From contig CAMKEI010000017.1 in NCBI GenBank assembly GCA_946411525.1, forward strand, positions 1-40,083: DNA of 40,083 bases, in the 5' to 3' direction. The position numbers were made by a program, and so were the translations under genes. This DNA comes from an uncultured Clostridia bacterium (lineage in GTDB: Bacteria > Bacillota > Clostridia > Christensenellales > Aristaeellaceae). Below the pieces are notes generated by a model. That model was not told where the DNA came from. It saw only the letters and a program-made list of their open reading frames with translations, and made no database searches. Shown in pieces: positions 1 to 40,083 of this stretch. The stretch's first letter is position 1, and the number at the start of each line of letters is the position of its first letter.

Positions 1-1
1 G

Positions 2-175
2 GCACAGGCAGAAGCTGAAACACCCGTACAGCAGGACACAACGGAGCTGCCGCAGACACAGGCAGAAGCTGAAACACCCGTACAGCAGGACACAACGGAG
101 CTGCCGCAGGCACAGGCAGAAGTTGGAATACCCATACAGCAGGACACAACGGAACTGCCCGATGCTCAGCCGGAC
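2..175 (+). repeat. 54-bp in-frame tandem repeat
   Basis: The GGCAGAAG landmark recurs at 7, 61 and 115, giving an exact 54-base period (18 codons). The first copies are almost identical and the last decays towards 175. The repeat continues off the left edge, so the copy number is unknown. Near-identity at DNA level implies recent expansion. Confidence 0.85.
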
Positions 176-1084
176 GCCGAAACGCTATTGCAAATAGACA
201 ATCCAGATAACCCGGAGGCTGAGATACCAATTCAGCCAACAATGCCTGTACAGCCGGAATCTCCCGTACAGCCGGAACAGCTGGTGCAGCCGGAGTCTCC
301 CGTACAACCGGAACAACCGGTTCAGCCGGAGTCTCCTGTACAACCGGAGCAACCGGTTCAGCCGGAGTCTCCCGTTCAACCGGAACAGCCGGTACAGCCG
401 GAGTCACCTGTACAACCAGAACAGCCGGTGCAGCCGGAGTCGCCCGTACAGCCGGAACAGCCCGTACAGCCGGAGTCTCCCGTTCAACCGGAACAGCCGG
501 AACAGCCGGTGCAGCCGGAATCGCCCGTACAGCCGAAACAGCCGGTGCAGCCGGAGTCGCCCGTACAGCCGGAACAACCGGTGCAGCCGGAGTCTCCCGT
601 TCAACCGGAACAGCCGGTACAGCCGGTGCAGCCGGAGTCGCCCGTACAGCCGGTACAGCCGGTGCAGCCGGAGTCTCCCGTTCAACCGGAACAGCCGGTA
701 CAGCCGGTGCAGCCGGAGTCGCCCGTACAGCCGGAACAGCCGGTGCAGCCGGAGTCTCCCATACAACCTGAACAGCCGGAATCGCCTGTAATACTCCCTG
801 AAACACCCAGTATTCCTGTCGGACATGAAGAGCAACCGGTGTTGCCGGAAGTAATCCCGACTTCCCTTCCATCAGAAGAAAAGGCGCCTGTCCAACAATC
901 AATGGCTCCGGACAGAGAAAAAGAGCAAGCCGAAAACCATAAAGAATCCCGAACGTGCTTCTCGACATATTATCCCTTCCGCCGGGTCAGGATGCAACCT
1001 GAAGAAGGCATTTTCGCGGAAGCCGCCGGCATCCTGATCTGGCCCGTTTCCATGTCACCATTCCAGCAAATGCTGAGCAATTGA
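2..1084 (+). CDS. Pro/Gln/Glu-rich tandem-repeat protein, 5' end outside window
   Basis: The frame is open from base 2 to the TGA at 1082-1084 with no credible start, so the gene begins before the window. A TTG at 188 is in frame but has no ribosome site and lies inside the repeats. The visible 360 codons have three parts. First come about three and a half 18-residue repeats (AQAEAETPVQQDTTELPQ type). Then come about fifteen 12-residue repeats (PVQPEQPVQPES type, some with a 3-residue insertion). Last is a non-repetitive tail of roughly 95 residues, charged at first and ending in a short hydrophobic stretch near FAEAAGILIWPV. No catalytic motif is visible. An LPETP near codon 267 resembles a sortase motif but lacks the Gly and the membrane tail. 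Such sequences are usually extended stalks or spacers, for example of surface proteins; that is inference. I do not recognise the gene. leuS follows 97 bases downstream from its own promoter. Confidence 0.8.
   Translation, partial: AQAEAETPVQQDTTELPQTQAEAETPVQQDTTELPQAQAEVGIPIQQDTTELPDAQPDAETLLQIDNPDNPEAEIPIQPTMPVQPESPVQPEQLVQPESPVQPEQPVQPESPVQPEQPVQPESPVQPEQPVQPESPVQPEQPVQPESPVQPEQPVQPESPVQPEQPEQPVQPESPVQPKQPVQPESPVQPEQPVQPESPVQPEQPVQPVQPESPVQPVQPVQPESPVQPEQPVQPVQPESPVQPEQPVQPESPIQPEQPESPVILPETPSIPVGHEEQPVLPEVIPTSLPSEEKAPVQQSMAPDREKEQAENHKESRTCFSTYYPFRRVRMQPEEGIFAEAAGILIWPVSMSPFQQMLSN
244..792 (+). repeat. 36-bp in-frame tandem repeat (PVQPEQPVQPES)
   Basis: There are about fifteen copies of a 12-codon unit, with occasional 9-base (three-codon) insertions that keep the frame. 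Synonymous changes alternate (gtacag/gttcaa, gagtct/gagtcg) between otherwise identical units, which points to unequal crossing-over or slippage under selection for the protein. Long antisense frames over this stretch are by-products of the repeat. Confidence 0.9.
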
Positions 1085-1117
1085 CTCCGTTGTTTTTGCT
1101 CAACATCCTGCCGATCC

Positions 1118-1146
1118 TTGCTCCTTCTGTCGGTTTATGCTATACT
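1118..1146 (+). promoter_or_regulatory. leuS promoter, extended -10
   Basis: A -35 of TTGCTC (1118-1123), a 17-base spacer and TATACT (1141-1146) preceded by TG at -15 form a good sigma-A site. The leader before leuS is only about 30 bases, so there is no room for a T-box, the usual control element of clostridial aminoacyl-tRNA synthetase genes. Confidence 0.7.
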
Positions 1147-1181
1147 GCTTTCAATTCTTTTGAAGGATCAGGTGAAGACAC

Positions 1182-3605
1182 ATGGATCGTATCTATGACC
1201 CGAAGACCATTGAGCCGAAATGGCAGAAATACTGGGAGGATCACAAAACCTTCCGGACGGATGTGTGGGACTTTTCAAAACCCAAGTTTTACGCGCTGGA
1301 CATGTTTCCGTATCCGAGCGGCGTCGGCCTGCACGCGGGGCATCCGGAAGGCTATACCGCCACGGATATCGTCAGCCGGATGAAACGTATGCAGGGCTAT
1401 AACGTCCTCCATCCCATGGGTTACGATTCTTTCGGACTGCCGGCGGAACAGTATGCCGTTTCCACCGGTCATCATCCGGAAGGCTTCACCAAAGAGAATA
1501 TCCGGACCTTCAGCCGCCAGCTGAAAGAGCTTGGTTTTGATTATGACTGGGACAAGATGATCGCCACCAGTGATCCTGAATTCTATAAATGGACCCAGTG
1601 GATCTTCAAACAACTGTATCTGGACGGCTACGCTCAGTATATTGATATGCCTGTAAACTGGTGTGAGGAGCTGGGCACGGTGCTGTCCAATGATGAGGTC
1701 ATCGATGGCAAGAGCGAGCGTGGCGGCTATCCTGTTGTCCGTAAAAACATGAAACAGTGGGTTATCGATCAGCCCGCTTTCGCAGAGAAACTGCTGGAAG
1801 GTCTGGAGGAGATCGACTGGCCGGAGAGCACCAAGGACATGCAACGCCACTGGATCGGCAAGAGCACCGGCGTGGAAGTTAAATTCCAGATCGTCGGCGG
1901 TGGCGAGTTCAGCATCTTCACCACCTGTATCGAAACCATCTACGGTATCACCTTCATGGTATTGGCGCCGGACGGGCAACTGGTACAGGATCTGATGCCT
2001 CGGATAAAAAACCAGGAAGAAGTTAAGGCTTATATAGAAGAAACCCGTAAAAAGAATGACATGGACAGGACGGAGCTGAACAAGGGAAAGACCGGCTGCC
2101 GTCTCGAAGGCGTAAAGTGTATTAATCCCGCGAACGGCAGAGAAGCAGAGCTGTTTATCGGTGATTTCGTGCTGGCAAGCTACGGCACCGGCGCCGTCAT
2201 GGCTGTTCCGAGCCATGACCAGCGTGACTTTGAGTACGCTGTCGCCCATAACATCCCGATGCTCCAGGTTATCGACGGCGCAGACGTTTCAGAGCATGCG
2301 TTTGAGAAACAGGATTATCTGGGTAAGGGCTGCAAACTCATGAACAGTGAGGAATTTACCGGTCTGACCGTAGAGGAAGCCAAGGAAGCCATTACTGCGA
2401 AGCTTGAAAAAATGGGCGTGGCAAAACGCACAGTCAACTACCACTTCCGGGAGTGGATCTTCGCCCGCCAACGCTACTGGGGCGAACCTGTGCCGGTAGT
2501 GCACACCGAAGAAGGAACCATCTATCCGCTGCCGGACGACGAACTGCCACTGATCCTGCCGGAGCTTGAAGACTATAAAGGGAAGAACGGGAAAGCTCCT
2601 CTGGAAAACGCAGAAGAATGGAAACACTATAACCGGAACGGCGTGAAAGGCTTGCGCGAAACCAGCACCATGCCGGGTTCCGCCGGCAGCAGCTGGTATT
2701 ATATGCGCTATATTGATCCGCACAACGACGAAACCTTTGCGAATTACAGGCTGCTGGAACACTGGCTGCCGGTCGACCTCTATATCGGCGGTCCTGAGCA
2801 TGCAGTCGGGCATCTTATGTACAGCCGTATCTGGAACCGTTACCTCTTTGACAAAGGTCTGAGTCCGGTCAAAGAGCCCTTCAAAAAGCTGGTGCACCAG
2901 GGTATGATCCTGGGTGAAAACGGCATCAAGATGGGCAAACGCTTCCCCAAATACGTCGTGAATCCCAGCGACATCATTGAGAAATACGGTGCGGACACCC
3001 TCCGTCTGTATGAAATGTTCATGGGCCCGCTGGAAGTCTCCAAGCCCTGGAGCCCCCAGGGCGTGGAAGGCGCACGGAAGTTCCTGAACCGCGTGTGGAC
3101 CTTCTTCACCTGCGAGGAAAACATCACCGCCGAAAGCGACGGTGCCCTTGACCGGGTATTCCACCAGACGGTGAAAAAAGTGACCGGGGATTTTGAAACG
3201 CTGGGCTTCAACACCGCAATCAGCCAGATGATGATTTTTGTGAACGCCTGCTATAAGAATGGCACCTGCCCGAAGGTGTATGCCGAAGCGTTCGTAAAGA
3301 TGCTCAGCTGCATCTGCCCCCATATCGGGGAGGAGATGTGGAATATTCTTGGCCATGAAGGCTCCCTGGCTTATGAGCCCTGGCCTGCCTGGGATGAGGA
3401 AAAGATCAAAGAGGACACGATCCAAATCCCTGTCCAGGTAAACGGCAAGGTCCGCGCCACAGTCGAGATCGGTGTGGACGAGGAACAGGCCAGCGTTCTG
3501 GAAAAAGCCCACGCCATGAAAAACGTACAATCCTTTCTGGAGGGCAGGACTATCGTCAAGGAAATCTACGTGAAGGGCCGGATCGTGAATATTGTGGTAA
3601 AGTAA
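1182..3605 (+). CDS. leuS: Leucine--tRNA ligase (class Ia)
   Basis: This cytoplasmic enzyme charges tRNA-Leu with leucine. The protein has 807 residues, normal for bacterial LeuRS. The HIGH-type signature is HAGH at 51-54, after YPSG. The CP1 editing domain follows, with GTGAVMAVPSHDQRD intact. The C-terminal anticodon-binding and tRNA-contact region ends in VNGKVRATVEI. The ATG has an AGGTGA ribosome site 6 bases upstream. Two signatures deviate from the textbook. The ATP loop KMSKS reads KMGKR (583-587), and the Thr-rich editing peptide TTRPDT reads TTCIET. The protein is otherwise collinear, so I take these as lineage variants of a functional enzyme and not decay. The gene is monocistronic, with its own promoter and a terminator at 3621. 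Confidence 0.95.
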   Translation: MDRIYDPKTIEPKWQKYWEDHKTFRTDVWDFSKPKFYALDMFPYPSGVGLHAGHPEGYTATDIVSRMKRMQGYNVLHPMGYDSFGLPAEQYAVSTGHHPEGFTKENIRTFSRQLKELGFDYDWDKMIATSDPEFYKWTQWIFKQLYLDGYAQYIDMPVNWCEELGTVLSNDEVIDGKSERGGYPVVRKNMKQWVIDQPAFAEKLLEGLEEIDWPESTKDMQRHWIGKSTGVEVKFQIVGGGEFSIFTTCIETIYGITFMVLAPDGQLVQDLMPRIKNQEEVKAYIEETRKKNDMDRTELNKGKTGCRLEGVKCINPANGREAELFIGDFVLASYGTGAVMAVPSHDQRDFEYAVAHNIPMLQVIDGADVSEHAFEKQDYLGKGCKLMNSEEFTGLTVEEAKEAITAKLEKMGVAKRTVNYHFREWIFARQRYWGEPVPVVHTEEGTIYPLPDDELPLILPELEDYKGKNGKAPLENAEEWKHYNRNGVKGLRETSTMPGSAGSSWYYMRYIDPHNDETFANYRLLEHWLPVDLYIGGPEHAVGHLMYSRIWNRYLFDKGLSPVKEPFKKLVHQGMILGENGIKMGKRFPKYVVNPSDIIEKYGADTLRLYEMFMGPLEVSKPWSPQGVEGARKFLNRVWTFFTCEENITAESDGALDRVFHQTVKKVTGDFETLGFNTAISQMMIFVNACYKNGTCPKVYAEAFVKMLSCICPHIGEEMWNILGHEGSLAYEPWPAWDEEKIKEDTIQIPVQVNGKVRATVEIGVDEEQASVLEKAHAMKNVQSFLEGRTIVKEIYVKGRIVNIVVK

Positions 3606-3620
3606 GAACAGGGAAGCAAA

Positions 3621-3643
3621 GGGAAGCGAAAGCTTCTCTTTTT
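3621..3643 (+). terminator. Rho-independent terminator of leuS
   Basis: A 7-bp stem GGGAAGC/GCTTCTC (one G-T pair) closes on a GAAA tetraloop and is followed by TTTTT. It lies 15 bases after the leuS stop. Confidence 0.8.
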
Positions 3644-3814
3644 CAATTCATCATGATATGCGTCGGTTTTCCCTGATGCTGCAATCCGCTCTGTTGCGGT
3701 CAGTCCCGCCGTGCCGAAGAGCCTTCTCCCGTCGGCTGACCGCTGTTCACAGGATGCCTTTGTTTCAAACGTTTGAAAATTATGAATTATGAATTATGAA
3801 TTATGAATTAATTC
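3644..3814. repeat. Intergenic region with AATTATG microsatellite and inverted AATTCAT ends
   Basis: The 311-base gap between leuS and the wall-protein gene holds no gene. It begins with CAATTCAT (3644-3651) and carries a 7-bp tandem AATTATG, four to five copies, at 3778-3811, whose ATGAATT units are the inverse of the left end. A similar arrangement surrounds 8014-8137. A perfect 16-bp palindrome lies just before the microsatellite (3763-3778). Confidence 0.55.
3763..3778. promoter_or_regulatory. Perfect 16-bp palindrome, LacI-family operator type
   Basis: TTTCAAACGTTTGAAA is a perfect palindrome with a central CG, the shape of LacI/GalR-family operators. It lies 40 bases before the -35 of the downstream wall-protein gene. 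Binding is inferred from shape only. Confidence 0.4.
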
Positions 3815-3817
3815 CTG

Positions 3818-3846
3818 TTGACATTGTAATATTTCCGTAATAGAAT
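3818..3846 (+). promoter_or_regulatory. Promoter of exported SH3-repeat protein
   Basis: A consensus TTGACA (3818-3823), a 17-base spacer and TAGAAT (3841-3846) give a leader of about 65 bases before the ATG at 3917. Confidence 0.8.
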
Positions 3847-3916
3847 GATCCTGTATCTCCAGATACGTACGTCTTGATGTATTCCGATGAGAAAAGAACG
3901 TTGAGGTGAACCATTC

Positions 3917-6541
3917 ATGACCGTGTATCGCCGCTTATTGTGCCTCACACTGGCACTGTGCATGATGATCGCGCTGATTCCTTCCGCAACAGGCCTGCTT
4001 CCATCCGTTTATGCTGAAACCACGCGCTACGGAATCACCCTGAGCAAGGTCCATACGCGCGTCGGCGCCGGAACTGATCAGAAGCTCGCCTTTGATCTGC
4101 CGTCCGGTCAGGTCTGTGAAATCCGGGATGTCAGAATCGTGGACAAGGTCACCTGGTACAAGATTGCAACCATTGATCCGGAGCGGAAAAACAACAATAT
4201 CTACATCGTTTACGTCCATGGTGACTTTTTCCGTGAGCTGACTTCTGAGGAAGCCGAGCTGTACAGACAGAGCGGTACCGTTGCCACCCCGACGCCCGTG
4301 CCTGAATCCGGCAGCGGAGATCCGACGCCCACCCCAACACCGGTACCGTCCGGTATGAATCAGGATCTGCCCGCCATCGAGGGCTCTGTCGGCTCCGTAA
4401 CCGCGGGCGGCACAAACCTGCGCGAAGGCCCCGGCACCGGTTATCGCAGCATCATGCGGCTGGACCGGAATACGCAGGTGGAACTGCTGACGATCCCTTC
4501 CGTTCGCGGCATAGGTTCCAATACATTCTTTAAAGTCAGATACGACAATACTGTCGGCTATATCATGAGTGACTTCATCTCCATCATCAGCGGCGGCCCT
4601 CAGTCCGGAGAATCTGTTGTCACCACCCCGACGCCATATATTCCCGAATCCGAATCCGGCACCGTTTCCTCCTATACCCATGTGAAATTGCTTCTGAGCA
4701 GCTGCCATCTGCGGGTCAGTCCCGGCGGGGATTATGACCCGGATCACGACTGGGAAGGCCGGGGAAGCATCCTTCCGCTGAACGGAAGTGCTGTGAAACA
4801 GGGCAGATATACCTGGTATCCTGTTCTCAAGGACGGCAGAACATATTATGTCCGAGACGACTGCGTACAGCCTTTCTCGGACGACAGCTCCTCAGTGCCG
4901 ACCGCCACCCCTCAACCTACTGATATTGTCATCACACCGACACCTTATACCCCTGAACCCGGTACTGAATCCTCCTATACCCATGTGAAGCTGCTCCTGA
5001 GCAGCTGCCATCTGCGGGTCAGCCCCGGCGGGGATTATGACCCGAACCATGACTGGGAAGGCCGGGGAAGCGTCCTTCCGCTGAACGGAAACGCTGTGAA
5101 ACAGGGCGGATATACCTGGTATCCTGTTCTCAAGGACGGCAAAACATATTATGTCCGTAACGACTGCGTGCAGCCCTTCTCGGACGGCGATCCTTCAGCA
5201 CCAACCGCCACGCCTGCCCCCACCGCAGCTCCCGTCACGGAGGCACTTGGATGGGTACGGACCATCATGGGCGGTTGTAATCTGCGTGCCACCATTTCCG
5301 GCACGGTCATCAAGCAGATCGCGAAAAACGTTACCCTTCCTTATCTCCTTGAGCCGGTCAAGAAAAACGGTTATACCTGGTACTTTGTCGCCGACGGCAG
5401 CAACCGCGGCTATCTTCGCAGCGATGTGGTGAAGGTAGTCAAAACCCCCGATACGACGCCTGAACCCGGGGCTACCGACACTCCGACGCCCGCGCCGGGA
5501 GTGACCGATACTCCTGCGCCGACAGCGGATCCCGTCTCCGGCTGGATCAAAACGACTTCCTCCGGTGTGAATTTACGGAAAAAGGCCGGTTATACCGACG
5601 TAATCGGCCGGGTAGATAAGAACATCGTCATGCCCTACTACGGCGAACCGACTAAAGTCAAAGGCGTCAACTGGTACTATGTCCAGCATTCTTCTCTGGG
5701 TATGGGTTATCTGCATGCGGATTTCGTAACCCGCTGTAACGAGGACGGTTCCCCGGTCATCACACCAACCCCGGAACCTACAGCTACCCTGGAACCCGGT
5801 GTCACGCCTGAACCAAGCGGCGCTCAGGAGGCCTCCTATACCACACTGAAGACCGGTTCCACCGGCAATGCTGTGAAAAACCTGGTTACAGAACTGAAGC
5901 GACAGGGATACTACAGCGGCAGCATCACTACACGGTACACCACCTCCGTTGCTGATGCCGTACGAGCATTCCAGCGGGCAAAAGGCCTGTCTGTTGACGG
6001 TGTCGCCGGCCCTGCGACGCAACATAAACTGTTTGGTACGGTACCTATCGGCGCAGGCGATACCAGCAGCCTGACTATGACCCTGTACCCGGCCGAAAAA
6101 ATCGACTGGTACACGGGCGGTATCAACGAGCTTTGGGCGAGAGGCAGCAACTATAAGGTATACGATGTCAAGACCGGCATTGTCTGGTGGGCGCACCGCT
6201 GGGCCGGCGGCCTCCATGTCGACGCGGAACCGCTGACTGCGGCCGACACTGCGCGTCTGTGCAGATGCTACGGCGTAACCACCAGCCAGGAAATCAAGGA
6301 TAAGAACCTCTGGCAACGTCGTCCGCTGCTGGTCACGATCGGCACCAGAACCTTCGCCTGCTCCCTGTACGGCGTGCCGCATAACTATCCGGAAGGCGAC
6401 ACAATCTCCACCAACGAATTTAAAGGCCAGGTCTGTATCCACTTTACCAATAGCAAAACCCACGACAGCCGGAAGGTGGACAGCGGCCACGAGGAAGCGA
6501 TCCAGTACGCCTGGGAGCATGCCCCGAACGGACATCAGTAA
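3917..6541 (+). CDS. Exported multi-SH3 peptidoglycan-binding protein
   Basis: A predicted cell-wall protein of 874 residues. An N-terminal signal peptide (about 1-35, hydrophobic core LLCLTLALCMMIALI, likely cut after VYA) leads to an SH3-like unit at about 39-113 and an SH3 domain at 155-223. Two nearly identical SH3-like units follow (251-323 and 352-424), then two more SH3 domains (440-507 and 541-610), all joined by TPTPEP-type linkers. A PG_binding_1 domain sits at about 640-706 (GSTGNAVKNL, VDGVAGPAT). The last 150 residues form a domain I do not recognise. It contains WWAHRW, HVDAEPLTAADTA, GVPHNYP and GQVCIHFTNSKTH (C840, H842, H849), so a Cys/His enzyme is possible but not shown. 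The ATG has a GAGGTGA ribosome site. The gene stands alone between its own promoter and a terminator. A role in wall remodelling or surface display is inferred from the domains. Confidence 0.85.
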   Translation: MTVYRRLLCLTLALCMMIALIPSATGLLPSVYAETTRYGITLSKVHTRVGAGTDQKLAFDLPSGQVCEIRDVRIVDKVTWYKIATIDPERKNNNIYIVYVHGDFFRELTSEEAELYRQSGTVATPTPVPESGSGDPTPTPTPVPSGMNQDLPAIEGSVGSVTAGGTNLREGPGTGYRSIMRLDRNTQVELLTIPSVRGIGSNTFFKVRYDNTVGYIMSDFISIISGGPQSGESVVTTPTPYIPESESGTVSSYTHVKLLLSSCHLRVSPGGDYDPDHDWEGRGSILPLNGSAVKQGRYTWYPVLKDGRTYYVRDDCVQPFSDDSSSVPTATPQPTDIVITPTPYTPEPGTESSYTHVKLLLSSCHLRVSPGGDYDPNHDWEGRGSVLPLNGNAVKQGGYTWYPVLKDGKTYYVRNDCVQPFSDGDPSAPTATPAPTAAPVTEALGWVRTIMGGCNLRATISGTVIKQIAKNVTLPYLLEPVKKNGYTWYFVADGSNRGYLRSDVVKVVKTPDTTPEPGATDTPTPAPGVTDTPAPTADPVSGWIKTTSSGVNLRKKAGYTDVIGRVDKNIVMPYYGEPTKVKGVNWYYVQHSSLGMGYLHADFVTRCNEDGSPVITPTPEPTATLEPGVTPEPSGAQEASYTTLKTGSTGNAVKNLVTELKRQGYYSGSITTRYTTSVADAVRAFQRAKGLSVDGVAGPATQHKLFGTVPIGAGDTSSLTMTLYPAEKIDWYTGGINELWARGSNYKVYDVKTGIVWWAHRWAGGLHVDAEPLTAADTARLCRCYGVTTSQEIKDKNLWQRRPLLVTIGTRTFACSLYGVPHNYPEGDTISTNEFKGQVCIHFTNSKTHDSRKVDSGHEEAIQYAWEHAPNGHQ
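4670..5186 (+). repeat. Direct duplication of an SH3-module, offset 303 bp
   Basis: Bases 4670-4883 and 4973-5186 are nearly identical, offset by exactly 101 codons, with scattered and often synonymous differences. The linker between them diverges more. This looks like a recent in-frame module duplication. Confidence 0.85.
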
Positions 6542-6564
6542 GATCGTATAAACAGTTGATACAC

Positions 6565-6592
6565 GGGCAGGACTTCATTGTCCTGCCCTTTT
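6565..6592 (+). terminator. Terminator after SH3-repeat protein gene
   Basis: A perfect 9-bp stem GGGCAGGAC/GTCCTGCCC with a 6-base loop is followed by TTTT. Its right arm overlaps the -35 region of the radA promoter. Confidence 0.85.
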
Positions 6593-6607
6593 GCGTTGTG
6601 GTATAAT
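6578..6607 (+). promoter_or_regulatory. radA promoter, overlapping the upstream terminator
   Basis: TTGTCC (6578-6583), an 18-base spacer and TATAAT (6602-6607) with a TG at 6599 (extended -10). The -35 lies in the terminator loop and right arm, so the two signals are packed together. Confidence 0.65.
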
Positions 6608-6639
6608 ATCATATCTCATGGGAAAGTTGGGATGGAATT

Positions 6640-8007
6640 ATGGCGAAGGTCAAGAGCAGTTACGCCTGCACTGCCTGCGGATATGAGAGCCCCCGGTGGG
6701 TGGGCCGCTGCCCCGGCTGCGGCGCGTGGAATACCCTGGAGGAAAACCTCCAGGCCATGCCGGACAAAACCGGGAAAGTCGCCGCAAACCAGCGGCCGGG
6801 CACAGGCGCGAAGCTGCTTGCCCTGAAGGACATTCCCGAGGATATCACGATGCGCACCGGCACCGGCATCAGCGAGCTGGACCGGGTTCTCGGCGGCGGT
6901 ATCGTCGAAGGCGGCCTGATTCTGATCGGCGGCGACCCGGGCGTCGGCAAGAGCACACTGCTGCTCCAGGTCTGTGATCATCTGGCAAGGAGCGGAAAAC
7001 GGACGCTGTATGTGAGCGGCGAGGAATCTGCCCGGCAGATCAAGCTGCGGGCAAAACGTCTGGGCGTCGAGAGCGATCTCTCTGTTCTGGCGGAAAACGC
7101 CCTGGACGCAATCGAGGAAAAAATCCGCGACATGCAGCCGGATACGGCGGTTATCGACAGCATCCAGACCGTGTACCGGCCGGAAATGGCCAGTGCTCCG
7201 GGCAGCGTCAGCCAGATCCGGGAAAGCACCAGCCTGATCATGCGGCTGTGCAAGGAAACCGGAACAAGCGTTTTTCTCGTAGGGCACGTGACCAAGGACG
7301 GCGCGATCGCAGGGCCCCGGATGCTTGAGCATATGGTGGATGTTGTGCTGTATTTCGAGGGCGACCGGCAGCAGGACTACCGGTTACTACGCGCGGTCAA
7401 GAACCGCTTCGGTTCGGTAAATGAGCTGGGCGTGTTCCGGATGACCGGGCAGGGCATGCAGGTTGTGGATAATCCCAGTGAAGAGCTGCTGAGCCGCCGG
7501 GCCAAAGGCGCCAGCGGGAGCACCGTTTTCTGCGGCGTGGAAGGCAGCCGTCCGCTGCTGTGCGACGTGCAGGCGCTGACCAGCCCCACATTCTACGGAA
7601 CACCACGGCGCGCAGTGAATGGCGCGGACAGCGGCCGGGTCGCAATGCTGCTCGCGGTGCTCGAGAAACGGGCCGGTCAGCGGACCTATAACCAGGACGT
7701 TTATATCAACGTAGCCGGCGGTCTCGAACTAAGCGAGCCGGCAGCAGATCTTGCGCTGTGCGTGGCCGTGGCGTCGAGCCTGAAAGACAAGGCCGTCAGC
7801 CCGGAGGTCGCCGTGATGGGCGAGGTCGGGCTCGCTGGTGAGGTGCGCAGCGTACCCCAGTGCGAACGGCGCGTTTCCGAATGCGCCCGCCTGGGTTTCA
7901 CGACGATCATCGTTCCCCGGACAAACGCAAAGCGCATATTCGCACCTGAAGGCGTCCGTGTCATTGGCGTCGACACCGTCGCGCAAGCCCTGAGTGTAAT
8001 TTCTTGA
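6640..8007 (+). CDS. radA: DNA repair protein RadA (branch-migration ATPase)
   Basis: RadA (Sms) promotes branch migration and processing of recombination intermediates. The protein has 455 residues, the family's usual length. The order is an N-terminal C4 zinc finger (CTACGYES then CPGCG, Cys at about 10, 13, 27, 30), a RecA-like core with Walker A GGDPGVGKST, the RadA-specific KNRFG motif, and a C-terminal Lon-like domain (about 290-455). The start is ATG with a weak GGGATGGA site. In many Firmicutes the order is radA-disA-yacL. Here yacL follows after 148 bases and disA is absent. The coding strand is C/G-rich with no sign of foreign origin. Confidence 0.95.
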   Translation: MAKVKSSYACTACGYESPRWVGRCPGCGAWNTLEENLQAMPDKTGKVAANQRPGTGAKLLALKDIPEDITMRTGTGISELDRVLGGGIVEGGLILIGGDPGVGKSTLLLQVCDHLARSGKRTLYVSGEESARQIKLRAKRLGVESDLSVLAENALDAIEEKIRDMQPDTAVIDSIQTVYRPEMASAPGSVSQIRESTSLIMRLCKETGTSVFLVGHVTKDGAIAGPRMLEHMVDVVLYFEGDRQQDYRLLRAVKNRFGSVNELGVFRMTGQGMQVVDNPSEELLSRRAKGASGSTVFCGVEGSRPLLCDVQALTSPTFYGTPRRAVNGADSGRVAMLLAVLEKRAGQRTYNQDVYINVAGGLELSEPAADLALCVAVASSLKDKAVSPEVAVMGEVGLAGEVRSVPQCERRVSECARLGFTTIIVPRTNAKRIFAPEGVRVIGVDTVAQALSVIS

Positions 8008-8013
8008 TATAAT

Positions 8014-8137
8014 ATTCACAATTCATTGTATTGAATACTCGTCCAGTCATCTTACTTTTGTTGTTATTCTGTTCCGGAATGTCCGAAATGAATGATGACT
8101 ATTCTCGCCTTATCATTATGAATTATGAATTGTGAAT
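8014..8137. repeat. 124-bp element bounded by 13-bp perfect inverted repeats
   Basis: ATTCACAATTCAT (8014-8026) and its exact reverse complement (8125-8137) enclose about 98 bases with no gene. The inner side of the right arm continues as ATTATGAATT, the same microsatellite type as at 3778-3811. No transposase or target duplication is evident. It could be a miniature mobile element, a large hairpin or an intergenic repeat family. It fills the radA-yacL gap. Confidence 0.6.
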
Positions 8138-8155
8138 TGATTGTTGGAGGTAATC

Positions 8156-9247
8156 ATGCGATCCAAAGCAATGGAAAAACTGTTAAAGCTGTTACTGATC
8201 CTGCTCGGGATCGGCATTGGCCTGGCCGCGGCACAGCTTGGCCTGGCGCTGTACCGGCTGAGTCATCAGAACGCGGACATCCCCGCCTGGGCGCCCGTGG
8301 CAGCCTATGCCGGAATGGGTGTGCTGGGAGGTATAATCCTGCTGCTGCTGAGCCGTCGGATCATTCGCCGGGTAAACAGCCTCTCGCAGGAAATGCAGAA
8401 GGAATTTGACAAAATGCCTGCGAACCAGCTGCTCTCCGCTGTGATCGGACTGATCCTCGGCCTGATCGTAGCAGCGCTGCTCCGGCAGATGGTCTCCTTT
8501 CTGGGCAACGGCGTAGCCGGCGCAGCACTCACCGCTATCCTTTACCTGACGCTCGGCGCGTTGGGATACAATATCGGAAAGCGGCGGAGCCGTGAGTTCA
8601 TCGCCATGATTACACGCCTGTCCGGCGCGCGGGAAAAAAGCAGAACGCGGAAACACGGCTATGCATCCCGGAAGTACATCGATACCAGCGCGATCATCGA
8701 CGGGCGGATTCTGGAAATCCTCCGGACCGGTTTTGTCGAGGGCGATATCGTCATTCCCCAGTATGTGGTTGACGAACTGCAGCACGTGGCTGATTCCGCC
8801 GACGACAGCCGGCGTGAACGCGGCCGGCGCGGGCTGGAAATCCTGCGGGAAATGCAGGGCAGCGTGAAACCGCTGACCATTGATCCCACGGATATCGAAG
8901 AGCTGCAGGACGTGGACGTCAAACTCCTCCGGCAGGCCCGGGACTGCGGCGGCACTGTGATCACCGTGGACTATAACCTTCAGAAGGCCGCCGCAGTCAG
9001 CGACGTAAAAAGCCTGAACATCAATGAACTGGCGGAGGCGTTCCGTCCGGCGGTTGTTCAGGGTATGGGACTGCAGGTGCATATTATGAAGGAAGGCAGA
9101 GAGTCCGGTCAGGGCGTCGCCTACCTGGAGGATGGCACAATGGTCGTCATCGAGGGCGGAAGGTCCCATGTGGGTGAGAATGCGGAGATTACGGTGACCA
9201 GCGTACTGCAGACCAGCGCGGGCCGTATGGTCTTTGCAAGAATGTAA
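8156..9247 (+). CDS. yacL: Membrane-anchored PIN-TRAM RNase, YacL family
   Basis: I choose the ATG at 8156 because GGAGG (8146-8150) lies 5 bases before it; an in-frame TTG at 8141 would precede that site. The protein has 363 residues. Four transmembrane segments fill about residues 8-140. A PIN nuclease domain follows, with acidic residues in DTSAIIDGR, VDEL and TVDYN. A C-terminal TRAM RNA-binding domain spans about 295-360. The layout matches B. subtilis YacL, a probable membrane-associated endoribonuclease; its substrate is unknown. The gene lies next to radA as in many Firmicutes, but the 124-bp inverted-repeat element replaces the usual disA. No clear promoter is seen, so it may be read through from radA. 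Confidence 0.88.
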   Translation: MRSKAMEKLLKLLLILLGIGIGLAAAQLGLALYRLSHQNADIPAWAPVAAYAGMGVLGGIILLLLSRRIIRRVNSLSQEMQKEFDKMPANQLLSAVIGLILGLIVAALLRQMVSFLGNGVAGAALTAILYLTLGALGYNIGKRRSREFIAMITRLSGAREKSRTRKHGYASRKYIDTSAIIDGRILEILRTGFVEGDIVIPQYVVDELQHVADSADDSRRERGRRGLEILREMQGSVKPLTIDPTDIEELQDVDVKLLRQARDCGGTVITVDYNLQKAAAVSDVKSLNINELAEAFRPAVVQGMGLQVHIMKEGRESGQGVAYLEDGTMVVIEGGRSHVGENAEITVTSVLQTSAGRMVFARM

Positions 9248-9306
9248 AAAAAATCCATCATTTGCCGAATATCGTGATATTCTCTGAAAAAATCCGCTTT
9301 TTTCTG

Positions 9307-9336
9307 TTGACAAATGCGTATCATTGATGGTATAAA
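9307..9336 (+). promoter_or_regulatory. Strong promoter of 263-aa exported protein, with overlapping dyad
   Basis: TTGACA (9307-9312), an 18-base spacer and TATAAA (9331-9336). Inverted heptamers TATCATT (9319-9325) and AATGATA (9337-9343) flank the -10 and could be an operator. A second dyad, GAATATC-GT-GATATTC, lies upstream at 9267-9282 just after yacL. The dyads are short and could be chance; the promoter itself is clear. Confidence 0.75.
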
Positions 9337-9399
9337 AATGATACATTCACTACCCTAATTGGAAAGGGAGTAAATCATTCAAGAGGAGATGTTAAAACC

Positions 9400-10191
9400 A
9401 TGAAGAAGACCCTGTCCATTTTGGTTGCCCTCGTACTCGTGCTGTGCGTATCCGCGGCCTCCGCTGATATCATCGCCCACAAGACCAACGTGAGCGAAAT
9501 TGAAGGCCTGCCGGAAGCTCCCAGCATCCCCACCATGTCCACCAAGAATGACGACCACACCGCCGTCATCACCCTGAGCGAAGAGCTTGGCTGGCTGAAT
9601 GTTGTTTCCAACTGGCAGTGGCTCGACATCATCACCTGGGACGGCACCACCGGCACCTACTCCCTGGATGAAGATGCATTTGCTGACCTGCAGCCCGGTT
9701 TCGGCGGCTACGGCGGAATGTGGGGCCTTGGACCGGATTATAACACCCAGGACGACGGTGAGTATGACACCATTGAAGATGTTCCGGAGTTCGTCAAGTG
9801 GGAAAAAGATCCGTGGGGTCCGCGCACCTATCTCCGTCGTTTCATCCGTCAGAAGGATAACGGCAAATACACTATTACCACCATGTGGTACGGCAGCTAC
9901 AGTGGTAACTATGAGCTGGGCTTCTCCTATGACGGCGAAACCAAGGACGGCGTGAAAGTTCGCTACGACTCTTGGGGCAAACTGGTTCAGGCGATCCAGT
10001 ATGTCGAAGGCCTGAACCTCTTCAACGAGGAAGAAGCTCCCGCCAAGACCGCTATCATCTATCAGGCTCGCGAGCCCCTGCCCTGGATCCATCAGGTCAC
10101 CATCGGCCGTATCGAGTCTCAGGATGCTGACGGCAACGTCCTGCACTATGCTAAGTTCGCTTCCAACGGACAGTGCATCAGTGTGCACTAA
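9400..10191 (+). CDS. Exported protein of unknown function, 263 aa
   Basis: I do not recognise this protein. A signal peptide is clear: MKKT, a hydrophobic core to about residue 20, and a likely cut after SAASA (about 23). There is no lipobox. The mature part of about 240 residues is acidic and rich in Trp, Tyr and Gly, with segments such as WLNVVSNWQWLDIITWDG, GGYGGMWGLGPDYN and TMWYGSYSGNYELGF. These suggest a compact beta-rich secreted domain. A strong promoter, a GAGGAG ribosome site, codons ending mostly in C and a perfect terminator suggest high expression as a single gene. A role at the cell surface or in the medium is inference only. Confidence 0.8.
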   Translation: MKKTLSILVALVLVLCVSAASADIIAHKTNVSEIEGLPEAPSIPTMSTKNDDHTAVITLSEELGWLNVVSNWQWLDIITWDGTTGTYSLDEDAFADLQPGFGGYGGMWGLGPDYNTQDDGEYDTIEDVPEFVKWEKDPWGPRTYLRRFIRQKDNGKYTITTMWYGSYSGNYELGFSYDGETKDGVKVRYDSWGKLVQAIQYVEGLNLFNEEEAPAKTAIIYQAREPLPWIHQVTIGRIESQDADGNVLHYAKFASNGQCISVH

Positions 10192-10228
10192 TTCACAGTC
10201 ACTCTTTCATCTGATACTTTAATCAGGG

Positions 10229-10262
10229 AAAAGGAGACCGGAACGGATTCCGGTCTCCTTTT
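10229..10262. terminator. Bidirectional terminator, 15-bp perfect stem
   Basis: AAAAGGAGACCGGAA pairs perfectly with TTCCGGTCTCCTTTT around a 4-base loop (CGGA). It ends the exported-protein gene; the A/T flanks also allow it to act on the opposite strand. Confidence 0.9.
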
Positions 10263-10510
10263 CGTTGTCCTGTTTTTCCCTGCCTGTATGACGGAGCAGG
10301 AAGAAGTCTTCCTGTCCGCTTTCCTATGGCATATTCAGACTTCGCTTATTGCGAAATCATCTATTGATCGCTTTATCTGTAACTTGTGGGATTATAAACC
10401 ATTGCCGCAGGCCGTGCCTGACAGGGTTCTCTGTTCGGCAATCCTGCTGTCTCCTTTTCACCGCTGGAATCAGTCCGATACCGCGGAATAGAGGAATACA
10501 CTGATAAAGA
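10263..10510. other. Intergenic stretch with nothing recognised
   Basis: This is the first half of a 513-base gap. Short frames exist on both strands (up to 67 codons) but none has a ribosome site or recognisable sequence. I see no RNA gene or repeat. The second half holds the ABC-exporter relic. Confidence 0.5.
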
Positions 10511-10657
10511 CGGGAAGTATTCTTCCCGCCTTGTTTCATTGTTTTGCATCCGGGATTACTGCAGGATTCCTTTTGTCGCCTCGTCCTCGTACTGTCTGGT
10601 ATACAGGCGGTAATACGGACCCTTCGCGGCGATCAGCTCCTGATGGGGTCCCTGTCA
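10511..10657 (-). pseudogene. Relic of the 3' end of a second ABC-exporter gene
   Basis: This segment repeats, at an offset of 220 bases, the end of the neighbouring ABC gene and its downstream hairpin (10731-10877). On the minus strand it encodes the last 31 codons of the exporter and the same TAA stop (10556-10558). Against the intact gene I count eight synonymous and two non-synonymous changes (Thr to Pro, Lys to Gln). Homology stops just upstream of the conserved Gln-Gly, where the relic runs into a TGA. The excess of silent changes implies that the relic was part of a working, already diverged paralog before the rest was lost. It also keeps a terminator-like hairpin, CGGGAAG/CTTCCCG, at 10511-10528. 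Confidence 0.85.
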
Positions 10658-10720
10658 CACCCTACAGCTCTCTCCTCTTCAAAGCAGAAATCAGCCGATT
10701 TCGAGAACAAAATAGTATAC

Positions 10721-10748
10721 CAAAGCAAAACGGGAAGTAGTTTTCCCG
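10721..10748 (-). terminator. Terminator of the ABC exporter operon
   Basis: On the minus strand CGGGAA/TTCCCG with a 6-base loop is followed by TTTTGCTTTG. It lies 28 bases after the stop of the 606-aa subunit. Confidence 0.6.
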
Positions 10749-10775
10749 TCTTGTTTCATAGTTTTATGCTTGGGA

Positions 10776-12596
10776 TTACTGCAGGATTCCCTTTGTCGCT
10801 TCGTCCTCGTATTGCCTGGTATACAGGCGGTAATACGGGCCTTTCGCGGCGATAAGTTCCTTATGGGTTCCCTGTTCCACAATCCTTCCGTCCTTCACCA
10901 CAAGAATCAGGTCAGCATTACGGACAGTGGAAAGTCTGTGGGCGATGACCAGAGAGGTCCTGCCCTGGATAACTGTATCAATCGCTGACTGAATCCGCTG
11001 TTCGGTCAGGGTATCCACGGACGCCGTCGCCTCGTCCAGCACAAGGATACGGGGATCCGCCAGGATCGCGCGGGCAAAGGAGATCAGTTGTTTTTCGCCG
11101 GTGGAGAGCAGGTCTCCGCCCTCTCCGACATCCGTATCGATGCCTTTTTCCATCTTGGCCACCACCTGATCGGCGGAAACCAGCTTCAGCGCACGGCCGA
11201 TCTCTTCCTCCGTGGCATTCGGATTGCCGTAGAGCAGGTTTTCCCGGATCGTTCCGGAGAAGAGATGCGGCGTCTGGAGCACATAACCGATGGCGCTGTG
11301 AAGCCAGAGCTGGCTCCGTTCCCGGGCGTCGCGCCCGTCGATAAGCACTTTCCCTTCCGTAGGCTCAAAAAAGCGGCAGACGAGGTTCACCAGAGTGCTC
11401 TTGCCCGCGCCGGTTTCGCCCACGATGGCGATGTTGCTGCCGAAGGGAATCTTCAGGCTGAAATGCTCCAGCACGTACTCGTCGCCGTCCGGATATCGGA
11501 ATGAAACGTCCTCAAACTCGATATCGCCCTTGATGGATTCCCAGTTTTCCTTCTTCGGACTGAAGGAGTCGCCGTATTTTTCAATCACTTCCGGCGTATC
11601 GGTCACGTCGGACTTTGTGCCCAGCAGGCGGGTCAGGCGCTCAATGTTCACCTGGGTGGTAATCACGTCCGAGATCGCATCCACGATCCAGCGGACAGGC
11701 TCCATCAGTCCCTGGGCATAGGACATGAACATGGAGAAGGTACCGACCTCTTCTGCCGCGATATAGCCGCCCTGCCACAGAACGATCGCCAGGGCAAGAG
11801 AGGACGCCAGATGCATCGTGACTGCGAAGGCGCCCCGCAGGCGGGCTGCCCGGATGGACGTTCCCTTGTATTCTCCGGTGTCCTTCACAAAGTCATCGGC
11901 CATTTTGTCTTCTACCACAAGCGTCTTGATGGTTTTCGCGCCGGTAATGCCTTCGTTGAAATCCCCTGTGATGCGGGAGTTCAGCTCCCGGATCTTCCGG
12001 TTCGCCATAATCAGCTTTTTCTGGAAAAGGGAATAAAGAATCACAATCAGCGGCAGGATCACCATGACCATCAGAGCCAGGCGGACATTGATAATCAGCA
12101 TCACGGCGAGGGATCCGATCAGGTAGCTGGTATGCCACACAGCGTCCATCAGGGACCAGGATACGAGACTCCCGATACGGGATGTATCCGACATGACCCG
12201 GGAATGGATCCAGCCCACGCTGTTCTGGTTATAATAGGAAAAAGACAGCGTCTGAAGGTGATTGAAGGCCTCAGCGCGCAGATCCCGGTTCACCGAGACC
12301 TCCGTCTTCATCGCGCCGTTGCAGGAAACGAAATTCACACAAGAGGCAAAGAGAATCAGCGCAATATAAATCATGATATACCAGGGCAGGGTGTCCAGCG
12401 TACGCAGGGTGATGAAGTGGTTGAGCGCGTAGCGTTGCAGCACGGGCATCAGGATATCCACACCAGTGCCCAGCAGGCCGCAGATAATCATCCAGCACAG
12501 GGTCTTCCGGTACTTCTTCAGGTACGGGAAGAGCCGGGGAATGCCGAAGAACGGCAGCGACTTATAGTCATGTTCATTATTCATGGCCTGTTCCAT
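10776..12596 (-). CDS. ABC exporter half-transporter, catalytic-site subunit (606 aa)
   Basis: A type IV (ABCB-like) exporter half: six transmembrane helices in about residues 1-320, then the nucleotide-binding domain. Walker A is GETGAGKST, Walker B is ILVLDEAT with the catalytic Glu at 522, and the H-loop is VIAHRLST. The signature reads LSTGEKQ instead of LSGGQ. Its ATG shares one base with the stop of the upstream partner (TAATG), and GGAGGTGA lies 7 bases before it, so the two are translationally coupled. With the partner's Asp-type Walker B this gives one canonical and one degenerate ATP site, as in heterodimeric BmrCD/LmrCD-type exporters. The substrate (drug, lipid or peptide) cannot be told from sequence. 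The C-terminus is duplicated as a relic downstream. Confidence 0.9.
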   Translation of the reverse strand: MEQAMNNEHDYKSLPFFGIPRLFPYLKKYRKTLCWMIICGLLGTGVDILMPVLQRYALNHFITLRTLDTLPWYIMIYIALILFASCVNFVSCNGAMKTEVSVNRDLRAEAFNHLQTLSFSYYNQNSVGWIHSRVMSDTSRIGSLVSWSLMDAVWHTSYLIGSLAVMLIINVRLALMVMVILPLIVILYSLFQKKLIMANRKIRELNSRITGDFNEGITGAKTIKTLVVEDKMADDFVKDTGEYKGTSIRAARLRGAFAVTMHLASSLALAIVLWQGGYIAAEEVGTFSMFMSYAQGLMEPVRWIVDAISDVITTQVNIERLTRLLGTKSDVTDTPEVIEKYGDSFSPKKENWESIKGDIEFEDVSFRYPDGDEYVLEHFSLKIPFGSNIAIVGETGAGKSTLVNLVCRFFEPTEGKVLIDGRDARERSQLWLHSAIGYVLQTPHLFSGTIRENLLYGNPNATEEEIGRALKLVSADQVVAKMEKGIDTDVGEGGDLLSTGEKQLISFARAILADPRILVLDEATASVDTLTEQRIQSAIDTVIQGRTSLVIAHRLSTVRNADLILVVKDGRIVEQGTHKELIAAKGPYYRLYTRQYEDEATKGILQ

Positions 12597-14446
12597 TACG
12601 CGTTCACCTCCTCTGTATCCTCCACGCTCATGGATTGGATGCTTTCGATTTCTTTATACAGTCCGTCCTGTTTGCTCAGTTCCGCTGGAGTGCCCAGCTG
12701 CGCTATCCTGCCGTGATCCAGCACCAGCACCTGATCCGCCTTAGCCAGGGTCGTGATCCGGTGGGAGATGAGGATAATGGTGGCGGATCCGAAGCGCTTC
12801 TCCAGTTCCTTCCGGATCTTTGCGTCGGTCTCGGTGTCCACAGCGGAAAGCGAGTCATCAAAGATCATAATAGGCGTGGGACGAGTCAGCATCCGGGCGA
12901 TCGCCGCCCGCTGCTTCTGGCCGCCGGACAGGGTCACGCCCCGTTCACCCACAGCTGTATCGTAGCCCTTGGTAAAGGACTGGATGGTATCGTCCAGGCA
13001 CGCGGCGCGCGCCGCGGTCCGCAGTTCTTCTTCCTGAAGATCCGGTACAGTGATGGCAATGTTTTCCTTCAGCGTCCGGGAAAAGAGGAAGGGCTCCTGC
13101 AGCACGATCCCGATATTCCGCCTCAGATGCTCCAGCCTGATCTTCCGGATGTCGGTGCCGCCGATTGAGATGGTTCCGTTTTCTTCCGGCAGGTCATACA
13201 GACGGTCCAGCAGATACATCATCGTGCTCTTGCCCGAGCCGGTGCCGCCGAGGATACCCAGCGTCGTTCCGGCAGGAACGGTCAGGCTGATATCATGCAG
13301 CATCTCAGGGCTGCCGTCATAGCTGAACGATACATGGTCGAAACGGATATCGCCGTCCATGGTCGGTTCCTGCGCGTCCGGTACGTCCTGCTCTTCCTCC
13401 GCGTCCATAATATAGCCGATCCTGTCGATGCCGACGCCGGCCTTGGACATCTCGCTGATCATCCGGCCAAGCTGGCGCACAGGCCAGACCAGCATACCGT
13501 TGTAGCTGAGGAAGGCAATGAACTCTCCGGCGGTCATTCCCCGGTTGAGGCAGAACAGCACGCCGAAGATCACAACCAGCATAATCTGCACGCCGGAAAG
13601 GATGTCTGCGGAGCACCAGAAGAATGCCATCAGCCGGCCGAGCTTCACCCACAGGGATGTATAGAAGGAGTTTTGTTTGCCGAAGCGATCCCGCTCGTAG
13701 CGTTCCCGTCCGAAGGCGCGAACCACGCGGACGCCGGTCAGGTTCTCCTGCACCATGGCAGAGAGTTTGCCCTCGTTTTCATCGCATTCCTGGAAGCCTT
13801 TGCGGAATTTATGATGGAAGAAAAGCGAATACCAGACGATGATTGGCAGCGGGATCATGGCGATCAGGGTCAGCGTCACGTTCATGCCCAGCATGAACAC
13901 AACGGACAGCACCAGCATAATCCCGATTCGGATCAGGCTGGTCATCTGCTCAGAGATAAAGTTCCGGGTTGTGTCGATATCGCTGGTACAGCGCTGGATA
14001 ATATCGCCGGTATGGTTCTGCATATGCCACCGGAACGGCAGATGTTCAATATGGCGGAACAGCGTGTCGCGCATGTTCTTGACCAGCGTTTCACCGCCGC
14101 GGGCATTGAAAACGCGGAAGCAGTACTGGGTCACGACCTTGATCACGGCCACCGCAATCACGGCCAGCGCCATGATCCACAGCCTTCCGCGGATCGCTTC
14201 CGGTCCGCCGAAGCGTTCCAGCAGACAGCGAACTGTCGGGTTCAGAGTGTCCGCCGGGGCGGAGCCGATGACGTTGTCCACTGTCACACGGATGATCTGA
14301 GGGGTAATCATATCCGCCAGGGCGGAAAGGGCCGCGCAGATCATACAAAGAATGAAAAAGGCTTTGCTTCCTTTTAAGAATTGAAGGATCAGTCTGCCCC
14401 GGCCCTTCCGGGGCTGAATGTGATCCTGGGTCTGAATGTTCTCCAT
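12596..14446 (-). CDS. ABC exporter half-transporter, degenerate-site subunit (616 aa)
   Basis: This is the partner of the downstream 606-aa subunit. The ATG at 14446 is chosen because GGGAG (14460-14456) lies 9 bases ahead; an in-frame TTG at 14455 directly abuts that site. A six-helix transmembrane domain fills about residues 25-330. The nucleotide-binding domain has Walker A GGTGSGKST, canonical LSGGQKQ, and Walker B IMIFDD, where Asp531 replaces the catalytic Glu. It pairs its own Walker motifs with the deviant LSTGE signature of the partner (degenerate site) and lends LSGGQ to the partner's working site. I found no convincing promoter immediately upstream. The gap terminator at 14506-14542 separates it from gap. 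Confidence 0.9.
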   Translation of the reverse strand: MENIQTQDHIQPRKGRGRLILQFLKGSKAFFILCMICAALSALADMITPQIIRVTVDNVIGSAPADTLNPTVRCLLERFGGPEAIRGRLWIMALAVIAVAVIKVVTQYCFRVFNARGGETLVKNMRDTLFRHIEHLPFRWHMQNHTGDIIQRCTSDIDTTRNFISEQMTSLIRIGIMLVLSVVFMLGMNVTLTLIAMIPLPIIVWYSLFFHHKFRKGFQECDENEGKLSAMVQENLTGVRVVRAFGRERYERDRFGKQNSFYTSLWVKLGRLMAFFWCSADILSGVQIMLVVIFGVLFCLNRGMTAGEFIAFLSYNGMLVWPVRQLGRMISEMSKAGVGIDRIGYIMDAEEEQDVPDAQEPTMDGDIRFDHVSFSYDGSPEMLHDISLTVPAGTTLGILGGTGSGKSTMMYLLDRLYDLPEENGTISIGGTDIRKIRLEHLRRNIGIVLQEPFLFSRTLKENIAITVPDLQEEELRTAARAACLDDTIQSFTKGYDTAVGERGVTLSGGQKQRAAIARMLTRPTPIMIFDDSLSAVDTETDAKIRKELEKRFGSATIILISHRITTLAKADQVLVLDHGRIAQLGTPAELSKQDGLYKEIESIQSMSVEDTEEVNA

Positions 14447-14505
14447 ATATATCAACTCCCAGTATAGTCAGTTATCCGTGTTTCCTGACCGTGCATGCTG
14501 GGCAT

Positions 14506-14542
14506 AAAAATGCCCGCTGCCGGTTCTCTCCGACAGCGGGCA
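14506..14542 (-). terminator. Terminator of gap
   Basis: A TGCCCGCTG/CAGCGGGCA stem with an inner CGG/CCG and a 6-base loop is followed on the minus strand by TTTTT (14510-14506). Confidence 0.85.
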
Positions 14543-14614
14543 TGTTTCGCAACGGTTACTTCGGTCGATCTCCCCGGATCAGGCAGGGCTGTATCGGGAA
14601 GAAGACGGGCTTAA

Positions 14615-15646
14615 TTACTTGAGCTCGGCGAAGTACTTGATGGTGCGGACCATCTGGCTGGTGTAGCTGTTCTCATTGTCATACCAGGACACGACCTGCA
14701 CCTGATAGGTGTCGTCGTCGATCTTGTTGACCATAGTCTGGTTGGCATCGAACAGGGAGCCGTAGGTCATGCCGATGATATCGGAGGAAACGAGTTTTTC
14801 GGTGGTGTAGCCGAAGGATTCGGATGCCTGAGCCTTCATGGCTTCATTGATCGCTTCCTTGGTTACATCCTTGCCCTTGACGACAGCCACGAGGATCGTG
14901 GTGGAGCCGGTGGGCACGGGCACACGCTGAGCAGAGCCGATCAGCTTGCCGTTCAGTTCCGGGATAACCAGGCCGATCGCCTTGGCCGCGCCGGTGGAGT
15001 TCGGCACGATGTTGGCGGCGCCGGCACGGGCACGCTGCAGGTCACCCTTGCGGTGCGGGCCGTCCAGGATCATCTGGTCGCCGGTGTAGGCGTGCACGGT
15101 GGTCATGATGCCGGCCTGGATCGGGAAGGCATCGTTCAGGGCCTTGGTCATGGGCGCCAGGCAGTTGGTGGTGCAGCTGGCAGCGGAAATGACCTGGTCT
15201 TCGGGCTTCAGGGTCTTGTGGTTAACATTGTAAACGATGGTCGGCAGGTCGTTGCCCGCGGGAGCGGAAATAACAACCTTCTTGGCGCCGGCTTCGATAT
15301 GGGCCATGGACTTTTCCTTGGAGGTGTAGAAACCGGTGCACTCCAGTACCACGTCTACGCCCAGCTCGCCCCAGGGGCACTCTTTGGCGTCCTTGATGGC
15401 ATAGATGGTGATCTCTTTGCCGTCAACGATGATGGAATTCTCGGTCGCTTCGACGGTGTGCTTGTTCTCGCCGATCACGCCGCAGTAGCCCTTCTGAGCG
15501 GTGTCGTACTTCAGCAGATGAGCCAGCATCGCGGGGCTGGTCAGGTCATTGATGGCGACCACGTCATATCCGGGAGCACCGAACATCTGACGGAACGCAA
15601 GACGGCCAATGCGGCCGAAACCATTAATCGCAACTTTAACTGCCAT
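14615..15646 (-). CDS. gap: Glyceraldehyde-3-phosphate dehydrogenase, type I
   Basis: This glycolytic enzyme oxidises glyceraldehyde 3-phosphate to 1,3-bisphosphoglycerate using NAD and phosphate. The protein has 343 residues, close to the usual 335. The NAD-binding N-terminus reads [14 protein letters not shown], and the catalytic Cys158 is in [26 protein letters not shown] and the C-terminal YDNENSY motif (as [12 protein letters not shown]) are intact. AGGAGG lies 8 bases before the ATG. Codons are strongly biased, as expected for a highly expressed gene. It is monocistronic with its own promoter and terminator; pgk and tpi are not adjacent. Confidence 0.97.
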
Positions 15647-15701
15647 GGAAAAAACCTCCTCTTAAATAATCCGCATTTCGCGTGATCAGTTTCCGGAGGC
15701 T

Positions 15702-15730
15702 ATTGTACCTGTTTTTCCTTTGTTTTGCAA
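15702..15730 (-). promoter_or_regulatory. gap promoter
   Basis: On the minus strand TTGCAA (15730-15725), a 17-base spacer and TACAAT (15707-15702). The leader to the ATG is about 50 bases. Confidence 0.65.
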
Positions 15731-15864
15731 CAGTTTTTTCAGCTGTTTTTCCGACTGTCCGTTGCATTCCCAACATCTTGTGGCCGGATTCCGCGGCAAC
15801 CACATTTCAGCCTGTTCCTTTTGTTCAATATGGTTCTGAAACAGTGGAAAAATCTCATTTTGCG

Positions 15865-15893
15865 TTGACTTCCGCCTGCCGGAATGTTATTCT
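15865..15893 (+). promoter_or_regulatory. Promoter of fucose-isomerase-family gene
   Basis: TTGACT (15865-15870), a 17-base spacer and TATTCT (15888-15893), divergent from the gap promoter across about 135 bases. Confidence 0.65.
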
Positions 15894-15957
15894 TTAATAT
15901 ACATGGTAAGTCCGTACTTCTTTACGGTCATAAAGATTATTGAGGAGGTTATAACCT

Positions 15958-17445
15958 ATGATGGACAACATCCCTGTCATCAAACTGGGACTCGTCGCTG
16001 TCAGCCGCGACTGTTTTCCCATCGCGCTGAGCGAGAAGCGCCGTGCCGCCATCGCCGCGAAGTGCGGCCAGAAGGATCTTGACTTTGTTGAGATCAAAAC
16101 CACCGTCGAGAATGAAAAAGACATGCTTAAGGCCGTCGAAGAGCTCAACACCGCCGGCTGCAACGCCGCGTGCGTGTTCCTGGGCAACTTCGGTCCGGAA
16201 ACCCCCGAGACCCTGATTGCCGCAAAGTTTGACGGGCCTGTTATGTTTGTGGCCGCTGCCGAAGGCGACGGAGACATGATCAACGGCCGCGGCGACGCTT
16301 ACTGCGGCATGCTGAACTGCTCCTACAACCTGGGCATGCGCCATCTGAAGGGCTACATCCCGGAATATCCCGTCGGCACCGCCGATGAACTGGCTGACAA
16401 GATCGCCGAGTTCATCCCGATCGCCCGCGTCATCGTCGGACTGAAGAACCTGAAGATCATCACCTTCGGGCCCCGTCCCCAGGACTTCTTCGCCTGCAAC
16501 GCCCCCATCAAGGGCCTGTATGAGCTGGGCATCGAAATTGAGGAAAACAGCGAACTGGATCTGCTGGTCAGCTATAAGGAGCATGCAGGCGACAAGCGCA
16601 TTCCCGCCGTGTGCGAAGACATGGCCAAGGAAATGGGCGAAGGCAAGTACTACGCCGATATGCTGGAGCGGATGGCTCAGTTTGAACTGACCCTGCTCGA
16701 CTGGGCGGAAGCCCATAAGGGCGCCCGGAAATATGTGGCCTTTGCCGACAAGTGCTGGCCTGCTTTCCCGTCCCAGTTCGGATTCGAGCCCTGCTACGTC
16801 AACAGTCGTCTTGCTTCCCGCGGCATCCCGGTATCCTGCGAAGTGGACATCTACGGCGCGCTGAGCGAATACATCGGTGCCTGCCTGACCGGCGACGCGG
16901 TAACCCTGCTGGACATCAACAACAGCGTTCCGGAGTATATCTATGATAAGGATATCAAAGGCAAGTTCGACTATACGCTACATGACACCTTCATGGGCTT
17001 CCACTGCGGCAATACCCCCAGCTGCAAGATGTGCGCCGACCGCGCGGTCAAGTACCAGCTGATCCAGCATCGCCTGCTTGAGCCCGAAGGAAGCGAACCG
17101 GACTTCACCCGCGGCACCCTCGAGGGCGACATCGCCGCCGGCCCGATCACTTTCTACCGCCTGCAGTGCGATTCTGAAGGCGACGTTCGCGCCTACCTGG
17201 CCGAAGGCGAAGTGCTGCCCGTAGCCACCCAGTCCTTCGGAGGCATCGGCATCTTCGCCATCAAGGAGATGGGCCGTTTCTACCGCCACGTCCTGGTTCA
17301 GAAGCGTTATCCGCATCACGGCGCCGTTGCGTTCGCACACTGCGGAAAGCTTCTGTTCGAAGTATTTAAGTATCTTGGCGTAAAGGATATCGCCTGGAAC
17401 CAGCCCAAGAACCTGCCCTATCCGACAGAGAATCCCTGGGCGTAA
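15958..17445 (+). CDS. L-fucose/L-arabinose isomerase family protein
   Basis: A cytoplasmic ketol-isomerase-fold protein of 495 residues, shorter than E. coli FucI (about 590) and matching the compact family often annotated as an L-fucose isomerase-like protein. E295 (CEVDIYG) and D319 (LLDIN) are 24 residues apart, the same spacing as the metal ligands E337 and D361 of FucI. H453/H454 (YPHHGAV) are candidates for the His ligand. A conserved-looking CGNTPSCKMC cluster follows at about 350. GAGGAGG lies 9 bases before the ATG; a second ATG follows directly at 15961. Codon bias suggests high expression. No kinase, aldolase, transporter or regulator for a deoxysugar is next to it, so the substrate cannot be inferred from context. 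Confidence 0.8.
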   Translation: MMDNIPVIKLGLVAVSRDCFPIALSEKRRAAIAAKCGQKDLDFVEIKTTVENEKDMLKAVEELNTAGCNAACVFLGNFGPETPETLIAAKFDGPVMFVAAAEGDGDMINGRGDAYCGMLNCSYNLGMRHLKGYIPEYPVGTADELADKIAEFIPIARVIVGLKNLKIITFGPRPQDFFACNAPIKGLYELGIEIEENSELDLLVSYKEHAGDKRIPAVCEDMAKEMGEGKYYADMLERMAQFELTLLDWAEAHKGARKYVAFADKCWPAFPSQFGFEPCYVNSRLASRGIPVSCEVDIYGALSEYIGACLTGDAVTLLDINNSVPEYIYDKDIKGKFDYTLHDTFMGFHCGNTPSCKMCADRAVKYQLIQHRLLEPEGSEPDFTRGTLEGDIAAGPITFYRLQCDSEGDVRAYLAEGEVLPVATQSFGGIGIFAIKEMGRFYRHVLVQKRYPHHGAVAFAHCGKLLFEVFKYLGVKDIAWNQPKNLPYPTENPWA

Positions 17446-17448
17446 TTC

Positions 17449-17494
17449 GCAAATAAAAAGAAGGGCTGCCGCAGCGGCCCTTCTTTTTATTTGC
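17449..17494. terminator. Bidirectional terminator after isomerase-family gene
   Basis: A long stem of about 21 bp, with a GC-rich top (GGGCTGC/GCGGCCC, CGCA loop) and an A/T base (AATAAAAAGAA/TTCTTTTTATT), can work in either direction. Confidence 0.9.
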
Positions 17495-17715
17495 TGTTCA
17501 TCATTCAGGATTTCATCATTGTGTTCGTTCCCCTGCCGTCCGAAAGGATCCTGTCCGGGACAATAAACCGCTAATCCTGTTCACGCGGTGCGTAAGCGCA
17601 ATATTGACCTGTGGATTCTGAATTCCGAATTGGCCTTTGAGTGGGGATTCCGGACTGAAACATGTCATTTTGTCACCAAAACCCCTCATCTTTGTGATTG
17701 TTCCATGGCTAAAGT
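17495..17715. other. Intergenic stretch with nothing recognised
   Basis: No coding frame with a ribosome site and no RNA fold stands out. A weak DnaA-like TGTGGATTC lies near 17610. The MBL-gene promoter follows at 17716. Confidence 0.5.
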
Positions 17716-17744
17716 TTGACAAAAGTGGGAACTGGTGTTACACT
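17716..17744 (+). promoter_or_regulatory. Promoter of MBL-fold gene
   Basis: TTGACA (17716-17721), a 17-base spacer and TACACT (17739-17744) with a TG at 17736 (extended -10). The leader to the GTG start is about 115 bases. Confidence 0.75.
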
Positions 17745-17865
17745 TCTGTTCAGCAACAGCTCGCTGCCTCTCTCTTCAGGCGGCTTTTAGATAGATGATT
17801 TGTTTCGTATCCTTGGTTTTCAGACAAAGGATGCTGTTTGTTCTGCCGTGGAGGTGTACGTCTTC

Positions 17866-18795
17866 GTGGAGCGAAATCTGTTGATTACCCATTATTATCA
17901 CAGCGGTTTTTCCGTCGCGAGCGAACATACGCTGGCTGTCTTCGACTACTGGCGCGGGGAACGCGGGGAACTGACCCCTGATAAACAGCTCACGCCTGAC
18001 CAGCTGAAAAAATACGACAATGTCTTCGTCTTTATCAGCCATGAACATATCGATCATCTCGATCCTGTCGTCTTCTCCTGGAATGAAACAGGAAATGTTT
18101 CCTATATCGTTTCTTCCGACATGCCCGTCGGTACGCGTGGCAAGCGCATGGCTCCGGGAGATACAATTAAGTTCTCGGATGAGCTGACAGTGACTGCCTT
18201 TGACTCAACGGATCTCGGGGTCAGTTTTCTGGCCGACTTCTGCGGTATCCGTATTTTCCACGCCGGAGACCTGAATTTCTGGCACTGGCGGGAAGAATCC
18301 ACCATGCAGGAAATCGAAGAGGCGGATGCGGAATACCGCAAAGCGGTCCAGCCGATCTCAAAGGAAAAGATCGACGTGGCGTTCTTTCCGGTGGATCCGC
18401 GGCAGGGAACAATGTATGAAGCAGGGGCCAATTATTTCATCCTGGCCGTCAAACCGCGGATCCTGATTCCGATGCATTATTTCCATCGGACGGATACGGC
18501 TGTGGATTACGCCCGCACAGCCAGCTGCCGCACCACAGAGGTGATCGCCCTCCCCGGTTACGGCGACCGGCTGCAGATTCGGATGGACGAGGATCTTTAT
18601 CTGAATGTATCCTTCCCCTCCATAGATACTCCGGAGAATGGGGAGGCCGAAGAGACCGGATCAGTCTCCGGTGAAGGATCTGGGCTTCCCCCGGACGAAG
18701 GGGAAACGATGCTGTCAGAAGACGATCCGTTCCTCGAAAGCGATCTCCCTGTTTCCTCCCTGGCGGATGACGAGCCTGCCGCTCCTGAAACATAA
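17866..18795 (+). CDS. Metallo-beta-lactamase-fold hydrolase with acidic C-terminal tail
   Basis: I choose the GTG at 17866 because GGAGGTG (17850-17856) lies 9 bases ahead and the protein then opens as MERNLLITHYYHSGFSV, typical of small MBL-fold hydrolases. An in-frame TTG at 17800 lacks a site. The 309-residue protein carries HEHIDH at 59-64 (the HxHxDH zinc motif), then HAGD and IPMHYFH as further metal-binding positions. The core ends near residue 250. It is followed by about 58 residues rich in Glu, Asp, Ser and Pro with no predicted structure, unusual for the family. The substrate is unknown. The gene is monocistronic, convergent with addA, with a shared terminator and DnaA boxes starting 2 bases after its stop. 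Confidence 0.8.
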   Translation: MERNLLITHYYHSGFSVASEHTLAVFDYWRGERGELTPDKQLTPDQLKKYDNVFVFISHEHIDHLDPVVFSWNETGNVSYIVSSDMPVGTRGKRMAPGDTIKFSDELTVTAFDSTDLGVSFLADFCGIRIFHAGDLNFWHWREESTMQEIEEADAEYRKAVQPISKEKIDVAFFPVDPRQGTMYEAGANYFILAVKPRILIPMHYFHRTDTAVDYARTASCRTTEVIALPGYGDRLQIRMDEDLYLNVSFPSIDTPENGEAEETGSVSGEGSGLPPDEGETMLSEDDPFLESDLPVSSLADDEPAAPET

Positions 18796-18796
18796 T

Positions 18797-18952
18797 CCAT
18801 CCACAGGCAGGCTTAATTTCCACAGGTTATCCACAGTTTTTCACCTGATTCGCAAAGAAGAAGCCGACCCGCGCAAGCGTTGAATTATCTTGCTTTCGCG
18901 GATCGGCTTTCTGTAAATACCGAAATCTCAAGGCCTCACAGGCTGTGGATAA
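18797..18952. other. DnaA-box cluster at the addA/MBL convergent gap
   Basis: Perfect DnaA boxes TTATCCACA lie at 18827-18835 (plus) and 18952-18944 (minus). Weaker 7/9 matches lie at 18797-18805 and 18816-18824. Further boxes continue into the 3' end of addA: a perfect one at 19092-19100, 8/9 matches at 19785-19793 and 19851-19859, and 7/9 matches at 19774-19782 and 19930-19922. This density near dnaN, recF and a parS site suggests an origin part or a DnaA-titration site. No obvious AT-rich unwinding element is seen beside it. Confidence 0.6.
18859..18911. terminator. Bidirectional terminator between MBL gene and addA
   Basis: GAAGCCGACCCGCG pairs with CGCGGATCGGCTTT (one mismatch and one G-T), with an inner CAAG/CTTG, between convergent genes. 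A and T runs flank the outer stem. Confidence 0.7.
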
Positions 18953-19051
18953 TCTGTTTGTTGTTCTGGTCACAATTCTGACCATGCCCGGCACCTGTTT
19001 CAGCCCTTCCGCCCTTGTTCCGTATGGGGAAATCCGCTCCTATTGATCTGA

Positions 19052-22000
19052 TCAGTTTTTGCCCTGAAAAGGACTGTCAACCCGGACAGCTTTATCCACA
19101 GACAGTGCATAAAGCCAGCTTTCCGTAACCGGCCTCCCGGTCAGCTCCCGCAGCGCTGCGGCATACCATTCCAGCTGGGGACGGTATTCCTCCACAAAAG
19201 CCCCCATATCCCGGATCCTGTCGGTCTTATAGTCCAGCAGAATCCAGCCGTCTCCTTCCCGGAAGGCACAGTCGATCATACCTTGCAGAATCATTCCCCG
19301 ATCCTTCAGATACAGGTTGAAATCCCACTCTCGATGCACCTCCGGACTGTGCAGCATCCGCTGCCCGATATCCGAGGCAAAAAACCGTGCCGCTGCCTCC
19401 GGTCGGATCCATTCTCCTTCCTCCGGTGTGAATACCTGCTCCTCCACCATGCTGTCCCGCATGGCGGCCAGTGTATTCACATCCTCGCCGCCGCTCCGGA
19501 CAGTATCCAGATCCGCCAGTGAGAGGAAACGGTGAATGACCGTACCCCGGGCAGCCCCGTCCGCTTCCTTTGCCGGGATCATGAAAACCGGCAGGCTGCC
19601 TGCCTGATACCGCTTCATCGCACGTTCCACATAGTCCGGTGTCCGCTTTTCTTCCGGAGTCTGTTCCGCCTCTTCCGGGAATATCCGGTTACGCGCATTC
19701 CGAAGCAGGGCGGTCACGGATATTTTTTTCAGGGTGTTCTCCGTCTGTTCCGGTTTATTTTCCGTTGAAACAGTCTTCCACAGATCATCCACAGAAGGCG
19801 CGGAAAGCACGGTTTCAACCCATGGCTGCAGGTTGTGAATTGTATTCCGGTTTTCCACAGTTTTCTGTTGAATACTATCAAAGATCGTTATTTTCCAAGG
19901 CCTTGAAGCCTGTGTAAAGGTTGTGGATTTCTTTTCTTCATCCAGCAGTGCAGGCATCACACAATCCATGTAATCTGAAGCAGCAAGCGTCCGGTGATCA
20001 CCCGGCGGCATATGCCAGATCGCGCGGTCTGTTTCCGTTCCCACGAGAAACAGTTTTTCCTGTGCCCGGGTCACCGCCACATACAGCAGACAGATCCGTT
20101 CTGCTTTTACGTCATGGTTCTTCTTCCACTCGAAAATCTCATCCGCCGCAGTGCTGCGTGACAGACGCCATTCCGGCACTTTGTAACGCAGGCAGAGTCC
20201 CAGTTCCTCATCCAGCCGGACCGGTCCGCCCGGTTTTCCCTTCAGGCCTTTATCCAGATCCAGGCAGAATACCACCGGGAACTGCAGTCCTTTGGACTTA
20301 TGCATCGTCATAATCCGGACCAGATCATCCTCGCTTCCCAGGGACGACGCTGCCTGCATCTCTCCGCCGGAAGCCTGTTCCGACAGGAAATCCAGGAATT
20401 CACAGAGAACACATATCCCCCGATCCGCAGCACGATCCGCCTGCAGGCAGACCGCACGCAGGTTCTTTTGCGCGGCGTTTCCGTCATCCTTCGCCCCGAA
20501 AAAAGAGGAGATCGCGCTGTCTTCCAGCAGATACCAGAGAAAATCCGCAAGATGTACCCGTACGGACTGAAATCGCCATTCTTCAATCCGATTCTTTGCC
20601 TGCCTGCATTTCTGTCCAAGCGGGCTGTTTTCATCAGCAGCCGAATCGAACGCCTGCCAGAAGGGAACGCCGGTACCCGTGTTTTTCAGGCGGATCAGGC
20701 TCAATTCCTCTTCAGTAAAGAAAAAGGGCGGATTGACCAGCGTCGTCAGCAGCGGCAGATCCAGGTGGGGGTTGTCCAGCAGCATCAGCAGGTTTCGGAA
20801 GGCTTCCACTTCCGGCTGATCGAAGAATCCGCCCCTGCCATCAAAGAATACCGGAATACCCTGAGCTTTCAGCAGTTCCGTAAGCTTTGGACCGTCCGTG
20901 CTGACTTCCGGCATCAGGATGACAATATCCCTGTATTTGTACCTCTCCTGCTCAACCAGTTCACGGATTCTCCCGGCGGTATGTGCAGCAATCGTTTCCA
21001 GCCGGGTCATACCTTCTCCGGTTTGCAGCAGATCCACATTCACGGGGACATATCCAGGGCAGTCCGTTCGTCCCTGTTTCAGTTCGTCTGCTGGAGTATA
21101 GTCGATCTCCGCCGCTTCCTGTCGCATTACATCCCGAAAAATCGTATTGGCAGTTTCCAGGATTTCCGGTCGGGAACGAAAGTTTTCCTGCAGGAAAATA
21201 CACTCTCCCGCGTCCGGTCCTTCTGCTCCGATCCTTGCCTGGAACAGCTTTGGATTTGCCAGGCGGAACCGGTAAATACTCTGTTTCACATCTCCCACCA
21301 TGAACAGGGTGTTTTCTTCCCCGGCCAGCGCCTGGATCAGGGCGTCCTGTACAGAAGACACATCCTGACATTCATCCACAAAGATCCGCTGATACCGGCT
21401 GCGTACGGAAGTACGGCAATTCTCATTGCCGAGGATTGCCAGCGCCTTGTGTTCGAGGTCGGTAAAGTCCAGCGCGCAAACACGCGCCTTATTCTTTTCA
21501 TATGCAATGTGCGTTTCTTCCGTGATTTTTCTCAGGCCGCGCAGGCTGTTTCGGATCTGTGTGAATTCCTTCATCGTCTGCGCCTGATCAGCTCCGATCC
21601 ACACAAGGATGCTCCCAGCGACTTCCTTCAGCTGTTTCCGCAGTGCCTGATACCGATCCCGCCAATCGGCTTCCCGGACTGTCAGATTACGCAGAGCCGG
21701 AAGCCTGGCAAAATCACCCGTCAGCTCTTCCGGTTGAACCGCCTCATTGACCATCCAGCGCCGCAGGGCGTCCGCGAGCGCCTGATCCTTTTTCCAGGTC
21801 TCCCGGTAGGCGTCCTGTTTCTCATATTCTTCAAACATATCCGCCTGCCGCCGCAGGATGACCTGCATCGTCAGGATTTTCTCGTTCATCATCCGTGAAA
21901 CTGTCCTGAACCAGGGATGATCCCGGTTCAGATCCAACGGCACGCTCTCCGACTTCGCTGCAAGCCACTCAAACGGCTCCGGAAGGCTCATAATAAATCG

Positions 22001-22501
22001 CCAGACTTCAGAAACGATGTTCAGGACACCTGCCGGTTCATACTGGCGGATAAAAGACAGATAATCCGGATCTTCCCGGTTCCGCAGTTCGTTGCACGCC
22101 TGGCGGAACGCGTCGGCAAAAAGCTGCTCCCGCTGGGCTCCGGTACAGATCTGGAAAAACGGATCCACCCCTGCAATCTGGAATTCCTGACGGATCAGGT
22201 GCTGACAGAAAGCATGAATTGTACAGATCTCCATCGCTCCTGCTTTTTCGGCGGCTGCCGCGATTGCAGGATCCTTCCGCTCCGATAACAGTCGATTGCG
22301 TATTTTTTCCCTCATTTCCGCGGCCGCCGCGTTTGTAAATGTGATCACCAAAAAGGAAAAAGGATCCGCCCCTTCCCGAATCAGACGGGCGATCCGTTCA
22401 ATCATTACAGCGGTTTTCCCGCTGCCGGCGGCCGCGGAACAGATAAGCCTTCCCGCGGAGGAATCTATGACTTTCTGCTGGTCATTCGTCCATTGCGGCA
22501 T
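19052..22501 (-). CDS. addA: ATP-dependent helicase/nuclease subunit A (AddA)
   Basis: AddA is the helicase-nuclease subunit of the Firmicute AddAB double-strand-break resection complex. The start is the ATG at 22501 (MPQWTNDQQ), with AAGGAGA about 8 bases upstream; the frame runs on to 22621 but crosses the parS site. The protein has 1149 residues, slightly shorter than B. subtilis AddA (about 1230). Walker A AAAGSGKT is at 23-30. The UvrD-type motifs include VDECQDVSSVQ, GDVKQSIYRFR and TMHKSKGLQFPVVF, and LLYVAVTRAQEKL precedes the end. The C-terminal RecB-type nuclease motif LLDYKTD is at about 1088-1094. addB, usually adjacent, is not in the window. The gene follows dnaN-recF on the same strand, across 131 bases that carry parS. 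Confidence 0.93.
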   Translation of the reverse strand: MPQWTNDQQKVIDSSAGRLICSAAAGSGKTAVMIERIARLIREGADPFSFLVITFTNAAAAEMREKIRNRLLSERKDPAIAAAAEKAGAMEICTIHAFCQHLIRQEFQIAGVDPFFQICTGAQREQLFADAFRQACNELRNREDPDYLSFIRQYEPAGVLNIVSEVWRFIMSLPEPFEWLAAKSESVPLDLNRDHPWFRTVSRMMNEKILTMQVILRRQADMFEEYEKQDAYRETWKKDQALADALRRWMVNEAVQPEELTGDFARLPALRNLTVREADWRDRYQALRKQLKEVAGSILVWIGADQAQTMKEFTQIRNSLRGLRKITEETHIAYEKNKARVCALDFTDLEHKALAILGNENCRTSVRSRYQRIFVDECQDVSSVQDALIQALAGEENTLFMVGDVKQSIYRFRLANPKLFQARIGAEGPDAGECIFLQENFRSRPEILETANTIFRDVMRQEAAEIDYTPADELKQGRTDCPGYVPVNVDLLQTGEGMTRLETIAAHTAGRIRELVEQERYKYRDIVILMPEVSTDGPKLTELLKAQGIPVFFDGRGGFFDQPEVEAFRNLLMLLDNPHLDLPLLTTLVNPPFFFTEEELSLIRLKNTGTGVPFWQAFDSAADENSPLGQKCRQAKNRIEEWRFQSVRVHLADFLWYLLEDSAISSFFGAKDDGNAAQKNLRAVCLQADRAADRGICVLCEFLDFLSEQASGGEMQAASSLGSEDDLVRIMTMHKSKGLQFPVVFCLDLDKGLKGKPGGPVRLDEELGLCLRYKVPEWRLSRSTAADEIFEWKKNHDVKAERICLLYVAVTRAQEKLFLVGTETDRAIWHMPPGDHRTLAASDYMDCVMPALLDEEKKSTTFTQASRPWKITIFDSIQQKTVENRNTIHNLQPWVETVLSAPSVDDLWKTVSTENKPEQTENTLKKISVTALLRNARNRIFPEEAEQTPEEKRTPDYVERAMKRYQAGSLPVFMIPAKEADGAARGTVIHRFLSLADLDTVRSGGEDVNTLAAMRDSMVEEQVFTPEEGEWIRPEAAARFFASDIGQRMLHSPEVHREWDFNLYLKDRGMILQGMIDCAFREGDGWILLDYKTDRIRDMGAFVEEYRPQLEWYAAALRELTGRPVTESWLYALSVDKAVRVDSPFQGKN

Positions 22502-22528
22502 AAGGGATTCTCCTTGTTTCTTCAGAAA

Positions 22529-22544
22529 TGTTTCACGTGAAACA
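22529..22544. other. parS centromere-like site
   Basis: TGTTTCACGTGAAACA matches the bacterial parS consensus at all 16 positions. It sits inside a perfect 26-bp palindrome (22524-22549) in the recF-addA gap. ParB (Spo0J) binds such sites, which cluster around the replication origin. parA and parB are not in the window. Confidence 0.92.
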
Positions 22545-22632
22545 TTTCTAAATTTCTTTATTCTTTGCCCAGAATACTGCAATCTGATTGGACAGTTGTT
22601 TTTGGTTCCCATCCTGAGCAATGTCCGGAATC

Positions 22633-23748
22633 CTATCTGTTTTCATCCACATATGCTTCTCCTGCCTCAGCGGATACTTTCCAGATCTTCTGCACTTTCC
22701 CGCAATCCACATCATCCCGGTCGGTGCAGGTGATAAATGTTTGGAAATCCCGGATTTCTCTGATCAGGCAGGCCCGGCGTTTCCGGTCAAGCTCACTCAT
22801 AACGTCATCCAGCAGGAGTACCGGTTCTTCCCCGCTCAAATCCCGCAAAATCTTCATCTGGGACAATTTCATGCTCAGCGCGGCTGTCCGGATCTGTCCC
22901 TGGCTGGCAAATTGCTTCATCTGGTTTTTATTCATTGTCAGGATCAGGTCATCCCGGTGAGGTCCTACGGACGTCAGTCCCATCCTGATATCGTCTTCCC
23001 GGTTTTCCCGGTATAGCCTGCGCAGCGTCTCAGCGATATCGTCATCTTCCTTTACCGAGGAATGATAAGCAACACAAAACATTTCGTCTGTATCGGAAAT
23101 CCGCTGGTAGGTCTCTGCCGCAATATCTGACAGAAATGAGACGATCTTACGCCGTTCCCGGATGATAACTGCTGCAGGTTCCGCCATGGTATCCTCAAAA
23201 GCAGTCAGAATTGCCGGACTCCCGGTCCCGTTTGTCCGAAGATTCCGCAGCGCAGCGTTGCGCTGGTCCATGCCTGTCCTGTACTGCTGCAGCGCGACAA
23301 AGTACCCGCGGCTGATCTGGCTGATCATCATATCCAGATACCTTCTGCGAATTGAAGGTCCGTCTTTGATGAGCCCGAGATCCTCCGGTGAAAAAATCAC
23401 ACAGCGAAGGCATCCCATCATATCGGAAAATTTTGCGATTTTTTTCTGATCAATCTGAATCGTTTTTTTCTGGATTTCCTCCGGATGAAACCGTACGCTT
23501 ATCTCCCGCCGGCCTAGCAAATTCTGAATGGAAACAGAAGTAAAAGCAAACGCTTCTCCGTTTTTTACCACATTGGCGTCATTGGTAATCCGGTGGGAAC
23601 GGCCGAGCGAACAATAATGAACCGCTTCGAGCAGGTTCGTCTTGCCGGATCCGTTTCGGCCGTAAAAGAGGTTAACGCCAGGGTGCGGACAGAGCGTAAG
23701 CTCCCGGTAATTCCTGAAGTTTTTCAGTTTCAGTTCTTCAATCTGCAT
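22633..23748 (-). CDS. recF: DNA replication and repair protein RecF
   Basis: RecF is an SMC-like ATPase that, with RecO and RecR, loads RecA at single-strand gaps. The protein has 371 residues, the usual length. The N-terminus reads MQIEELKLKNFRNY with Walker A GRNGSGKT at 30-37. The ABC signature region lies near QFASQGQIRTAALSMKL, and Walker B is VLLLDDVMSELD near the C-terminus. It follows dnaN by 69 bases on the same strand, as in the classic dnaA-dnaN-recF-gyrB order. Here addA takes the next place and no gyrB follows. Confidence 0.96.
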   Translation of the reverse strand: MQIEELKLKNFRNYRELTLCPHPGVNLFYGRNGSGKTNLLEAVHYCSLGRSHRITNDANVVKNGEAFAFTSVSIQNLLGRREISVRFHPEEIQKKTIQIDQKKIAKFSDMMGCLRCVIFSPEDLGLIKDGPSIRRRYLDMMISQISRGYFVALQQYRTGMDQRNAALRNLRTNGTGSPAILTAFEDTMAEPAAVIIRERRKIVSFLSDIAAETYQRISDTDEMFCVAYHSSVKEDDDIAETLRRLYRENREDDIRMGLTSVGPHRDDLILTMNKNQMKQFASQGQIRTAALSMKLSQMKILRDLSGEEPVLLLDDVMSELDRKRRACLIREIRDFQTFITCTDRDDVDCGKVQKIWKVSAEAGEAYVDENR

Positions 23749-23762
23749 TTTTGTCCGAAACA

Positions 23763-23799
23763 GAAAACGGCTGCATCCGGAAAGCGGACGGCCGTTTTC
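23763..23799. terminator. Hairpin between dnaN and recF
   Basis: A perfect 9-bp GAAAACGGC/GCCGTTTTC stem has an inner TCCG/CGGA. A T-rich tail lies on the plus side; on the minus (transcribed) side only TGTTTC follows. It may act as a partial attenuator or RNA processing site between dnaN and recF. Confidence 0.5.
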
Positions 23800-23817
23800 T
23801 TCTTTTTCCTTAATTGT

Positions 23818-24933
23818 TCATTGGAAGACCCGGACCGGAAGAATCAGGTATAGATAATCATTTCCTGTCTGCGGCACAACCACACACGGGCTGACGCTGG
23901 AATTGAACTTCATGCACAGTTCCTCGTCCGGTACATTGCGGATCACATCTGTGATATACCGTGCGTTGAAAGCTATATCGATCGGATCACCGTTCAGTGA
24001 AGCTTCCATCTCTTCCTCCACATCGCCCAGTTCAGCGTTTGAGGAAATCCTGAGAATATCGTTTTTAAAACTCATTTTTATCAGGTTGTTCTTTCCTTCC
24101 CTTGCCATCAGGCTTGCACGGTCGATGGCATCCTGAACGCTGCTTTTCTGTGCCAGTGCTTCAGTCCTGAAATCTGACGGCAGAATCCGCCGGTAATCAA
24201 TATACTCTCCCGCCAGCAGAACGCTGGAAAGACGGATATTTCCAAAAGTACACTGCATTCTTCCCTTGTCTATCAGCAGAGAACAGAAAGCGTCGTCATC
24301 CGGCAGGATTTTTGTCAGTTCGTTCAGCACCTTTCCGGGAATCACAGCGCTTACCATATCCACACCGGAGGGCAGTTCAAATGGCTGAAAAAGCTTGTAC
24401 ATCGCAAGACGGAAACCGTCCAGTGCAACCAGACGCGCTTCGCTGCGGTTAACTTCCAGCAGACTGCCTGTCAGGATCTGGCGGCTTTCATCCGTCGCAA
24501 TTGCAAAAACGACATGGGAAATCATCTCTTTCAGCTTATTCTGCTGAATTTTGACCTTTGATCCGCTCTTCATCGGATTGATCTCCGGATACTCCGCCGG
24601 GTTCATTACTGCCAGTGAACTCCGGTTTTTCATGCACCGGATTGTTGCAGAACGGTGGTCCTGTTCTGTGATTGTAACTGTTCCTGCAGGCATTTTGCGG
24701 ATCATCTCGGCAAAGATTCTGCCCGGCAGTACCGTCTGGCCTTCCTCCTGTACGGAAGCGGCATTGGTATACTCGATTGTCATGGATCCGTCAGAGCAGG
24801 TCATCAGGATACGGTTTTCCTCAGCGGAAATCAGAACGCCTTCCAGAATCTGCTTGGCTGGACGGGAGGACAGTGCCCGTGTGACGATATTCAGTCCTTC
24901 GAGCAGGTCCTGGGAATTCATGGATAGGATCAT
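23818..24933 (-). CDS. dnaN: DNA polymerase III beta subunit (sliding clamp)
   Basis: DnaN dimerises into the ring that tethers DNA polymerase III to DNA. The protein has 371 residues and three repeats of the clamp fold. Typical segments are the start MILSMNSQDLLEGLNIVTRALSS, LPGRIFAEMIRKMP, the second-domain VVFAIATDESRQILTGSLLEV, and the C-terminal YLYLILPVRV. The ATG has AGAGGT 9 bases upstream. It is the first gene of a dnaN-recF(-addA) run with its own promoter at 24999-25027. dnaA, normally directly upstream, is replaced by pgsA-rimO across a 348-base gap with DnaA-like boxes. Confidence 0.97.
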   Translation of the reverse strand: MILSMNSQDLLEGLNIVTRALSSRPAKQILEGVLISAEENRILMTCSDGSMTIEYTNAASVQEEGQTVLPGRIFAEMIRKMPAGTVTITEQDHRSATIRCMKNRSSLAVMNPAEYPEINPMKSGSKVKIQQNKLKEMISHVVFAIATDESRQILTGSLLEVNRSEARLVALDGFRLAMYKLFQPFELPSGVDMVSAVIPGKVLNELTKILPDDDAFCSLLIDKGRMQCTFGNIRLSSVLLAGEYIDYRRILPSDFRTEALAQKSSVQDAIDRASLMAREGKNNLIKMSFKNDILRISSNAELGDVEEEMEASLNGDPIDIAFNARYITDVIRNVPDEELCMKFNSSVSPCVVVPQTGNDYLYLILPVRVFQ

Positions 24934-24998
24934 TTCGGTTCAACCTCTTTCATCGAAAACGCGGATGATCTGATAAATATTAGATCAAAGTCGTTGTC

Positions 24999-25027
24999 GT
25001 AATAGACCTTGTGAAAATGGTGGACAA
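24999..25027 (-). promoter_or_regulatory. dnaN promoter
   Basis: On the minus strand TTGTCC (25027-25022), a 17-base spacer and TATTAC (25004-24999). The leader to the ATG at 24933 is about 60 bases. Confidence 0.5.
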
Positions 25028-25281
25028 CACGGAAAACGGCAGGAAAAACGTTATTTCCGCTGTGGAAAGTTTGTGAATATAATCGCCTGCAATGAACAGG
25101 ATTCCTGTTATTATTCCATATCGGCAGGGATAAATCCTTCTTTTGGCAGGAATGGCCGTAAACAGGAAAAAGGAAAAATGAATCTGCTGCGGAAAGCAGT
25201 CCTGAAAGAAGATAAAGCATCCACAGTTTTCAATCAATTCACAGGATTGTGGAAAAACTCCTGTTGAAGACAGGAATACCG
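25028..25281. other. dnaN upstream region with DnaA-like boxes
   Basis: No gene is seen. DnaA-like boxes are TGTGGAAAG (25061-25069, 7/9), GCATCCACA (25217-25225, 7/9) and TGTGGAAAA (25248-25256, 8/9). AT-rich tracts lie at 25069-25083 and 25176-25192. This is the position where many bacteria have oriC between dnaA and dnaN, but the boxes are weaker than those at 18827-19100. Confidence 0.4.
25253..25275 (-). terminator. Terminator of rimO-pgsA
   Basis: TCCTGT/ACAGGA with a 5-base loop is followed on the minus strand by GTTTTT, 7 bases past the pgsA stop. It overlaps a DnaA-like box. Confidence 0.65.
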
Positions 25282-25815
25282 TTATTTTTCTGAGAGCACA
25301 GATGCATTCCGTACAAAATAATCCACACCGGAAATCAGAGTCAGCGCGATAACAGCTGCTGCGAGAACAGTGAACGGCCATGCTTCGAATACCCCGAGAT
25401 TCAGAATCAGAATTGCGCTGATCAGTATCATCTGGCAGGCAGTTTTCCATTTGCCGAGCGGACCTGCGGCAATGACCTGTCCCTTGGTTACGGCGACCAT
25501 CCGTAGACCGTCCACGGCCAGTTCCCGGCAAAGAATGACAATGACGATCCAGGCGGGCATTTTACCAGAATAAACCAGCATGATCAGTGTTGTAAGCACC
25601 AGAAGTTTATCTGCCACGGGATCAATGAATTTGCCGAAGTCCGTGACAAGATTGCGTTTACGTGCAATACGTCCATCCAGAAAATCAGTCAGGCAGCCAA
25701 TGATAAACAGCACGGCCGCGGCGATCCGGCAGGCGGACGCCGGAAAATGCAGCAATATCACAATGGCAGGTATGCACAGTACCCGGGCTACGCTCAGTTT
25801 ATTGGGCAGATTCAC
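25282..25815 (-). CDS. pgsA: CDP-diacylglycerol--glycerol-3-phosphate 3-phosphatidyltransferase
   Basis: This membrane enzyme makes phosphatidylglycerophosphate, the committed step to phosphatidylglycerol and cardiolipin. The protein has 177 residues, normal for PgsA. The CDP-alcohol phosphotransferase motif is complete and perfectly spaced: D47-G48, A51-R52, G61, D65 and D69. Several hydrophobic helices surround it (about 8-42, 75-90, 120-165). The ATG overlaps the end of rimO by 4 bases, so the two are translationally coupled. Confidence 0.93.
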   Translation of the reverse strand: MNLPNKLSVARVLCIPAIVILLHFPASACRIAAAVLFIIGCLTDFLDGRIARKRNLVTDFGKFIDPVADKLLVLTTLIMLVYSGKMPAWIVIVILCRELAVDGLRMVAVTKGQVIAAGPLGKWKTACQMILISAILILNLGVFEAWPFTVLAAAVIALTLISGVDYFVRNASVLSEK

Positions 25816-27128
25816 AGCATTGTACCTCTCAGGTCATATTCTTCGGCGTCATCGATTCGGACGGGAATGAACCGGCCAGGTTCCGGCCGGAAGTTTCCGC
25901 AGGCGACGAAGATTTCGCCGTCGGTTTCAGGAGCCTCCCGGCTGCTGCGACCTAGCACGTTGCCCCGGTTATCCGTATCAGTAACTATCACCTGTTCGAC
26001 GTCTCCGATTCGGGCGCGGTTCCGCTTCAGGGAAATTCTCTGCTGCAGGGTCATCAGCCTGTCCAGCCGCTCCTGCTTGATTTCCTCCGGAATCTGGTCT
26101 GGCATTTTCGCGGCGGGCGTACCTTCCTCCGGAGAATAGGAAAAGGCGCCGAGGCGGTCGAATTCCGTTTCTTCAACGAAGTCGAGCAGTTCCCGGAACT
26201 GGTCCTCCGTTTCCCCGGGAAAACCGACAATCAGGGAAGTCCGCAGTGTCAGGCCGCGTGCCCGGGCGCCGTGCACACAGCGGAGGATATCTTCCCGTGT
26301 TCCGCGGCGGTGCATGCGGTGAAGCAGATCAGCGTTTATATGCTGGATCGGGATGTCCAGATAGGGGCAGACGTTGTCCGTTTCGGCGAGCACATCCAGC
26401 AGGGCGTCGCTTGTTTCATCCGGATAGCAGTAAAGTACCCGGAGCCAGTCTACGCCGTCGATGGCAGCGGCTTTGCGCATCAGGTCGGGCAGGGTAGTGT
26501 GGGGGTGATCTTCCGTACCGTAACGGGTGGTATCCTGAGCAACCAGGATATGCTCCCGCACACCGTTTTCCGCAAGCTTCCGGATTTCCCGCAGAATAGC
26601 GTCTTCCTTCCGGCTGCGGTAGGGACCGCGGATCATCGGGATCGCGCAGAAAGTGCAGCGGTTGGAACAGCCTTCGCCAATCCGGATATAGGCGGAATAC
26701 GGCGGAGTGGTCAGCACACGGTCATGTTCATAGTAACTGTGATTGTCCTTATACAGGCAGGGACGATCCTTTGCCAGCGCCTTCTCAATTGCGTCCGGCA
26801 GCTGTTCGTACTGGTTCACACCAAGCAGCACATCGATCTCCGGGATTTCCTTCATCAGGTCTCCGGGATAGCGCTGGCTGAGACAGCCGGTCACGACAAG
26901 CACCCTGCATCTGCCGGTTTGTTTGTAATCGGCCATCTCGAGGATCGTATTGACCGATTCCTCCTTTGCAGGATCAATAAATCCGCAGGTATTCACCAGC
27001 AGGATATCCGCATCCGCCGGATCGCCGGTCAGCCGGTAACCTTTTTCCTTCAGCAGGCCGAGCGCGGTTTCCGTGTCCACCCGGTTTTTGTTGCAGCCGA
27101 GCGAGACCGCTCCGACAGTATAGGCCAT
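25812..27128 (-). CDS. rimO: Ribosomal protein uS12 methylthiotransferase RimO
   Basis: RimO is a radical-SAM enzyme that adds a methylthio group to an Asp of ribosomal protein S12. I choose the ATG at 27128 (MAYTVGAVSLGC), giving 438 residues, the family length; the longer open frame lacks a site and crosses the promoter. The N-terminal MTTase domain has C12, C48 and C82 for one cluster. The radical-SAM cluster is CSNRCTFC (C154, C158, C161). A C-terminal TRAM domain spans about 370-435. The start LGCNKNRVD is typical of RimO and unlike MiaB. It is coupled to pgsA and divergent from polA. Confidence 0.95.
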   Translation of the reverse strand: MAYTVGAVSLGCNKNRVDTETALGLLKEKGYRLTGDPADADILLVNTCGFIDPAKEESVNTILEMADYKQTGRCRVLVVTGCLSQRYPGDLMKEIPEIDVLLGVNQYEQLPDAIEKALAKDRPCLYKDNHSYYEHDRVLTTPPYSAYIRIGEGCSNRCTFCAIPMIRGPYRSRKEDAILREIRKLAENGVREHILVAQDTTRYGTEDHPHTTLPDLMRKAAAIDGVDWLRVLYCYPDETSDALLDVLAETDNVCPYLDIPIQHINADLLHRMHRRGTREDILRCVHGARARGLTLRTSLIVGFPGETEDQFRELLDFVEETEFDRLGAFSYSPEEGTPAAKMPDQIPEEIKQERLDRLMTLQQRISLKRNRARIGDVEQVIVTDTDNRGNVLGRSSREAPETDGEIFVACGNFRPEPGRFIPVRIDDAEEYDLRGTML

Positions 27129-27164
27129 GAAACGCCTTCCCTTCCATATTATAAATGCAACAGA

Positions 27165-27173
27165 GAGTATACC
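27165..27173 (-). promoter_or_regulatory. rimO extended -10
   Basis: TGGTATACT on the minus strand (27173-27165) is an extended -10 with only a poor -35. The expected start near 27158 gives a 30-base leader. Confidence 0.45.
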
Positions 27174-27198
27174 ATGTTTCCCCCTGTTTGAAAAGGAA

Positions 27199-27228
27199 TG
27201 GACAGGAAACCGTGCCTTCCTATATAAT
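27199..27228 (+). promoter_or_regulatory. polA promoter
   Basis: TGGACA (27199-27204), an 18-base spacer and TATAAT (27223-27228). It supports the GTG start at 27266, since the upstream in-frame ATG at 27228 overlaps the -10. Confidence 0.65.
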
Positions 27229-27265
27229 GATATTGAAGAGAAAAAACCGGAAAGAAGGGACTTCC

Positions 27266-29830
27266 GTGAAGGATATTTTCCTGCTGGTGGACGGCAACAG
27301 CCTGATGCACCGGGCATTCCACGCCTTACCCGTTATGGATGCAGACGGCGTATATACCAACGCCATATACGGTTTTCTCAGCATGCTGCTGAAGGTAATC
27401 AGGGAGGAGAACGTCCAGTATCTGGCTGTCTGTTTTGATGAGCACGGACCGACCTTCCGCCATACGGTGTACGCAGATTACAAGGCCGGCCGGCGGGAAA
27501 CGCCGCCGGAGCTAAGGCAGCAGTTCGGTACGATCCTTTCCCTGCTGGATGAGATGGGTATTCGCCGGTTTTCCCTGCAGGGCTGGGAAGCGGACGACCT
27601 GCTCGGTACGCTGAGCCTGAAAGGTGCGGCGGCAGGTGTTACGCCGCTGCTGCTGACAGGAGACCGTGACGCGCTGCAGCTGGTGGGCGGCGGAACAGAA
27701 CTCATGTTCACCCGAAAGGGCATCTCTGAAACAATCCGCTTTACGCCTGCCAGGGTATATGAGGAATACGGTTTTACCCCGGAGCAGGTTACGGACTGGA
27801 AAGGCCTGGCCGGAGATGCCAGCGACAACATTCCAGGCGTGCCCGGCGTCGGAGACAAGACTGCGGTGAAACTGCTGCAGGAATACGGAACGCTGGAGAA
27901 TGTGCTGGCAAACACGGACAGGGTGAAAGGCAAGCTGGGTGAAAAACTGGCGGCTTTTGCGGATCAGGCCCGTTTCAGCAAGGAATTGGCAACGATCCGG
28001 CGGGATGCGCCGGTGGAGTTTACACTCACGGCCTGCGTTCTTCCGGACCTGCGGAAAGCGATTCCGGCGCTGTCCAGGCTGAAGCTGAACAGTATCATCC
28101 GACGTCTGGACGAGGGAGAGGCGGATGGCGGCGAAACGGCAAAACCGGCGCTGAAAGTGATTGATTTTGAGCCGGAAATTGAACTGAACAGCCGGGAGAA
28201 GATCATTAACTGGTTGGAAGACACATCAGAACACGGACCCTTGTGTATCTTTTTTTCAGAGACGGATGTTTCACTGGCGCGGCAAGGCGGGAAACGTGCT
28301 TCAGTAAGCCTTGGAGGTGATTTACTGACCCCGGGAATGAATCCTGAAGAAGTGCTGGAAAGCCTGGCCAAAGAACTGAAACACGGGGACGGGATTGTCC
28401 ATAACGGGAAAGCGCTGCTGCATCAGCTGGACAGGTACGGTTTTCCGGTTCCGGAAACCTTCGGATGGGATACGATGCTTGCGGCTTATCTCCTCAATCC
28501 CCAGGAAAAGAGCTACAGGCTTGGCGCCCTATGCCCGGGTATGCCTGAGGATGCCGGGACCCTGTGCGCACTGGCCGCCTGGCAGAAGACACGGGTGGAA
28601 GCGGACGGCATGATGAAACTGATGCAAGGAGTTGAGATGCCGCTGAGCTTTGTACTGTTCAGGATGGAACGCGCGGGGTTTACGGTAAATACGGATTTCC
28701 TGCGGGACCTGGGCGCGCGGTATACGGCGGAAATCGGGGAAAAACGCGACCAGGTGATTGCTGCGGCGGGGCATCCGTTCAATCTGAACAGTACCCAGCA
28801 GCTTGGGGAAGTCCTGTTTGAGGAGATGAACCTGCCTCACGGAAAAAAGACGTCCAAGGGTTATTCGACGTCGGTGGAGGTTTTGGAAGGGCTGAGGTTT
28901 GACGCACCGGAGATTATCGAACCGCTGCTGCGCTACCGTCAGCTGAGCAAGCTGAACAGTACGTATGTGGAAGGCTTGCTCCGCCTGGTGGACGGAAAAG
29001 GCCGGGTGCATTCCACTTTTGACCAGACTGCGACCGCGACCGGCCGGATCTCCTCCTCTGAACCGAATCTGCAGAACATTCCCGTGCGGACGGAGGAAGG
29101 CAGAGAGATCCGCGAAGCGTTTCTTCCCAGGGAGGAATGGGTACTGCTGGACGCGGATTACAGCCAGATCGAACTGCGGCTGATGGCGCATTTTTCCGGT
29201 GATCCCGCACTGATTGATGCTTTCCGCAAAGGAGAGGATATTCACGCCAGGACGGCAAGCGAGATTTTCGATGTGCCGCCGGAATGGGTTACGCCGGAAC
29301 TGCGCAGCCGGGCGAAGGCGGTGAACTTCGGCCTGATTTACGGGATCAGCGGTTTCGGCCTGAGCCGGAATACCGGTGTCAGCCGGAAGGAAGCAGCTGC
29401 CTTCATTGAGAAATACTTCAAAACCTATCCGGGCGTGAAACGGTTTATGGACCGTACCGCGGCGGAAGGCGCTGACAGGGGCTACGCGGAGACGCTGATG
29501 GGCCGGCGGAGGTATCTGCCTGAACTGAAATCACCCAAGGCACCAATCCGGGAATTCGGAAAACGTGCAGCGATGAACACGCCCGTACAGGGTACGGCAG
29601 CCGATATTATTAAGCTCGCCATGGTTCGGATCGATCAGGCGCTTCGGGAGGCTGGACTGCAGAGCCGGCTGATTCTGCAGGTACACGACGAGCTGCTGCT
29701 GGAATGCCCGCCGGAGGAAGCGGACCGTGCGGCGGAGCTGCTCCGGGAGGCGATGGAAGGTGCAATTGAACTGTCGGTTCCGTTGGTGGCGGAAGTGCAT
29801 CGGGGCAGGAACTGGGCGGAGGCCAAATGA
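27266..29830 (+). CDS. polA: DNA polymerase I
   Basis: Pol I fills gaps and removes RNA primers. I choose the GTG at 27266, with AAGAAGGGA upstream, giving 854 residues. The N-terminal 5'-3' exonuclease (about 1-290) has LVDGNSLMHRAFHALP, WEADDLLGT, TGDRDALQL and a helix-hairpin-helix near GDASDNIPGVPGVGDKTA. The middle 3'-5' exonuclease-like domain lacks the DxE metal pair (CIFFSETDVS stands there), so proofreading is probably lost, as in Bacillus and Taq Pol I. The polymerase domain has motif A LDADYSQIELR (D631), motif B K684 to Y692 in KAVNFGLIYG, and motif C VHDE (D808). The gene stands alone behind its promoter, divergent from rimO. Confidence 0.96.
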   Translation: MKDIFLLVDGNSLMHRAFHALPVMDADGVYTNAIYGFLSMLLKVIREENVQYLAVCFDEHGPTFRHTVYADYKAGRRETPPELRQQFGTILSLLDEMGIRRFSLQGWEADDLLGTLSLKGAAAGVTPLLLTGDRDALQLVGGGTELMFTRKGISETIRFTPARVYEEYGFTPEQVTDWKGLAGDASDNIPGVPGVGDKTAVKLLQEYGTLENVLANTDRVKGKLGEKLAAFADQARFSKELATIRRDAPVEFTLTACVLPDLRKAIPALSRLKLNSIIRRLDEGEADGGETAKPALKVIDFEPEIELNSREKIINWLEDTSEHGPLCIFFSETDVSLARQGGKRASVSLGGDLLTPGMNPEEVLESLAKELKHGDGIVHNGKALLHQLDRYGFPVPETFGWDTMLAAYLLNPQEKSYRLGALCPGMPEDAGTLCALAAWQKTRVEADGMMKLMQGVEMPLSFVLFRMERAGFTVNTDFLRDLGARYTAEIGEKRDQVIAAAGHPFNLNSTQQLGEVLFEEMNLPHGKKTSKGYSTSVEVLEGLRFDAPEIIEPLLRYRQLSKLNSTYVEGLLRLVDGKGRVHSTFDQTATATGRISSSEPNLQNIPVRTEEGREIREAFLPREEWVLLDADYSQIELRLMAHFSGDPALIDAFRKGEDIHARTASEIFDVPPEWVTPELRSRAKAVNFGLIYGISGFGLSRNTGVSRKEAAAFIEKYFKTYPGVKRFMDRTAAEGADRGYAETLMGRRRYLPELKSPKAPIREFGKRAAMNTPVQGTAADIIKLAMVRIDQALREAGLQSRLILQVHDELLLECPPEEADRAAELLREAMEGAIELSVPLVAEVHRGRNWAEAK

Positions 29831-29849
29831 GCCGGACACCTTGAAAACA

Positions 29850-29878
29850 TTGACATAATGAGGCAAAAATGATACATT
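29850..29878 (+). promoter_or_regulatory. Promoter of the 83-aa FakA-like gene
   Basis: TTGACA (29850-29855), a 17-base spacer and TACATT (29873-29878), starting 20 bases after the polA stop. Confidence 0.65.
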
Positions 29879-29928
29879 GTGTTCCGTTGCCGGGAAGGAC
29901 CCGGACCGGAAGGAAGGAGTTACGGACA

Positions 29929-30180
29929 ATGCTTGAGTTTAAATTCGACACCCAGCTGCTGATCGAGGGACATGACCTGGATGAGGATGCCATCAATGAA
30001 TATTTCACAACCCACTTCAAGGGCGACTGCCTGCTGGCGGTTGGTGACGACGAGCTGATCAAGATCCACTTTCATACCAACGAGCCGTGGCAGGTGCTGG
30101 AATATTGCTCCGGCCTGGGTGAAATCTATGACATCGTCGTGGAAAACATGGAACGCCAGGAGCAGGGCCTGAAGGGCTGA
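29929..30180 (+). CDS. Small stand-alone FakA-like domain protein, 83 aa
   Basis: I choose the ATG at 29929, with AAGGAGT about 9 bases upstream; the frame opens earlier but without a site. The sequence resembles part of the C-terminal region of the fatty-acid kinase FakA/YloV (the part often annotated with dihydroxyacetone-kinase names). The features are a first strand FDTQLLIEGHDLDEDAI, then LLAVGDDELIKIHFHTNEPWQVLEY, then GEIYDIVVENM. In full-length FakA this part follows the nucleotide-binding kinase domain; here it is alone, with no kinase or DegV/FakB gene nearby. It has its own promoter and terminator, so it is not a fragment left by chance. A regulatory or binding role is inference. 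The family assignment is from memory of the motif VGDDxLxKVHxHT. Confidence 0.72.
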   Translation: MLEFKFDTQLLIEGHDLDEDAINEYFTTHFKGDCLLAVGDDELIKIHFHTNEPWQVLEYCSGLGEIYDIVVENMERQEQGLKG

Positions 30181-30205
30181 AGCTATAGCTGAGAAGGATC
30201 GGCGC

Positions 30206-30236
30206 GGAGATATGCGGTTTGCGTATCTCCTTTTTT
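30206..30236 (+). terminator. Terminator after FakA-like gene
   Basis: A 10-bp stem GGAGATATGC/GCGTATCTCC (one wobble) with a 5-base loop is followed by TTTTTT. Confidence 0.9.
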
Positions 30237-30267
30237 GCAGGCAAATTGTCTTTCCTTTGCACTTTGA

Positions 30268-30296
30268 TTGTTTTTTGGAGGGTATAAAGGTATACT
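30268..30296 (+). promoter_or_regulatory. liv operon promoter
   Basis: TTGTTT (30268-30273), a 17-base spacer and TATACT (30291-30296), about 45 bases before the livK start. Confidence 0.6.
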
Positions 30297-30348
30297 GAAT
30301 AAACCATTGATAACAGGGACACCTGAAAATTGAAGGAGGATTATTACT

Positions 30349-31500
30349 ATGAAGAAACTGATTGCATTGGTTCTGGCAGTTATGATGCTGGTTCCCGCGT
30401 TCGCCCTGGCGGACGACGTGATCAAAATCGGCGTCTATGAGCCCGCTTCCGGTGACTCCGGCGCAGGCGGAAAACAGGAAACGCTGGGCGTCCAGTACGC
30501 CAACGCTAAAATGCCCACCGTCAAGATCGGCGATACGGAATACAAAGTTGAGCTGGTCATTGCGGACAACGGCTCTTCCACGGACAAGGCACCTTCCGCC
30601 GCGCAGAAGCTGGTCTCCGAGAATGTGAGCGTGGTATTGGGTTCTTACGGCTCCGGTGTATCCATTGCCGGTTCCCAGTATTTCAAAGATGCCAATATCC
30701 CTGCAATCGGCCTGACCTGCACCAACCCGCAGGTGACCGCGGGCAATACCCACTACTTCCGCGTATGCTTCCTGGATCCCTTCCAGGGCACGGTTCTGGC
30801 AAACTATGCTTATAAGGAACTGGGCGCAACGACGGTCTACTGCCTGGGCGAACTCGGCAACGACTATGACCAGGGCCTGATCAACTACTTCAAGCAGGCG
30901 TTCGAAGCGCTGGGCGGCATGGCGATTGTGGACTCTTTCCCGAACAACACGGCCGACTTCACTTCCTACCTGAGCAATGCTGCCGGCTATAACGCCGACG
31001 TGTTCTTCTGCCCCGTGTCCATCGCCTATTCCACTCAGATTATTCAGCAGGCGTCTTCCCAGGGCCTGGAAATCGCGATCCTGGGCGGCGACACGCTGGA
31101 CACCAACGTGGTGGTTGACGCCGCGAAGGGCACCAGTGTCAAGGTAATCTGCACCACCTTCTATCAGGAAGGCGCGAACGCTGAGTTTGACGAAGGTTTC
31201 AAGGCCTGGCTGAACGAGAATCCGGATATGATGACCAACAACGGCGGCAACGATATGATCTCTGCCGTGTCTGTGATGGGTTATGACGGTTATGTCACCG
31301 CCCTGGCCGCGCTGCAGGCTGCCGGCTCCATCAATGGCGCCGACGTGATGGCTGCGCTGCCCTCTGTGGAAGTTGACAGCGTTTCCGGCCACATCAAATT
31401 TGATGAAAACGGCGATGCGATCCGCACCTCCGCTTTCGTAAAGACCGTGAACAACGAGACCGGTGCATGGGAATTTGTTGCCGAGCAGACGGTTGAATAA
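30349..31500 (+). CDS. livK: Branched-chain amino-acid ABC transporter, substrate-binding protein
   Basis: A type I periplasmic-binding-fold receptor for branched-chain amino acids or a related substrate, delivering it to LivHM. The protein has 383 residues. The N-terminus is MKKLIALVLAVMML with a likely cut after AFALA (about 21), then DDVIKIGVYEPASGDSGAGGKQE, the family's ligand-loop start. VLGSYGSGVSIA and the later YDGYVTALAALQAAGS are typical. There is no lipobox Cys, although binding proteins of Gram-positive ABC importers are usually lipoproteins, so how it stays at the membrane is unclear. AAGGAGG precedes the ATG. Codon bias suggests high expression. It is the first gene of livKHMGF, separated from livH by a hairpin. 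Confidence 0.92.
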   Translation: MKKLIALVLAVMMLVPAFALADDVIKIGVYEPASGDSGAGGKQETLGVQYANAKMPTVKIGDTEYKVELVIADNGSSTDKAPSAAQKLVSENVSVVLGSYGSGVSIAGSQYFKDANIPAIGLTCTNPQVTAGNTHYFRVCFLDPFQGTVLANYAYKELGATTVYCLGELGNDYDQGLINYFKQAFEALGGMAIVDSFPNNTADFTSYLSNAAGYNADVFFCPVSIAYSTQIIQQASSQGLEIAILGGDTLDTNVVVDAAKGTSVKVICTTFYQEGANAEFDEGFKAWLNENPDMMTNNGGNDMISAVSVMGYDGYVTALAALQAAGSINGADVMAALPSVEVDSVSGHIKFDENGDAIRTSAFVKTVNNETGAWEFVAEQTVE

Positions 31501-31529
31501 TCACGGAAACTGAAAGCCGAAAGGTTTTG

Positions 31530-31554
31530 CGGCGGAGACTACAAGCCTCCGCCG
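31530..31554 (+). promoter_or_regulatory. Hairpin between livK and livH (partial terminator or mRNA stabiliser)
   Basis: An 8-bp CGGCGGAG/CTCCGCCG stem with a 9-base loop is followed by a broken T-run. Such hairpins commonly keep the binding-protein message in excess over the permease messages. Confidence 0.6.
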
Positions 31555-31592
31555 TGTTTCGTATTTTCTGCTGAAAAGGAGCGTTCTTTACC

Positions 31593-32516
31593 ATGTGGGA
31601 CACGGTATTCCCCTATCTGCTTTCCGGCATTTCAGTCGGGGGGCAGTATGCCCTGATCGCCATCGGCTATACGATGGTCTACGGCATCCTGCGTCTGATC
31701 AACTTTGCCCACGGCGACGTGTTTATGGTGGCGGGCATTATCATGGTTTATATTGCCGCGTCCGGTTTGCCGCTGTGGCTGTGCATTCCGCTGGTGCTGC
31801 TGATCACCGTGGGAGTGGGCTTCCTGATTGAACGGGTTGCTTATAAGCCGCTGCGCACGGCTCCGAGGATGTCGGTCATGATATCCGCCATCGGCGTCAG
31901 CTATACGCTTCAGAATCTGGTGCTGTATATTACCGGTGGCCTGAATAAGCAGTACCCGACAATCCCGTGGATTTCAGACACGATGGTGATTGGCCCGGCC
32001 AAGACCAAGGTCGTTACGGTGGTTACGCCGTTCCTGGTGATTCTTCTGGTGGTTGCACTGGTGCTGCTGATCAACAGGACCAAGATCGGCATGGCGATGC
32101 GGGCGGTATCCAAGGACTTTGAGACCAGCCAGCTGATGGGGATCAAGATTAATAATGTTATCTCAACTACATTTATCATCGGTTCTTTTCTGGCAGGTGT
32201 AGGTTCGATCCTGTTCTTTACCAATTATCCCACCGTCATCCAGACGTCCGGCGCCATGCCGGGCCTGAAAGCCTTCGTGGCGGCGGTGTTCGGCGGTATC
32301 GGATCGATTCCCGGAGCAGTAATCGGTGCGTTTATCATCGGCATTATGGAGAACATTATCAAGGGTCTTGATGTGATTCTTTTCAAAGCGGGGCTTACGA
32401 GCGCGCCGCTGGGACTGGCGACGTTCTCCGACGCTTTCTCCTTTGCCCTGCTGATTATCATTCTCCTGGTGAAACCGACCGGCCTGTTCGGTGAAAAAGT
32501 GACGGATAAGGTGTGA
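31593..32516 (+). CDS. livH: Branched-chain amino-acid ABC transporter permease LivH
   Basis: One of two membrane channel subunits, 307 residues with about eight hydrophobic helices. The start PYLLSGISVGGQYALIAIGYTMVYGILRLINFAHGD is diagnostic of LivH. AVFGGIGSIPGAVIGAFIIG near residue 230-250 is the loop that contacts the ATPase. AAGGAG lies before the ATG. The livM start lies within 10 bases of its stop. Confidence 0.95.
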   Translation: MWDTVFPYLLSGISVGGQYALIAIGYTMVYGILRLINFAHGDVFMVAGIIMVYIAASGLPLWLCIPLVLLITVGVGFLIERVAYKPLRTAPRMSVMISAIGVSYTLQNLVLYITGGLNKQYPTIPWISDTMVIGPAKTKVVTVVTPFLVILLVVALVLLINRTKIGMAMRAVSKDFETSQLMGIKINNVISTTFIIGSFLAGVGSILFFTNYPTVIQTSGAMPGLKAFVAAVFGGIGSIPGAVIGAFIIGIMENIIKGLDVILFKAGLTSAPLGLATFSDAFSFALLIIILLVKPTGLFGEKVTDKV

Positions 32517-32526
32517 GGTGAGCGGG

Positions 32527-33636
32527 ATGAATCTGAAAAGATCCAAAAAGCCGATGATTATCACGTTGGCGCTGGTCGCGGCAGTCTATATCGCGGTATT
32601 TATCGCGGAACAGCAACTGCCAGCCACGTCCATGCTCTTTACGGTACTTAAGAAAGGCGCGGTGTACGCTCTGGTAGCGGTATCCATGAATCTGCTGAAC
32701 GGTTTCACGGGGATCTTCTCCCTGGGTCAGGCCGGTTTTATGCTGGTAGGCGCCTATGTGTACGGGATCTTTACGATCCCTGTCGTCCAGCGGGCGGCGG
32801 TTTATCAGTATTTTGACGGCGGCGTTATCCAGTTTACCGTGCCGATCATTGTCGCTGTAATCATGGCAGGCCTGGCTGCGGCATTCTTTGCCTTTCTGAT
32901 CGGACTACCGGTGCTGCGGCTGAAGAGTGATTACCTGGCGATTGCAACCCTGGGTTTTGCGGAGATTATCCGGGCGATTTTCCAGTGGAACGGTCTGGGC
33001 CCGGTGACGAACGGTTCCAATATGCTGAGGGCTTTCCCGAACTTCAATGATTTCAACATCAAGGACACGCAGGGGAACGTGACGGTGTACCTGTCCACAC
33101 TGATCCCGTTCATTATGGCCGGTGTCTGTATCCTGCTGATTGTGCTGCTGATCAATTCCAGCTATGGCAGGGCACTCAAGGCGATCCGGGATGACGAAGT
33201 CGCCGCGGAAGCCATGGGTATCAACCTGGCCCATCACAAACGGCTGGCCTTCTGCGTATCCTCCTTCTTTGCGGGGGTCGGCGGCGCGATGCTGGCCATG
33301 TACCAGACCACGGTGCAGGCAAAATCCTTTACTTCGGCCATGACCTATGAGATCCTGCTGATCGTGGTTATCGGCGGTATTGGTTCGGTAACCGGCAGCG
33401 TGTTCAGCTCTTTTCTCTTTGTGGCTTGCAGCGAATGGTGGCTGCGGTTCCTTGATGAACAGCAGACGATCGGTGATTTCCAGGTTCCGCTGCTGCGCAA
33501 CGGCTTCCGCCTGGTGGTCTTCTCGATCATCATTATGATTGTGGTGTTATTCTTCCGCCGCGGCATTATGGGCGATAAGGAACTGCCGGATCTGCTTTCC
33601 CGGAGGGCCGGAAAGAAAGGGAGGGCTGTGAAATGA
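32527..33636 (+). CDS. livM: Branched-chain amino-acid ABC transporter permease LivM
   Basis: The second channel subunit, 369 residues. I prefer the ATG at 32527 preceded by GAGGTGAG (32515-32522); an in-frame GTG at 32518 with AAGG ahead of it is also possible and would add three residues. Eight to ten hydrophobic helices are visible. The motifs are YALVAVSMNLLNGFTGIFSLGQAGFMLVGAY and, near 265-285, VVIGGIGSVTGSVFSSF. Its end overlaps livG by 4 bases (ATGA). Confidence 0.94.
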   Translation: MNLKRSKKPMIITLALVAAVYIAVFIAEQQLPATSMLFTVLKKGAVYALVAVSMNLLNGFTGIFSLGQAGFMLVGAYVYGIFTIPVVQRAAVYQYFDGGVIQFTVPIIVAVIMAGLAAAFFAFLIGLPVLRLKSDYLAIATLGFAEIIRAIFQWNGLGPVTNGSNMLRAFPNFNDFNIKDTQGNVTVYLSTLIPFIMAGVCILLIVLLINSSYGRALKAIRDDEVAAEAMGINLAHHKRLAFCVSSFFAGVGGAMLAMYQTTVQAKSFTSAMTYEILLIVVIGGIGSVTGSVFSSFLFVACSEWWLRFLDEQQTIGDFQVPLLRNGFRLVVFSIIIMIVVLFFRRGIMGDKELPDLLSRRAGKKGRAVK

Positions 33637-34493
33637 GCGAGGCGGTCAATAAGAATGAAGTCCTGAGACTGGAAAATATCACAATGCAGTTCGGCGGCGT
33701 AGTGGCCATCAATAATCTTTCGCTGGAAGTAAACCAGGGAGAAATCGTTGCGCTGATCGGCCCAAACGGCGCCGGTAAAACCACTGCCTTCAACTGTATT
33801 ACCGGCGTATATGAGCCGACAAACGGGATCGTATATTTCCACGGCAGGCCGATCGTGGTAAACCATCCGCAGGGCAAGATGGTCAAGCAGTACGGCGGGA
33901 TCAACGGAGACATGTACAAGGACCGGAAACTTGTTGTCCATACGCCGGACCGGATCACCCATATGGGCATTGCCCGGACCTTCCAGAACATTCGCCTGTT
34001 CAAAAGCCAGACTGCTTTTGACAATGTGCTGATCGGTACGCATCTGCGGAAGATGAGCAACATGTTCACCGCGACCTTCCGCCTGAACGCGAAGGAAGAA
34101 AAGGCGAACCGGGAAAAAACGGCGCAGCTGCTTGAGATCGTGGGCCTGGCGGATGTGGCGAATGAGCTGGCCACTTCCCTGCCTTACGGCAAGCAGCGCC
34201 GGCTGGAAATTGCCCGTGCTCTGGCGACGGATCCGACGCTTCTGCTGCTGGACGAACCGGCGGCAGGCATGAACCCGCAGGAAACGGATGAGCTGGGTGA
34301 GTTCATTGTGGATATCAAGAACAGGTTCAACCTGACGGTCTTTATGATTGAGCATCATATGAATCTGGTCATGGATATTTCGGATCGGATCTATGTACTG
34401 GATTTCGGCAAACAGATTGCAGAAGGAACCCCGGAGGAAATCCAGAAAAACCCGGTCGTGATTGCGGCCTATCTGGGGGTGGAAGAAGAATGA
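33633..34493 (+). CDS. livG: Branched-chain amino-acid ABC transporter ATPase LivG
   Basis: A cytoplasmic ATPase of 286 residues, about 30 longer than usual LivG. Walker A GPNGAGKTT is at 43-51, the Q-loop region is ARTFQNIRLF, the signature is LPYGKQRR (typical of LivG), and Walker B is LLLLDEPAAGMN. The extra length is an insertion of about 25 residues (around 78-105, with GGINGDMYKDRKLVV) between the Walker A lobe and the Q-loop. The start overlaps livM and the stop overlaps livF, each by 4 bases, so the operon is tightly coupled. Confidence 0.95.
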   Translation: MSEAVNKNEVLRLENITMQFGGVVAINNLSLEVNQGEIVALIGPNGAGKTTAFNCITGVYEPTNGIVYFHGRPIVVNHPQGKMVKQYGGINGDMYKDRKLVVHTPDRITHMGIARTFQNIRLFKSQTAFDNVLIGTHLRKMSNMFTATFRLNAKEEKANREKTAQLLEIVGLADVANELATSLPYGKQRRLEIARALATDPTLLLLDEPAAGMNPQETDELGEFIVDIKNRFNLTVFMIEHHMNLVMDISDRIYVLDFGKQIAEGTPEEIQKNPVVIAAYLGVEEE

Positions 34494-35212
34494 GCCTGCT
34501 GAAAGTGACGGATCTGGTGGTTTCCTATGGTGGTATTGAAGCTTTAAAAGGAATCTCCTTTGAAGTGGATCAGGGCCAGATTGTGACGCTGATCGGCGCC
34601 AACGGCGCGGGCAAAAGCACTACGCTGCGGACCATCTCCGGGCTGGTTCCGCCCAAGGACGGTCGGATCTATTTCGAAGGACGGGATATTACCGATTACA
34701 ATACACAGAAGATTGTGGAAACCGGCATTGCCATGGTACCGGAAGGCCGCCGGGTGTTTGCGAACCTGACCGTGCTGGAAAACCTGCGTATCGGAGCCTA
34801 TCTGCGTAAGGATAAGGAAGTCATAGAAGAAGACATCAACTATGTCTATGATCTCTTTCCCCGGCTGAAAGAGCGCTCCTGGCAGCTGGCCGGCACCCTG
34901 TCTGGAGGCGAGCAGCAGATGCTTGCGGTCGGCCGTGCGGTCATGACACGGCCGAAGCTGATCATGATGGATGAACCCAGCCTGGGGTTGGCACCGCTGG
35001 TTGTCAAGGATATTTTCAAGATTATCCGGACGCTTAAGAGCACCGGAATGACGGTATTGCTGATTGAGCAGAACGCCAACGCTGCGCTGCACGCCTGTGA
35101 TTATGCCTATGTTATGGAAACCGGACGGATCACGACCAGCGGAACAGGCGATGAGCTGCTCGCCAGCGAAGCAATTCAGGAAGCGTATCTGGGCAAGACG
35201 AACAAGGATTGA
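34490..35212 (+). CDS. livF: Branched-chain amino-acid ABC transporter ATPase LivF
   Basis: The second ATPase, 240 residues, normal for LivF. Walker A GANGAGKST is at 36-44. GIAMVPEGRRVFANLTVLENL is the LivF-specific Q-loop region, the signature is LSGGEQQML, and Walker B is LIMMDEPSLGLAPL. It pairs with LivG beneath LivHM. The regulator gene starts 4 bases after its stop. Confidence 0.96.
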   Translation: MSLLKVTDLVVSYGGIEALKGISFEVDQGQIVTLIGANGAGKSTTLRTISGLVPPKDGRIYFEGRDITDYNTQKIVETGIAMVPEGRRVFANLTVLENLRIGAYLRKDKEVIEEDINYVYDLFPRLKERSWQLAGTLSGGEQQMLAVGRAVMTRPKLIMMDEPSLGLAPLVVKDIFKIIRTLKSTGMTVLLIEQNANAALHACDYAYVMETGRITTSGTGDELLASEAIQEAYLGKTNKD

Positions 35213-35216
35213 GGAA

Positions 35217-35954
35217 ATGAGCAGATTAGGTGACCTGATCCGTACGGAACGGATCAGACAGAAACTGACTCCGAAACAGGTCGCGAAGAAATGCGGTGTC
35301 AGCGAGAGCTATCTTCTGGCAGTAGAGGCCGGTACACGGATTATCGCTGATGACCAGGCTCGGCGGATTTTAAAGAGCATCGGCCTGAAACAGCAGACAG
35401 AGGCGGAATTTACCCTGGACGATATTGCCGCCACTGTGGATTTGGCGCAGGTACAGCCCCGGATGGCTGCCGCGGTGCAGGCCGCGAAAAAGCCGCTGAA
35501 AAAAGAGGCGGAACTTGCCGCGTCGTCAGAGGAGGCGGAGAGCATTGCAGGCAGCGTCTGGCTGGACGCGCTTCAGAGCGTGCTCAAACGGGTCCCCGTG
35601 ATGAACGCGGTCATGAAGCCGGTCAGCTATCAGCTGGTACCGGTGGAGAACGGCCGGATCGAAGGCGCAAATCCGGACAAGGTTTTCTTTTATCTTGCGC
35701 CGGACGACAGCATGCGGGGTTTCCGGATTCATAAAGGGGATATTGTACTGACCGTTCCGGCCCAGAGCCCGGTGGACAGCGCGGTGATGCTCATGAACTA
35801 TAACGGACACCAGTACCTGCGCAAAGTGAAGGTTCTGGACGACCGGAACGTGCTTCTCCAGTCCTATGACCGGGAATATGAGGCGGAGACCGTTCCCGTC
35901 AATGAGATCGGTTTTATTGCCCGGTGTGTGAAAGTGACGTTTGAACTGGCATAA
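35217..35954 (+). CDS. XRE-type HTH regulator with S24/LexA-like C-terminal domain
   Basis: I choose the ATG at 35217, whose GAGGAA site overlaps the livF stop; the 245-residue protein then begins MSRLGDLIRTERIRQKL. Residues 5-58 form a helix-turn-helix of the XRE/Cro type (LTPKQVAKKCGVSESYLLAVEAG). An Ala/Glu-rich linker follows. The C-terminal half (about 135-245) looks like the S24 fold of LexA and CI: S165 in DDSMRGFRIHKGDIV and K203/K205 in QYLRKVKVL sit at about the family spacing of the Ser-Lys dyad. An Ala-Gly pair (111-112) precedes Ser by 54 residues, further than the 35 of LexA, so self-cleavage is uncertain. As the last gene of the liv operon it may regulate that operon or simply be co-transcribed. 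Confidence 0.8.
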   Translation: MSRLGDLIRTERIRQKLTPKQVAKKCGVSESYLLAVEAGTRIIADDQARRILKSIGLKQQTEAEFTLDDIAATVDLAQVQPRMAAAVQAAKKPLKKEAELAASSEEAESIAGSVWLDALQSVLKRVPVMNAVMKPVSYQLVPVENGRIEGANPDKVFFYLAPDDSMRGFRIHKGDIVLTVPAQSPVDSAVMLMNYNGHQYLRKVKVLDDRNVLLQSYDREYEAETVPVNEIGFIARCVKVTFELA

Positions 35955-35957
35955 ACA

Positions 35958-35988
35958 AAAAGGCTTCGGCGTTTTGCCGAAGCCTTTT
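35958..35988. terminator. Bidirectional terminator at the liv operon end
   Basis: A 13-bp perfect stem AAAAGGCTTCGGC/GCCGAAGCCTTTT with a 5-base loop. It ends the liv operon and, on the other strand, the DUF1015 gene. Confidence 0.9.
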
Positions 35989-35999
35989 GAGTATGGATA

Positions 36000-37256
36000 T
36001 TATATCTTTTTTGCTTCCATATAAAACCGTTTTTCATCCGCCTCGCCCATCGAGAATGTTTTCCTCGGCAGCACGCCGAGTTTTTTTACATCCTCAAAGA
36101 AGGTGTGCTTGTCGATCTCAGGAAGCAGGAAGCCGACCGTTCCGGGCTTTTCTGCCAGAGCGCGAAGGGATTTTTCTCCGTGGATGAAGTCGATCCCGGC
36201 TTCCGGATGCCGGGAGAGAAAGCTGTCCAGGAATCTCTGGATGGTTTCACAGGGGATTGCGCCTTCGGGATTTTTCACAACGACGGTCCCTTCCCCGTCC
36301 GCGGATACCACGGTAAAAGGATGGCCTTTACCGGCGCGCTGCAGTGACATACCGTTTTTCGCGGCATACTGCAGCCAGTCCGCCATAATCGCCGTTCGGC
36401 TGGTTCCGGTTACGATGCGGTGGATCGGCTCGAACAGCAGGGCTTCGTCATGTATATTTACGATCTCGCAAAGGGCGAAGCGGGCCGGATGGTGCTCGCG
36501 TTCAGTATCGGACAGATTTTCCCGGATCTCGTTCCAGTAGGCTTTGGCGGTGGCGAGGCTGTGGTTTCCGTCTCCCACGGCGAGGAGCAGCGGATGCTCC
36601 CCTTTCGTATCCATCAGTGCGTTCAGGCTTCGGTCCACCCGTTCCAGCATTGCTGCGCTGTCGACGGCCCAGCCGGCGAGGTGCCCGCCGCCCATCATGA
36701 GGTCAAAGTCATAGACTTTGCTCAGTGTGGTTTTCGCTGCCTGCAGCGGCTCGAGGACCGTGCGTTCCGGATCGTCGATCAGGATCATGATATGCGTCAG
36801 TTCTACCGGCGCGCCCCGCCGGATCTTCAGCCGCGGCGGCAGTCGGTCGGTAATCGTCTGTTCCGTCGGGCGGATCAGCGGCAGGGAACCTTTTTCAAAG
36901 GAATACTGCTCCAGATCCACCGCGCAGACCAGGCCCAGCCGTGTGCCGGAGCCGATGGTCCGTTCGCACAGAACAAAGCCGGGATCAACCGCCGGAATCA
37001 GCAGGCCCTGAGCCAGGTAATCCGTCATGGCCCGGTGAATCTGTGGGATCAGCGTTTCGCTGTTTTTCAGGTTATACTCCGGAAGAATCAGCCTGATGGC
37101 CGAAGGCGCGTTTCCGACGGCGGCGAAGGCTTTCTGCCAGTAATCCGGTTCAGAGGTGTACTGGTCGCAGGCGATGCAGGCCCAGGTTTCTGGTTTTACG
37201 CCGGGAGCGGGCAGCAGGATTTGCGCGGGACGGATTCCGATTCGTTCGAAGGACAT
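36000..37256 (-). CDS. DUF1015 family protein
   Basis: A 418-residue cytoplasmic protein of the DUF1015 family, recognised by the N-terminal pattern RPAQILLPAPGVKPETWACIACDQYTSEPDYW and the central LLLAVGDGNHSLATAK (the family's DGxHS-type core). The molecular function of the family is not established to my knowledge. The ATG has AAGGAAG upstream. It is the last gene of a minus-strand run with the PTS-like and rlmD genes, 81 bases after the PTS-like gene; a TATAAT at 37302-37297 in that gap lacks a good -35. Confidence 0.8.
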   Translation of the reverse strand: MSFERIGIRPAQILLPAPGVKPETWACIACDQYTSEPDYWQKAFAAVGNAPSAIRLILPEYNLKNSETLIPQIHRAMTDYLAQGLLIPAVDPGFVLCERTIGSGTRLGLVCAVDLEQYSFEKGSLPLIRPTEQTITDRLPPRLKIRRGAPVELTHIMILIDDPERTVLEPLQAAKTTLSKVYDFDLMMGGGHLAGWAVDSAAMLERVDRSLNALMDTKGEHPLLLAVGDGNHSLATAKAYWNEIRENLSDTEREHHPARFALCEIVNIHDEALLFEPIHRIVTGTSRTAIMADWLQYAAKNGMSLQRAGKGHPFTVVSADGEGTVVVKNPEGAIPCETIQRFLDSFLSRHPEAGIDFIHGEKSLRALAEKPGTVGFLLPEIDKHTFFEDVKKLGVLPRKTFSMGEADEKRFYMEAKKI

Positions 37257-37337
37257 GGTTTGCTTCCTTTCCTTTCCGAATGTTTGAGCAGTCTGTATTA
37301 TAAGGCATTCCGGCGGCTGCGGATGATCTCCTTTTGT

Positions 37338-38423
37338 TCAGGATCCGAGTTTCAGATCTCCGTCCTTTACCCATCCGGCTTTCCGGACCAGGATGTGGAT
37401 CAGGAACGACAGCAGCGCGGGGAGCACAAGGCATACAAGTACCAGGCCGAGCCAGTCTGTGCCGGTGACGGCCTGCTTCGCTCCGGACGCCACATCGTTT
37501 ACCCAGCCGGTATAGACCCCCAGTGGACCGACCAGGCCGCAGGTACCCATGCCGGAAGAAACAGGAGGACCGTTCATTTCCAGCCTGAAAACGCAGGTCG
37601 CAATGGGCCCGGTGATTGCGGAGGCGGCAGTCGGCGCGATCCATACCCGGGGATTCCTCACAATATTGCCCATCTGGAGCATTGAGGTGCCTAGCCCCTG
37701 GGAAACCAGGCCGCCCACTTTGTTTTCCCGGAAGGAGATAACTGCGAAGCCGATCATCTGGGCACAACAGCCGGCCACAGCGGCGCCGCCGGCCAGTCCG
37801 GCCAGTCCGAACGCTGCGCAGATCGCCGCGGAAGAGATTGGCAGCGTAAGCGCCATCCCTACCAGCACCGATACCAGGATGCCCATCAGGAAAGGCTGAA
37901 GCTCCGTAGCCCACATGATGAGGTTGCCGACAGCCATGGCGGCTTTGCCTACCGGCGGGGCAATCAGCCAGGAAAGGAACATGCCGACACCGATGGTGAC
38001 AAGGGGCGTGACAAGAATATCAACTTTGGTTTCTTTGGAAACGGCCTTGCCGAACTCTGCTGAGATAATTGCGATAAAAAGTACGGCCAGCGGGCCGCCG
38101 GCGCCGCCGAGCGCGTTGGCTGCGAAACCGACCGTAATCATTGAAAACAGGACCAGCGGAGGACATTTCAGCGCATAGCCGATAGCGGCCGCCATGGCGG
38201 GGCCGCTCATGGCGGAAGCCATACCGCCGACTGTGTAGTCCTTTCCGCTGATTGTTGCGACGGTCTGGGTCAGGAATCCGATGCTCAGCTGTTTGCCGAG
38301 GGTGTCAATGATCGTACCGATCAGCAGCGAGCAGAACAGACCCTGGGCCATTGCGCCCAGCGCGTCGATCCCGTAGCGTTTGAGCGAGATCTCAATGTTC
38401 TTCCGTTTCAGAAAAGCCTTCAT
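37338..38423 (-). CDS. PTS EIIC-like membrane protein (PTS_EIIC_2 family)
   Basis: A 361-residue membrane protein with about nine hydrophobic segments. It resembles the PTS_EIIC_2 family, with NGPPVSSGMGTCGLVGPLG near residue 285-303 and AAAIGYALKCPPLVLFS near 77-93. No EIIA, EIIB or HPr domains are fused or adjacent, so phosphotransferase activity is doubtful and the substrate is unknown. AGGAAAGGAA precedes the ATG. It follows rlmD by 30 bases and is probably co-transcribed with it. Confidence 0.78.
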   Translation of the reverse strand: MKAFLKRKNIEISLKRYGIDALGAMAQGLFCSLLIGTIIDTLGKQLSIGFLTQTVATISGKDYTVGGMASAMSGPAMAAAIGYALKCPPLVLFSMITVGFAANALGGAGGPLAVLFIAIISAEFGKAVSKETKVDILVTPLVTIGVGMFLSWLIAPPVGKAAMAVGNLIMWATELQPFLMGILVSVLVGMALTLPISSAAICAAFGLAGLAGGAAVAGCCAQMIGFAVISFRENKVGGLVSQGLGTSMLQMGNIVRNPRVWIAPTAASAITGPIATCVFRLEMNGPPVSSGMGTCGLVGPLGVYTGWVNDVASGAKQAVTGTDWLGLVLVCLVLPALLSFLIHILVRKAGWVKDGDLKLGS

Positions 38424-38453
38424 TTTTTATTCCTTTCCTGTTCCGAACGGCCG

Positions 38454-39797
38454 TCAGCCCTGAGTTAGCAGCGCGACTGTTTCGACGCCGGAAGTCCAGC
38501 AGAACATATCAACCGGCTGTACCTTCCGGATTTCGTATCCTTCTTTTTTCAGCAGTCCCGCGTCCCGCGCCAGCGTGGCTGGATTGCAGGACACATAGAC
38601 GAGCCGGTCCGGTCCGGCCTGCGCCATGGCGGTGATGACTGCCGGATCCAGACCTTTTCGAGGCGGGTCCACCACGATCACGTCCGGACGAAGGCCGTCC
38701 GCTACCATCCGGGGAAGCAGATCTTCCGCCCTGCCCGTCCGGAAGGAAACATTACTGATGCGGTTGAGTACGGCATTGCGCTTCGCGTTTTCCACCGCAG
38801 CCGGAACGATTTCGATACCGACAGCCTCCAGGCAGTGCCGGGCCAGCGTCAGGGTTATGGTGCCGGCGCCGCAGTAGACGTCGCACAGCCGATCCGCCGG
38901 TTTCAGTGCCGCGTAGTCCAGCGCGGTCTGATACAGGGTTTCGGTCTGTATCGGGTTTACCTGGAAAAAGGAAGCCGGGGACAGTTCAAACTGGAGGTCG
39001 AACAGACTGTCAGTGAGGGTTTCCTTCCCATATAAAAGATGATACCGATCAGACAGGATTACATTGGTATCGGCGCGGTTCTCATTCAGCCACAGGCTGA
39101 CCGTGCCCAGCCGGACCAGGGAATCTGTCAGCTCCCGGATATGCGGAAGGGTATCGCCGTTGGCGGCGACGGTGACCATGCTTTCGCCTTTCCGGTTTAT
39201 CCGGATCACGAGATGACGGATCAGCCCCTGACGGGTTTCTTCCCGGTATGGTTTCACGTGAAACATTTTCATCCAGCCGAGAAAGGCGGCGCTCAGCGTG
39301 TCCGCAGGCGGCATGGCGTTGGGGCAGGCGGACGCGGGAATAACCGCATGGCTCCGCGGCGCATAAAACCCCAGAACCGGCTCATTATCGGATCCGCCTG
39401 CGGGAAGAGAGGTTTTGTTCCGGTAGCCGAAGGGAGAAACCATTCCGAGTACCGGCGGCACGGTAACCCCGATCCCGGCAATCCGGCGGAAGCAATCCTC
39501 CACCTGCTGCCTTTTGGCTGCCAGAGTGGCTTCGTAACTCATGTGGCGGCCGGAGCAGCCCCCGCAGCGGGGCCATGCATTGCAGTCCGGAATTCTCCGG
39601 TCAGGAGACGAGGGTTCGGGTTTTGATTCCATCCGGCCGAAGGCGTAGCGTTTCTCTGACTTTACGATCCGGACCGTGGCGGTTTCGCCGGGCAGCAAAC
39701 CGGGAACGAATACAGGCATTCCGTCATGGATGCACACGCCTTCCAGATCGGCGCCGAAGCGTTCGGCGGTCAGGGAAAAGCATTCGTTCTTCTTCAT
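38454..39797 (-). CDS. rlmD: 23S rRNA (uracil-5-)-methyltransferase, RlmD/RlmCD (RumA) type
   Basis: An SAM-dependent m5U methyltransferase of the TrmA/RumA family, 447 residues. An N-terminal TRAM domain (about 3-58) leads to an iron-sulfur cluster site with C72, C78, C81 and C157. The catalytic domain has DVYCGAGTITLTLA (SAM), VVVDPPRKGLDP and the nucleophile C404 in YVSCNPATLARD. In Firmicutes such enzymes often modify two uridines (RlmCD); which one applies here cannot be told. The codons for MFHVKP (around 39249-39266) also form a parS site. The promoter is at 39830-39858. Confidence 0.9.
   Translation of the reverse strand: MKKNECFSLTAERFGADLEGVCIHDGMPVFVPGLLPGETATVRIVKSEKRYAFGRMESKPEPSSPDRRIPDCNAWPRCGGCSGRHMSYEATLAAKRQQVEDCFRRIAGIGVTVPPVLGMVSPFGYRNKTSLPAGGSDNEPVLGFYAPRSHAVIPASACPNAMPPADTLSAAFLGWMKMFHVKPYREETRQGLIRHLVIRINRKGESMVTVAANGDTLPHIRELTDSLVRLGTVSLWLNENRADTNVILSDRYHLLYGKETLTDSLFDLQFELSPASFFQVNPIQTETLYQTALDYAALKPADRLCDVYCGAGTITLTLARHCLEAVGIEIVPAAVENAKRNAVLNRISNVSFRTGRAEDLLPRMVADGLRPDVIVVDPPRKGLDPAVITAMAQAGPDRLVYVSCNPATLARDAGLLKKEGYEIRKVQPVDMFCWTSGVETVALLTQG
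39250..39265. other. Second parS-like site, inside rlmD
   Basis: GGTTTCACGTGAAACA matches parS at 15 of 16 positions, with the full 12-bp core palindrome. It lies inside coding sequence, as many parS sites do. Confidence 0.8.
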
Positions 39798-39829
39798 CGC
39801 GTCCGGTCCTTTCGTTCAGATTCTTTCCT

Positions 39830-39858
39830 ATTATACAGAGGTGTGTCTGAAATGTCCA
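39830..39858 (-). promoter_or_regulatory. rlmD promoter
   Basis: On the minus strand TGGACA (39858-39853), a 17-base spacer and TATAAT (39835-39830), with a leader of about 30 bases. Confidence 0.7.
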
Positions 39859-39973
39859 CCAAATATGGAGGATGAAACCGGCCTCTGACCACAAGATGTG
39901 GAGGTGTCCGGAAAGTGTTGAAAACGCAGGAAAAATAAGGCTTCATCAGCCCAAAGAAATTTCAAAAAATAGC

Positions 39974-40002
39974 TTGACAAAGGGTACCCCCTTTGGTATT
40001 AT
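39974..40002 (+). promoter_or_regulatory. Ribosomal-type promoter at the right edge
   Basis: TTGACA (39974-39979), a 17-base spacer and TATTAT (39997-40002), with an A/T-rich UP-like tract just upstream (39951-39970). The promoter lies within an inverted repeat (AGCTTGAC 39971-39978 and GTCAAGCT 40004-40011), with AAAGGG/CCCTTT inside the spacer region. Confidence 0.75.
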
Positions 40003-40083
40003 AGTCAAGCTCGCCCACCGGAAACGGAGAAGAGCGGGCCGGCGAACCTTGAAAACGATACAGAGAAGAAACGCGCAAACAAT
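40003..40083 (+). other. Probable leader of an rRNA or tRNA operon, cut by the window end
   Basis: No coding frame with a ribosome site follows the promoter. The sequence carries a GC-rich inverted pair (GCCC at 40012, GGGC at 40036) and ACCTTGAAAAC, a string common in clostridial rRNA leaders and spacers. I infer that 16S rRNA or tRNA genes begin just beyond the window. Confidence 0.5.

Follow-up and report, generated by a model that had tools for sequence, protein, structure and literature searches.

A likely replication origin region at dnaN, detached from dnaA, and two conserved downstream DnaA-box arrays in a branch of uncultured Clostridia

The window, meaning the whole stretch of 40,083 nucleotides analysed here, is one complete contig (C17) of an uncultured Clostridia bacterium whose assembly comprises 113 contigs (2.45 Mb, 85% complete). 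Among DnaN relatives with named records, the 19 nearest all belong to uncultured Clostridia or Clostridiales, and many come from ruminant guts. On its minus strand the window carries the genes rimO-pgsA-dnaN-recF-addA in this order, flanked on one side by a divergent polA and on the other by an MBL-fold gene that runs towards addA. DnaA boxes fall into a proximal array (I) beside dnaN and two distal arrays (II and III). Relatives in which dnaA and dnaN are neighbours are termed linked.

17800..18795, plus strand: MBL-fold hydrolase gene running towards addA, with array III at its 3' end
19052..22621, minus strand: addA (helicase-nuclease); array II lies between its UvrD_C and PD-(D/E)XK domains
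22529..22544, strand not given: exact parS
22633..23748, minus strand: recF
23818..24933, minus strand: dnaN
25282..25815, minus strand: pgsA, upstream neighbour of dnaN; in linked relatives dnaA occupies that place

The initial annotation of this DNA had noted an exact parS at 22529, as well as dnaN and recF near a cluster of DnaA boxes with no dnaA. Both observations held: the parS starts at 22529, and dnaA was found outside the window, on contig C63. Across the clade, 23 of 24 loci have an exact parS copy, +2.2 to +2.5 kb from dnaN. The box cluster had been reported at 18797-19930, and all five boxes named there were recovered at the claimed positions and strands, three of them perfect and two with one mismatch. 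The further weak boxes that had been mentioned correspond to nine extra two-mismatch sites within 18797-19930.

18827..18835, plus strand: perfect DnaA box, distal array III (addA/MBL intergenic)
18944..18952, minus strand: perfect DnaA box, distal array III (addA/MBL intergenic)
19092..19100, plus strand: perfect DnaA box in the last addA codons, also present in the near relatives L004, L005, L007, L008 and G132
19785..19793, plus strand: 8/9 DnaA box, array II in the addA linker
19851..19859, plus strand: 8/9 DnaA box, array II in the addA linker

The placement originally given, between the MBL gene and the 3' part of addA, can be refined: only 18827 and 18944 are intergenic, because 19092 is situated inside the last codons of addA. 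Perfect TTATCCACA sites number 12 in the 2.45 Mb assembly, and three of these 12 fall within 274 bp here, an arrangement that occurred 0 times in 200,000 random placements (analytic value ~8e-6). The sole other perfect pair less than 500 bp apart in the assembly was found upstream of dnaA (C63:3623 and 3699). Boxes with at most one mismatch amount to 21 in the window as opposed to 5.45 ± 2.31 in shuffles. The cluster at 18797-19930 is real and exceeds chance; its G+C is 0.534. Array II is weak in the window itself, where it consists of two 8/9 boxes.

The relocation of dnaA, which had been conjectured from the window, was confirmed. On C63 the gene is followed by pheS and pheT, and its distance from dnaN is 1.21 Mb in the relative G091, 1.28 Mb in G132 and 46 kb in G025. 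Both genes were found in 125 of 150 family genomes. They were neighbours, as read by eye, in 38 of the 125 (three with two gene copies), shared a contig yet stood 37 kb to 1.28 Mb apart in five, and were on different contigs in 82, separate contigs alone being no proof of separation. In a DnaN tree of 46 loci, a single branch (93/87; 94% of 200 bootstrap trees) set all 13 linked rows opposite all 33 others. Considering the general bacterial pattern, we infer that dnaA-dnaN linkage was ancestral and that dnaA departed once. Eight of the 13 linked relatives had box clusters upstream of dnaA as well as in the dnaA-dnaN interval; three had them upstream only and two in the interval only. Four loci (L006, L008, L017, L022) are apparently the same contigs as G066, G112, G026 and G149, respectively; the doubles L032, L034, L036 and L038 were not counted, and L023-L025 (distant) as well as L041, L043 and L045 (dnaA regions of three genomes) were left out. 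In the clade, boxes flank a presumed dnaA promoter (recognised by eye), which makes gene regulation by DnaA quite plausible here.

GC skew was sampled in the near-complete relatives G091, G132 and G025 using 22 stretches of 20 kb per genome, i.e., at most about one eighth of each chromosome. Apart from some discordant stretches, the sampled skew changed sign at the dnaN stretch in all three, going from negative to positive, in line with the origin-proximal neighbourhood that had been surmised. The stretches of G025 gave a clean picture, being positive from 120 kb to 2.12 Mb and negative from 2.32 to 3.92 Mb. Those of G132 were all negative between 0.92 and 2.46 Mb and positive from 2.66 Mb to the end; before 0.92 Mb, presumably beyond the terminus, four were positive and one (0.2 Mb) was negative. 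Discordance in G091 concerned three positive stretches before dnaN (20 kb, 0.53 Mb near zero, and 1.01 Mb) and one negative stretch after it (2.75 Mb). Within the fetched stretch, the cumulative-skew minimum was located at +294 (window, ~24.64 kb), –2292 (G091), +81 (G132) and +1297 (G025) relative to the dnaN start, that is, at most 2.3 kb away in all four sequences. A minimum beside dnaA, which the initial annotation had considered as the opposite outcome, was not encountered by sampling in these relatives, the reversal being at dnaN in G091 and G132, where dnaA lies inside an arm. An origin on the dnaA side was rejected because dnaA falls within the negative run of 0.92-2.46 Mb in G132 and within a mostly negative arm in G091 (neighbouring stretches –0.066 and +0.005); G025 is uninformative, since the sampled skew cannot separate two genes only 46 kb apart. 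We read the boxes at dnaA as autoregulation. Gene strand bias was noisy and was left out as evidence.

No clear AT-rich unwinding element had been visible near the cluster. A box-carrying AT-rich region is present at 24.93-25.28 kb, beyond the coordinates reported for the cluster, and comprises the following features:

24934..25281, minus strand: proposed oriC, dnaN-pgsA intergenic region, G+C 0.405, overlapping the lowest-GC 400-bp stretch of the 40 kb window
24991..25027, minus strand: module resembling a basal unwinding system, with two degenerate DnaA boxes, a spacer and five trio-like triplets, then AT-rich DNA
25248..25256, minus strand: 8/9 DnaA box, proximal array I (pgsA side)
25319..25327, plus strand: 8/9 DnaA box, proximal array I, 3' end of pgsA

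Judged by these features and by the skew reversal at dnaN, the dnaN-pgsA intergenic region, ~6 kb from the reported cluster, is the likely origin. As described in PMC8287927, the basal unwinding system consists of a box or tandem boxes, a spacer whose length peaks at 10-13 bp, and 3'-GAT-5' trios in repeats. When 23 dnaN-upstream regions were aligned, the interval ~100 to 40 bp ahead of dnaN showed two paired boxes, then a spacer, triplets [CT]N[AG] starting with CT and finally an AT-rich stretch. On the dnaN strand the triplets of the window read CTA TTA CGA CAA CGA, two of the five having the middle base demanded by the published rule. The relaxed box-spacer-triplet module was present in 20 of the 23 homologous regions (absent from L008, L011 and L017), compared with a mean of 0.015 and a maximum of 1 in shuffled regions (200 rounds), a chance value that is flattering because the pattern was chosen after the alignment had been seen. 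Elsewhere in the same loci it was sporadic (seven other matches in six loci). The strict trio rule, applied as at least three triplets with a middle A beside a box, was satisfied at this spot by 7 of 23, including L011 and excluding the window. Given 20 of 23 for the relaxed pattern versus 7 of 23 for the strict rule, the predicted unwinding module is homologous by position yet in many species degenerate. Of the 13 linked relatives, six have the relaxed pattern in the dnaA-dnaN interval as well. Array I falls at roughly –400 to –90 relative to dnaN across the clade; in the window it is weak, with 8/9 and 7/9 boxes and no perfect one. The proposed site resembles a B. subtilis-type oriC with a basal unwinding system in its position directly upstream of dnaN and in its box, AT-rich flank and triplet array, with a spacer that is here mostly 13 nt long and holds the second degenerate box. 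It differs in that dnaA is not adjacent and that the triplets are degenerate in most loci, the window included.

In the clade of the window, array II is situated ~+4.9 to +5.3 kb from the dnaN start, inside the addA linker, and array III at ~+5.7 to +6.3 kb, between addA and the MBL gene, around a hairpin that looks terminator-like by eye. Where the MBL gene is inverted (L011, G024), array III appears at +8.1 to +8.5 kb, still at the MBL 3' end. We defined a distal array as three or more boxes within 350 bp, located between +1.5 and +9 kb, and considered loci reaching +9 kb, which leaves L006, L020 and G044 (unlinked) and G045, G098 and G042 (linked) outside the counts. A distal array was detected in 25 of 30 unlinked loci (exceptions: G081, G014, G094, G136, G057) and in none of the 10 linked ones, which had at most one box in that interval; as one tree split underlies this difference, the absence in linked genomes is indistinguishable from clade history. 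The box-plus-triplet module accompanied the distal array in 1 of 23 loci (L015) and not in the window. Taken together, the sequences support an origin region at dnaN, a dnaA that has moved away and two conserved box arrays ~5-6 kb downstream of the dnaN start.

Could the cluster at 18.8-19.9 kb itself be the unwinding origin? No other perfect boxes in the assembly stand as densely, and the cluster is part of the origin neighbourhood. The skew minima, however, are at dnaN and not at +5 to +6 kb, the AT-rich stretch with its module is found directly upstream of dnaN, and the base composition of the cluster and the near absence of the module from distal arrays (1 of 23 loci) argue the same way. 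This origin reading is very improbable, and it was rejected on skew minimum, base composition and the lack of an unwinding module at the cluster in the window. A DnaA titration-type site, which had been named as the main alternative, fits 18.8-19.9 kb better. Several predicted high-affinity boxes stand away from the putative unwinding site, as in clusters of the datA type or the DnaA-box clusters (DBCs) of B. subtilis. We favour, with a probability of roughly 0.57, the reading that arrays II and III would form an origin-proximal reservoir or inactivation site for DnaA, similar to datA and the DBCs, and that unwinding would take place at dnaN-pgsA.

A tentative competitor, of clearly lower probability, is that arrays II and III belong to a split oriC, bipartite or tripartite, as its distal half: DnaA bound to them would contact DnaA at dnaN-pgsA through a loop of 2.4-8.5 kb and would be needed for initiation, and the idea implies that in linked relatives the boxes upstream of dnaA hold the role of the arrays. 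Helicobacter pylori, for example, has a bipartite oriC. The sequences do contain two box clusters in separate places, one of them with a putative unwinding module, as in the bipartite oriC of B. subtilis, where one array alone has this module and genes separate the two; here the separating genes are dnaN, recF and usually addA, not dnaA, and the arrays are farther apart. The confinement of distal arrays to the unlinked side of the DnaN tree, their persistence where addA is gone, and the eight of 13 linked relatives with clusters at both places, ahead of dnaA and in the dnaA-dnaN interval, are consistent with a split origin. On the other hand, the pgsA-side boxes at about –400 to –290 could be a fused former partner, five of 30 unlinked loci lack the distal array, and the distance of the array from dnaN is unconstrained; its spread across loci (2.4 to 8.5 kb) fits a reservoir better than a fixed geometry. 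In addition, the B. subtilis clusters are separated by dnaA only, according to parts of the review PMC5295017.

The location of array II inside a gene allowed its codons to be analysed. Synonymous codons were permuted within each of 20 near-origin addA genes (1000 permutations). These genes, which are not independent as some are near copies (L018/L019, L006/L007), contained 99 boxes as opposed to 26.3 ± 4.5 after permutation (maximum 43). For the linker, set after the boxes had been seen as 0.735-0.87 of the frame, the corresponding values were 72 and 14.8 ± 3.3 (maximum 25). The doubles L129, L131 and L132 were left out. In the addA of the window alone, five boxes compare with 1.81 (P = 0.016), and two with 0.71 in the linker (P = 0.118). 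More distant addA copies in four genomes displayed no excess of linker boxes. The addA of G084 (L127), grouped with five distant copies though at most 9.4 kb from dnaN, had six boxes (0.90 expected).

Three loci, L013, L016 and L021, lack addA behind recF, and their genomes carry addA elsewhere. The copies read there, which leave out a second copy in the genome of L021 (G152), are 31-33% identical to that of the window, have no linker array and contain 0, 0 and 4 scattered one-mismatch boxes. In all three loci the recF-MBL stretch is alignable to array II and contains stop codons in every forward frame. Unmasked matches comprise L016-L018 (76% over 158 nt, E 1e-27), L013-L014 (70% over 162 nt, E 3e-11) and L021-L014 (68% over 157 nt, E 4e-9); between L016 and L018, identity extends to 51 of the 54 box positions and to 69 of the 104 remaining ones. 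After masking of the boxes, nothing significant covered the array among the eight best matches per relic, so the homology of the relics rests on the unmasked matches and on the 69 of 104 identical non-box positions. Since supported branches of the DnaN tree separate L013, L016 and L021 from one another, addA has probably been lost or replaced more than once, the other possible order being that addA grew into a pre-existing array. The sequence evidence thus supports the view that array II is kept as DNA, beyond its protein role.

These results bear on two further explanations. According to one, conserved protein motifs bring about the boxes in addA as a by-product, and chance accounts for the intergenic ones. 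For the window and its six closest relatives, the single-gene linker permutations give weak values (P 0.037-0.163), and the box-masked relics without significant match over the array point in the same direction. The pooled codon permutation, the relics with broken frames and the distant addA copies without linker excess contradict it; this explanation is hardly credible and was rejected on the pooled permutation together with the relics. According to the other, the boxes are sites where DnaA controls transcription of addA, the MBL gene or neighbours. Although the boxes flanking the presumed dnaA promoter lend it some plausibility, array II falls within the last third of addA, the 3' end of MBL is where array III is found, and the arrays persist without addA. 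Moreover, in the window array III lies between two 3' ends (addA and MBL), which makes promoter control unlikely. Transcriptional control was considered very improbable.

A bolder version of the split origin would be that the exit of dnaA led to a new half-origin kilobases away across dnaN, partly in the coding sequence of a repair gene, and that this array, selected for its own sake, shapes the AddA linker, survives gene loss (three genomes) and forms a split origin with dnaN-pgsA. We regard this as doubtful, slightly more so than the split oriC in general. To our knowledge, such an origin would exceed the width of known bipartite ones.

Under the preferred reading of a reservoir or inactivation site, DnaA bound to the box pair in the dnaN-pgsA intergenic region would feed onto the triplet strand beside the AT-rich stretch, where unwinding would begin. 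Arrays II and III would be copied very soon after firing and would then bind or inactivate free DnaA, limiting re-initiation like E. coli datA or the B. subtilis clusters. They may have gained this role when dnaA departed from the origin.

Detached dnaA genes (E. coli; S. elongatus with its oriC near dnaN) and box clusters outside the origin are already known. In Synechococcus elongatus, dnaA is located elsewhere than the oriC on the dnaN side. Passages of PMC8287927 place oriC of E. coli apart from dnaA, and parts of PMC7198777 assign both oriC and the skew shift of S. elongatus to the vicinity of dnaN. Compared with these two, the present case concerns Clostridia and one branch within a family, and includes distal arrays. 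As to box clusters, sections of PMC5295017 report that deletion of E. coli datA leads to over-initiation and that B. subtilis initiates early once six DnaA-box clusters lying away from its origin are deleted together; they also describe such clusters as without significant role in B. subtilis, which weakens the analogy. Like datA and the DBCs, arrays II and III are box clusters outside the putative unwinding site; unlike them, one array is situated within a protein-coding gene that it outlives, and both are 2.4-8.5 kb from the dnaN start. Caution for array II comes from a DnaA site inside B. subtilis rplB, which according to parts of PMC4447404 was bound in vitro and not detectably in vivo, transcription being among the reasons suggested by its authors.

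In our literature search we encountered no description of an initiator-site array that lies within a gene and outlives it, and nothing on the origin of this lineage or on DnaA boxes in addA, absence not being proven by such a search. The branch, with both states alive in one family, can serve as a natural experiment on origin rewiring after the initiator gene leaves. Selection appears to keep initiator sites within a coding gene and after its loss, providing comparative evidence that origin-proximal DnaA-box arrays matter beyond model organisms. The locus is also a warning that box density alone can mislead ~6 kb from the likely unwinding site.

Finally, a conserved dyad, CCTTGnAAAATAAGG, was noticed beside the boxes in 20 of 24 loci, and the window holds one copy:

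19886..19900, minus strand: dyad CCTTGnAAAATAAGG with one mismatch, beside array II

Allowing at most three mismatches, 38 matches were counted in 12.1 kb of array DNA versus 0.91 expected (background 60 matches per 800 kb sampled), an enrichment that is partly circular because the motif was read from the same arrays. Whereas datA has an IHF site for DNA bending, the element beside the boxes is here this dyad, a candidate accessory site. Near dnaA, a similar CTTGAAA resembles by eye the –35 element of the dnaA promoter, and the dyad motif may thus carry more than one meaning.

In the genome under study, the relocated dnaA gene is preceded by DnaA boxes of its own:

C63 (locus L003), 3608-3707: three DnaA boxes, two of them perfect, upstream of dnaA

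A sigma-70-like promoter was recognised by eye at this dnaA gene, with one DnaA box located before it and two after it, and comparable boxes were present upstream of dnaA in the seven aligned members of the genus. Judged from the sequence, the box set in front of dnaA on C63 looks like an element of dnaA autoregulation at the new site. The same genome contains a second match to the Bac_DnaA domain:

C59 (locus L002), 1441-2406, minus strand: 321-aa frame, second Bac_DnaA domain match (35.7 bits)

By eye, this frame resembles a DnaC/DnaI-type helicase loader, for which it is a candidate.

In three genomes, G025 (L030/L031), G065 and G090, a single contig carries both dnaA and dnaN, separated by 37-46 kb, a spacing that possibly represents an early step of the relocation. 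G025 grouped together with G116 in the DnaN tree, at the edge of the side formed by genomes with unlinked dnaA.

On the dnaN side, the gene of the MBL-fold hydrolase lies on the strand opposite dnaN in the window, where it spans 17800-18795, and in most relatives, and on the dnaN strand in L011, L013, G024 and G064. The distal DnaA-box array III keeps to the 3' end of this gene in L011, L013, L021 and G024; in G064, it was not seen. The genome of L021 (G152) harbors two divergent addA genes on separate contigs (C6 and C10), and despite these copies no addA follows recF. In 11 of the 24 clade loci (L009-L012, L014, L015, L017-L019, L022 and G091), addA contains an additional exact parS, situated roughly +3.0 to +3.2 kb relative to dnaN; each of these loci also possesses the parS just behind recF.
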